From Sphingomonas sp. (lineage in GTDB: Bacteria; Pseudomonadota; Alphaproteobacteria; Sphingomonadales; Sphingomonadaceae): a DNA stretch of 42,403 nt. Location: assembly GCA_025356055.1 (NCBI GenBank), contig JANXUU010000034.1, positions 1 through 42,403 of the forward strand. Direction: 5' to 3'. The translations under genes and the position numbers were made by a program. This document shows positions 1 through 42,403 of the stretch, piece by piece (position 1 is the first letter of the stretch; every line of letters begins with the position of its first letter). Under the pieces are notes generated by a model. That model was not told the origin of the DNA and searched no databases. It saw only the letters and a list, made by a program, of their open reading frames with translations.

Positions 1-78
1 TCCTCCCTGCGCCAGCACGATCTCCGCTTCACGCAGCTTGCCAATGATCTCCTCAGGCTTGTGCTTCTTCGATGGCAT
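1..78 (-). CDS. IS3-family transposase OrfA, N-terminal fragment
   Basis: The 26 visible residues begin MPSKKHKPEEIIGKLREAE and match the well-known start of OrfA proteins of IS3-family elements (a helix-turn-helix DNA-binding protein normally of about 90 residues, made together with OrfB by programmed frameshifting). A Shine-Dalgarno GGAG lies about 7 bases upstream of the ATG at 78-76. The gene is cut by the window edge, so whether it is intact cannot be told. Confidence 0.9.
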   Translation of the reverse strand, partial: MPSKKHKPEEIIGKLREAEIVLAQGG

Positions 79-141
79 TCCCAGTCTCCTTCGTGATCCA
101 AAATAACATTGATTTTGGACCACTCAGAAGGGGGCAGATCA
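1..141 (-). mobile_element. IS3-family insertion sequence, left end only (truncated by window edge)
   Basis: The minus-strand reading begins with a terminal sequence TGATCTGCCCCC (141 down to 130) typical in form of IS3-family ends, followed by a short leader and the start of orfA at 78. The body lies beyond the window. The outer end at 141 is inferred from the IR-like sequence; no second end or target duplication can be seen here. Confidence 0.7.
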
Positions 142-155
142 ATGTCATACTAGGA

Positions 156-545
156 ATGTTGGGCGCTCATCTCAGAGGGCTCACCTCGAACCTTATGAGG
201 GTCGCTCGAGGGGCAGGCAGACCCCACCATATAATGAGCCAAATGGCTTCAGTCCTTGAGTGGTTGAAGCGACATGAGGCTAGTGGCGGCGTTCCCGTTC
301 GCGTGGGTGATCTGCATACCTTGCTCGTTGTTCCCTTCCCCGCACGTCAGCGCGACGTCGATGGCGCTCGGTCCGGAGCGATGGAGGATATCATCAACGG
401 TGCCCTTCAGGTCGCCGCCAGCAGGCTAAGTGGCCAGTCAGCTTTCGAACGAAATGGGGAACAGCAAATCCTTCGTGGAATTGCCGCTTACCAGAACGCT
501 TGCGTTGCCGACGGGAAAAGTTTTCAGGGGACGGGCGCTTCATGA
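156..545 (+). CDS. hypothetical protein, possibly the 3' remainder of a gene broken by the IS
   Basis: A 129-residue reading frame starts at ATG 156 and ends at TGA 543-545. The frame stays open leftwards across the IS end to position 72, so it may be the downstream part of a gene interrupted by the IS3 element rather than a complete gene. I recognise no domain. The protein is predicted soluble, with a helical, Ala-rich C-terminal half. Base composition is lower in GC than the core genes to the right. No clear ribosome-binding site precedes ATG 156. It could be non-coding. Confidence 0.35.
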   Translation: MLGAHLRGLTSNLMRVARGAGRPHHIMSQMASVLEWLKRHEASGGVPVRVGDLHTLLVVPFPARQRDVDGARSGAMEDIINGALQVAASRLSGQSAFERNGEQQILRGIAAYQNACVADGKSFQGTGAS

Positions 546-756
546 GGTGCAAAAACAGTTATGTCGCATCCTGCGCCATCGAAAAGATTAGTTTCCTGCG
601 GTTGACGACCTCAGTAACCCGGCCCGTTCGACCCAAACTTCCGAAGTTGGGATATCGTATTTCGCGTTGCGGCCCCACGAACCGTCCCCACAAACCGTCC
701 CCACAGCTACCTTTTCATGCGACTTAAGTGATTGGTTTTCATGAATAACTAACAGC

Positions 757-831
757 TGGCTGGGGCGGCAGGATTCGAACCTGCGAATGCCGGCATCAAA
801 AGCCGGTGCCTTACCACTTGGCGACGCCCCA
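757..831 (-). tRNA. tRNA-Gln (anticodon TTG)
   Basis: The minus strand folds as a cloverleaf: acceptor TGGGGCG at 831-825 pairs with CGCCCCA, followed by discriminator G and an encoded CCA ending at 757. The T arm carries GGTTCGAATCC. The anticodon loop CTTTTGATG holds TTG, which reads CAA glutamine codons, and the D arm AAGTGGTAAGGCACC is typical of tRNA-Gln. Length is 75 nt including CCA. The 3' end faces the IS-bearing, lower-GC stretch at 1-756, the usual geometry for an element integrated at a tRNA 3' end. Confidence 0.96.
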
Positions 832-874
832 ACGAGGCGCGGCTTTAGAAGCGGATTGTCGGGCTGGAAAGGGG

Positions 875-3301
875 TTAAGCGCGGCGGCGGAGCGCGAGCA
901 CATCCTTACCATCGTGTCGCTGCGTTATTCGCAACACCTCTGCCGTCACCGGCCGCCCGAACAGGAAGCCCTGCAGCTGGCTGCAGCCGAGGTGCACCAT
1001 CAGCTCGGCCTGGGCCAGGGTCTCGATCCCCTCGGCGGTCGTCTCGACCCCCAAACCGTTAGCCAGCGCCAGGATCGAGTTGACGATGGCCAAACTCTCG
1101 TGTTGGCCGTTGGCGGCGCCGCGGACGAACAGCTGGTCGATCTTGATCTTGGCGAAACAGGCGCGCGACAGATAGCCGAAGCTGGAATAGCCCTTGCCGA
1201 AGTCGTCGAGTACGAGGCGCACCCCGAGCTCCTGCAGGCTCGCCAACGCCGCCAGCGTCGCCGCGTCGTCGCCCATGAACACGCTTTCAGTGATTTCCAG
1301 CTCGAGTTTCGAGGGCGCCAGCCCACTCTCGCGCAAAGCCTCTTCGACAGAGTCGCGCAACCCTGTCGCGGTCAGCTGCGCAACCGAGATATTGACCGCA
1401 ACGCGCCTCCCCTCGGGCCACGACGCCGCCTGCCGACACGCCTCGCTGATGATCCACCCGCCGATTTGGTGGATCAGCCCGACATCCTCGATAATCGGCA
1501 CGAACACGTCGGGGGCGATCGATCCGCGCTCGGGGTGCGACCAGCGCAACAGCGCTTCATAGCCGACCACCTCCATCGTCCCCACATCGAGGATTGGCTG
1601 ATAGGCAAGGTGAAGGTCATTGCGCCGCACCGCCTCGCGCACGTCGTTTTCGAGGAGGCGGTCGGCCTGTGCTTTTGCCAGCATCCACGGTTCGTAAAAG
1701 GCGAACCGCCCCCGCCCCTGTTCCTTGGCGCGGTACAGCGCGAGGTCGGCGCTGCGCATCAGCCGGTCCTCGCTGTCGCCATCGCTGGGTGCCCGCGCGA
1801 TCCCGATCGACACGCCGATGTGAATCGCGCTCATGCCGATATGGAACCCGCGATCGATCGCATCGGCGATCCGCTCGGCGAGCGTCATCAGCGTCAGCGT
1901 GTCGCTCGCCCCGCCGACCACCACCGCGAACTCGTCGCCCCCCAGCCGCCCGACCGTGGCCTGTTCGCCGCACGCCTGCTCGAGCCGCCGCGCGACCTCG
2001 GCCAGCAACTGGTCGCCGACCGCGTGGCCGAGCGTATCATTGACCATCTTGAAGCGATCGAGGTCGAGCAGCAACAACACGCATTCGCCGTCTCCCGCGA
2101 CCTGCCGCAACCGTCCTTCTTCAAGCATCTCGCGGATCATCAACCGATTGCCGAGCCCCGTCAGCGCATCGCGCCGCGCGACCCTGATGCCCTCGGTCCC
2201 GTCGCCCGCCCGCACTTGAGTGATGTCCGACCCGACCCCGCGCCACCCGCTGATCGAGCCATCGTCCTCGATCACCGGCCGTCCCGACACGCAGAACCAA
2301 CGCCGTCCGTCGACCGATGGAAACGCAATCTCGTGAAACGCCTTGCCCGCGTCCAAATGGTCAAGCAGCGCGCGAACTCCCTTCGCCATCGGCCGATGCG
2401 TGCCGTGCGGATCGATCAGCGGGCGAATATCTATCCCGATCATATCCTCGGCAACCCGACCGATCGCCACCGCCATCGCCTGGGAGACGAACCGAATGCG
2501 CAGATTGCAATCAAGCTCCCACAACCACTCACTGCCGCTCGACTGGAACTCGCGCAGCAGCTTGATCAGCTAGCCTTGCTCCTCGAGCTCGGTGCGTTCC
2601 TGCACATGCCGCATCGACAGCCGCGCGTTCGAGATCATCGTGTGGCACAACACTGTAGCCAGGATGAGCGCGAGACTCGTCATGATCCACGAATCGAACA
2701 GCAGCGTGATCCGCAACAGCCCGACCCCCAGAATGAGGACAAACGCCGTCGCCGCGGGCGGCACCGAGCCCAGCGTCGTGCTTCCGCCGGCCATCATCCC
2801 GATAAAAACGAGCGCGATGAACATTTGCGCGCGCGGGCTTGCCTGCCCGAACCAGAGGAAGGGCGGAACCAGCCACAACAGCGCAAACAGCGACACGAAG
2901 ACGGTTATTTCGGCAAAAGCACGGTCGAGCGACTTGCCGTCCCTGATCAACCGACGAAGATGAACGAGATGCCAGCCTCGGAGCAGGAGTAGAAACCCCA
3001 TGGCGCTGGACCAGGCGCGCATTTGCCCCGCCGCTACGAACTCGTGCACCATCGACGCTACCAGCGCGACCGTGCCGGCGCCCGACACGACCCCGACGGG
3101 CGCGCCGCGCAGCATCTCGCGCAGCTGTTCAAGCCGGATGGCCGTAGCACTCAGCCCGGGGAGAGGCGTCAACCCATAAACTTGCGCAACCCGCGGCGTC
3201 GGCGCGTCGGCCCGCGAACGCCGCCGCTCGGACAGCGCCCATCCATCGCTACGCGTTGAAATCAGTTCCTGGCCCATCCTTCCGCACTGGGCGGCGGGCA
3301 C
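875..3301 (-). pseudogene. membrane GGDEF-EAL (c-di-GMP turnover) protein split by an in-frame amber stop
   Basis: Two reading frames on the minus strand are in the same phase and are separated only by TAG at 2572-2570. The first (3301-2570, 243 residues) has five or six hydrophobic segments and ends in a linker (RHVQERTELEEQG). The second (reading on from LIKLLREFQSSGSEWLWELD) contains a PAS-like sensor, a GGDEF domain with an intact GGDEF motif (RLGGDEFAVVV) and an EAL domain with intact YEALLRW and DDFGKGYSS motifs. Together they form one typical diguanylate cyclase/phosphodiesterase of about 808 codons. In homologues a sense codon would be expected at the TAG. As read, the first part gives a membrane stump; the second could only be made from an internal start such as TTG 2524. 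The true start (GTG 3301 or ATG 3277) is uncertain. Sequencing error is possible. Confidence 0.85.
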
Positions 3302-3345
3302 TCAAGGAAAGATGAAGCTTGCCTCCGAAGCGGAGCGGTTTCGCC

Positions 3346-3363
3346 GAAGCCTGATCAGGCTTC
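3346..3363. repeat. perfect 18-bp palindrome downstream of def
   Basis: GAAGCCTGATCAGGCTTC reads the same on both strands and sits two bases past the def stop codon, between def and the disrupted GGDEF-EAL gene. No T-run follows on the minus strand, so it is at best a weak terminator or mRNA 3'-end stabilising hairpin. Confidence 0.6.
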
Positions 3364-3365
3364 AG

Positions 3366-3902
3366 TCACATGCTCAGTCCGCGCTCCTTGCGCGCCTTGG
3401 CGAGCTTTTTGAGCACCATCTCGCGCTTCAACCGGGACAGATGGTCGATGAACAGCACGCCTTCCAGATGATCCATCTCGTGCTGCAGGCACACCGCGAG
3501 CAACCCTTCGAGATCTTCCTCATGGGCCACACCCCGCTCGTCGAGCCACCGCGCGCGCACTCGGTCCGGGCGCATCACCTCGGCATATTGGTCGGGCACC
3601 GACAGGCAGCCCTCAGTGTAAGGCACGTCCTCGTCGGACTCGCCGAGAATCTCGGGATTGATGAACACGCGCGGTTCCTTGACCACTTCGCCGCCCTCTT
3701 CCGCCGGCTCGTGGAGGTCCATTACCAGCACACGCCTGGGCACGCCGACCTGGACCGCGGCCAGCCCGATCCCCGGTGCATCGTACATCGTCTCGAACAT
3801 ATCCGCGATCAGTGCGCGCAGCTCGTCATCGACCTTGTCGACTGGGGTCGAGATCTGGCGAAGCACGGGATCGGGGGTTTCAAGAATGCGAAGAATAGTC
3901 AT
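3366..3902 (-). CDS. def: peptide deformylase
   Basis: Removes the N-formyl group from nascent proteins in the cytoplasm, acting after Fmt-formylated initiator tRNA has been used; fmt lies on the other strand 700 bases away. All three signature motifs are present in the 178-residue protein: [10 protein letters not shown] (44-53), EGCLSVP (97-103, metal ligand Cys99) and QHEMDHLEG (140-148, metal ligands His141 and His145, catalytic Glu142). Length is normal. It lies 31 bases downstream of recR on the same strand and is probably co-transcribed with it. ATG 3902 gives the expected [15 protein letters not shown] start. Confidence 0.97.
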
Positions 3903-3933
3903 GGCCGCGAATTAGTCTTTCGCGTCCGCCACT

Positions 3934-4527
3934 TCAAGCGACCGGCCGCCGTGCCCGCAACGCCTGCGCGAGCGTCCCCTCGTCGAGATAATCGAGTTCG
4001 CCGCCCACCGGCAGGCCATGCGCGAGCTGGGTCAACCGGATCGGGAATTTTTCCAGTCGTTCGGCAAGGTAATGCGCGGTGGTCTGTCCCTCGAGCGTCG
4101 CATTCATCGCCAGCACCACCTCGTCGATCCCGCCAGCCGCGACCCGCCGGACCAGCGTGTCGATGCCGAGGTCCTCGGGCCTTATTCCCTCCAGCGCCGA
4201 CAGCCGTCCGCCAAGAACGTGATAGCGCCCCGGAAACAGCCGCGACCGATCGAGCGCCCACAGGTCGGCGACCTCCTCCACCACGCACAGCAATCGCTCG
4301 TCGCGCCGTGGGTCCTGGCAAAGCTGGCACGGGTCGACCGTATCGACATTGCCACAGGTCGAGCAGGTCACGAGCTTGTCCGCCACCGCCTGCAATGCGG
4401 CAAGCAATGGCTCCATCGCCGCCTCGCGCTTCTTGACGAGGTAAAGCACGGCTCGCCGGGCCGACCGCGGGCCAAGTCCCGGAAGCCGCGCCAGCGCCTG
4501 GGACAGGGTGTCAAGTTCGCCGGCCAT
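3934..4527 (-). CDS. recR: recombination mediator RecR
   Basis: RecR works with RecO/RecF to load RecA onto gapped DNA. The 197-residue product starts at ATG 4527 ([20 protein letters not shown]) with the helix-hairpin-helix GLGPRSARR, a four-Cys zinc site (Cys55, 58, 67, 70) and a Toprim domain (from [17 protein letters not shown] onward; [12 protein letters not shown]). The open frame extends much further upstream, but that extension is antisense to fmt and lacks RecR similarity, so it is rejected. recR and def form a minus-strand pair divergent from fmt-truA, with 54 bases between the recR and fmt starts. Confidence 0.96.
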
Positions 4528-4581
4528 GGCTTCGACATAGGGGGGTTTGCGTGGGCGGCAAGGGTCGCCATAGGCACTCCC

Positions 4582-5490
4582 ATGCGGATCATCTTCATGG
4601 GCTCCCCCGACTTTGCCGTCCCGACGCTCGACGCCATCGTCGCGGCCGGGCACGAGGTCGCTTGCGTCTACACCCAGCCACCGCGCGCGGCGGGGCGCGG
4701 CAAGGGCGAGCGGCGAACTGCGATCCACGACCGCGCCGAGGAGCTTGGCATTTCGGTTTGCCACCCGACCACTCTGCGCGATCCGGCCGAACAAACCGCG
4801 TTCGCCGCGCTGGACGCCGACGTCGCGGTCGTCGCCGCCTATGGCCTGATTCTGCCCGAACCTATCCTCGCCGCGCCGCGTCTTGGCTGCGTCAACGTCC
4901 ACGGTTCGCTCCTCCCCCGCTGGCGCGGCGCGGCCCCCGTCCAGCGCGCGATCGAGGCCGGCGATGCGGTCACTGGCGTAACCATCATGCAGATGGAAAA
5001 GGGTCTCGACACCGGCCCGATGCTGCTCAGGCGCGAGGTCGCAATCGACCGCAAGACGGCCGGCCAACTTACTGAAGAGATTGCCAAGCTCGGGGCCGAG
5101 GCAATGGTCGCGTGGCTCGCCGACCCGTCCCGCACCCCGCCCCAACCGCAACCCGCCGACGGCGTCACCTATGCCGCCAAGATCGACAAGGCCGAGGCGC
5201 GCGTCGAATGGACCCGCGACGCCGCGACCATCGAACGCCAGATCCGCGCCTTCGCCCCCGTTCCCGGCGTCTGGTTCGAGGCGAACGGCGAACGCATCAA
5301 GCTCCTTGCCGCCGACGTCGTCGACGACACCTCCGGCGAGCCCGGCGCGATCCTCGACGACGAGCTCACCATTGCCTGCGGATCCGCCGCCCTCCGCCCG
5401 CTTCGCCTCCAGCGCGCCGGCCGCGCCGCAATGACCCCCGCCGAGTTCCTCCGCGGCTTCCCGCTCCCCGCCGGGACGATCCTCGCATGA
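4582..5490 (+). CDS. fmt: methionyl-tRNA formyltransferase
   Basis: Formylates Met-tRNA(fMet) with 10-formyl-THF. The 302-residue product begins [19 protein letters not shown]. The hydrolase/transferase domain carries Asn105, His107 ([16 protein letters not shown]) and Asp143 (KGLDTGPML), the catalytic triad of the family. The C-terminal tRNA-binding domain follows at about 205-300. ATG 4582 is chosen by homology; the upstream open frame is antisense to recR. The TGA stop overlaps the truA start as ATGA, so the two genes are translationally coupled. Confidence 0.97.
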
Positions 5491-6245
5491 CCCGCTGGCG
5501 GCTGACCGTCGAATATGACGGCGGACCCTTCCTCGGCTGGCAGCGGCAGGACCAGGGTCCGACCATCCAGTCGACGATCGAGGCGGCAATCCTGCACATC
5601 ACCGGCGAGACCACCACCGTCCACGGTGCCGGGCGGACCGACGCCGGGGTCCACGCGCTCGCCATGGAGGCCCATGCCGACATCGCCAAGCCGCTCACCG
5701 CACAGCGCCTGCGCGAAGGCCTCAACGCCCTCGTCCGCCCCGCGCCGGTGACCATCCTTTCGGCAGAGCCCGTCGCCGCCGACTGGCACGCCCGTTTCAG
5801 CTGCACCGGCCGCCGCTATCTCTACCGCCTGCTCGACCGGCGCCCACCGCCCGCGATCGAGCGCGCTCGCCTCTGGCATATCCCCGTCCCCCTCGACCCG
5901 GCAGCAATGCGCGATGCCGCAGACATCCTCGTCGGCCACCACGACTTCACCACCTTCCGCTCCGCCCACTGCCAGTCGGCGAGCCCGCTCAAGACGCTCG
6001 ACAGCCTCACCATCGAACGCGTCGCCGACGAGATCCAAGTCCGCGCCGCCGCGCGCAGCTTCCTCCACCATCAAGTGCGATCGATGGTCGGTTGCCTGAT
6101 GCTCGTCGGTCGCGGCCAGTGGACGACCGCCGACATGGCCGCCGCGCTCGCCGCCAGGGACCGCGCCGCACTCGGCCTCAACGCCCCCCCGCACGGCCTC
6201 TACTTCGTTGGCGCCAGTTACCCCCCACCCTTGCACGCCGGCTGA
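5487..6245 (+). CDS. truA: tRNA pseudouridine(38-40) synthase TruA
   Basis: Isomerises uridines 38-40 in the anticodon arm of many tRNAs. The 252-residue protein has the family start ([19 protein letters not shown]), the catalytic motif [10 protein letters not shown] with Asp52, and the C-terminal [12 protein letters not shown] motif. It begins at the ATG that overlaps the fmt stop by four bases, so it is the second gene of an fmt-truA operon. Length is normal for the family. Confidence 0.96.
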
Positions 6246-6284
6246 TAACGCCCCACCTTCGCCCAGTATCACGAGGGGCAAGTC

Positions 6285-6908
6285 ATGGGTCCGGTTGAAC
6301 TCTTTTCGCTCGCCGCCTCGACCAGCCTGCTTGCCGGCTGGCGACTGTATCTCGTCACGCTGGTCACCGGGCTTGCGATGCACTTCGGCTGGATCGCGCT
6401 CCCCGCCAACCTCCACCAACTCGACATCCTCGCCAACCCATGGGTGATCGGCGCGGCGGCCATCGGCACGCTCGCCGAATTCTTCGCCGACAAGATCCAA
6501 TTCGTCGACTCGGCGTGGGACGCGGTGCACGGCTTCATCCGCCCGCTCGGCGGTGCGCTCTTGAGCCTCGCCATTGTCGACAGCTCGAACACCACGCTCC
6601 AGGTCGTCAGCTTCCTGCTCGGCGGCGGCGCGGCGTTCGTCGCCCACGCCGGCAAGGCGGGCGCGCGCGCGATGGTCAACGCCAGTCCCGAGCCTTACTC
6701 CAACATCGCCGTCTCGACCGGCGAGGACGTCGTCACCACCGGCCTCATGGCAATCGCGATCGCCAACCCCGTCTTGGCGGCGATCATCGCCGGATTTATC
6801 GTGCTCGGCTCGGGCTGGCTGGTTTACAAAGCACGCCGTTTCCTCAAGCGCATTCTCGCCCCGCTCGCCCGGCATGAGCCCGCCATGAAGAACATCACTC
6901 CATCCTGA
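6285..6908 (+). CDS. DUF4126-type integral membrane protein
   Basis: A 207-residue protein of mostly hydrophobic segments, with a short loop FFADKIQFVDSAWDAVHGFIRP that is typical of the DUF4126 family of unknown function. Hydrophobic stretches lie near residues 5-25, 50-65, 85-120 and 145-175. The start ATG 6285 follows GAGGGGCAAGTC, a usable ribosome-binding site. It lies 39 bases after truA. Its TGA (6906-6908) overlaps the proposed start of the next gene, suggesting coupled translation with the MFS exporter. No function is known. Confidence 0.85.
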   Translation: MGPVELFSLAASTSLLAGWRLYLVTLVTGLAMHFGWIALPANLHQLDILANPWVIGAAAIGTLAEFFADKIQFVDSAWDAVHGFIRPLGGALLSLAIVDSSNTTLQVVSFLLGGGAAFVAHAGKAGARAMVNASPEPYSNIAVSTGEDVVTTGLMAIAIANPVLAAIIAGFIVLGSGWLVYKARRFLKRILAPLARHEPAMKNITPS

Positions 6909-8290
6909 AGCCTGCCGCCTCGCTGCCGAGGGATCCGCGCTGGACGCTGGCGACCTCGATCCTCGCCTCCAGCCTGGCGTTCATCGACGGCTCGGTACTC
7001 AACGTCGCGCTCCCCGCGATCCGCTCGAGCTACGCTGCCGGCGCGGCGCAAGTGCAATGGGTCGTCAATGCCTTCACCCTCCCCCTCGCAGCTTTGCTCC
7101 TCCTCGGCGGCGCGCTTGGCGACCATTTCGGCCGCCGCGCGCTACTTGTCATCGGCACGACGCTGTTCGCCCTCGCCAGCCTCGCCTGCGCGCTCGCACC
7201 GAGTCTGACCCTCCTGTTGGTCGGCCGCGCCGGGCAAGGAATTGGTGCCGCCCTCCTGCTCCCCAACAGCCTTGCCTTGCTCAACGCCGCCTACACCGGC
7301 GACCGGCGTGGCCGCGCGGTCGGCATCTGGGCCGCGGCCGGAGCGATCACCGCTGCCGCCGCGCCACTGCTCGGCGGCTGGCTTATCGCCAACGCCGACT
7401 GGCCAACGATTTTCTACATCAACTTGCCGCTGTGCCTCGGCGCGATCCTCATCGCCCTTCGCTTCGTTCCCGAAAGCCGCGACCCTGCCGCAGGCCGGAC
7501 CGACTATCCCGGCGCGCTGCTCGTCACGATCGGGCTCGGCGCGCTTACTTACGGCCTGACATTGTGGTCGGCTCACCAGAAACCCGACCCGATAAGCATA
7601 ACGGCAATTATCGCCGGGCTCGCCCTCACGGCCGCCTTCCTCGCCGTCGAGCACCGCCGTGGCGACAAGGCGATGATGCCGCTTACGATGTTCTCGGACC
7701 ATAGTTTCGTCGGGCTCAACCTGCTCACCTTCCTGCTTTACGGCGCGTTTGGCGGGGCGACGCTCCTGCTCCCCTTTGTCCTCATCGAGGCCGCGCGATA
7801 TTCGCCCGTCCAGGCCGGCCTGGCGATGCTTCCGCTGCCGATCGTCATCGCGCTCGCCAGCCCGCAGATGGGCAAGCTCGCCACCCGCATCGGCCCGCGC
7901 TGGCCGCTCGTGATCGGCCCGACGATCGTCGCTGCGGGCATGCTGCTCGGCATGCGCATCGTCCCCGGTCAAAGCTACTGGATCGCGATTTTCCCGGCGA
8001 TCAGCGTGATGGCCGCCGGCATGGCGATCGCGGTTGCGCCGTTGACCACCGCCGTCCTCGCCTCGGTCGACCCACGCCACACCGGCACCGCCTCCGGGCT
8101 GAACAGCGCCGTGTCGCGCACTGGTGGGCTGATCGCCACCGCTCTCCTCGGCGCAGTCCTCGCGGCAAATGGCGCCGCGCTCATCGCCCGCTTCCACATC
8201 GCCCTGCTCGTGACCGCCGCGGTCGGGATATCCGCCTCTGCATGCGCGCTGTTGCTCGTCAGGGTCGGAACGACGCCCGAACGACGTTAG
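6905..8290 (+). CDS. DHA2-type MFS drug/metabolite exporter
   Basis: Proton-driven exporter of the major facilitator superfamily (EmrB/QacA-like, 14-segment group). The first segment reads LASSLAFIDGSVLNVALPAI, followed by the loop motif GGALGDHFGRRALL and GRAGQGIGAALLLPNSLALL, the conserved motif C region. The only in-frame start upstream of TM1 is CTG 6905; the frame is closed by TGA at 6875-6877 and no ATG, GTG or TTG lies between. A start at GTG 7052 would delete TM1, so CTG 6905 (461 residues) is preferred. CTG 6905 overlaps the stop of the DUF4126 gene (CTGA), consistent with coupled translation. The 3' end overlaps the convergent phaZ by 32 bases. The substrate is unknown. Confidence 0.85.
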   Translation: MKPAASLPRDPRWTLATSILASSLAFIDGSVLNVALPAIRSSYAAGAAQVQWVVNAFTLPLAALLLLGGALGDHFGRRALLVIGTTLFALASLACALAPSLTLLLVGRAGQGIGAALLLPNSLALLNAAYTGDRRGRAVGIWAAAGAITAAAAPLLGGWLIANADWPTIFYINLPLCLGAILIALRFVPESRDPAAGRTDYPGALLVTIGLGALTYGLTLWSAHQKPDPISITAIIAGLALTAAFLAVEHRRGDKAMMPLTMFSDHSFVGLNLLTFLLYGAFGGATLLLPFVLIEAARYSPVQAGLAMLPLPIVIALASPQMGKLATRIGPRWPLVIGPTIVAAGMLLGMRIVPGQSYWIAIFPAISVMAAGMAIAVAPLTTAVLASVDPRHTGTASGLNSAVSRTGGLIATALLGAVLAANGAALIARFHIALLVTAAVGISASACALLLVRVGTTPERR

Positions 8291-9530
8291 CTTTTTCGCG
8301 CGCGCCATGCGCCGCGATGAACTGCTCGACCACCGGGGCGATCTGTTCGCGCCACTTGCGGCCGTTGAAGATGCCATAGTGGCCAACCCCCTCGGCCATC
8401 AGATATTTTTTCTGCGCCGCCTTCAGCCCCTTGGCCAGCGTCAGCGCGGCGCGTGTCTGTCCGAGCCCTGAAATATCGTCCTTCTCGCCTTCGATCGCGA
8501 GCATCGCCGTATCCTTGATCGCCCCAACGTCGACCCGCCGCCCGCGATGCGTCAACTCGCCCTTGGGCAGCAAATGCCGCTGGAACACCGCGTCGATCGT
8601 CTGGAGATAAAATTCGGCGGTCATGTCGCACACCGAGCGATATTCCTCGTAAAACGCCCGCGTCGCATCGGCGCTGTCGTCGTCGCCTTCAACCAGATGC
8701 TTGAACAGCTCGAAATGGCTGACCATGTGGCTGCCAAGGTTCATCGTCATGAACCCGGCAAGCTGCAGGAACCCCGGATACACCTTCCGCCCGGCACCTG
8801 GATAAACCATCGGGATCGTCGCGATGACATTGCGCTCGAACCAGCTGAATGGCCTCTGCGTCGCCAGCGTGTTCACCGCGGTCGGCGCCTCGCGCGTGTC
8901 GACCGGACCGCCCATCATCGTCAGCGTCAGCGGGCGCGCGGGGTTCTTGTCTGCCGCCATCAGCGCGGTCGCGGCCAGCGCGGGAACCGACGGCTGGCAC
9001 ACCGCCAGCATATGCGGCCGTTGCCCGGTCGTCTCGGCGATCGTCTCGCAAAACATGATCAGATAATCGATGTAATCGTCGAGGTCGAAACTACCGTCGG
9101 CAAGCGGCACCAGCTTGGCATCGCGCCAGTCCGTGATGAACACGTCCTGCTTCGGCAGCATCCGCTCGACCGTTCCGCGCAGCAACGTCGCATAATGGCC
9201 CGACATCGGCGCGACGATCAGCAGCGGCGGCTGGCCCCCGATCCCATGCTTCACGAAATGCTTCAACTGGCCGAACGGCTTGCGCGCCAGCAGGTCCTCG
9301 CTGACGACGACGCTCTTCTTGCCGACCTTCGTTTCAACGATCCCGAACGCAGGCTTGCCGCGCGTCGCATTGACATGGCTGAACACGTCGAGGGTGGCAG
9401 CCACCATCGGCCCCATCGATGAATAGCTCAGCGGATTGGACGGGTGGTTGAGCCAGTCTGCGCTGAACTCGGCGATCTTGCTCGCCCCCGCGAGCAACGA
9501 CCGCTGCACCTCATAGGCGTCGTAGAGCAT
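8259..9530 (-). CDS. phaZ: intracellular polyhydroxyalkanoate (PHB) depolymerase
   Basis: Breaks down the cell's own PHA granules. The 423-residue alpha/beta-hydrolase matches the intracellular PhaZ family along its length (MLYDAYEVQRSLLAGASK..., PPLLIVAPMSGHYATLLRGT, VFITDWRDA, ...GHYGIFNGRKWRE). The nucleophile is a cysteine in MLAVCQPSVPALAA (Cys178), as in the PhaZa1 group, instead of the serine of extracellular enzymes. The open frame runs up to 9713, but ATG 9530 is chosen because AGGAA lies 5 bases upstream and family similarity begins there. It is convergent with the MFS gene and divergent from the ABC exporter. No PHA synthase is in this window. Confidence 0.93.
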   Translation of the reverse strand: MLYDAYEVQRSLLAGASKIAEFSADWLNHPSNPLSYSSMGPMVAATLDVFSHVNATRGKPAFGIVETKVGKKSVVVSEDLLARKPFGQLKHFVKHGIGGQPPLLIVAPMSGHYATLLRGTVERMLPKQDVFITDWRDAKLVPLADGSFDLDDYIDYLIMFCETIAETTGQRPHMLAVCQPSVPALAATALMAADKNPARPLTLTMMGGPVDTREAPTAVNTLATQRPFSWFERNVIATIPMVYPGAGRKVYPGFLQLAGFMTMNLGSHMVSHFELFKHLVEGDDDSADATRAFYEEYRSVCDMTAEFYLQTIDAVFQRHLLPKGELTHRGRRVDVGAIKDTAMLAIEGEKDDISGLGQTRAALTLAKGLKAAQKKYLMAEGVGHYGIFNGRKWREQIAPVVEQFIAAHGAREKANVVRASFRP

Positions 9531-9660
9531 GCAAATTCCTGATGTGACCTTGGCGTGACAACCGATGTGGGCGGCTTTCGCTTCCGCGGCAAGCGGCTTC
9601 TTCGCACCCGCACCATCGGCATGATTGAGCGCGGCCTCGCGCCCTGCTAGGCCACTCGTC

Positions 9661-11436
9661 ATGGTCAGCACCCCGGCGCGCCCCAAGGGCCGCAGCATCT
9701 CCAGCTTGAACATGATCTGGCGGTTCGCGTCACATTACCCCGGCCGCATCGCGATTGCCGCGCTTGCCTTGCTGGTCGCTGCCGGCGCGACCTCAGGGGT
9801 GCCGTGGGCGTTCAAGCTGATTATCGACAAGGGGTTCGGTACCGCGGGCACCGCGGGCATCGCTCGCTGGTTCGAATATCTCCTGCTCCTCGTCGTCGTC
9901 ATGTCATTCGCCACCGCGACCCGCTTCTACTTCGTCTCGTGGCTCGGCGAGCGGACCGTTGCCGACATCCGCCTCGCGGTGCACCGCAACCTGCTGCGCC
10001 TGTCGCCCGGCTTCTTCGAGGAGAACCGCCCTGCCGAGATCACCTCGCGCCTGACTGTCGACACGACGATCATCGAACAGGTCGTCGGCACCACCGTCTC
10101 GGTCGCGCTACGCAACATCGTCATGGGGATGGCCTGCCTCGTTATTCTGTTCGTCCTCTCGCCCAAGCTGGCCGGAATGATGCTGCTCGGCATCCCGCTG
10201 ATCGTCGGGCCGATCATCTTCCTTGGCCGCCGCGTTCGCGCCGTCTCGACCAAAAGCCAGGACCGCATCGCCGACGTCGGCGCAGTGACGTCCGAAGTGC
10301 TCGGGGCGATGAAGATCGTCCAGGCGTTCGGCCAGGAACCGCGCGAGACCGGCCGCTTCTCTGCCGCCGTCGAATCGGTCTTCACAACTGCCAAGAAGCG
10401 TATGCTTTTACGCGCCTTCATGACCGCGATCGTCATTTTCCTGATGTTCAGTGCAATCACTTTGGTCATCTGGGAAGGCGCGATCGATGTTGCCGCCGGC
10501 CGCATGACGGGCGGGACGATCGCCGCCTTCGTCCTCTACGGCGGGCTTCTTGCGGGCGCGTTCGGCGCGCTCAGCGAAACCTATGGCGACCTCCTCCGCG
10601 CCGCCGGCGCTTCCGAGCGGCTCAACGAACTGCTGCTTGCCAAGCCCGAAATCAGCGCCCCCGCCAACCCCGTGCTCCTCCCCCGCCCGGCGTTCGGCGC
10701 CCTGGCGTTCGACCATGTCACCTTCCGCTATCCGACCCGCCCCGAAGTATCGGCGCTCGACGGCTTCACCCTCACCGTCGCCCCCAACGAGCGGCTCGCC
10801 GTCGTCGGCCCGTCGGGCGCGGGCAAGACCACGCTGTTCCAACTCGCCCAGCGCTTTTACGACCCGCAGGAGGGCCGCGTCACGCTCGACGGGGTCGACC
10901 TCAAGGACGCCGACCCCGCCGACATCCGCGCGCGCATCGCCATGGTCCCGCAGGAAACCGTGCTCTTCGCCGCCTCGGCCCGCGACAACCTGCGCTATGG
11001 CCAGTGGGACGCGACCGACGACCAGCTATGGACCGCCGCCCGCGCCGCCAACGCCGAGACCTTCCTGCGCGCGCTCCCGCAAGGCCTCGACACGTTCATG
11101 GGTGAAGGCGGCGCGCGCCTCTCCGGCGGCCAGCGCCAGCGCATCGCGATCGCCCGCGCCCTGCTGCGCGACGCCCCCCTCCTCCTCCTCGACGAAGCCA
11201 CCTCCGCGCTCGACGCCGAATCCGAACGCCTTGTCCAGGACGCGCTCGACCGGTTGATGGAGCACCGCACCACGATCGTCATTGCCCACCGCCTCGCCAC
11301 CGTCCGCGCCGCCGACCGTATCGTCGTGATGGACGCCGGCCGGATCGTCGAGCAGGGCACCCACGCCACGCTCAGCGCCGATGACGGCCTCTACGCCCGC
11401 CTCGCCCGCCTTCAGTTCGACGACGTTGCCGCCTGA
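9661..11436 (+). CDS. ABC exporter, fused membrane and ATPase domains (MsbA/LapB-type half-transporter)
   Basis: A 591-residue half-transporter expected to dimerise in the inner membrane. The N-terminal part has about six membrane segments (residues 28-330, including AIAALALLVAAGATSGVPWAF and the coupling region LGERTVADIRLAVH). The ATPase domain has Walker A GPSGAGKTT (about 383), Q-loop MVPQE, signature LSGGQRQR (about 487), Walker B LLLLDEATSALD and the switch histidine IAHRL, all intact. ATG 9661 is the likeliest start but has no clear ribosome-binding site; TTG 9625 is an alternative. The substrate (lipid, peptide or drug) cannot be told from sequence. Confidence 0.9.
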   Translation: MVSTPARPKGRSISSLNMIWRFASHYPGRIAIAALALLVAAGATSGVPWAFKLIIDKGFGTAGTAGIARWFEYLLLLVVVMSFATATRFYFVSWLGERTVADIRLAVHRNLLRLSPGFFEENRPAEITSRLTVDTTIIEQVVGTTVSVALRNIVMGMACLVILFVLSPKLAGMMLLGIPLIVGPIIFLGRRVRAVSTKSQDRIADVGAVTSEVLGAMKIVQAFGQEPRETGRFSAAVESVFTTAKKRMLLRAFMTAIVIFLMFSAITLVIWEGAIDVAAGRMTGGTIAAFVLYGGLLAGAFGALSETYGDLLRAAGASERLNELLLAKPEISAPANPVLLPRPAFGALAFDHVTFRYPTRPEVSALDGFTLTVAPNERLAVVGPSGAGKTTLFQLAQRFYDPQEGRVTLDGVDLKDADPADIRARIAMVPQETVLFAASARDNLRYGQWDATDDQLWTAARAANAETFLRALPQGLDTFMGEGGARLSGGQRQRIAIARALLRDAPLLLLDEATSALDAESERLVQDALDRLMEHRTTIVIAHRLATVRAADRIVVMDAGRIVEQGTHATLSADDGLYARLARLQFDDVAA

Positions 11437-11491
11437 TCGTTGCGTCCGGTTCAGCAACTCAGCCGTATATGCTCCATGAAACCGGAGCTGA

Positions 11492-11989
11492 ATGATGATC
11501 AATCTTACTCGACGTAACCTCATCACCGGAGGCACCGCCGCGGCGACTGGCGTTCTGCTTTTCGCCGGTTTTGGCAAATCGCCCGCGATCGCTGCCGGTC
11601 CGTTCGAGGTACGCAAGACGCCAGCCGAATGGCGCCGCCAACTCGGTAACGCACGCTACAACATCCTGCGTGAAGGCGGCACCGAACCGCCCTACACCAG
11701 CCCGCTCCTCAATGAACATCGCCGCGGCACCTTCGTGTGCGCCGGATGTGCCTTGCCCCTCTATTCCTCGGCAACCAAGTTCGAGAGTGGCACCGGCTGG
11801 CCCAGTTTCTGGCAGCCGCTCCCGCGCTCCGTTGCCGAAACGCGTGACTCCACACTCGGGATGGTCCGCCGGGAGATTCATTGCCGGCGCTGCGGCGGCC
11901 ACCTCGGGCATGTTTTCGACGACGGCCCCAAGCCGACCGGCCTTCGCTACTGCATGGATGGCCTCGCGCTGGCTTTCCACCCAGCCTGA
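11492..11989 (+). CDS. msrB: exported peptide-methionine (R)-S-oxide reductase MsrB
   Basis: Repairs methionine-R-sulfoxide. The 165-residue protein has an N-terminal twin-arginine signal (TRRNLITGG followed by a hydrophobic run to about residue 35), so this copy is likely periplasmic. The MsrB domain holds the zinc site Cys83/Cys86 (CAGC) and Cys131/Cys134 (CRRC), the GTGWPSFW motif and the active-site Cys154 in LRYCMDG. The usual RYCxNSxxL motif is changed to RYCMDGLAL, a noticeable departure downstream of the catalytic Cys. Length is normal for an exported MsrB. Confidence 0.93.
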   Translation: MMINLTRRNLITGGTAAATGVLLFAGFGKSPAIAAGPFEVRKTPAEWRRQLGNARYNILREGGTEPPYTSPLLNEHRRGTFVCAGCALPLYSSATKFESGTGWPSFWQPLPRSVAETRDSTLGMVRREIHCRRCGGHLGHVFDDGPKPTGLRYCMDGLALAFHPA

Positions 11990-12025
11990 TGGGGAACTAG
12001 GCGCGCATTACCTCATTGAAAGGAA

Positions 12026-12808
12026 ATGCGTCGTACCCTCTCGACCCCCGCCGACCGCTGGCGCTCGGCGGCGCTCGCCACCGCGATGAATCTCATGCTC
12101 GGCTATGCGATCGTCGTCGGGCTCGGGGTCCACAACATCCCCCGCCCGGACGAGGCGCTGAAGCTGTTCAACCTCAGCGACCAGCCTCCACCGCCGCCGC
12201 CGATCGTCCCCCCGCCACCTGAAAAGGCGCGCCAGGAAACGCACAAGCCCAAGGACCCGGAAGGCGCCGCCGCTCCACCGGCGAAGAAAAATACCCCGAG
12301 CGAAATCGTCGCGCCCAAGGCCAAGCTTCCGCCCCCGCCCCCGATCCGTGCCGCGCCCGTTGCCGGACAGGGAACCGCACCGACATCGGGCGCCGCAACG
12401 ATTGACGGCCCCGGCACCGGCCGCGGCGGGATCGGCAACGGCACCGGCAGTGGCCTTGCGGGCAATGGCAGCGGCGAAGGTGGCGGCGGGGCTGAAAGTG
12501 ATCCCGAACAAGTTGCCGGTTCTATCGGCAACGAAGACTACCCGCGCGCCGCACTCGTCGATCGCGCACATGGAACGGTCGAGTTTAGCTTCACCGTCCT
12601 TCCCGACGGTCGCATCGCCGGTTGCCGCGTCACGCGCTCGAGCGGTAGCACCGCGCTCGACTCGACAACCTGCCGACTTGCCCTGCAACGCTTCCGCTTC
12701 CGCCCCGCCCGCGACACATCCGGCCGCGCCATCGCGAGCGAAGTCGAAGGCGAGCAGGAATGGCGCCTTGGCCGCGAGATCGAAACGATCGACCCGTCCC
12801 CGCGCTGA
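12026..12808 (+). CDS. tonB: energy transducer TonB (orphan copy)
   Basis: Links the inner-membrane proton motor to outer-membrane receptors. The 260-residue protein has one N-terminal membrane segment (about 15-37), a periplasmic Pro-rich region (QPPPPPPIVPPPPEKAR), a Gly-rich stretch (GPGTGRGGIGNGTGSG...) and a TonB C-terminal domain with the YPRAAL and VLPDGRIAGCRVTRSSGSTALD motifs. AAGGA lies 2 bases before the ATG. It is convergent with the tonB-exbB-exbD-exbD operon on the other strand and differs clearly from that operon's TonB, so it may serve a different set of receptors while sharing the ExbBD motor. Confidence 0.9.
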   Translation: MRRTLSTPADRWRSAALATAMNLMLGYAIVVGLGVHNIPRPDEALKLFNLSDQPPPPPPIVPPPPEKARQETHKPKDPEGAAAPPAKKNTPSEIVAPKAKLPPPPPIRAAPVAGQGTAPTSGAATIDGPGTGRGGIGNGTGSGLAGNGSGEGGGGAESDPEQVAGSIGNEDYPRAALVDRAHGTVEFSFTVLPDGRIAGCRVTRSSGSTALDSTTCRLALQRFRFRPARDTSGRAIASEVEGEQEWRLGREIETIDPSPR

Positions 12809-12817
12809 CAGCCCGAC

Positions 12818-12848
12818 GAAAAAGGGCGGCTCCTCGCGGAACCGCCCT
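12818..12848 (-). terminator. Rho-independent terminator of the exbB-exbD operon
   Basis: Read on the minus strand, AGGGCGG at 12848-12842 pairs with CCGCCCT at 12829-12823 and is followed by TTTTT. It lies between the convergent orphan tonB and exbD, 25 bases after the exbD stop. The plus strand has no T-run after the hairpin, so it acts mainly on the minus-strand operon. Confidence 0.85.
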
Positions 12849-12872
12849 CGTCGTCAGCGGCGCGCCGATCGA

Positions 12873-13301
12873 CTAGAAGCTGGAATACGCCTCGTTACCG
12901 ACGAAACCCATCTTGGTCACTTTCGCCCGTTTGGTGACCGCCAACACTTCATCGACCAGCTCATAGCGCGCGTTCGGCTCGGGCTGGAGGTGGAGTTCGG
13001 GAACCGGGTTCATCTGCTGCGACACGTCGAGATACTGGCGCAACTGGGTCAGCGTCACCGGAGTCCCATTCCACAGCACCTGGCCCGCCTGGGTAATGAC
13101 TAGCACGTTCTTGGTCGGCTCGACCGGCGGAGGCGGGGCATTGGTATTCTGCGGCAAGTCGAGCTTCACCGCATGGGTCTGCGGCGGGATCGTGACGATC
13201 AGCATGATGAGTAGCACGAGCATGACGTCGATCAGCGGCGTCGTGTTCATTTCCATCATCGGCTGACCTTCGGCATTAGAGCCGGTGGTTTGCATCGCCA
13301 T
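12873..13301 (-). CDS. exbD: biopolymer transporter ExbD (second copy of the operon)
   Basis: A 142-residue inner-membrane protein with one N-terminal membrane segment containing the proton-carrying Asp in NTTPLIDVMLVLLIM, followed by a periplasmic domain. It forms the proton channel with ExbB that drives TonB. It lies 17 bases after another exbD and shares the same fold but only moderate similarity, as in the tonB-exbB-exbD1-exbD2 operons of Xanthomonas and sphingomonads. It is the last gene of the operon, ahead of the terminator at 12818-12848. Confidence 0.94.
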   Translation of the reverse strand: MAMQTTGSNAEGQPMMEMNTTPLIDVMLVLLIMLIVTIPPQTHAVKLDLPQNTNAPPPPVEPTKNVLVITQAGQVLWNGTPVTLTQLRQYLDVSQQMNPVPELHLQPEPNARYELVDEVLAVTKRAKVTKMGFVGNEAYSSF

Positions 13302-13318
13302 GGCGATAAGCTCCTAAA

Positions 13319-13810
13319 CTAAAGACGCTGGACCGGGCCACCGGGGCCCGGCTGCGAAATGAAGCCAACCTTGGCGAAACCGGCGAGCTGCATCGTGTAG
13401 ATCGCCCCGCCGATACAGCGGTACGGCGTGTTGATGTCGCCGCGGATGTGCACTTCGGGCATATTGTCCTCGGTGATGTTCTGGGGCCCGCCGACCTTGT
13501 CGACCTGGGCCTTCAAATTGGTCACGGCGCGATCGAGCAGTTCCTTGGACGTCATCTTGGTCATGTTCCAATAGACGCCACAGCTTCCGTCGGGAAGGCC
13601 ATTGACCGAGAGCGAGACGTTCTCGGGCTTGGTCTGAGTCACTTCATAGCGAACCTTGGGCAGCTTGACCGGAATGGTCTGGATGACGACCGGAACGGTG
13701 ATCAGGAAGATGATCAGCAACACGAGCATGACGTCGACGAGCGGCGTCGTGTTGATGTCCGACATGGGCACGTCTTCATCGCCGCCTTCTTGCTTAACGG
13801 ACATGGACAT
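13319..13810 (-). CDS. exbD: biopolymer transporter ExbD (first copy of the operon)
   Basis: A 163-residue protein with a short cytosolic tail (MSMSVKQEGGDEDVPMSDI), one membrane segment (NTTPLVDVMLVLLIIFLITVP) carrying the conserved Asp, and a periplasmic domain. It contains an unusual periplasmic insertion with single Cys residues (GSCGVYW and PYRCIGG) not seen in the second copy, which could form a disulfide. It is third in the minus-strand tonB-exbB-exbD-exbD operon, 66 bases after exbB. Confidence 0.94.
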   Translation of the reverse strand: MSMSVKQEGGDEDVPMSDINTTPLVDVMLVLLIIFLITVPVVIQTIPVKLPKVRYEVTQTKPENVSLSVNGLPDGSCGVYWNMTKMTSKELLDRAVTNLKAQVDKVGGPQNITEDNMPEVHIRGDINTPYRCIGGAIYTMQLAGFAKVGFISQPGPGGPVQRL

Positions 13811-13876
13811 GAGCTGTGGCTTTCCTTCGATACTTCAAAAACGTGGCCGGACGGTTACCCGCCCGGCCGTTTGTGC

Positions 13877-14713
13877 TTAGCGGATCGACGGATCGGCCTG
13901 CGCGCCGGTCGAGGTCATGCCTGGGCGGAGCGGCTCGCTGCCGGGCTGGGTCGGAGCGGCACCGGACTTTGTCTGAGCCGAGCTCTTGACCGCCGGACCC
14001 GTCGCCGCGGTGACGCCGCGTGGCTTCACTGCACCGGCTGACATGATGTAGCCATGGACGTCGTTGGTGAACGCCGCGAGATCCTCGACGATCGACTTGT
14101 TGCGCCGGATCAGCCAGTTGTAGGCGAGCACCGCAGGAACCGCGACGACCAGACCGAGCGCGGTCATGATCAGCGACTCGCCGACCGGGCCGGCGACCGT
14201 GGTGATCGACGCATCGCCCGACGCGCCAATCTTGATCAACGCGCGGTAGATGCCGATGACGGTCCCGAACAAGCCGATGAACGGCGCAGTCGAACCGACC
14301 GTCGCGAGGAACGCGAGGCCTTCGCCGAGGCGGGCGCCGATGCTGCCTTGCGAGCGCGCCAGGCTGTTGGCCATCCAGTCATGCTGGTCGATCGGATCGG
14401 TCAACTTGCCATGCTGTTCCTGGGCGACGAGAGCGTCATCGACGATCGAGCGATAGGCCGAGCGCGCCTCGAGCTTGGTCGACGCTTCCTTGAGATTGGG
14501 CGAATTCCAGAAACTAGAGCGGACCTTGTTGCCCTGGTTCATGATCTTCTGCTGCTGCAAAAGCTTGGTGAACAGGATGTAGAAAGTGCCGATCGAGAAG
14601 ATCACCAGAATGATGAACACCGACCATGAAATCACACCACCTTCGTGGAGCGCCTGAAACAGGCCATAGGGGTTGTCACCTGCCGGAGCGGCTGCGGGAG
14701 CTGGATTCTGCAT
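13877..14713 (-). CDS. exbB: MotA/TolQ/ExbB-type proton channel protein
   Basis: A 278-residue inner-membrane protein with three membrane segments (near VISWSVFIILVIFSIGTFYIL, the FLATVGSTAPFIGLFGTVIGIYRAL region and the LIMTALGLVVAVPAVLAYNWL region), all matching ExbB. The N-terminus is Ala/Pro-rich and the C-terminal 50 residues are a low-complexity tail. It follows tonB by 35 bases in the operon. It supplies the rotor or stator ring that couples proton flow to TonB. Confidence 0.95.
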   Translation of the reverse strand: MQNPAPAAAPAGDNPYGLFQALHEGGVISWSVFIILVIFSIGTFYILFTKLLQQQKIMNQGNKVRSSFWNSPNLKEASTKLEARSAYRSIVDDALVAQEQHGKLTDPIDQHDWMANSLARSQGSIGARLGEGLAFLATVGSTAPFIGLFGTVIGIYRALIKIGASGDASITTVAGPVGESLIMTALGLVVAVPAVLAYNWLIRRNKSIVEDLAAFTNDVHGYIMSAGAVKPRGVTAATGPAVKSSAQTKSGAAPTQPGSEPLRPGMTSTGAQADPSIR

Positions 14714-14748
14714 ATTGGTCTTCCTTCAGAAAAGCGGTGGTGGTTCGG

Positions 14749-15414
14749 TTATTCGGCGGGAACCTTCCAGGTAATCCGCTGGGAGTAGGTATCGCTTGTC
14801 GGCTGGCCATTGCTGTCCATCGCCGGGCTGAATCGGGCGCGGCGCTTAAGGATATTGCACGTCGCATTATCCAGCGCCGAAGATCCGCTCGACGAAGTGA
14901 TGTTGCACCCGGACACGCGGCCATCGGTACCGATCGTTAACTGGACCGCAGTCGTCCCTTGCTCGTTCGCCGAAAGCGATGAGGTCGGATAATCCTCTGA
15001 TGAAAACAGCCCGATGAGGCTGCCTTTGGCGCGCGCCGATTCGCGCTTGACCGGCGGCGGCGGCGCCGGGGGAGCCGGTGGCGCGGGCCGGGCCGTCGGC
15101 GTGATCACCGGCGGCGGAGCAACTGACACCGTCTGTATCTGCGGCGCGATGATGTTCGTGCGCACCAGCGGCGGCGGCGCGACCACCTGAGGCGGCGGCG
15201 GCGTATCCGGCTTCTTCTCCGGCGGCGGCTTTTCCTCGGGCGGCGGCGGGGGCTCGGTCACGTCGAACGTCTTGAGATCGCTCGCTGCATTCTTGATGAC
15301 ATTATAGGCCAAGCCCGTCACCAAAGCATAGCCGAGGACGATGTGCAGAAGCGCCACGACGATGATTGACGCCGTCCTATTGGAGCTCATCTGCCTGCGA
15401 TTTGCGTAAGCCAT
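14749..15414 (-). CDS. tonB: energy transducer TonB (operon copy)
   Basis: First gene of the tonB-exbB-exbD-exbD operon. The 221-residue protein has an N-terminal membrane segment (TASIIVVALLHIVLGYALVTGL), a Pro/Lys-rich spacer (EPPPPPEEKPPPEKKPDTPP and a later PAPPAPPAPPPP) and a TonB C-terminal domain (GTDGRVSGCNITSSSGSSALD). The ATG 15414 follows GAGGAGAGTTGCGGCTTA, with AGGAG some 11 bases upstream. A 25-bp inverted repeat lies upstream at 15497-15521. Confidence 0.93.
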   Translation of the reverse strand: MAYANRRQMSSNRTASIIVVALLHIVLGYALVTGLAYNVIKNAASDLKTFDVTEPPPPPEEKPPPEKKPDTPPPPQVVAPPPLVRTNIIAPQIQTVSVAPPPVITPTARPAPPAPPAPPPPVKRESARAKGSLIGLFSSEDYPTSSLSANEQGTTAVQLTIGTDGRVSGCNITSSSGSSALDNATCNILKRRARFSPAMDSNGQPTSDTYSQRITWKVPAE

Positions 15415-15496
15415 TAAGCCGCAACTCTCCTCGTATGGCCGTGGTAGTTTCCACGTTGGCCCGGGCCCTGAATACCCGAAACCACAAAATCCACAG

Positions 15497-15521
15497 CTCG
15501 ATGCTTCAACATATCATCGAG
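15497..15521. promoter_or_regulatory. inverted repeat upstream of the tonB operon, possible operator
   Basis: CTCGATG (15497-15503) and CATCGAG (15515-15521) form a perfect 7-bp inverted repeat with an 11-base spacer, 83 bases before the tonB start in a 193-base gene-free stretch. It could be a repressor site or an mRNA hairpin. It does not resemble a Fur box. Confidence 0.3.
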
Positions 15522-15607
15522 CCGCAGAGGCGCTTCATTAATGAACGCTCAATGGCGCCGCAACCGATTTTGTTCCGTATCCGGCATGCTAGCGAACGAA
15601 TGTGCGC

Positions 15608-16015
15608 TTATCGTTCGAATGAGGCGATCTCGACCCCAACGCCGGCAGCATCGGCATAGATGTCGGGCTTCGAACTCGCGATCCTCACATTCGCCACTCC
15701 GTGCATCGCGGCGAACCGATCGAACAGGGTATGGCACAGCGTTTCTTGAAGATTAAAGCGCCGCGACGAGACGATCCGCCGGATTTCCTCACGCAGGAAA
15801 TCATAGTCCCAGGCCTCGTCCGAGTCGTCGCCCGCCGGTGCCATCATCGTGGTTAGCCATAGCTCGACCGTGATCAGCAGTCGTTGCGGCATCCCGACTT
15901 CGAATTCGTGGAAGCCGATGTCGGCCATGACTTCCAGCCGGTCGAGCATGATCCGGCTCTGCCGCACCCTGAGATGGTCCGGCACCAGTCCGTCGAGTTT
16001 TCCTACTTCGCTCAT
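15608..16015 (-). CDS. folB: dihydroneopterin aldolase-like protein (FolB family)
   Basis: Folate biosynthesis: converts dihydroneopterin to 6-hydroxymethyl-dihydropterin and glycolaldehyde. The 135-residue protein has the T-fold pattern MLDRLEVMADIGFHEFEVGMPQ, then a central insertion rich in Asp (APAGDDSDEAWDYDFLREEI) and the NLQETLCHTLFDRF and VRIASSKPDIYADAAGVGVEI segments. The Glu in LQETL matches the conserved substrate-binding Glu of the family. The ATG overlaps the stop of the upstream SDR gene as ATGA, so both are translationally coupled and probably act in the same pterin pathway. Confidence 0.85.
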   Translation of the reverse strand: MSEVGKLDGLVPDHLRVRQSRIMLDRLEVMADIGFHEFEVGMPQRLLITVELWLTTMMAPAGDDSDEAWDYDFLREEIRRIVSSRRFNLQETLCHTLFDRFAAMHGVANVRIASSKPDIYADAAGVGVEIASFER

Positions 16016-16740
16016 TTTGTCTCCAGAAATTGCACGTCGCGGGCCAGTTGAATGAAGCGCTGGCCGGCGTCGATTGTCATTACTTCGCCGGTCGTCGTGC
16101 GCGCGTCGATGAGGTAGCGCAGGGCACGGACCACGTCGCCGGGCTCCACTCCCAGCCCCAGCGGGTTGAGCGCATGAACCGCCTCGAAATTTGCATCGCC
16201 CTGCGCGCCGGACGGCAGCATCAGCGCCGGGGCGATGCCATTGACCCTGATCCCCCGCCCCGCCAGCGCCCGCGCGGCCAGTTCGGTCAGCCCCGCCAGC
16301 GCCTGCTTCGAAAGCGTGTAGCTCAGGAAGTCGGGATTCGGCGCAGCAAGTTTCGCATCCAGCAAATTCACGATCAGCGATCCTGACGGCGCCACCCTCG
16401 CGAACGCTTCGATCAGCAACGTCGGCGCGCGGACGTTGACCGCCATGTGCGCGTCGAACTCGATCACCGAAAATGCGCCGAACCCGTCTTGCGCGAATCG
16501 CGCCGCATTATTCACCAGCAGCTTGGGACCCGCCCCAGCCGCCGCGACGATTCTGTCGCCACAGCCCGCATCGGCCAAATCCGCGACGACTCGCACCGCG
16601 CCCGCGGGGACCGAATCATCTGCTTGATGAACGTGCGCCACCACCCGCCAGCCGTCAGCCAGCAGCGCGCGCGCAATCTCGGCTCCAACGCGTTTCCCCG
16701 CTCCGGTGACGATTGCCGTTCGTTGCTTAGCATCGTTCAT
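16012..16740 (-). CDS. SDR oxidoreductase resembling pteridine reductase / dihydromonapterin reductase (FolM-like)
   Basis: NADPH-dependent short-chain reductase of 242 residues. The nucleotide-binding motif is TGAGKRVG (12-19) with the Arg that marks the pteridine reductase branch (TGxxxRxG); NNAA lies at 77-80. The active site reads IVNLLDAKLAAPNPDFLSYTLSK: Asp128, Tyr141 and Lys145 replace the usual Ser-Tyr-Lys, the Asp-Tyr-Lys arrangement known from PTR1 and FolM. It is coupled to a folB-like gene (ATGA overlap), which supports a role in reducing pterins or dihydrofolate. Substrate assignment is inference. Confidence 0.8.
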   Translation of the reverse strand: MNDAKQRTAIVTGAGKRVGAEIARALLADGWRVVAHVHQADDSVPAGAVRVVADLADAGCGDRIVAAAGAGPKLLVNNAARFAQDGFGAFSVIEFDAHMAVNVRAPTLLIEAFARVAPSGSLIVNLLDAKLAAPNPDFLSYTLSKQALAGLTELAARALAGRGIRVNGIAPALMLPSGAQGDANFEAVHALNPLGLGVEPGDVVRALRYLIDARTTTGEVMTIDAGQRFIQLARDVQFLETK

Positions 16741-16815
16741 AAAACCGCCCTGCCGCCGCCGCCGCCGCCGCGCAAGGCTGGATTGAACGGCTACCCGGGG
16801 TTAAGGTCAGACGCG

Positions 16816-17388
16816 ATGCCCGAGACCAGCCTCCCCGTGACCCTCGAAGGCCACTCGCTTGCCGCACTCGCCGATGCCATCTGCGGCCGCACCCTGCCGC
16901 CGGTCGATCAATGGCATCCCGAGCATTGCGGCGACAGCCAGATGGTCATCCACCGCGACGGCCGCTGGACTCATCGCGGCGAGGCAATCGACCGCGAGGC
17001 GATGATTCGCCTGTTCTCGACCGTGCTGCGCCGCGAGCCCGACGGTAGCTTCGTCCTCGTCACGCCCGCCGAGCGCCTTGTCATCACCGTCGAATCGACC
17101 CCGTTCCGCGCCACCGCCATGACCAGCGAGGGCGCCGCTCAGGACCGCCGAATCGCCCTCCAGATCGACCGCGCCGATGCGCTCATCGTCGGCCCAGCGC
17201 ATCCGCTGACGCTCGTCGACACCCCCAACGGCCCCTCCCCTCGAGTTCTCGTCCGCGGCGGGCTCGAAGCAGAACTCTCGCGTCCGCCCTATTACGAACT
17301 CGCCGAAATCGCCCTTGCCGAAGCCGCTGATCCGCCCGGCGTCTGGTCCGACGGTGCCTTCTTTACGCTCGGCGAATCGGACCAGTGA
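16816..17388 (+). CDS. DUF1285 domain protein
   Basis: A 190-residue soluble protein of unknown function with the family pattern CGDSQMVIHRDGRWTHRGEAIDREAMIRLFSTVLRREPDGSFVLVTPAERL. ATG 16816 is preceded by TTAAGGTCAGACGCG, giving AAGG as a weak ribosome-binding site. The open frame continues upstream, antisense to the SDR gene, and is not used. It is first in a tight run of plus-strand genes. Its TGA overlaps the next gene's GTG start (GTGA), so the two are translationally coupled. Confidence 0.85.
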   Translation: MPETSLPVTLEGHSLAALADAICGRTLPPVDQWHPEHCGDSQMVIHRDGRWTHRGEAIDREAMIRLFSTVLRREPDGSFVLVTPAERLVITVESTPFRATAMTSEGAAQDRRIALQIDRADALIVGPAHPLTLVDTPNGPSPRVLVRGGLEAELSRPPYYELAEIALAEAADPPGVWSDGAFFTLGESDQ

Positions 17389-17966
17389 CTCTCGCCCTCC
17401 GCCTCACCGCTGCGCTCGCGCTCGCCCCGCCAACAGACATTTCCACGGGCGACGTCGGCGGCGACGAGCTCCCCGGCGACACGCGCGAGGCCGCCGTCCT
17501 CGTCGCCGTCACCGATCGCCCTGAACCCGGCGTTCTGTTCATCGTCCGCCCCGAAGCGATGCGCGCCCACGGTGGCCAGGTCGCCTTCCCCGGCGGCCAG
17601 GTCGATCCCGATGACCGCGACCCCGTCCACACCGCGCTTCGCGAAGCCTGGGAGGAGATTGCGATCGATCCGGCCAGGGTCGCCATCTGCGGCCTCGGCG
17701 ACTCCTACCGAACCATCACCAATTATCGCGTTACTCCCGTTGTCGGCGTCATCCCCCCCGATCTTGCGCTGAAACCCGATCCGGTCGAGGTCGATGACTG
17801 GTTCGAGGCGCCGCTCGCCTTCGTCCTCGACCCCGCCAATCACATCCGTCACACCGTCGATCTCGAAGGGCGTCGGGGAAGCTACACCCAGATAAACTGG
17901 CAAGACCGCCGCATCTGGGGCGCGACCGCGGCAATGCTGGTCAACCTGTCGCGGCGCCTGACGTGA
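17385..17966 (+). CDS. CoA pyrophosphatase-type Nudix hydrolase (NudL-like)
   Basis: Expected to split CoA and its derivatives into 4'-phosphopantetheine and 3',5'-ADP. The 193-residue protein has the Nudix box in the form used by this subfamily, FPGGQVDPDDRDPVHTALRE followed by AWEEI (residues 69-92), with REAWEE as the metal-binding centre, and the upstream LFIVRPEAMRAHGGQVAFPGG block. It starts at GTG 17385 inside the stop of the DUF1285 gene and ends inside the start of cca (GTGA). All three genes are therefore coupled. Confidence 0.9.
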   Translation: MTLALRLTAALALAPPTDISTGDVGGDELPGDTREAAVLVAVTDRPEPGVLFIVRPEAMRAHGGQVAFPGGQVDPDDRDPVHTALREAWEEIAIDPARVAICGLGDSYRTITNYRVTPVVGVIPPDLALKPDPVEVDDWFEAPLAFVLDPANHIRHTVDLEGRRGSYTQINWQDRRIWGATAAMLVNLSRRLT

Positions 17967-19153
17967 AGCTCGATCCTGCGGCCTGGCTCGACCGACCGGG
18001 CATGCATTCGCTGCTCGACGCTCTCGACGCGAAGGGTGGTGCCAGTCGATTCGTCGGCGGCGCGGTTCGCGACCTTGCCTTTGGTCATCCGGTTTCCGAT
18101 CTCGACCTTGCGACGCGCTTCCCACCCGCCGAGGTCATCGCTCGGCTCGACGCCGCCCGGATCAAGTCGGTCCCGACCGGTCTCGCCCACGGCACCATAA
18201 CCGCGATCAGTTCGGGCACCGTCGTCGAAGTCACCACGTTGCGCTCCGACGTCACCACCGACGGCCGCCGCGCAACCGTCGCCTTCACCAATGACTGGGC
18301 CGCCGACGCTGCGCGCCGCGACTTCACGATTAACGCGCTCTACGCCGATCCGCTCAGCGGCGAAGTGTCCGACCCCGCCGGCCAAGGGCTCGCCGATCTG
18401 GCCGCGCGCCACGTCCGCTTCATCGGCTTGCCGCTCGATCGAATCGCCGAGGATCATCTCCGCATCCTGCGTTTCTTCCGGTTCCACGCCCGCTTCGCCA
18501 CCGGCGCCCCCGACGCCCCCGCGCTCGCCGCCTGCGCCGCCCGCGCCAACGACTTGATGGCCTTGTCGCGCGAGCGCATCGCCGATGAATTGTTGAAGCT
18601 TCTCGCCCTTCCCGACCCGCTCCCGACCGTCGCGATCATGATCGAGCACGGCATCTTTCGACCAGTCCTCCCCGAGATCGACGACGCCGCCCCACTCGCC
18701 GCCCTTTCAACCGCCGAACAAACCGCCTCCATCCCCGCCGACACCTTGCGCCGCCTCGCCGCACTCCTCCCCCGTGATTCGCTCATCGCCGAGAAGATCG
18801 CCGTTCGCCTGAAACTCTCGCTAAAAGCCCGCAAGCGCCTGTCCCAGGCCGCCGACCCGACCGATCTCGGCCCGCCGCAAGCCCACGCCTACCGCCTCGG
18901 CACCGAGTCCGCGATCGATCGGCTGCTGCTGGCTGGCCGGCCCGTCGACGCCGCGGCAATCGCCGACTGGCCGCTCCCGCGCCTGCCTATGTCGGGCGGC
19001 GACCTCATTGCGCGAGGTCTCCCCAAAGGCCCGATTGTTGCGCGAACACTCAAAGCCATTGAGCAGCAGTGGCTCGACGCCGGCTTCCCGACCGGCTCGG
19101 CCTTCGATCGCATTGCCACTGAGGCCATTGCCGTCGCGACGGCGTCGCGATAG
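17963..19153 (+). CDS. cca: CCA tRNA nucleotidyltransferase
   Basis: Adds or repairs the 3' CCA of tRNAs. The 396-residue class II enzyme has the nucleotidyltransferase motif VGGAVRD (31-37), catalytic Asp46 and Asp48 (SDLDLAT), and the ARRDFTINALYADPLSGEVSDP nucleotide-binding region, followed by a helical tRNA-binding half. The C-terminal half is Ala-rich. It starts at GTG 17963, four bases before the end of the Nudix gene. The tRNA-Gln gene in this window already encodes CCA, so this enzyme probably acts mainly in repair for that tRNA. Confidence 0.94.
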   Translation: MKLDPAAWLDRPGMHSLLDALDAKGGASRFVGGAVRDLAFGHPVSDLDLATRFPPAEVIARLDAARIKSVPTGLAHGTITAISSGTVVEVTTLRSDVTTDGRRATVAFTNDWAADAARRDFTINALYADPLSGEVSDPAGQGLADLAARHVRFIGLPLDRIAEDHLRILRFFRFHARFATGAPDAPALAACAARANDLMALSRERIADELLKLLALPDPLPTVAIMIEHGIFRPVLPEIDDAAPLAALSTAEQTASIPADTLRRLAALLPRDSLIAEKIAVRLKLSLKARKRLSQAADPTDLGPPQAHAYRLGTESAIDRLLLAGRPVDAAAIADWPLPRLPMSGGDLIARGLPKGPIVARTLKAIEQQWLDAGFPTGSAFDRIATEAIAVATASR

Positions 19154-19163
19154 GCAACTGAAG

Positions 19164-19748
19164 GTGGACGCTTCCCTCTCCCGCCCCGCCGCCGATCCCG
19201 CCGCTCGCCAGCGGCTGGTCGAAGCGCTCGTCGCCACCGGCCGCGAGGATCGTTCCGCGTTCCGAACGCTCTACAATCTTACCTCGGCGAAGCTATTTGG
19301 CGTGATCCTGCGTATCTGCAACGACCGGCAGGCCGCGGAGGAAGTGTTGAGCGAAGTCTATCTGACCATCTGGAAGCGGGCGGGGGCGTTCGAGCCTGGT
19401 CGTGCTTCGCCGATCAGCTGGCTTGCTACCATCGCCCGCAACCGTGCGATCGACTGGCGCCGCTCGGCCCGCCGCACCCCTTCGACTCCGCTCGACGAGG
19501 CACCCGACATAGCCGACGACCGTGCGACCGCAATCGACACATTGCTTCAGAACGAAGAGGCGCGCGCGCTCCATCTCTGCCTTGATTCACTCGACGAGAA
19601 GCAGCGCATCGCGATCCGCACCGCCTTCTTCGACGGCTTGACTTACGCCGAGCTCGCCGAACGCCAGGCGGTCCCGCTCGGCACGATGAAAAGCTGGGTC
19701 CGCCGCGGGCTTCTCCGGCTGAAGGATTGCCTCGATGCCGCAGCCTGA
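19164..19748 (+). CDS. ECF sigma factor, SigK-like
   Basis: A 194-residue extracytoplasmic-function sigma factor. Region 2 reads FRTLYNLTSAKLFGVILRI and AEEVLSEVYLTIWKRAGAF followed by SWLATIARNRAIDWRRSARR; region 4 reads LDSLDEKQRIAIRTAFFDGL then TYAELAERQAVPLGTMKSWV. GTG 19164 is the likely start, 10 bases after cca. The last 14 bases overlap the next gene, an RskA-like anti-sigma factor, which marks the pair as a sigma/anti-sigma switch. A fasciclin-domain gene follows, as in the SigK-RskA-MPT70/83 system of mycobacteria, and is the natural candidate target. Confidence 0.92.
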   Translation: MDASLSRPAADPAARQRLVEALVATGREDRSAFRTLYNLTSAKLFGVILRICNDRQAAEEVLSEVYLTIWKRAGAFEPGRASPISWLATIARNRAIDWRRSARRTPSTPLDEAPDIADDRATAIDTLLQNEEARALHLCLDSLDEKQRIAIRTAFFDGLTYAELAERQAVPLGTMKSWVRRGLLRLKDCLDAAA

Positions 19749-20433
19749 CGTGCCTTTCCCAATCGATCCCGATGTCGCCGCCGCCGAGCTCGCCCTCGGC
19801 CTGCTCGAGGGCGACGATCGCGCCGTGGCGCTTCGCCGCCAACTCGCCGACCCCGCCTTCGCCCGCGAGGTTCAGAATTGGCGCGACCATTTCGCGACCC
19901 TCTTCGCCGGCAGCCAGGAACGCGTTCCTCCCGCCGCCGTTGCCGAACGGATCGAAGCGCACCTTGATCGCCCCAATGCCGGTCGTGCCGCTGCCCCCGG
20001 CTTCTGGCGCCCGCTCGCATTCGTCTCGAGCCTCGCCGCCGCTGCATTGACTGGGGTTATCTTCCTTCGCCCCGCGACAACGTCCGTTATCGCCCCTCAG
20101 GCACAGATGGTCGCCGCCATGGCGCTGTCTGATGGCAAAACTGCCCCCCTCGCCGCTTATTACGACGCGGCGCGAAGGATTGTCCGCATGCCTGGACCGA
20201 TGCCCATCCCGGCGGGCCGCAGCGCGCAGCTGTGGGCGATCACCACGGGTCACGCCCCCATTCCGCTCGGCTTGTTCCACGTCGTCGGCAACACCGTCGT
20301 CGCCGAGGCGAGAACAACCCAGGCCATCCCGGCCGGAACCACGCTCGCCATCTCGTTCGAGCCGATCGGCGGCTCGCCCACCGGCGCGCCGACGGGCCCT
20401 GTCGTTGCCAGCGGCGCGCTCAGCAGGGTCTGA
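19735..20433 (+). CDS. membrane anti-sigma factor, RskA family
   Basis: A 232-residue single-pass inner-membrane protein: N-terminal cytosolic anti-sigma part (AAAELALGLLEGDDRAVALR), one membrane segment (about 92-111, PLAFVSSLAAAALTGVIFL) and a periplasmic RskA C-terminal domain (LAAYYDAARRIVRMPGPMPI, RSAQLWAITTGHAPIPLGL). It should bind and hold the ECF sigma factor encoded just upstream and release it after regulated proteolysis. No HxxxCxxC zinc motif is present, as in other RskA proteins. The start overlaps the sigma gene by 14 bases. Confidence 0.92.
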   Translation: MPQPDVPFPIDPDVAAAELALGLLEGDDRAVALRRQLADPAFAREVQNWRDHFATLFAGSQERVPPAAVAERIEAHLDRPNAGRAAAPGFWRPLAFVSSLAAAALTGVIFLRPATTSVIAPQAQMVAAMALSDGKTAPLAAYYDAARRIVRMPGPMPIPAGRSAQLWAITTGHAPIPLGLFHVVGNTVVAEARTTQAIPAGTTLAISFEPIGGSPTGAPTGPVVASGALSRV

Positions 20434-20507
20434 CTGCATCCGCCGCCCGGCGGTCGGCGTAACTCCTTCCGCTCCACCCCCTGGAGCCACAACAGGAGTT
20501 TGCTTTG

Positions 20508-21050
20508 ATGAAAACCGCTTTCCTTGCCGTCACCGCCGCGCTGGCGCTGACCGCCGTCCCCGCCACGGCTCACAATCCGATGGTTGGCGGCGCCGCTATG
20601 TATTCGACCAAGACGATCGTCGCGAACGCGGTCAATTCCAAGGACCACACCACGCTCGTCGCTGCGGTCAAGGCCGCCGGGCTCGTCGACACGCTCAACT
20701 CGAAGGGCCCGTTCACCGTCTTCGCGCCGACCAACGCCGCCTTCGCCAAGCTTCCCGCTGGCACCGTCGAGACGCTGGTCAAGCCCGAGAACAAGGACAC
20801 GCTGACCAAGATCCTTACCTACCACGTCGTCCCGGGCCGCATTACCTCGGGCCAGATCGCGTCGATGGCCGCGCGCCATCACGGCACCGCCACGCTCACC
20901 ACGGTCGAGGGCGGCAAGCTGAAGTTCCGCAAGTCGGGCCGCGGTTTTGAGGTGATCGACGCCAAGGGCGGCCACGCCCACATCACCATCGCCAATGTGA
21001 TGCAGTCCAACGGCGTTATCCATGTCGTCGATACGGTTCTCATGCCGTAA
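20508..21050 (+). CDS. secreted fasciclin (FAS1) domain protein
   Basis: A 180-residue exported protein: signal peptide MKTAFLAVTAALALTAVPATA (cleavage near residue 21-22) followed by a single FAS1 domain with its two signature blocks, GPFTVFAPTNAAFAKLPAG and GHAHITIANVMQSNGVIHVVDTVLMP (H1 and H2). FAS1 domains mediate adhesion or matrix contacts. ATG 20508 is chosen over the adjacent TTG because AGGAG lies about 10 bases upstream. It follows the anti-sigma gene by 74 bases and ends in a strong terminator. In mycobacteria the equivalent sigma/anti-sigma pair controls fasciclin proteins, so co-regulation is likely here. Confidence 0.93.
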   Translation: MKTAFLAVTAALALTAVPATAHNPMVGGAAMYSTKTIVANAVNSKDHTTLVAAVKAAGLVDTLNSKGPFTVFAPTNAAFAKLPAGTVETLVKPENKDTLTKILTYHVVPGRITSGQIASMAARHHGTATLTTVEGGKLKFRKSGRGFEVIDAKGGHAHITIANVMQSNGVIHVVDTVLMP

Positions 21051-21057
21051 CCCGACC

Positions 21058-21103
21058 GGGCCGGCGGCGTTCGTGCCCCCTTCGTCGTCGGCCCGACCTT
21101 TTT
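21058..21103 (+). terminator. Rho-independent terminator after the fasciclin gene
   Basis: GGGCCGGCGGCG (21058-21069) pairs with CGTCGTCGGCCC (21083-21094), a 12-bp stem with two G-U pairs, and is followed closely by TTTTT (21099-21103). It lies 8 bases past the stop codon and closes the DUF1285-to-fasciclin gene run before the convergent phosphatidyltransferase gene. Confidence 0.85.
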
Positions 21104-21138
21104 CATCGACACGGTGCGGGCGAAATGCCGGACCGGGA

Positions 21139-21831
21139 TTAGTAGCGCGGCGCGGGTTCCTGCGCGGCGAGCCGGCGGGCAGTGACGACGGTCTGAACAA
21201 CGAACATCACGATCAGCCCCAACCCGACCCCGCCGACGAGCAGGTCAAAGCCCGAGACGTCCCCGAACAATCCCCGACCCGCGCCGAGCATCAGCATGGC
21301 GATGGTCATTGCGATCAGCGCGAAGCGGAGTTCGGTCGGGCCGGCATTGAAATAGGACAGCTTCAGTTCACCGAGCACGCGCGCGGCAAGATAGGCGTGG
21401 ATCGAGAGAAGCAGGTACCCGCCGAGCGCAACCAACGCGACGTCGAGCCGCACATATGGACTAAGCCCGATCCCAGCCAGGATCAGCAGCGTCGTCAGCC
21501 CATCGCAGCTATGGTCGATGAAATAACCGAACCGTGGGCGCTCGATCTTGCGGAAACGGGCGAGACTGCCGTCCATCGAATCGCCGAACCATTGAACGCC
21601 ATAGCCGACGATGGCGAGCAGCAGGAAGGCCGGGGCGAGGTTGCTCAGGACATAGCCCGCGAAGGTAACGAGCGCCCCGGCAACGCCGAGCGAGGTCAGC
21701 TTGTCGGGGGTGACCCAGCGCGGCATCTGCGCGCAGAAATGGTTAAGCAGCCGCCGCTCTGAGCGAGCAAGAATATTATCCTGGATGCGAGTGAGCGGCT
21801 CGCGTTCGGTCGGCTCCGGCCGCGTAAGCAT
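21139..21831 (-). CDS. CDP-alcohol phosphatidyltransferase family membrane protein
   Basis: A 230-residue membrane enzyme expected to join a phosphatidyl group from a CDP-linked lipid to an alcohol. The catalytic signature D-G-x2-A-R-x8-to-9-G-x3-D-x3-D is complete: Asp87-Gly88, Ala91-Arg92, Gly102, Asp106, Asp110 (in MDGSLARFRKIERPRFGYFI then DHSCD). About six membrane segments surround it. The Cys-Asp pair SCD is a variant of the usual small residue before the last Asp. The alcohol substrate is not obvious; it need not be PgsA or PssA. Convergent with the fasciclin gene. Confidence 0.88.
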   Translation of the reverse strand: MLTRPEPTEREPLTRIQDNILARSERRLLNHFCAQMPRWVTPDKLTSLGVAGALVTFAGYVLSNLAPAFLLLAIVGYGVQWFGDSMDGSLARFRKIERPRFGYFIDHSCDGLTTLLILAGIGLSPYVRLDVALVALGGYLLLSIHAYLAARVLGELKLSYFNAGPTELRFALIAMTIAMLMLGAGRGLFGDVSGFDLLVGGVGLGLIVMFVVQTVVTARRLAAQEPAPRY

Positions 21832-21929
21832 AGCGGCTTATGACGGTTCGTTGACGGTCGGGCAAGGAAAACCGCCTCAGCCAAGGGTTAAAGCGCCGCA
21901 TCGAGGCGTCAATTCCAGGTCAGACTGCG

Positions 21930-23207
21930 CTATTTCCTGGGTGCCGTCTCCGGTAGCATCAGCAGCACCGGCAGCACGCACAGCGCGACGACAGCGATCA
22001 TCGCGCCGGGCACCAGCGGCCATCCCGTCCGCCCGATCAACAGCTGCGCCAGCCACGGCGTCAGCCCGCCGAACACTGCGGTCGCCGCGGTTGCCCCAAA
22101 CGCCAGCCCGCTCAACCGCCCCTCGCCGGGAAATTGCTCGGCGGTCGTGACCGCGCCGACCGCGCTGACCCCGCCCGCCACGGCCGCCAGCATCACCGCC
22201 CCGAACAGCGCCCGCCCGGCCGACCCGCTCGCCATCAGCGAGAACATCAGCATCGGCAGCAGCGCGGCGGCAATCGCCAGCATAACGAGCACCGGGCTGC
22301 GCCCCACCCGGTCCGACAACAGCCCGACAAACGGCGTGACCGCGATCACCGCGACCGCCGCCAGCGTCGAGAGCGTCAGCGCGCTCCCCTCCCCCAGCTT
22401 CCCCGCCGAGGTCAGGAACGTCGGCACATAGGTAATCCCGACATAATAAGTGATCGACCCCAGCGCCGAGATCGCAAACCCCCGCGCGATCCCCTTGCGA
22501 TGATTGGCCAGACTATGCCGCAGCGGGCTGGCCGGAACCGTGCCTGCCGCCTGCTGCCGCTCAAAATCAGGGCTCTCCTCGATCGTCGCGCGCGCCACCA
22601 GCACCGCTCCCGCCAATACTGCCCCGAACAGGAACGGGATCCGCCACCCCCACGCGGCCAGCGTCACCTCGCTCGTCAGTGCGATCGTCGCCGCCGAAAT
22701 GCCCACCGCGAGCAGCCCGCCGACCTCGCTCGCCGCCGCCGCCAGCGAAGTCACCAGCCCGCGCCGATGCGCCGGCGCGCCCTCCATCAGATAGGCGACG
22801 ACTCCGGTATATTCCCCGCCGACCGAGAACCCCATGATGGTGCGCATGACGAGCAGCAGCACCCCGGCGGTCGGCCCGACGACCGACCGCGTCGGAAGCA
22901 GCCCTGTCGCCAGCATCGCCAGGCTCATCATCGCCATCGACACCAGCATCATCCGCCGCCGCCCGTGGCGATCGCCGATATGCCCGAACACCACCGCCCC
23001 GAACGGCCGCGCGAGATAGGCAATCGCGAACCCGCCGAGCGTCGTCAGCAGCGCGCCCTCGCCCCCACCGAAGAACAGCCGCGACAAAACCGTGGCAAAA
23101 TAGAGGTAAAGCGTGAAATCATACCATTCGACGATCGTCGAAAAGCCCGCAATCACCAGCGACGCGCGCGACACGGTGCGGTGTTCGATCGATTCGGGGT
23201 CCCTCAT
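21930..23207 (-). CDS. MFS transporter of the metabolite:H+ symporter (MHS) group
   Basis: A 425-residue 12-segment carrier. The first segment has the MHS mark IVEWYDFTLYLYFATVLSRL; the loop 2-3 motif is GHIGDRHGRRRMM; segment 4 holds GFSVGGEYTGVVAYLMEGAP, also typical. These carriers take up compatible solutes, citrate, shikimate or similar acids. ATG 23207 is chosen instead of ATG 23222 because GGAGGAACGA directly precedes it. The long antisense frame over this gene on the plus strand is a high-GC shadow. Substrate is unknown. Confidence 0.9.
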   Translation of the reverse strand: MRDPESIEHRTVSRASLVIAGFSTIVEWYDFTLYLYFATVLSRLFFGGGEGALLTTLGGFAIAYLARPFGAVVFGHIGDRHGRRRMMLVSMAMMSLAMLATGLLPTRSVVGPTAGVLLLVMRTIMGFSVGGEYTGVVAYLMEGAPAHRRGLVTSLAAAASEVGGLLAVGISAATIALTSEVTLAAWGWRIPFLFGAVLAGAVLVARATIEESPDFERQQAAGTVPASPLRHSLANHRKGIARGFAISALGSITYYVGITYVPTFLTSAGKLGEGSALTLSTLAAVAVIAVTPFVGLLSDRVGRSPVLVMLAIAAALLPMLMFSLMASGSAGRALFGAVMLAAVAGGVSAVGAVTTAEQFPGEGRLSGLAFGATAATAVFGGLTPWLAQLLIGRTGWPLVPGAMIAVVALCVLPVLLMLPETAPRK

Positions 23208-23695
23208 TCGTTCCTCCAACATCTTCGAACCTTACAAATAATAATTTGCGGGAGGAGGCTTGGCCGTAAAAATAGCTCGCTCGATTGCCAGATGATCTAC
23301 CTCATCGGCCAAATTGTCGACGGTTGGCAGTTGCGCAAGGACGGGTATTGGCGTCCGCGCCCTAACGGTAGCGTCCGCTGCAACCTGGAATAGCCAAGTG
23401 TGGCATCCGCGTCGTCTGTTTCCTTGGTCGCCCGATCGGCGCGCTCGACGACGACCTCGGCTGCGCGAGCGAGCTTGCGCTCACCGCGAACCCCGCCATC
23501 TGTCGTGGAGAAACTGCGCATTACGACCGGTCGCGTTGCACCCCTGTGGTCGTCGCCGGCCTCGCCCGCTGTCCCGATCCTGCACTGCGCGCGACTTGCG
23601 CCCCCACTTGACGCCGCGCCAGGCGCGGAAAAGGCGGGCGCTGTCAGTGACCGGACGCAACGGAAGATTAACCGGTTGCGCCTAAGCCATTGGTG
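23208..23695. other. 488-base divergent intergenic stretch, no convincing gene
   Basis: It separates the minus-strand MHS carrier from the plus-strand GGDEF-EAL gene. On the plus strand, a frame from 23372 to 23611 has GC-rich third positions and encodes a Cys-containing peptide (CGIRVVCFLGRPIGALDDD...), but it has only a CTG start at 23378 and no ribosome-binding site. It may be a gene remnant. An imperfect hairpin (CGCAACGG ... CCGGTTGCG, 23656-23680) lies just before the GGDEF-EAL start. Confidence 0.4.
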
Positions 23696-25462
23696 ATGCA
23701 GGCACTTGCCCCTCGCAGTCCGGCACAGGCCGGAGCGTTCGACGTGGTCGCGCCCGAGGGTTGTTGCGTATTTGTCTCGACTGGCGACCGCTCCCTGCTC
23801 GATGCCCTCCCGATCGCGGCCGCGGTGGTCGAGCGCGGACTAGGTGGCGCTCTCCTCCTCGTGGCCTGGAACCGTCGGCTCGAAGAGGCGATCCGCTCCT
23901 CCAACAGCGACCGCTTCGATCCCGCCGCTTTGCCGATGCTCCACGAAGGCCGCATCGCCGTCCTGATGAGCGATTTCCTCGATGGCAGCGCCGAGTTCAT
24001 CGACGAGCTCGAATTTCGCGATGGTGACGGTCTCGGTGCGCGTCACTTCCGAATGAAGCTCGCGCCTTTGCCCGGCGATCCCGAGACCGGCAATCGCCGC
24101 TGCCTCGTCAGCCTCATCGACCGCACCGTCGAGGTCCGCGCCGAACAGTCACTGCGCGCCGAAATGCTCCGCGACAGCCTGACCGGCCTGCCCAACCGCC
24201 TTGGCTTCACCGAAACGATCGAAAAAATTGGCACTTCCCAGTCGCGCGACTTACCCGGCGGCGCCGAACATGCCGTCCTCGTCGTCGACCTGCTCCGCTT
24301 CAGCCGCATCAACGAAAGCATGGGCAGCCTCGTCGGCGACGAATTGCTGATCACCTTTGCCCGCCGCTTGATGTCCACCCTGCGCTCTGGCGACATGCTG
24401 GCACGCACCGGCGGCAACGAGTTCGGTATCCTCGTCGGGATCCGCCGCGGCCGGGACGATGCCCGCGCCGCCGCCGACCGCATTCAGCAGGTGCTGACCC
24501 AGCCGTTCCGCCTGTCCGAGCTCGAGATCAAGGTCGAGTGCGCGATCGGCGTTGCGTTGATGAACACCGGCGACGACAGCGAAGAATTGTTTCGCAATGC
24601 CCAGTTCGCGGTCAAACAGGCCAAGCACAGCGGCTGCCCGCAAATCTACGAGCCGGGCGAAGCCAGTGCCGCGCGCCGCCGGTTTTCGATCGAGACCGAG
24701 CTCCGCCGCGCGCTTGAAAAAGACGAGATAAAGCTATTTTACCAGCCGATGATCGACCTCAAATCAGGCCGCGTGTCTGGCTTCGAGGCCCTCGCCCGCT
24801 GGACCCACGCTGACCGCGGCGAGATTTCCCCAACCGAGTTCATCCCCGTCGCCGAAGAGAGCGGCCTCATCCTCTCGCTTGGCCGCTGGGCGATGGACAG
24901 GGCCGCGCACACCCTTGCCGGCTGGGACGCCGCCGCCGGTCGGCCCCTCCCCTTCACCGTCTCGGTCAACCTCTCGGCGATCCAGGTCGCGCGCGACGAC
25001 GTTGCCAACGTCGTGTCGAGCGCACTGCGCTCGAGCGGCCTCACCGGCAACCGTCTCATCCTCGAACTCACCGAAAGCTCGATCGTCCAGGACCCGGGGC
25101 GCGCCATTCGCGTGTTCGACGCCTTGAAAGCCCTCGACACGACCGTCGCGATGGACGATTTCGGCACCGGCTATTCCAGCCTCGCCTACCTCCAGCGCCT
25201 GCCGATCGACGTGCTCAAGATCGACCGCAGCTTCGTCACCGGAATGATGCGCGACGCCGACAGCGTCGCCATCGTCCGCGCCGTGCTCAGCCTCGCCGAG
25301 GCGCTCGGCATGTCGACCACCGCCGAAGGCATCGAGACCGTCGAGCTCGCCACCACCCTCGCCACGCTGGGCTGCGCCAACGGCCAGGGCTACTATTACG
25401 CCAAGCCGCTCGAGGCCGACGCCGCGTTCGAATATTGGGCATCGCGTTCGGGGACCGTGTGA
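23696..25462 (+). CDS. GGDEF-EAL protein with degenerate GGNEF site, likely c-di-GMP phosphodiesterase
   Basis: A 588-residue protein: an N-terminal sensor-like region (1-155), a GGDEF domain (about 160-325) and an EAL domain (about 335-585). The cyclase active site reads ARTGGNEFGILVG (near 239), with Asn in place of the Asp/Glu of GG(D/E)EF, so cyclase activity is doubtful and the domain may act as a GTP sensor. The EAL site keeps FEALARWTH, LELTESSIV, AMDDFGTGYSS and DVLKIDRSFV, pointing to active c-di-GMP hydrolysis. No membrane segment is clear. ATG 23696 is preferred over TTG 23690 and GTG 23693. Confidence 0.92.
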   Translation: MQALAPRSPAQAGAFDVVAPEGCCVFVSTGDRSLLDALPIAAAVVERGLGGALLLVAWNRRLEEAIRSSNSDRFDPAALPMLHEGRIAVLMSDFLDGSAEFIDELEFRDGDGLGARHFRMKLAPLPGDPETGNRRCLVSLIDRTVEVRAEQSLRAEMLRDSLTGLPNRLGFTETIEKIGTSQSRDLPGGAEHAVLVVDLLRFSRINESMGSLVGDELLITFARRLMSTLRSGDMLARTGGNEFGILVGIRRGRDDARAAADRIQQVLTQPFRLSELEIKVECAIGVALMNTGDDSEELFRNAQFAVKQAKHSGCPQIYEPGEASAARRRFSIETELRRALEKDEIKLFYQPMIDLKSGRVSGFEALARWTHADRGEISPTEFIPVAEESGLILSLGRWAMDRAAHTLAGWDAAAGRPLPFTVSVNLSAIQVARDDVANVVSSALRSSGLTGNRLILELTESSIVQDPGRAIRVFDALKALDTTVAMDDFGTGYSSLAYLQRLPIDVLKIDRSFVTGMMRDADSVAIVRAVLSLAEALGMSTTAEGIETVELATTLATLGCANGQGYYYAKPLEADAAFEYWASRSGTV

Positions 25463-25490
25463 CCAGCGCCGAAACGGCCAATTTTTCGGA

Positions 25491-26261
25491 TCAGCTTGCC
25501 GCCGGCTCCCGGTCGACCCCGCTGATCGTGAGGTAAGTAACCAGGGCGACAATCACGACGAGGAACACCGCGCTGACGCCCATCGTCGTCAGCCCGAGCC
25601 CGCCATCCTTCGGCGCCTGCGTCAAAAAGTCGCCCATCGACGCACCCAATGGCCGGGTCAAAATATACGCCGCCCAGAACGCCAGCACCGGATTGATCAG
25701 CCTGGCATAACAGCCCGCGGTGATCGCCGCGATCAGCCCGCCGAAGATCGCCTCCGACAACGCATAGCCGAGCCCCATCTGCTCCGACACCAGATCGCCC
25801 GCCGCGGTCCCCAGCGCAAAGGTGAACAGGATCGCCGCCCAGTAGAACCCCTCGCGCCTCCGGGTCGTGATGTCGTGGATCGAAAGCGTGTGCTCGCTGC
25901 GGTACCACAGCGCGAACGTGACCGCGAGCGCGACCGCGAACAGCGTCGTCGAGACGATCAGGCTGACCCCGAAAGTGTCCGACAGATTGTCGGTGATCAG
26001 CGTGCCGACGATCGACAGCAACACCACCGTCACCCAATAGACCCACGGCACATAGCGCGTCTGGCGCATCTGCACGACCAGCAACCCGATCAGCAGCACG
26101 GCGGCGATCAGCGAGGTCGTGGTCAGCCCCAGCCCAAGATTGAAATTGAGAAAATCCGCCCCCGTCTCCCCGACCGTGGTGGCGAGCACCTTGATGATCC
26201 AGAAGAACAACGTGACCAGCGGCACCTTGTTGAGCAGCTGGCGGGAGGCGGTTTCGGTCAA
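25491..26261 (-). CDS. COG4705-type integral membrane protein
   Basis: A 256-residue protein with about eight membrane segments and two related halves, including KVPLVTLFFWIIKVLATTVG and GETGADFLNFNLGLGLTTTS, and a second similar GTAAGDLVSEQMGLGYALSE. This pattern matches COG4705 (membrane-anchored proteins of unknown function). The open frame extends to 26414, but TTG 26261 is the likelier start: AAGGA lies 7 bases upstream and similarity begins right after it (LTETASRQLLNKVP). Convergent with the GGDEF-EAL gene, 28 bases apart. Confidence 0.8.
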   Translation of the reverse strand: MTETASRQLLNKVPLVTLFFWIIKVLATTVGETGADFLNFNLGLGLTTTSLIAAVLLIGLLVVQMRQTRYVPWVYWVTVVLLSIVGTLITDNLSDTFGVSLIVSTTLFAVALAVTFALWYRSEHTLSIHDITTRRREGFYWAAILFTFALGTAAGDLVSEQMGLGYALSEAIFGGLIAAITAGCYARLINPVLAFWAAYILTRPLGASMGDFLTQAPKDGGLGLTTMGVSAVFLVVIVALVTYLTISGVDREPAAS

Positions 26262-26458
26262 ACGGCGATCCTTCGCGGGCGATGGCCCATGACGGGTAAC
26301 GGGACCGGTACGCAATCGTTCCTGTGTGAAAATGGAGCGCGCACAGCTCCAGCCATCCGCGAGGAATATCGGCTGGCCCATGACCCCTGCCCCATCACGC
26401 TCCATCCTGAACAAGTCGGTTTCGGGGCGCAGGGGAAAAGGCTATTCCTTACCGCCGC

Positions 26459-26809
26459 CTAGGCATGGCACACGGGAAGGAGCCAAGTATTTGGAGCGGC
26501 GACCGGCCCAGCACTCGGTTTGGTTTTCGAGCCAGGCTCGGTCGATCCCGCTGCCGGAGCGCGGGTAGTCGAGCAGCACAGCGGCGGTACATGTTTGTCC
26601 GGTTCGGTGGCGGCCCGATCGTTCGCGCCCGCACCTTTGGTCTTGATCGCACTTGGCTCTGCCGCAACGGCGGCGTCCGGGACGGGCGCGCTCGGGATAC
26701 AATCCACCCCGCCCGCACCCTTCATCTTGATCGCATGGGCTCCGGCAATGTCTGCCACACCGCTCACCAGGAACGCCGCAGCTGCCAATAGGCCAATTTG
26801 CCTTTTCAT
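26459..26809 (-). CDS. small secreted protein with repeated AIKxKGAG motif, unknown
   Basis: A 116-residue product with a clear signal peptide (MKRQIGLLAAAAFLVSGVADIAGAHA). The mature part has two copies of AIK(M/T)KGAG (near 26 and 54) and a third weak copy (SKTKPSAGP), separated by Ala/Pro-rich linkers, with Cys residues in VDCIP, PPLCCSTT and LPVCHA. An AGGGGGAGAATGACATG sequence provides a ribosome-binding site (GGGAG). I do not recognise the family. It lies between the COG4705 gene and parC on the same strand but with wide gaps, so it is probably transcribed alone. Confidence 0.65.
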   Translation of the reverse strand: MKRQIGLLAAAAFLVSGVADIAGAHAIKMKGAGGVDCIPSAPVPDAAVAAEPSAIKTKGAGANDRAATEPDKHVPPLCCSTTRAPAAGSTEPGSKTKPSAGPVAAPNTWLLPVCHA

Positions 26810-26927
26810 GTCATTCTCCCCCTCAGTCGTGCCGTCGCCAGCATCCGCCCTGATTACCGGTGGGTGCCGCCGGGTCGATTAAGCCAGCCTTAACCGGCCA
26901 TAGCGGGGACAGCGCGCCAGCCGTCCC

Positions 26928-29162
26928 TCACCCCTCGAACTTCCCGCTCCTCGGGAAGCCCACCGGCGCCATCCGCCCTCCGGCGCCGCGCACCGCGCGC
27001 CAGGCGGTCAGATCGCTCTCGGTCCGCACCCGCCCGCTGCCGCCCCCCTGCGGCCAGCTCAGGCCGTCGCCCATCTTCACCGCGAGCACGTCCGCCAGCC
27101 CGCCATCGCGATAGCGTTGCAGCTGCACGCCCGACCCGCGCGCCATCTCGGGCAGCTCGGCCAGTGGGAACACCAGCATCTTGCGGTTCTCGCCGACCAC
27201 CACGACCGCGTCGGCCCCGTCGGGCACCACGCGCAGCACCGCGACCTTCGACCCGGGGCGTAGATTGACCAGCTGCTTGCCCTTGCGCGTTTCGGCCATC
27301 ACCGCCTCGCCGCTGGTCACGAACCCGCGCCCATCCGAGCTTGCCACGAGCAGCTTCATGCCAACCCGCACCACCGCGAATGCCAGTATCTCGACCTCGG
27401 CGGGCAGGTCGATCGTCAGCCGCACCGGCTCGCCGAACCCGCGCCCACCGGGCAACTTGTCCCCGCCCAGCGTGTAGGCCCGTCCGTTCTCGCCCAGCAG
27501 CAGCAGCTTGTCGGTGGTCTGCGCATGAAACGCGAACCGTGGCCCATCGCCCTCGCGCCACTTCTGCTCGGCCACCTCGGCCAGCGCGACATGCCCCTTC
27601 ATCGCCCGCACCCAGCCGCGCTGCGACAGCATCACCGTGATCGGCTCCTTCTCGATCATCGCCGACCAGTCGAGCACCTTCGCGCCCCCCACCGCGACCT
27701 CCTCGATCGCCGTCCGCCGCGCGTCGCCATACTTGTCCTTCACCCCGGCAAGGTCGCGCTTCAGCTTGTTGCGCTGCTTCAATGGGCTCTCGATCAGCCC
27801 CGCCAACCCCTCGCGCTCCTTGTCCAGCCCGTCGCGCTCCTTGCGGATCTCCATCTCCTCCAGCCGCCTGAGCCGCCGCAGCCGCAGGTCGAGCACCGCC
27901 TCCGCCTGCCGGTCGGTGAGCCCGAACTCGGCCACCATCACCGGCTTGGGCTCGTCCTCGGTGCGGATGATCGTGATCACCCGGTCGAGGTTGAGGAACG
28001 TCACCAAAAACCCCTCGAGCAGCTCCAGCCGATCGTCGATCTTCCCGATCCGCACGCTCGCCCGCCGCACCATCACCTCGATCTGATGCGCCAGCCACGC
28101 GGTCAGCGCTTGGCGAAGGCTCATCACCCCCGGCGTCCGGTTCTTGTCCAGCACATTGAGGTTGAGCGGGAACCGCACTTCCAGCTCGCTCATCCGGTAC
28201 AGGCTCTCGAGCAGCAGCTCGGGGTCCACCGTCCGCGACCTGGGCTCCAGCACCACCCGCAGCGTCTCGGCGCTCTCGTCGCGCACATCCGCCAGGATCG
28301 GCAGCTTCTTGTCCCCGATCAGCCCGGCGATCGCCTCGATCAGCTTGCCCTTCTGCACCCCGTACGGGATCTCGTGGACCAGCAGGTGCCACCCCCCGCC
28401 CTTCTCGCGCACCGTCTCGATCGTCGCGCGCAGCCGAAAGCTGCCCCGCCCCGTCGCATAAGCCTGCGCGATCGACCCCGGCCCGTCGACCAGCACGCCG
28501 CCGGTCGGAAAGTCCGGCCCGTGGACAAAGTCCATCAGCGCTGAGTCGTCGGCGCCGGGGTTCTCGACCAAGTGGATCGCCGCCTCGATCAGCTCAGCGA
28601 CATTGTGCGGCGGGATCGAGGTCGCCATCCCCACCGCGATCCCGCTCGATCCGTTGGCGAGCAAATTGGGGAACAGCCCGGGCATCACCTCGGGCTCTTC
28701 CTCCTCGCCGTTGTAGGTCGGCTTGAAGTCGACCGTGCCCTCGTCGAGCCCGGCCATCAGCGCCTGCGCGATCCCCGTCAGCCGCGCTTCGGTATAGCGA
28801 TAGGCGGCGGCATTATCCCCGTCGATATTGCCGAAATTGCCCTGCCCGTCGACCAGCGGATAGCGCAGCGCGAAATCCTGCGCCAAGCGCACCATCGCGT
28901 CATAGACCGACTGGTCGCCATGCGGATGATATTTGCCGATGACATCGCCCACCACCCGCGCGCATTTCTTGTACGCGGAGGCCGGATCGAGCTTCAACAA
29001 CCGCATCGCCCACAGCAACCGCCGGTGAACAGGCTTCAACCCATCGCGAACATCGGGCAGCGACCGCGCCGTGATCGTCGAGAGGGCATAAACCAGATAC
29101 CGCTCGGACAGAGCGCTATCGAACGGCGTATCGATGATGAGGTCGGCGGGGGATTCGGACAT
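26928..29162 (-). CDS. parC: DNA topoisomerase IV subunit A
   Basis: Decatenates daughter chromosomes with ParE. The 744-residue protein begins MSESPADLIIDTPFDSALSE and has the breakage-reunion domain with the active-site Tyr123 in YRYTEARLTG, the quinolone-contact helix (GKYHPHGDQSVYDAMV, 77-91), a coiled gate and a C-terminal beta-pinwheel (VLSQRGWVRA-like and RGFVTSGEAVMAETRKGKQL repeats). At the place of the quinolone-sensing Ser80 of E. coli ParC there is Gln84, and Asp88 stands for Glu84, which appears natural for this lineage. ATG 29162 is the first start. Both other long frames over it are shadows. Confidence 0.97.
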   Translation of the reverse strand: MSESPADLIIDTPFDSALSERYLVYALSTITARSLPDVRDGLKPVHRRLLWAMRLLKLDPASAYKKCARVVGDVIGKYHPHGDQSVYDAMVRLAQDFALRYPLVDGQGNFGNIDGDNAAAYRYTEARLTGIAQALMAGLDEGTVDFKPTYNGEEEEPEVMPGLFPNLLANGSSGIAVGMATSIPPHNVAELIEAAIHLVENPGADDSALMDFVHGPDFPTGGVLVDGPGSIAQAYATGRGSFRLRATIETVREKGGGWHLLVHEIPYGVQKGKLIEAIAGLIGDKKLPILADVRDESAETLRVVLEPRSRTVDPELLLESLYRMSELEVRFPLNLNVLDKNRTPGVMSLRQALTAWLAHQIEVMVRRASVRIGKIDDRLELLEGFLVTFLNLDRVITIIRTEDEPKPVMVAEFGLTDRQAEAVLDLRLRRLRRLEEMEIRKERDGLDKEREGLAGLIESPLKQRNKLKRDLAGVKDKYGDARRTAIEEVAVGGAKVLDWSAMIEKEPITVMLSQRGWVRAMKGHVALAEVAEQKWREGDGPRFAFHAQTTDKLLLLGENGRAYTLGGDKLPGGRGFGEPVRLTIDLPAEVEILAFAVVRVGMKLLVASSDGRGFVTSGEAVMAETRKGKQLVNLRPGSKVAVLRVVPDGADAVVVVGENRKMLVFPLAELPEMARGSGVQLQRYRDGGLADVLAVKMGDGLSWPQGGGSGRVRTESDLTAWRAVRGAGGRMAPVGFPRSGKFEG

Positions 29163-29217
29163 GGGGTGGGGTTAGCAAGCGCTTCTGATCAGGGGTAGTG
29201 CCCGCCCGCCCCTAAAC

Positions 29218-29244
29218 CGTCATCCCGGGCTCGACCCGGGACCC
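29218..29244. repeat. REP-like palindrome
   Basis: CGTCATCCCGGGCTCGACCC followed by GGGACCC has the form of the CGTCATCCCGG...CCGGGA(C/T)CC repeats scattered between genes in sphingomonads and relatives. CCCGGG at both arms gives a hairpin. A second variant of the same kind is at 33061-33085. Confidence 0.7.
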
Positions 29245-29256
29245 ACCCGCCTCCGG

Positions 29257-29391
29257 ATCATCGGCCCCTCCCGCGCCACCGAAATCCTCCAGCGCAAACG
29301 CGCCCTCACCCTCCCCATGATCCGCAAGATCGCCAGGGAATGGCATGTCCCCGAGCGACTGTTGGTGGGAGAGTATGCGGTGCGGCGGTAG
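29257..29391 (+). pseudogene. C-terminal remnant of a HigA-type (XRE) antitoxin
   Basis: The plus frame ending at TAG 29389-29391 reads IIGPSRATEILQRKRALTLP then MIRKIAREWHVPERLLVGEY. This is the end of the helix-turn-helix domain and tail of HigA-family antitoxins (the pattern S(R/A)xxEILxxKRxLTxxMIRxL...WxIPxxxLI). The N-terminal half is missing, replaced by the REP-like palindrome just upstream. No toxin gene accompanies it. The frame is too short and lacks a start, so it is called a remnant. Confidence 0.7.
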
Positions 29392-29530
29392 GGAGGAATG
29401 TTGTCGACGGGCTCTTCCGCATGTGCGCCGCGAGCGCCATCACGTTACGTGAAACCAGCCCAATAAATCGGGATCGACAAAGGGGAACCCGCCACCTACA
29501 TCTCAGACCAACGGATGAGTGAGGCCGAAA

Positions 29531-29812
29531 ATGCCTGATGGAAATTTGATGAATGACGATCAGCCTGAAGGCGTTACCGTGCGGCAGGAGTACATTAACG
29601 GATTTCAGATTGGACTAAGCAACGCTGACCTTTCTGTCGTTGGATTGTTGGACAATCAGCCGATCTTGAAAATTAATATGTCTTATACGATTGCTAAGAC
29701 GTTGGCCGTTAAGCTGTCGGAAATGATGGCTAAACTCGAGAAGGCTACGGGTCGCGATATTATGACGACGGACGACGCTGGCAGCGGCCTTGAGGAAGCG
29801 ATGAAACAGTGA
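29531..29812 (+). CDS. unknown protein A of a three-gene accessory cassette
   Basis: A 93-residue protein from ATG 29531 (GAGG 6 bases upstream; GTG 29519 and ATG 29549 are alternatives). It reads as a compact alpha/beta protein: VRQEYINGFQIGLSNADLSV, a VGLLDNQPILKINMSYTIAK stretch and a helical C-terminus. I do not recognise the family. Base use is far more AT-rich than the surrounding genes (some lines near 40% GC), and codons such as tta, att and aat are common, which points to transfer. Its TGA overlaps the GTG start of gene B (GTGA), so the two are coupled. Confidence 0.75.
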   Translation: MPDGNLMNDDQPEGVTVRQEYINGFQIGLSNADLSVVGLLDNQPILKINMSYTIAKTLAVKLSEMMAKLEKATGRDIMTTDDAGSGLEEAMKQ

Positions 29813-30402
29813 TTGACCATTCAGCTTTATCCGCTCCGCTTCGTGATTTACGCCGTGTGGCAGCCTTGCCTGACGGCTGGCATTTTGGCGCGGGAGTCAG
29901 CCCAACGGTGGCGGCAAAGTTGAACGCTACCGCACTGACGTTGACTGTTGCCGGAGCAGGTGTTTCAAAATTTGAATATTTTCCAGAGGAATGTGGCGGA
30001 ATCCTAATCATCGCCTATCGCGGATATGAATCCGCGGAAATCCTTGCGACAGGCGATGGGACTTACGAACTCGCTTTTGAGAACGATCAGGGCTTGAGTC
30101 CCGCAAAAAGCCTGGCATCGATCAATGAGGTTCAAGCTGATTTGGAGCATCGCGGGTGGCGATTACGGAAATCATCAGACTCCTTCACCCGAGTCATTAC
30201 AGTGAGCGAAAGAACCGGTACACTTCAGTGGCATTTCGCCCAAGCGGCAGCGGTATTTCCGTCATCGATACTGCATGTGTCGAATCTGCCGGGCTTTCAT
30301 GCTGCGTACACGCCGAAAGATATTATCCCAGGCGTATCCGAGGTTCCCCCTCAATATTCTGGCGTATCAAAACTACGGAACTTGTTACTGGTTGCGAGCT
30401 AA
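29809..30402 (+). CDS. unknown protein B of the three-gene cassette
   Basis: A 197-residue frame from GTG 29809 to TAA 30402. The N-terminal 110 residues look like a real domain: LRDLRRVAALPDGWHFGAGV then SPTVAAKLNATALT and YFPEECGGILIIAYRGYESA, an LPxGWxxGxG-containing module seen in many uncharacterised proteins. The last 80 residues lie over gene C in another frame and are Ser/Pro-rich with little structure, so the functional part may be the first 115 residues, with the tail a read-through or overprinted extension. Function unknown. Lower GC, as for gene A. Confidence 0.65.
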   Translation: MIDHSALSAPLRDLRRVAALPDGWHFGAGVSPTVAAKLNATALTLTVAGAGVSKFEYFPEECGGILIIAYRGYESAEILATGDGTYELAFENDQGLSPAKSLASINEVQADLEHRGWRLRKSSDSFTRVITVSERTGTLQWHFAQAAAVFPSSILHVSNLPGFHAAYTPKDIIPGVSEVPPQYSGVSKLRNLLLVAS

Positions 30403-30569
30403 TCCAGCAGACGACGCCAACCGGTGATGTCTGCCACTACAACATCGTAGGACTCTCACGTCACCAGGCAAGCGCATTACTGCAAACTAAGCAAATTACC
30501 GACTTTGAAATTTGTGCGGCGGATGGACCCCGCCCGCTTAATCCCGCAGATCTGCCTCCCTCACTTTAG
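30156..30569 (+). CDS. unknown Cys/His-containing protein C of the three-gene cassette
   Basis: A 137-residue frame from GTG 30156, with GGAG 8 bases upstream, to TAG 30569. The protein looks genuine: LLHPSHYSERKNRYTSVAFR, GISVIDTACVESAGLSCCVH, YYPRRIRGSPSIFWRIKTTE and GDVCHYNIVGLS. Conserved-looking Cys and His residues (C, CC, H, then CH) could bind metal. It overlaps gene B by 247 bases in another frame, unusually long. If real, B and C share sequence; if not, a frameshift has extended B. Family not recognised. Confidence 0.65.
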   Translation: MAITEIIRLLHPSHYSERKNRYTSVAFRPSGSGISVIDTACVESAGLSCCVHAERYYPRRIRGSPSIFWRIKTTELVTGCELIQQTTPTGDVCHYNIVGLSRHQASALLQTKQITDFEICAADGPRPLNPADLPPSL

Positions 30570-30686
30570 TTAGGTCTGACGCTATCGCGCATCAGCAAGG
30601 GCCAGCGATCGACTTTCACCGCTGGCCAGACCAAGGCGCTCAAGGGCGCTGCCAAGGACGAAAAGAAGAAACGAGGCGCATCATGA
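30570..30686 (+). pseudogene. orphan 3' tail of an unidentified gene, coupled to the XRE gene
   Basis: The frame ending at TGA 30684-30686 reads LSRISKGQRSTFTAGQTKAL then KGAAKDEKKKRGAS, a Lys-rich C-terminus with GC-rich codons like the core genome. It has no start. Its stop overlaps the XRE gene start (ATGA), the arrangement expected if it were the first gene of a toxin-antitoxin-like pair whose 5' part was lost when the three-gene cassette arrived. The parent family is not identified. Confidence 0.5.
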
Positions 30687-30970
30687 ACCCGACCGATTTC
30701 GACAGTCTCCAGCGCGGCCTCGCCGAGGTTGCCGCCTTTCGCGCAGGCCGGCGCGAGGGTTTCATTATCCATGCGCCGGTCGACGTTCGCGCCGTCCGCG
30801 CTCGGACCCATCTCACCCGCGCCCGCTTCGCCGAGCGCTTCGGGCTCGACCCGCGCACTCTCGAGCAATGGGAGCAGGGCCGCCGCCGGCCCGACAAGAG
30901 CAGCGAAACCTACCTCCGCCTGATCGAGACCGCCCCCGACCAGGTCGCCGCCCTCGTCGCGCGACTCTAG
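30683..30970 (+). CDS. XRE-family transcriptional regulator, antitoxin-like
   Basis: A 95-residue protein with a C-terminal helix-turn-helix (VRAVRARTHLTRARFAERFG then LDPRTLEQWEQGRRRPDKSS) and a short N-terminal dimerisation-like part. The size and layout match HigA/MqsA-like antitoxins and their relatives downstream of RelE/HigB-type toxins. The ATG overlaps the stop of a truncated upstream frame, so a partner gene seems to have been lost. DNA binding and autoregulation are inferred from the family. Confidence 0.8.
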   Translation: MNPTDFDSLQRGLAEVAAFRAGRREGFIIHAPVDVRAVRARTHLTRARFAERFGLDPRTLEQWEQGRRRPDKSSETYLRLIETAPDQVAALVARL

Positions 30971-30992
30971 GCGGACCGCCATGCCGCGAGCC

Positions 30993-31051
30993 AGCCCCTC
31001 TCCCTTTGCGGGAGAGGGAGGACTCGGCGAAGCCGAGCCAGGGTGAGGGGA
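30993..31051. repeat. palindromic intergenic repeat, copy 1
   Basis: Sequence of the form AGCCCCTCTCCC...GGGAGAGGGAGG... ending GGGTGAGGGGA, with an internal CTCGGCGAAGCCGAG hairpin. It starts just after the XRE gene. An inverted copy lies at 31159-31221. Confidence 0.75.
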
Positions 31052-31158
31052 CGGTGGTGCCGACGGGGGCTGGCCTGGTGCCGGAGTCTTTCTTCCATTC
31101 CTGCTGATCTGTCTGACGAGGAAGTGCAACACAAGGGCATTGCCCGATCGTACCACAG

Positions 31159-31221
31159 TCCCCTCACCCTCCCACCGCTTCGCGGCGGGCCCCTCCCTCT
31201 CCCGCACGGGGGAGAGGGGCT
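31159..31221. repeat. palindromic intergenic repeat, copy 2 (inverted)
   Basis: TCCCCTCACCCTCCCACCGC ... GGGGGAGAGGGGCT is the reverse complement of the layout of copy 1, with a different internal hairpin (CCGCTTCGCGG). The two copies face each other across 107 bases that hold no gene. Confidence 0.75.
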
Positions 31222-31243
31222 AACATCCCGCCGAACACCCCGA

Positions 31244-31396
31244 TCACTCCCGCCCCGCCCCCTTCCCACGACACCGATCCGAACAAAACTTCACCGCCTC
31301 CCAGTCGCGCGCCCACTTCTTGCGCCAGGTGAACGGCAACCCGCACGCGGCGCAGATCTTCGTCGGGAGGTCGGACTTGCGGACCATTTTGGGCAT
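31244..31396 (-). CDS. DUF2256 domain small Cys-rich protein
   Basis: A 50-residue protein from ATG 31396: [20 protein letters not shown] then [20 protein letters not shown] and [10 protein letters not shown]. The Cys-x2-Cys and Cys-x3-Cys pairs with the [13 protein letters not shown] core are the DUF2256 signature, a small zinc-ribbon-like family often found beside cryptochrome/photolyase-related genes. None is nearby here. It ends close to the palindromic repeat copy 2. Confidence 0.9.
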
Positions 31397-31497
31397 CGGA
31401 CACCGACTCGCATTGCTTGAGGACTGCCTCCACTAGCCCCTATTCGCGGCGGGTCCTCCCTCATCGTCGGAAAAACCTGCCACGCCCCACGAAATCC

Positions 31498-31526
31498 TTG
31501 CTAATTTTAACCGAATAGGCTATATT
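31498..31526 (+). promoter_or_regulatory. sigma-70 type promoter
   Basis: TTGCTA (31498-31503), 17-base spacer, TATATT (31521-31526), a near-consensus pair in an AT-rich patch. It lies 30 bases before the small gene at 31557. Confidence 0.7.
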
Positions 31527-31556
31527 ATGTTCCACTAGCAAACCATGGAGGACGTG

Positions 31557-31766
31557 ATGCGCACCTTTGACTGTTTCACCGACAAACGGACCTACCCGAT
31601 CGTCATCACCCCGCCCCGCACCGCTCGCGCTCAGGCGTTTATCGATGCGCAGCGGCCGACGCTGGGGCCGGCCTATGCGCCGTACCAGGGAGACGGTCTC
31701 GAAAATGCCGCCAAGGCATGGCTGGCGCACGTCGATGCCGGACGAATCGGCGAAGGCGTGCGCTGA
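31557..31766 (+). CDS. small hypothetical protein
   Basis: A 69-residue frame (MRTFDCFTDKRTYPIVITPP...). ATG 31557 is preferred over ATG 31545 because GGAGG lies 6 bases upstream. A sigma-70-like promoter at 31498-31526 fits this start. The protein is soluble, with an Ala-rich helical C-terminus (ENAAKAWLAHVDAGRI). Family not recognised. Probably a genuine gene because promoter, ribosome-binding site and frame agree. Confidence 0.6.
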   Translation: MRTFDCFTDKRTYPIVITPPRTARAQAFIDAQRPTLGPAYAPYQGDGLENAAKAWLAHVDAGRIGEGVR

Positions 31767-31937
31767 CGCCAGTCGCAGGGGGACAGATGAACCAATGCCG
31801 GCCGACGATCCTCGCCGATCGCCCACGCCGCCACTGGCGAAACTGTCCCCAACGCGCATCTCCTCCCGCCCCGCCCGTTACCAACCACACCGCATCCACC
31901 ACAAAAAATCGCTTTCCTACTCTGAACCTTTCTGGTT

Positions 31938-31943
31938 TATACT
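31938..31943 (+). promoter_or_regulatory. -10 element just before a gene start (possible leaderless mRNA)
   Basis: TATACT ends 5 bases before ATG 31949. Transcription would begin at or next to the start codon. No ribosome-binding site is visible before this ATG. The -35 is weak (TTTCCT at 31913-31918). Confidence 0.45.
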
Positions 31944-31948
31944 CGCAA

Positions 31949-33118
31949 ATGGAAAACATTGGCCCGGGGTTCAACCCCGCTTCGCCGGGCGGCTCGCCCA
32001 TTTTCGTAACCACCCGCGGCGCTGCCGACGGCGCTCCTGACGGCCCCGCGCCATCGCCCGCCGATCTCATCCGCTGGCACATCGATCAGCTCGAAGACCT
32101 TTCGGCCGAACTCAACCATGACCACGCCTGGACGCCCTTTTCCCGGCGGCAGTTCCTCACCACGCTCGCCGAAAGCGGCAAGGTCAGCGACGCCTGCACC
32201 ATCACCGGCCTGTCACGCGCCGGCGCTTATGCGTTGCGCAACCGCGACCGCACCTTCGCCGCGGGATGGGACGCGGCCTCGGCCATCGCCCGCGACATCC
32301 TCGCCGACCGTCTCGCCGAACAGGCGCTCGACGGCATCACCGACACCATCACCCGCGCCGATGGCGAGGTCGTCACCCGCCACCGCATCGACACGCGGCT
32401 GTCGATCGCCGTGCTCCATCGGCTCGACAAGCGCTGCGACCGCGCTGCTGCGGAACTGGTCATGTCCTCGGGCGCCCGCGCCGCCTGGCTGCCCTTCCTG
32501 TCCGCCGTCGGCACGGGGGACGAGGCCGCGGCCACCGCGATCGCCTTCCCGCCGTCACCCGTCGCTCCGCAGGCTGGCTTCGAAACCGCTCCACACTGTC
32601 AACCGTGTCCAAAACTCGACGGCGTGTCGATGGAGGACATGTCCCCCGCCGAGCGTATCGCGCTGATGCAGTCGATCGCCGACGGCAGTCTGGAAGCCGA
32701 GCATGACCGGCTCGCGCAGGAAGCGGTCGACGATGACGATCTGTCCGAACGCGTCTGGGTCAATGACGAAGGCACCTACACCAACTTCCCGCCGCCCCCC
32801 GGCTTTACCGGCTTCCAGCAGGACGAATGGGGCGACGAGGAATATTACCGAACCCTCACGCCCGACGAAACCGAGCGCTGTGCCGCCATGCTTGCCGGGT
32901 GGATCGCCGAAGACGACGCCGAAATCGCCGAAGAACGCGCCGAAGACGAAGACTTGCGCGCTAGTTTCTTCGGATTGGACAAGGAAGAAGAAGCGGACGA
33001 GCCCTCAAAAGCGACGACCACTCCCGTCCTCCCGACCACGCCCGTCATCCCGGCCACGCCCGTCATCCCGGCGAAGGCCGGGACCAAGCGCCAGAAACGC
33101 CGGCAAAGCCGACAATAG
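31949..33118 (+). CDS. uncharacterised protein with terminase-small-subunit-like HTH
   Basis: A 389-residue acidic protein. Residues about 55-100 (WTPFSRRQFLTTLAESGKVS then DACTITGLSRAGAYALRNRD) resemble the homeodomain-like helix-turn-helix of phage terminase small subunits. A helical middle (RDILADRLAEQALDGITDTI) and an acidic C-terminal region follow. The extreme C-terminus reads TPVLPTTPVIPATPVIPAKA then GTKRQKRRQSRQ: three 18-bp units plus a REP-like palindrome (33061-33085) have become coding. ATG 31949 is chosen because the earlier frame is unlike protein and a -10 lies just before. Function unknown. Confidence 0.7.
   Translation: MENIGPGFNPASPGGSPIFVTTRGAADGAPDGPAPSPADLIRWHIDQLEDLSAELNHDHAWTPFSRRQFLTTLAESGKVSDACTITGLSRAGAYALRNRDRTFAAGWDAASAIARDILADRLAEQALDGITDTITRADGEVVTRHRIDTRLSIAVLHRLDKRCDRAAAELVMSSGARAAWLPFLSAVGTGDEAAATAIAFPPSPVAPQAGFETAPHCQPCPKLDGVSMEDMSPAERIALMQSIADGSLEAEHDRLAQEAVDDDDLSERVWVNDEGTYTNFPPPPGFTGFQQDEWGDEEYYRTLTPDETERCAAMLAGWIAEDDAEIAEERAEDEDLRASFFGLDKEEEADEPSKATTTPVLPTTPVIPATPVIPAKAGTKRQKRRQSRQ
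33061..33085. repeat. REP-like palindrome inside a coding region
   Basis: CGTCATCCCGGCGAAGGCCG then GGACC is the common sphingomonad REP form, here read in frame as VIPAKAGT at the C-terminus of the gene at 31949-33118. The same sequence without its right arm is repeated upstream as CGTCATCCCGG (33049-33059). Confidence 0.85.
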
Positions 33119-33262
33119 TTACGGCGCCTTTGCCACCGTCACCCGCAAAGGCGACTACGGAGCCTGTGCCATCGACGACGCCGACTTCGGAGCCTGTGCC
33201 ATCGACGGCGCCGACTTCGCAGCCTGTGCCATCAACGGCGCCGACTACGGAGTCTTTGCCAC
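33119..33262. repeat. 30-bp tandem array overlapping the 3' end of grpE
   Basis: Read on the minus strand, units begin at 33262, 33232, 33202, 33172 and 33136 (periods 30, 30, 30, 36). Each unit follows (G/A)TGGCA(A/C)AG(A/G)C(T/G)(C/G)CG then TAG, AAG or TAA. The first unit is the last six codons of grpE (VAKTP stop); the last ends VTVAKAP stop, almost a copy of it. The array fills the whole space up to the neighbouring gene. Confidence 0.9.
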
Positions 33263-33775
33263 CGTCACCAGTGCTGGCCGAAGCAGCCGATCCTTCAGCA
33301 TATACCCCGGCTGCATCTCCTCGACGATCGTCCCGGGCTCGCTCTCGTGCGGGACCTCGATCATCGCCTGGTGACGGTTCGGATCGAGTGGAAGGCCCTT
33401 CGCCTCGACCCGAGTAACATTGTTGCGCTGAAAAATTGCGTCGAGCTCGCGCGACGTCGCCTCGATCCCGGCAAGGAAATTGGCCGCGGTCGTATCGGCG
33501 CGAAGCTCGTCGGTCACTGCCGCCAGCGCCCGGTCGAGGTTGTCCTTGACGGCGAGCATGTCGCGCGCGAACCCGGTCACCGCATAGGCCGATGCCTGGA
33601 CCTTCTCCGCCTCCAGCCGGCGGCGCACGTTCTGCGCCTCGGCGGCGGCGTACAGCTTGGCCGCATTGGCCTCCTCGAGCTGCCTTTCGAGCTCGGCGAT
33701 CCGGCCCGAGTCGGGGTTCTCACTGGTGTCAGCGATCAGTTCGTCGGTCTCTTCAACAGGAAATTCGTCGATCAT
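33245..33775 (-). CDS. grpE: nucleotide exchange factor GrpE
   Basis: Releases ADP from DnaK. The 176-residue protein starts [14 protein letters not shown], with a long coiled coil (RIAELERQLEEANAAKLYAA) and the C-terminal beta-wing domain (FQRNNVTRVEAKGLPLDPNR, HQAMIEVPHESEPGTIVEEM, LLRPALVTVAKTP). Length is normal. The ATG overlaps the hrcA stop (ATGA), so hrcA and grpE form a coupled heat-shock pair. The TAG stop lies in the first unit of a 30-bp tandem array, and in two of the later units the same codon is AAG, so stop loss by slippage would extend the protein. Confidence 0.94.
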   Translation of the reverse strand: MIDEFPVEETDELIADTSENPDSGRIAELERQLEEANAAKLYAAAEAQNVRRRLEAEKVQASAYAVTGFARDMLAVKDNLDRALAAVTDELRADTTAANFLAGIEATSRELDAIFQRNNVTRVEAKGLPLDPNRHQAMIEVPHESEPGTIVEEMQPGYMLKDRLLRPALVTVAKTP

Positions 33776-34806
33776 CGTTCCATCAATCTCGTTAGGGCTT
33801 GAGCCGTGAAATCCACCATGGGGACCACCCGCGCATAGTTCAACCGCGTGGGTCCGATCACGCCGACAACGCCCACCACCTGCCCTTCGCTCCCCCGCCA
33901 CGGCGCGGCGATCACCGAAGAGCCGCTGAGCGCGAACATGCGATGCTCAGACCCGATGAAGATCCGGCATCCTTCGGCGGCGCGTGCGCCCTCGAGTACG
34001 CGGACGATCTCCTGTCGGTCCTCGAGCTCCTCGAGCAGTCGCCGGACGCGGTCGAGATCGGTAGCGGCGGCCTCGTCGATGAGGTTGGCCTGACCCCTCA
34101 CGATCAAGATCGGGCGCTGGTCGAGGTCGACCGACCAGGCGGCAAGTCCCGCGGCGACAAGTTCGGCTGCAGCAACATCAAGCGCCTGGCGCTGGTCGGC
34201 GACCTCGGCCCTGAGGCGGGCAACCGCCTCACCAAGCGTCAGCCCGGTCAGTCTCGCAGAGACGAAATTGGCGACTTCGGCGAGCTGGGCGGCACTGGTC
34301 CCGGGGCTAAGCGGCACCACCCGGTTCTCGACGCTGCCGTCCGTCGCGACGAGCACGGCCAAGGCCCGCGTCCGGTCGAGCGGGACGAAGCTTAGTTGCC
34401 GCAGCCGTTGCTCCTGTTTTGGCGCCAGGATCACCCCGGCACAGGCCGACAGCCCCGACAACATGCTCGTCGCCGCGTCGAGCGCCTGCTCGATCGGCCG
34501 GTCGCGCAACTGCGCTTCGATTGCCGATCGCTCCATCTTGCCCGGGACCGACGTCTGCATGATCCCGTCGACAAACAGCCTCAGACCGCTCTCGGTCGGA
34601 ATTCGCCCGGCGGACGTATGCGGGTGGGTCAGCAACCCGCGCTCTTCGAGTTCCTGCATCACGCCGCGAATCGACGCCGGCGAAAGACTGACGCTGCCAG
34701 CCAGCATCTTCGACCCGACCGGCTGCCCGCGCTCGATATACGCTTCGACCACCAGCCGGAAAATGTCCCGCATCCGGGAAGAAAGATCGCCGATCGGCTC
34801 GTCCAT
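33772..34806 (-). CDS. hrcA: heat-inducible transcription repressor HrcA
   Basis: Represses heat-shock genes by binding CIRCE operators, with GroEL as cofactor. The 344-residue protein has the N-terminal winged helix ([20 protein letters not shown] then [20 protein letters not shown]), the [20 protein letters not shown] motif and the GAF-like core with [20 protein letters not shown] at the C-terminus. ATG 34806 is chosen because GGGGAGG is 2 bases upstream. The open frame further upstream is antisense to rph. No CIRCE inverted repeat is present in the 67 bases before it, so autoregulation through CIRCE is not supported here. Confidence 0.95.
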
Positions 34807-34873
34807 CACCTCCCCATCTAGGATTGCCCCGCCCTCCGGTCTAGGGAGCGGGCAAATTCCAAGGAGATCAATC

Positions 34874-35578
34874 ATGCGCCCATCCGGCCGCGCCCCCGAC
34901 CAGATGCGAGCCCTCGCCTTCGAACCCGGCTTTACCAAGCATGCCGAAGGCTCGTGCCTCGTCAGCTTCGGCGACACCCGTGTCCTTGTTACTGCCAGCG
35001 TCGATGAGAAGGTCCCTCCCTTCCTTCGCGGCAAAGCGCAAGGCTGGGTCACCGCCGAGTACGGCATGCTCCCCCGGGCGACCCACACCCGCGGCCAGCG
35101 TGAGGCAGCCAAGGGCAAGCAGTCGGGCCGCACGCAGGAAATTCAGCGCCTCATTGGCCGCAGCTTGCGCGCCGTCGTTGACATGGCCGCGCTCGGCGAG
35201 CGCCAGATTCTGATCGACTGCGACGTCATCCAGGCCGACGGCGGTACTCGCACCGCGTCGATTTCTGGCGCTTGGGTCGCACTCCGCCTCGCCGTCGACA
35301 CGCTCAATCTGGCGAGCGACCCCATCCGGACCCAGGTCGCCGCCGTCAGCTGCGGCATCCACGACGGCACCCCCGTCCTCGACCTCGACTATATCGAGGA
35401 CAGCTCGGCCGGCTCCGACGGCAACTTCGTTCTCACCGGTGACGGCGCGATCGTCGAGGCGCAGATTTCCGCCGAGGGGGCGACCTTCAACGAGGAGCAA
35501 CTCCTCCGTCTCCTCCGCCTTGCCCGCATCGGCTGCGCCGACATTTTCGCCGGGCAGCTCAAGGCCGTCGGCCGGTGA
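34874..35578 (+). CDS. rph: ribonuclease PH
   Basis: Phosphorolytic 3' exoribonuclease that trims tRNA precursors. The 234-residue protein starts [20 protein letters not shown] after AAGGAG (7 bases). Family motifs are intact: [60 protein letters not shown] and [20 protein letters not shown]. Its TGA overlaps the GTG start of rdgB (GTGA). It is divergent from hrcA. Confidence 0.97.
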
Positions 35579-36183
35579 GGAAGCCCGCCAAGCTCGTCAT
35601 TGCCACGCACAACCCGGGCAAGCTGCGCGAGATTCGTGCCCTGCTTGCCCCGCTCGGGATCGAGTGCGTCGGCGCCGAAGAACTCGACCTTCCCGAGCCC
35701 GAAGAAACCGGCAACACCTTCGTCGACAATGCTGAATTGAAGGCCCGCCAGGCCGCCGACCTGTCCGGCCTGCCCGCGCTTGCGGACGATAGCGGCCTGT
35801 CGGTCGACGCGCTCCACGGCCACCCCGGCATCTTTTCCGCCCGCTGGGCCGAGGATGGCGGCGGTGGCCGCGACTTCGGCCGGGCGATGGAGCGTGTCTG
35901 GCGCGAGGTCGAGGCCGCCGGTCCCGACGCCGGCCGCGACGCCCACTTCGTTTGCGTCCTGTCGCTGGCCTCGCCCCATGGCGCGATGGAGAGCTTCGAG
36001 GGTCGCTGCGACGGCACCCTCGCTTGGCCGCCACGCGGCGATCGCGGCTTCGGCTACGACCCGATGTTCGTGAAAACCGGGATGACCCAGACCTTTGCCG
36101 AAATCGACCCCGCCCAAAAGCACAACATCAGCCATCGCGCCGATGCCTTCGCCAAGCTAGTTGCGGCGCTCGGCGAGGCGTAG
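35575..36183 (+). CDS. rdgB: XTP/dITP diphosphatase (non-canonical purine NTP pyrophosphatase)
   Basis: Removes ITP/XTP and their deoxy forms from the nucleotide pool. The 202-residue protein has [18 protein letters not shown] (8-25), [30 protein letters not shown] and [10 protein letters not shown], all family motifs. The start is GTG 35575 within the rph stop. The 3' end overlaps the convergent CAP-domain gene by 27 bases. Confidence 0.96.
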
Positions 36184-36738
36184 CGTCGGGTCGAGCGTTG
36201 TGCCGTCCTTGTTGCCGGTTGGCGCATAGCGGCAGACAAAATAGTCTGTGGTCGCGTTCGAGGCGAGGCCGCAGCCGACCTTGGTCGTTGTCGGCCATAC
36301 GATCTGCGTGTAATGAGCAACATCGCGCCACTGGTCGGTCCGACTGACAGCTGGAAATACGCCGCGATGGAACAGGTGGCCTTCGTCGATCATCACGCCG
36401 ACCATCATTTCAAACGAAAAGACGCCGCGCGAACCGCGCCACAGATTTTCGCCCATCAGCTTGCGCCGACCCGGAGTCGGATCATGGTCATAAATGCCGG
36501 TCGCAGCCATCCGCTCCGCATAGCCGCGCGCTGCGTCCGCCAACTGCGCGTTCCAGCTCAATGGCGTCACCCCGAATGCCCGCCGAGCGTCGTTGTGGAG
36601 ACGCAAGATGGTCCCACGTAGCTCCGCTTCGCCGCGATCGGCCGGACCGGGCAAGTTGGGACTGGGCATCGGCCGTAACGCCGCCGAGCCCGCGCATGGC
36701 GCTAGCAGCAGAAGCAAACTAAGGAATTTGATCAGCAT
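36157..36738 (-). CDS. secreted CAP-domain (SCP-like) protein
   Basis: A 193-residue exported protein: signal peptide [20 protein letters not shown] then a CAP domain with [67 protein letters not shown] and [12 protein letters not shown]. The His/Glu/Glu/His pocket motifs are present. ATG 36738 follows AGGAGGGCC. Its start is only 8 bases from the hemW start on the other strand, so the two promoters must overlap the opposite coding regions. The exact role of bacterial CAP proteins is unclear. Confidence 0.9.
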
Positions 36739-36746
36739 GGCCCTCC

Positions 36747-37910
36747 TTGTTCGATACATTGGTAAATAAACTGCCCCCTGACAAGGCGTTGTCGCTCTAC
36801 GTCCACTGGCCGTTCTGCGTGTCGAAATGTCCCTATTGCGACTTCAACAGCCACATCCGAGACAGCGTCGACCAAGTGGCGTGGCGCGAGGCACTGCTCG
36901 CCGACCTTGCGCATGAGGCGGCGCTTATCCCCGGGCGGACGCTCATTTCGATCTTTTTCGGTGGCGGCACCCCGTCACTGATGGACACGTCGACCGTCGC
37001 GTCGCTGATCGAAGCTGCCCACCAACACTGGACCGCTGCGCCCGAGCTCGAGATCACGCTTGAGGCCAACCCCAACAGCGCAGAAATCGAGCGCTTCGCC
37101 GACCTTGCGAGCGCTGGCGTCACCCGCATCAGCCTTGGCTTGCAAAGCTTCGACGACCAGAGACTCGCCTTCCTCGGCCGCGCCCATTCGGCGAACGAAG
37201 GTTTCCGCGCTCTTGAAGCAGCGCAGTCAGCGGTCGGGCGGGTCAGCTTCGACCTTATCTACGCGCTTCCTGGCGACAACGAGGCAGGCTGGGCCGCAAC
37301 GCTCGACAAAGCGCTGTCCCTCGGCACCGAGCATCTATCTCTCTATGAGCTTACCATCGAGCCCGGCACGCGCTTCGCCTCGATGGTCGCCCGCCGCGAG
37401 TTTGAGCCGCTCGACGCCGAGATGGCCGCACGTCTGTTCGAGCACACCCAAGCCAGAACCGCCTCCGCCGGCTTGCCTGCATACGAAATCAGCAACCACG
37501 CCCGCCCCGGCGCAGAAAGCCACCACAACCTGACCTATTGGCGCTACGGCGATTATGCGGGCGTCGGCCCCGGCGCGCACGGGCGACGCCTCGGCATGCG
37601 CACCGTCCGTCACAAGAAGCCCGAGAATTTCCTGACGGCGATGGCGCGCAATGGGCACGGATTGGTCGAGGAGGAGGCCCTGGCGCCGGACGAAGCAGCC
37701 CGGGAAGCGCTCGTCATGGGGCTTCGCCTTGCCGAGGGGATCGACCCCGGCGAGCTTGCTCGGCGGACCGGGGTTGACCAGCTGGTTGACGATGACGCTA
37801 TCGATCGCCTTGTGGTGCACGGCCTCATCGAACGAAACGGGACCCGCATCGCCACGACCGAAGCCGGCCGCCTACTGCTCGACGCGATTCTGACCGAAAT
37901 TGCCGCCTAA
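36747..37910 (+). CDS. hemW: radical SAM heme chaperone HemW
   Basis: Radical SAM protein that carries heme; related to HemN but lacking its extra residues. The 387-residue product has ALSLYVHWPFCVSKCPYCDF with Cys24, Cys28 and Cys31 (CxxxCxxC) and the SAM-binding ISIFFGGGTPSLM, then GVTRISLGLQSFDDQRLAFL and a HemN C-terminal domain. The Phe-x-x-Cys motif is CVSKCPYC, without the extra Cys of HemN. No ATG fits: TTG 36747 is used here, TTG 36759 or CTG 36771 are possible. Its stop is next to the convergent small gene. Confidence 0.92.
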   Translation: MFDTLVNKLPPDKALSLYVHWPFCVSKCPYCDFNSHIRDSVDQVAWREALLADLAHEAALIPGRTLISIFFGGGTPSLMDTSTVASLIEAAHQHWTAAPELEITLEANPNSAEIERFADLASAGVTRISLGLQSFDDQRLAFLGRAHSANEGFRALEAAQSAVGRVSFDLIYALPGDNEAGWAATLDKALSLGTEHLSLYELTIEPGTRFASMVARREFEPLDAEMAARLFEHTQARTASAGLPAYEISNHARPGAESHHNLTYWRYGDYAGVGPGAHGRRLGMRTVRHKKPENFLTAMARNGHGLVEEEALAPDEAAREALVMGLRLAEGIDPGELARRTGVDQLVDDDAIDRLVVHGLIERNGTRIATTEAGRLLLDAILTEIAA

Positions 37911-38228
37911 CTATTTCGACGGGGTGATGCTGCTCTTGTCGCGGAACCGGTCACTCCAATCGGCAAGATAATCGCGAACCTGCGAGTCGGCGTCGGGCTC
38001 AGCTTTCTTCCGCGTCCGGCCCGCCTTCACGTCGTAGCCGATAACCGATGAGCGAAACTCCTGTATCTGGGCCGCGCAAACCTGTTTCGCAAACATCGCA
38101 AAACTATCGGCCGCAATCTTCTGGTCATTGCCTTTGTTGTACGCCGTCTTCAGGCAAGCGGTGAATTGCGCGCGCGCCGAATCATCGCTTCCACCCGCGA
38201 GCAAAAGTGCCAAGCTCAATGCCAACAT
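37911..38228 (-). CDS. small secreted hypothetical protein
   Basis: A 105-residue protein with a signal peptide (MLALSLALLLAGGSDDSARA) and a mature part with two Cys (AQFTACLKTAYNKGND and FAKQVCAAQIQEFRSSVIGY). ATG 38228 follows GAGAGGCAGG, a better ribosome-binding context than the upstream ATG 38246. Helical, charged C-terminus. Family not recognised. It ends on the base after the hemW stop. Confidence 0.7.
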   Translation of the reverse strand: MLALSLALLLAGGSDDSARAQFTACLKTAYNKGNDQKIAADSFAMFAKQVCAAQIQEFRSSVIGYDVKAGRTRKKAEPDADSQVRDYLADWSDRFRDKSSITPSK

Positions 38229-38295
38229 CCTGCCTCTCCCGTCCAAGATATGACGTGAGAATGACCCTTTTTGCTGCCCAGCGGAAGTGCAAAAT

Positions 38296-39456
38296 TCAGT
38301 CGGTAAAGGCCTTTGCGGCGGGTGAGACGACCACTGTGCCGCTCGCCGTCACTTGTCGCACTTCCAGTGCGCGCTGCGCCACGCCGCGGCGATCGAAGCG
38401 GAAGATTCCATCGACCCCGGCAAAGCCCTCGCGGTCGCGGAGCAAGCCCATCGGGAAGTGCGCGCCTATGCGCCAGTCGCGGCTGCTGCGGACGGCCAGC
38501 AGGACAGCATCATAACCCAGGCTGGCAAGCCGGAACGGTGCCTTGCCATAGCGCAACTTGTACCGTGATGCGAGTTGGCTGAAGCGCCCTTCCGGGGCGG
38601 CGGCATACCATGCGCCGCGCAGGGCCGGCGTCACCCCGAGCGCTTTGTCATTGGCCCATAACTCGGTGCCGAGCAGCAGCACTCCGCTGTTCAATCCCGG
38701 CGCTGCCAGCGCAGCGATCCGCCCCGCATCGGCAACCAGCACGGCGTCATTGGCGCCCTTTGCCCGCAGCGCCGCCGCCGCTGCACGGAGCGAAGCAGGA
38801 TTGCGATTATAGGTCTCCATCGCGACCATTCGTCCGCCCGCATCGCGCACTGCGCCGAGCATCGCCTGTGCGGCGCGTTCTCCGTAAAGGCCCGTAGGAA
38901 CGAGCGCGGCAAAACGCGCCGAACCACGCTGGCGGGCGAGACCCACGACGCGGTCGATCGACTGACTTGGAGTGAAACCCAGGATATAAGCCCCATTTCC
39001 GGCGACCCCTTCGTCGTTGGAGAAGGCGACCAGCGGGACGTTGGCGCCGCGCGCGACCGGAGCGGCGGCGCGAACTTCGTCGGCGAGCAACGGACCCAGG
39101 ATCAGGCCATTGCCTTCGGCTACGGCCTTCTGGGCCGCAGCCGCGGCGCCGCCGGGTCCAGCGCTGTTGTAGACGGTCAGCCGAAGCGTGCGGTCGCCGC
39201 TATCGATCAGCGCCAAGTTGGCGGCGTTGGCGATTGACTGGCCGACCCCTGCATCCGCACCGGTCAGCGGAACCATTACTGCGACTCGGTTGCGCGACTC
39301 GGTCGGTACGACTCCTCCGACGACCGGGGGTGGAACGTCGATCGGGCGAATGATAGGACGCTCCCCTCCGGTCTGGCAGCCGGCGAGTGCAAGCGCGAGC
39401 AGCGCCGCTCCGAGAAAACGGCATCGGGCTTGCGACTGGTGGGGAATTTTTGTCAT
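38296..39456 (-). CDS. lipoprotein, penicillin-binding protein activator (LpoA-like)
   Basis: A 386-residue periplasmic lipoprotein: signal ending in the lipobox LALAGC (Cys about 27), a linker with Pro-rich RPIIRPIDVPPPVVGG, and a periplasmic-binding-protein fold (VAVMVPLTGADAGVGQSIAN, LILGPLLADEVRAAAPVARG, DGIFRFDRRGVAQRALEVRQ) as in LppC/YraM/LpoA. LpoA activates PBP1A peptidoglycan synthesis in E. coli. The neighbourhood (rsmI divergent, yraN and gshB nearby) matches the yraL-yraM-yraN arrangement. The N-terminal TPR domain of E. coli LpoA is missing. Confidence 0.85.
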   Translation of the reverse strand: MTKIPHQSQARCRFLGAALLALALAGCQTGGERPIIRPIDVPPPVVGGVVPTESRNRVAVMVPLTGADAGVGQSIANAANLALIDSGDRTLRLTVYNSAGPGGAAAAAQKAVAEGNGLILGPLLADEVRAAAPVARGANVPLVAFSNDEGVAGNGAYILGFTPSQSIDRVVGLARQRGSARFAALVPTGLYGERAAQAMLGAVRDAGGRMVAMETYNRNPASLRAAAAALRAKGANDAVLVADAGRIAALAAPGLNSGVLLLGTELWANDKALGVTPALRGAWYAAAPEGRFSQLASRYKLRYGKAPFRLASLGYDAVLLAVRSSRDWRIGAHFPMGLLRDREGFAGVDGIFRFDRRGVAQRALEVRQVTASGTVVVSPAAKAFTD

Positions 39457-39471
39457 GTCACGTCTTTCAAG

Positions 39472-40323
39472 ATGAACGAACCTCCGCTTGCCCCCGGTCT
39501 CTATATCGTCGCCACACCAATCGGCAACTTGGGCGACCTGTCAGTGCGTGCCGCGGAAACGTTGCGCCGGGTCCAGCGGATTCTTGCTGAGGACAAACGA
39601 GTAAGCGCGAAGCTCCTCGCCCACGTCGGGGCGACCGCGCCCATGAGTGTCTATCACGATCATAGCGATGCTGCTTTGCGCGACCGGATTGTCACCGCAC
39701 TGCAAAGCACGGCGATCGCTCTGATCAGCGACGCCGGCACGCCGCTGATTTCGGACCCCGGCTACAAACTGGTTCGTGCGGCGCGAGCAGCCGGGGTCGC
39801 GGTCCATACGCTGCCCGGACCGTGCGCGGCGGTGGCTGCGCTGACGCTCGCGGGGCTGCCAACTGACCGGTTTCTGTTTGTGGGCTTCCTCCCGGCCAAG
39901 GCCAAGGCGCGCGTCGAAGCGATCGCGGAAGTGGATGGGGTTAGGGCCAGCCTGGTTTTCTACGAAAGCGGCCCGCGGCTCGGCGATGCGCTGGCCGCAC
40001 TGGCGACAGGACTTGGCAACCGCGACGCAGCGGTGGCTCGCGAAATCAGCAAGCTGCACGAGGAGTGCGTGACCGGGAAACTTGTCGAACTGTCAGCGCG
40101 CTATGCGGAAGGTCCGCCGCGCGGCGAGATCGTAATCGTTGTCGGCCCTCCAGCCGAGCGCGAGGCGGCGAGCAAGGAAGACCTCGACGCTTCATTACGC
40201 GAAGCATTGTCGCGGCTTTCGCCATCGCGCGCCGCGGCCGAAGTTGCCGCGGCGCTGTCGATTCCCAAAAAGCGCGCTTATGCCCGAGCGCTCGAGCTTG
40301 TCGGGGCGGGCGCGCTCGCCTAG
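39472..40323 (+). CDS. rsmI: 16S rRNA (cytidine(1402)-2'-O)-methyltransferase
   Basis: Methylates the 2'-O of C1402 in 16S rRNA. The 283-residue protein has GLYIVATPIGNLGDLSVRAA, VQRILAEDKRVSAKLLAHVG, ALISDAGTPLISDPGYKLVR, GPCAAVAALTLAGLPTDRFL and VFYESGPRL, all typical of the tetrapyrrole-methylase fold family. ATG 39472 is chosen by family start; there is only a weak ribosome-binding site. It is divergent from the LpoA-like gene (15 bases apart) and 9 bases before gshB. Confidence 0.96.
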   Translation: MNEPPLAPGLYIVATPIGNLGDLSVRAAETLRRVQRILAEDKRVSAKLLAHVGATAPMSVYHDHSDAALRDRIVTALQSTAIALISDAGTPLISDPGYKLVRAARAAGVAVHTLPGPCAAVAALTLAGLPTDRFLFVGFLPAKAKARVEAIAEVDGVRASLVFYESGPRLGDALAALATGLGNRDAAVAREISKLHEECVTGKLVELSARYAEGPPRGEIVIVVGPPAEREAASKEDLDASLREALSRLSPSRAAAEVAAALSIPKKRAYARALELVGAGALA

Positions 40324-40332
40324 GCGCAAATT

Positions 40333-41316
40333 ATGTCGCTGCGTGTTGCCGTCCAGATGGATCCAATTGAATCGATCGGCATCGCCGGGGACTCGACCTT
40401 CGCCCTGATGCTGACCGCGCAATCGCGGGGTCACCGATTGTTCGAGTATTCGGCAGACGCCTTGTCATACGAGGACGGGCGGGTGCGTGCGTACGCGCGC
40501 CCAATCGCCGTGCAGCGCGTCGAGGGCAATCATTTCGAAGCCGGCGAGCCGTCGATCATCGATCTTGGTCGCGATGTAGACGTCGTGCTCATGCGCCAAG
40601 ATCCGCCATTCGACATCGGCTACATCACCGCGACCTATCTGCTCGAGCGGGTCGCTGGCGATACACTGGTCGTCAACGATCCCCGATCCGTTCGCGACGC
40701 CCCCGAAAAATTGTTCGTGCTCGATTTCGCGCGCTTCATGCCGGCGACGCTGATCACGCGGTCAATCGCCGAATTGCGCGGGTTCCACGCCAGGCACGGC
40801 GAAATCGTCGTCAAACCGCTCCACGGCAATGGGGGTGCCGCCGTTTTTCGAATTACACGCGACGGCACCAACCTCGCCGCGTTGGCCGAGCTGTTCGGTG
40901 AAGTGTGGCGCGAACCGTTCATCGCTCAGGCTTTCCTCCCCGCGGTAGCCCAGGGCGACAAGCGCATCGTTCTCGTTGACGGCGAAGTCGCCGGCGCGAT
41001 CAATCGCCGCCCGGGGAAGGGCGAGTTCCGCTCCAATCTTGCTGCGGGCGGAAGCGCCGAAATCACTGAGCTGACGGACGGCGAGCGCGAGATCTGCGCC
41101 GCGCTTGGACCGCAGCTCAAGGCGCGCGGACTGATCTTCGTCGGCATCGACGTGATCGGCGGCCATCTTACCGAGATTAATGTCACGTCGCCGACAGGCA
41201 TCGTCGCGATGGACCGGTTCAATGGCACCGACACCCCGGGAATGATTTGGGATGCGATCGATTCGCGCCTCGCAGCGCGCCGTAAAAAGATAATCGGCTC
41301 CAGGATGAACCGATAA
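40333..41316 (+). CDS. gshB: glutathione synthase
   Basis: ATP-grasp enzyme that joins glycine to gamma-glutamylcysteine. The 327-residue protein has VAVQMDPIESIGIAGDSTFA (typical N-terminus), VVLMRQDPPFDIGYITATYL, the ATP-binding EIVVKPLHGNGGAAVFRI and the C-terminal INRRPGKGEFRSNLAAGGSA with EINVTSPTGI (metal and nucleotide ligands). Length normal. It follows rsmI by 9 bases and is probably in the same transcript. Confidence 0.97.
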   Translation: MSLRVAVQMDPIESIGIAGDSTFALMLTAQSRGHRLFEYSADALSYEDGRVRAYARPIAVQRVEGNHFEAGEPSIIDLGRDVDVVLMRQDPPFDIGYITATYLLERVAGDTLVVNDPRSVRDAPEKLFVLDFARFMPATLITRSIAELRGFHARHGEIVVKPLHGNGGAAVFRITRDGTNLAALAELFGEVWREPFIAQAFLPAVAQGDKRIVLVDGEVAGAINRRPGKGEFRSNLAAGGSAEITELTDGEREICAALGPQLKARGLIFVGIDVIGGHLTEINVTSPTGIVAMDRFNGTDTPGMIWDAIDSRLAARRKKIIGSRMNR

Positions 41317-41452
41317 ATCCCCGTTTATCAACAATCACATCCCTTCAATTTGGCGATTTAGAGATTGCTTAAGAGACGGCGCTCATCACGCCTGTGCCGT
41401 CGCAATGGGTCCGCTACTCCCCACTGGTCGCTCATTGCGGCGGTTACCGGTT

Positions 41453-41827
41453 TCAGTCTTGCCACAGGTTGATGAGATGCCGCGGCCAACGACGCGGCAC
41501 CAGCAGGATTGCGTCGACGCGCATGTTGTCGCCGGGTCGCCGGTAACGCTCGAACAACATCCCGGCGGCCACGAACACACGGCGCAAATGGTAGGGATCG
41601 ATCGCGAAACCCGCAGCGATCTCGGTGCTGCGCGCCTTAACTTCGATAAAGGCGATGGTGCGGCCGCGGCGCGCGACAATATCAACCTCACCTCCGCGGA
41701 CCCGAGCTCGCATCGCGAGGATCGACCAGCCGTGAAGCCGCAACCACCACGCCGCGATTGTCTCGGCACGCCGCCCGCCCCGCTCGGCGATGACACGTCT
41801 GCGACGAGAATAATCCAGGTTATTCAA
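41453..41827 (-). CDS. yraN: YraN family (UPF0102) nuclease-like protein
   Basis: A 124-residue protein with the YraN pattern AERGGRRAETIAAWWLRLHG, ARVRGGEVDIVARRGRTIAF and IEVKARST, the last two carrying the Asp and Glu-x-Lys of the endonuclease-like fold. The family is linked to DNA uptake or Holliday-junction work but is not well defined. It is convergent with gshB. In E. coli it follows lpoA directly; here it is separated by rsmI and gshB. ATG 41827 has no strong ribosome-binding site. Confidence 0.92.
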   Translation of the reverse strand: MNNLDYSRRRRVIAERGGRRAETIAAWWLRLHGWSILAMRARVRGGEVDIVARRGRTIAFIEVKARSTEIAAGFAIDPYHLRRVFVAAGMLFERYRRPGDNMRVDAILLVPRRWPRHLINLWQD

Positions 41828-42333
41828 TAGGGCCTCTCATCTATGCTTACTAGTCAAACACCAGCATCTGTATCGCATGCTGAACGATAGGCTAAGGCGC
41901 GCAACGGGATTAGCGAGCTACCGTTACTTCGTTACTCGGCGCGGTGCCATTCGCCTTCGTCATATTCTTCGCCGACCGGAAAAACTAATCATCGACTGCG
42001 GGCTGTCTGAGGTAAGCGTCAGCAGCACTGGCACGGTGTTTAAATCCGAACAAAGCGGCGGCACGCTCGGCGTGGTTGCGATCGGATCACCGACAAGATC
42101 TTCGAATTTTTTCCTGATAAATTTTTTTCTCTCGCCGAGACGTTCGAAGCGATACAATATAGCAAGCGACAGCGATGCGCTTGCTTCACGAGTTGTCCTA
42201 TTCCCGTAACCCGCCACGGTTGATACACATGGCGTGTGCTGCCTCCTGGTAATCGTCAAGCGCCTAGTGGATTGATCGAGACAAAGGAGTCCTGATAGAT
42301 TCCTATTGGTCGAGGGGTGTGCGAGGCTGCGGG
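41828..42333. other. 506-base AT-richer stretch with no convincing gene
   Basis: It lies between yraN and the IS630-type transposase. Frames on both strands (41877-42209 plus, 41960-42259 minus) are unlike known proteins, oppose each other, and lack ribosome-binding sites. A poly-T-rich patch (42101-42132) and the IS end are the only visible structure. On the minus strand a short frame MCINRGGLRE follows an AGGAGG, possibly a chance match. Confidence 0.5.
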
Positions 42334-42403
42334 ATGCGCAGCGGGATCATATTCGACATCACCCCTTCGGACAAAGCTCGGCTCGAGGCGATCATCGCCG
42401 CCC
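42334..42403 (+). CDS. IS630-family transposase, N-terminal fragment
   Basis: The 23 visible residues MRSGIIFDITPSDKARLEAI then IAA match the usual start of IS630-type transposases (GI.F.VTPSDRxRLEAIV). ATG 42334; the gene is cut by the window edge. The left end of the element probably lies within the 80 bases upstream but no inverted repeat can be checked. Confidence 0.8.
   Translation, partial: MRSGIIFDITPSDKARLEAIIAA

Follow-up and report, generated by a model that had tools for sequence, protein, structure and literature searches.

A rare, mobile set of three overlapping genes in Sphingomonas and beyond, possibly a toxin-antitoxin-like module

Results

Three overlapping genes of low GC content between gene remnants

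The window (the whole stretch of 42,403 nucleotides analysed here, contig JANXUU010000034.1 of a Sphingomonas sp.) carries three small genes of low GC content on its + strand, A, B and C, which overlap in order. In the ORF list of the window, A occupies 29519-29812, with the ATG at 29531 as its most likely start (~93 aa), B occupies 29809-30402 (197 aa), and C occupies 30156-30569 (137 aa). A and B share the bases GTGA, and B and C share 247 nt (30156-30402, + strand), within which B residues 117-197 are read out of frame with the first 82 codons of C. This layout had been described in an initial annotation of the DNA, and its coordinates were reproduced from the ORF list. A Shine-Dalgarno-like GGAG within B (30144-30147, + strand) stands 8 nt ahead of the C start, in agreement with the earlier statement that C has its own ribosome-binding site, and purine-rich stretches, judged by eye, precede the C start in nearly all nine homologues. 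The cassette was also correctly described as more AT-rich than its flanks: its GC content is 48-54% (0.48 in A, 0.53 in B only, 0.51 in the overlap, 0.54 in C only) compared with 64% just upstream, 59% over the 113 bases that follow C, and 71% in the helix-turn-helix (HTH) gene beyond. A second stretch of lower GC (0.60-0.63), with reversed GC skew, is present at 13000-15500 of the window.

The annotation had placed the cassette between a HigA remnant and a truncated gene tail, and both flanks proved to be as described. On the left, 29258-29393 (+ strand) is a 136-bp piece of higA with 97% identity by blastn to positions 938-803 of L110, a stretch of the sister genome G045. In G045 the gene follows an intact higB (PF09907, E 1.3e-22); we take it to be higA from its position, and a Pfam scan of it gave no match of its own. 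On the right, a 38-codon gene tail (30570-30686, + strand) adjoins the cassette. Its 38 residues had no match in Pfam, and it is perhaps the end of a RelE-like toxin. The tail is followed, outside the cassette, by an HTH antitoxin-like gene of the NadS/MqsA type (30683-30970, + strand), which scored over the cut-off for Pfam HTH_31 and HTH_3 and under it for NCBIfam NadS (6e-08) and TIGR03830 (3.6e-09). Downstream of this gene, 31002-31211 contains an inverted repeat of 20 nt (90%) and another of 54 nt (74%), with sequence of the CCCTCTCCC type; this is perhaps a REP-like intergenic repeat.

The reverse-strand gene to the left of the cassette is presumably parC, judged by its sequence. The N-terminal 200 residues of ParC in G045 are 99% identical to those of the window, and at the matching site G045 has a complete higB and the presumed higA, then ~800 bases of other sequence to the contig end, with no cassette. 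Among 34 stretches from parC sites (five being repeats of the same genomes), just two, both from G045, matched the window past base 29200. By its numbering, G045 falls within the set of 149 relatives in which B matched the window's own genome and G039 only. Because G045 has an intact higBA and no cassette where the window has A-B-C, the spot is variable. In place of A-B-C, L110 contains a 145-aa gene (218-655) with a weak match to DUF4276 (E 0.042), so that the accessory genes next to higBA differ between the two genomes.

Recurrence of the set

With the window, C was found at nine loci, which represent two classes or more and include two IMG/VR contigs. The others are in G039 of the same genus (L002, counted as one locus with L003 of the Sphingomonadales contig JAIVIZ010000141, which is equally long at 6,221 and encodes the same proteins), in four genomes of the same class (G182, L012; G408, L013; G426, L014; G213, L015), in one genome of another class of the same phylum (G589, L022), and on the IMG/VR contigs L004 (repeated as L025 and L116) and L026 (repeated as L028 and L029). 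Co-occurrence elsewhere had been named as the test of the original proposal, which came through it: B lies ahead of C and overlaps it at all nine loci, in one phase throughout, with overlaps of 142, 220, 247 (three loci), 289, 292, 292 and 298 nt, and A was found at eight of the nine. At L015, an unrelated 84-aa ORF (3846-4100, - strand), blank in Pfam, lies directly before B in the place of A. Toxin-antitoxin modules consist of at least two small genes, side by side or overlapping, that are found together repeatedly, and A, B and C recur in this way.

The set is rare. B was present in 2 of 149 relatives, self included; the C profile matched 7 of 385 genomes of the class (self and two weak matches that were later dropped included), 2 of 398 of the phylum (self included) and 1 of 346 of the order, which was self; and the A profile matched 4 of 289 class genomes, self included, all four of which have C. 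These genome samples overlap, so the counts cannot be summed. In the genomes searched, A occurred only next to B and C. The C matches left out of the count were in G160 (E 0.004) and G278 (E 0.008); in G160, the ORFs of at least 80 aa included no A-B-C, and further searches gave no match there. No match was obtained by tblastn with window A, B and C against plasmids, with window B and C against phages, or with C and A of L026 against plasmids and phages, respectively, and none with window B against genome_contigs. Searches around G182 (16 genomes), G426 (11) and G589 (100 and 48) gave no copies beyond those already known.

Carriage by an IS1595-family element

The A-B-C set is real and mobile. 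On the IMG/VR contig L004, the cassette lies inside a complete 3,067-bp IS1595-family element with passenger genes, bounded by 26-nt terminal inverted repeats (TIRs) at 2040-2065 and 5081-5106 (81% complementary) and an exact 8-bp target-site duplication (TSD), AGCCGCAG, and encoding an IS1595-family transposase (PF12762, E 2.1e-25). Pfam scans placed an HNH gene nearby, together with a terminase-like gene that scored below threshold. A divergent gene upstream of A at this locus (2109-2852, - strand) has weak matches to MtlR, Abi_2 and DUF4145 (E 0.02-0.1), and L003 also has a divergent gene upstream of A (2944-3462, - strand). On L026, C ends directly against an IS1595-family transposase gene of the opposite strand (PF12762, E 2.9e-37), and a phage holin gene (PF23987, E 2.9e-11) lies upstream.

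TIR/TSD pairs were sought at all nine loci within 3 kb on each side (shortened by contig ends at L023 on the left and L003 on the right). The best score was 28 at L004 and 22.5-25.5 at L026 and the rest, which we took as background. Thus, L026 had no pair above background despite the adjoining transposase, nor did the window copy, and no transposase was noticed among the window ORFs at 28000-32500. Passenger genes that lie with a transposase between TIRs and a TSD are seen at L004 only, and not around the window copy. The L004 element resembles known transposons with passengers of the IS1595 family, the family paper of which is reportedly that of Siguier in 2009; the window copy differs from them, with no transposase, TIR or TSD standing out around the cassette.

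At L012, the cassette is found between direct repeats of 272 nt (90%) and 74 nt (88%) that span 2999-3342 and 4759-5372. The repeat copy that was scanned against Pfam holds an HsdM N-terminal start, so the L012 cassette appears to lie within a type I restriction-modification locus. The idea of a mobile accessory cassette was borne out in the recurrence of one gene order in unrelated neighbourhoods, the transposon at L004, the IMG/VR contigs and the absence at the sister site.

Conservation and predicted folds of the proteins

The spaced Cys/His pattern pointed out earlier in C is conserved: seven Cys/His residues are invariant among the homologues, R8 and H11 are present in 9 of 9, and E118 in 6 of 9. 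The structure model of C (pLDDT 75.9, pTM 0.71) gave weak matches to ADP-ribosyltransferase (ART)-like folds. The catalytic classes of the ART superfamily, R-S-E or H-Y-E, share a conserved catalytic Glu. A Glu conserved in this way is absent from C, and because E118 occurs in only 6 of 9 homologues, we do not call C an active ADP-ribosyltransferase. Pfam scans of eight C members at E up to 1 gave no match, including none to RES. Alignments by hhalign of C with DUF952 and RES were likewise blank, but so was the positive control, which makes this comparison uninformative; one RES row (L053) contained stops. The C profile matched residues 161-260 of PDB 2p5i (BH3822) at E 1.8e-4; this structure was absent from the fold matches listed, the alignment as read keeps one of the invariant Cys/His of C, and we cannot explain the match. 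A Foldseek search against viral models returned nothing at E <=0.001.

B is predicted to have a folded core of ~120 residues. Most of residues 11-122 are modelled with confidence, pLDDT is <50 over 123-197, and residues 1-115 (29809-30155, + strand) would form a domain of two helices, four strands and a helix, with a weak structural match to TriTu. B had no match to an HTH family in Pfam, the sole library scanned for the A and B homologues, in which the B homologues gave three stray matches at 0.16-0.26. Window A matched no Pfam family at E up to 1; among its homologues BssS (0.0062) and DUF7801 (0.048) each appeared in one of eight, which does not make A a member of DUF3467/BssS, and in PHROGs window A gave a stray match to phrog_7919 (0.098). 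The remark that the proteins fall into no family that can be named thus stands for Pfam, NCBIfam, PADLOC and PHROGs.

Among the candidate stretches, the IMG/VR contig L115 encodes a B homologue of 125 aa (1094-1471; 28% identity, E 3e-13) and no C. It has different neighbours on both sides, which read like genes for terminase small and large subunits. Because this B-domain protein has other neighbours and lacks C, B may change its partners.

Constraint in the overlap lies on the C frame

Within the overlap, C is the constrained frame. When the close copies were compared in pairs, C third positions accounted for 50 of 91, 40 of 71 and 43 of 79 changes in the three comparisons, and over 36 pairs the mean identity was 0.44 for the C frame against 0.25 for the B frame. 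Four-fold degenerate sites of C differ at 51 of 81 positions inside the overlap and 30 of 42 outside (Fisher p 0.42), a small sample near saturation whose three comparisons share sequences. Since four-fold change is alike inside and outside, the B frame has no measurable hold on the synonymous sites of C.

At all nine loci, the B frame remains open for 142-298 nt past the C start and the third frame meets a stop within the first 98 nt. Resampling that held the C protein constant and drew on pooled codon usage showed the B frame to be open for longer than expected (P 0.004 combined over nine loci and 0.008 over the seven that remain when one of three close copies is kept), with the reservation that the loci share ancestry. 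For single loci, P was 0.045-0.2, or 0.009-0.33 over four codon models on eight loci. The concern that one of the genes might be a shadow frame applies to the tail of B, with its disordered model and no measurable constraint on the synonymous sites of C, and not to the genes otherwise. This tail of ~81 residues looks like a passive shadow of C with no conserved domain. In our reading, the tail stays open without being bound to a particular sequence, and C is initiated from a Shine-Dalgarno sequence of its own within B.

Discussion

We propose that A-B-C is a mobile three-gene toxin-antitoxin-like module, a reading to which we give slightly less than an even chance (about 0.45). C would be the toxin, a small, Cys/His-rich and probably metal-binding protein with a predicted ART-like fold; the N-terminal domain of B, whose predicted fold resembles the TriTu immunity protein, would be the cognate antitoxin; and A may be a regular accessory partner, either a second antitoxin or a regulator. 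Translation is probably coupled, with A running into B at GTGA and C initiating inside B. Because the C start lies within B, ribosomes making B would pass over it. The out-of-frame tail of B would then be a by-product that need only be free of stops, and the cassette may travel as a mobile load that serves addiction or defence. The earlier suggestion of a possible toxin-antitoxin system finds agreement in the gene layout and the weak structural matches of C and B only, and that of a possible defence system found no counterpart in PADLOC, which was blank for window A, B and C and, for the nine C homologues, gave two stray matches, DrmD (0.021) and SspC (0.079), each in a single member.

Several known systems share features with the set. 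TreTu/TriTu is a Salmonella Rhs ART toxin with its immunity protein (PDB 7zhm; PMC10469887). The cassette differs from it in having no Rhs or secretion part, a third gene, A, and a Cys/His-rich C, and PDB sequence searches matched neither the TreTu nor the TriTu chain. KreTA (PMC12487901) is a prophage type II toxin-antitoxin, a two-gene pair from Gammaproteobacteria, in which KreA is reported to be broadly TriTu-like and KreT RegB-like. It is similar to A-B-C as a small unit in prophages whose antitoxin, as proposed for B, is broadly TriTu-like; it is set apart by a toxin reported as RegB-like, where C looks ART-like, and by two genes instead of three. We noticed no account of this nameless set among the open-licence papers listed on passengers of IS1595, on overlapping genes, on TreTu and KreTA, and on toxin-antitoxin systems of the ART or tripartite type. 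The antitoxins of RES-Xre and MbcTA systems are Xre-type or other HTH-like proteins, whereas B has no HTH family match and C no RES match in Pfam.

Other explanations have to be weighed. The genes could be cargo of IS1595-family elements with a role other than toxin-antitoxin, such as aiding or regulating transposition or conferring a metabolic or stress benefit on the host. The L004 element with its TIRs and TSD and the transposase abutting C in L026 speak for this; we consider it unlikely, however, as the other seven loci have no TIR/TSD pair at the L004 score within 3 kb, no transposase was noticed in the ORF lists read for them, and the link to the insertion sequence may be recent. An anti-phage module acting by abortive infection, with the toxin-antitoxin layout as its trigger, would fit carriage on IMG/VR contigs by a phage holin (L026) and near HNH and terminase-like genes (L004), as well as the L012 cassette between repeats holding an hsdM start. 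Yet addiction explains phage carriage equally well, PADLOC offered the stray C matches alone, and the neighbours read at most loci look like housekeeping genes, which makes this account improbable too.

That the tail of B and C are true dual-coding genes, with the overlap yielding two functional proteins, is less probable still. The B frame that stays open at every locus, next to a third frame that is stopped early, and the combined resampling P values are what dual coding would predict, but the four-fold sites of C change alike inside and outside the overlap, identity is lower in the B frame, the tail is disordered in the model and varies two-fold in length, and the B homologue on L115 ends at 125 aa. 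On these grounds, full dual coding of the B tail was set low.

The toxin-antitoxin-like reading can be extended to a bolder and doubtful form: a new tripartite family whose toxin would combine an ART fold with a bound metal and an altered active site. The family would ride on phages and on transposons of the IS1595 type and serve addiction or defence. Its toxin start would be nested deep in the antitoxin gene, and the antitoxin frame would be selected only to stay open over that start, so that antitoxin translation would govern toxin translation through an overlap free of stops and of demands on sequence.

If the module is what we propose, a three-gene family without a name would join the toxin-antitoxin systems that escape the four profile libraries used here, and in one clear case an IS1595-family transposon carries it. 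The nine loci, whose overlaps share one phase and range over 142-298 nt, would form a natural comparative set for the question of whether a long out-of-frame overlap is regulatory or coding.
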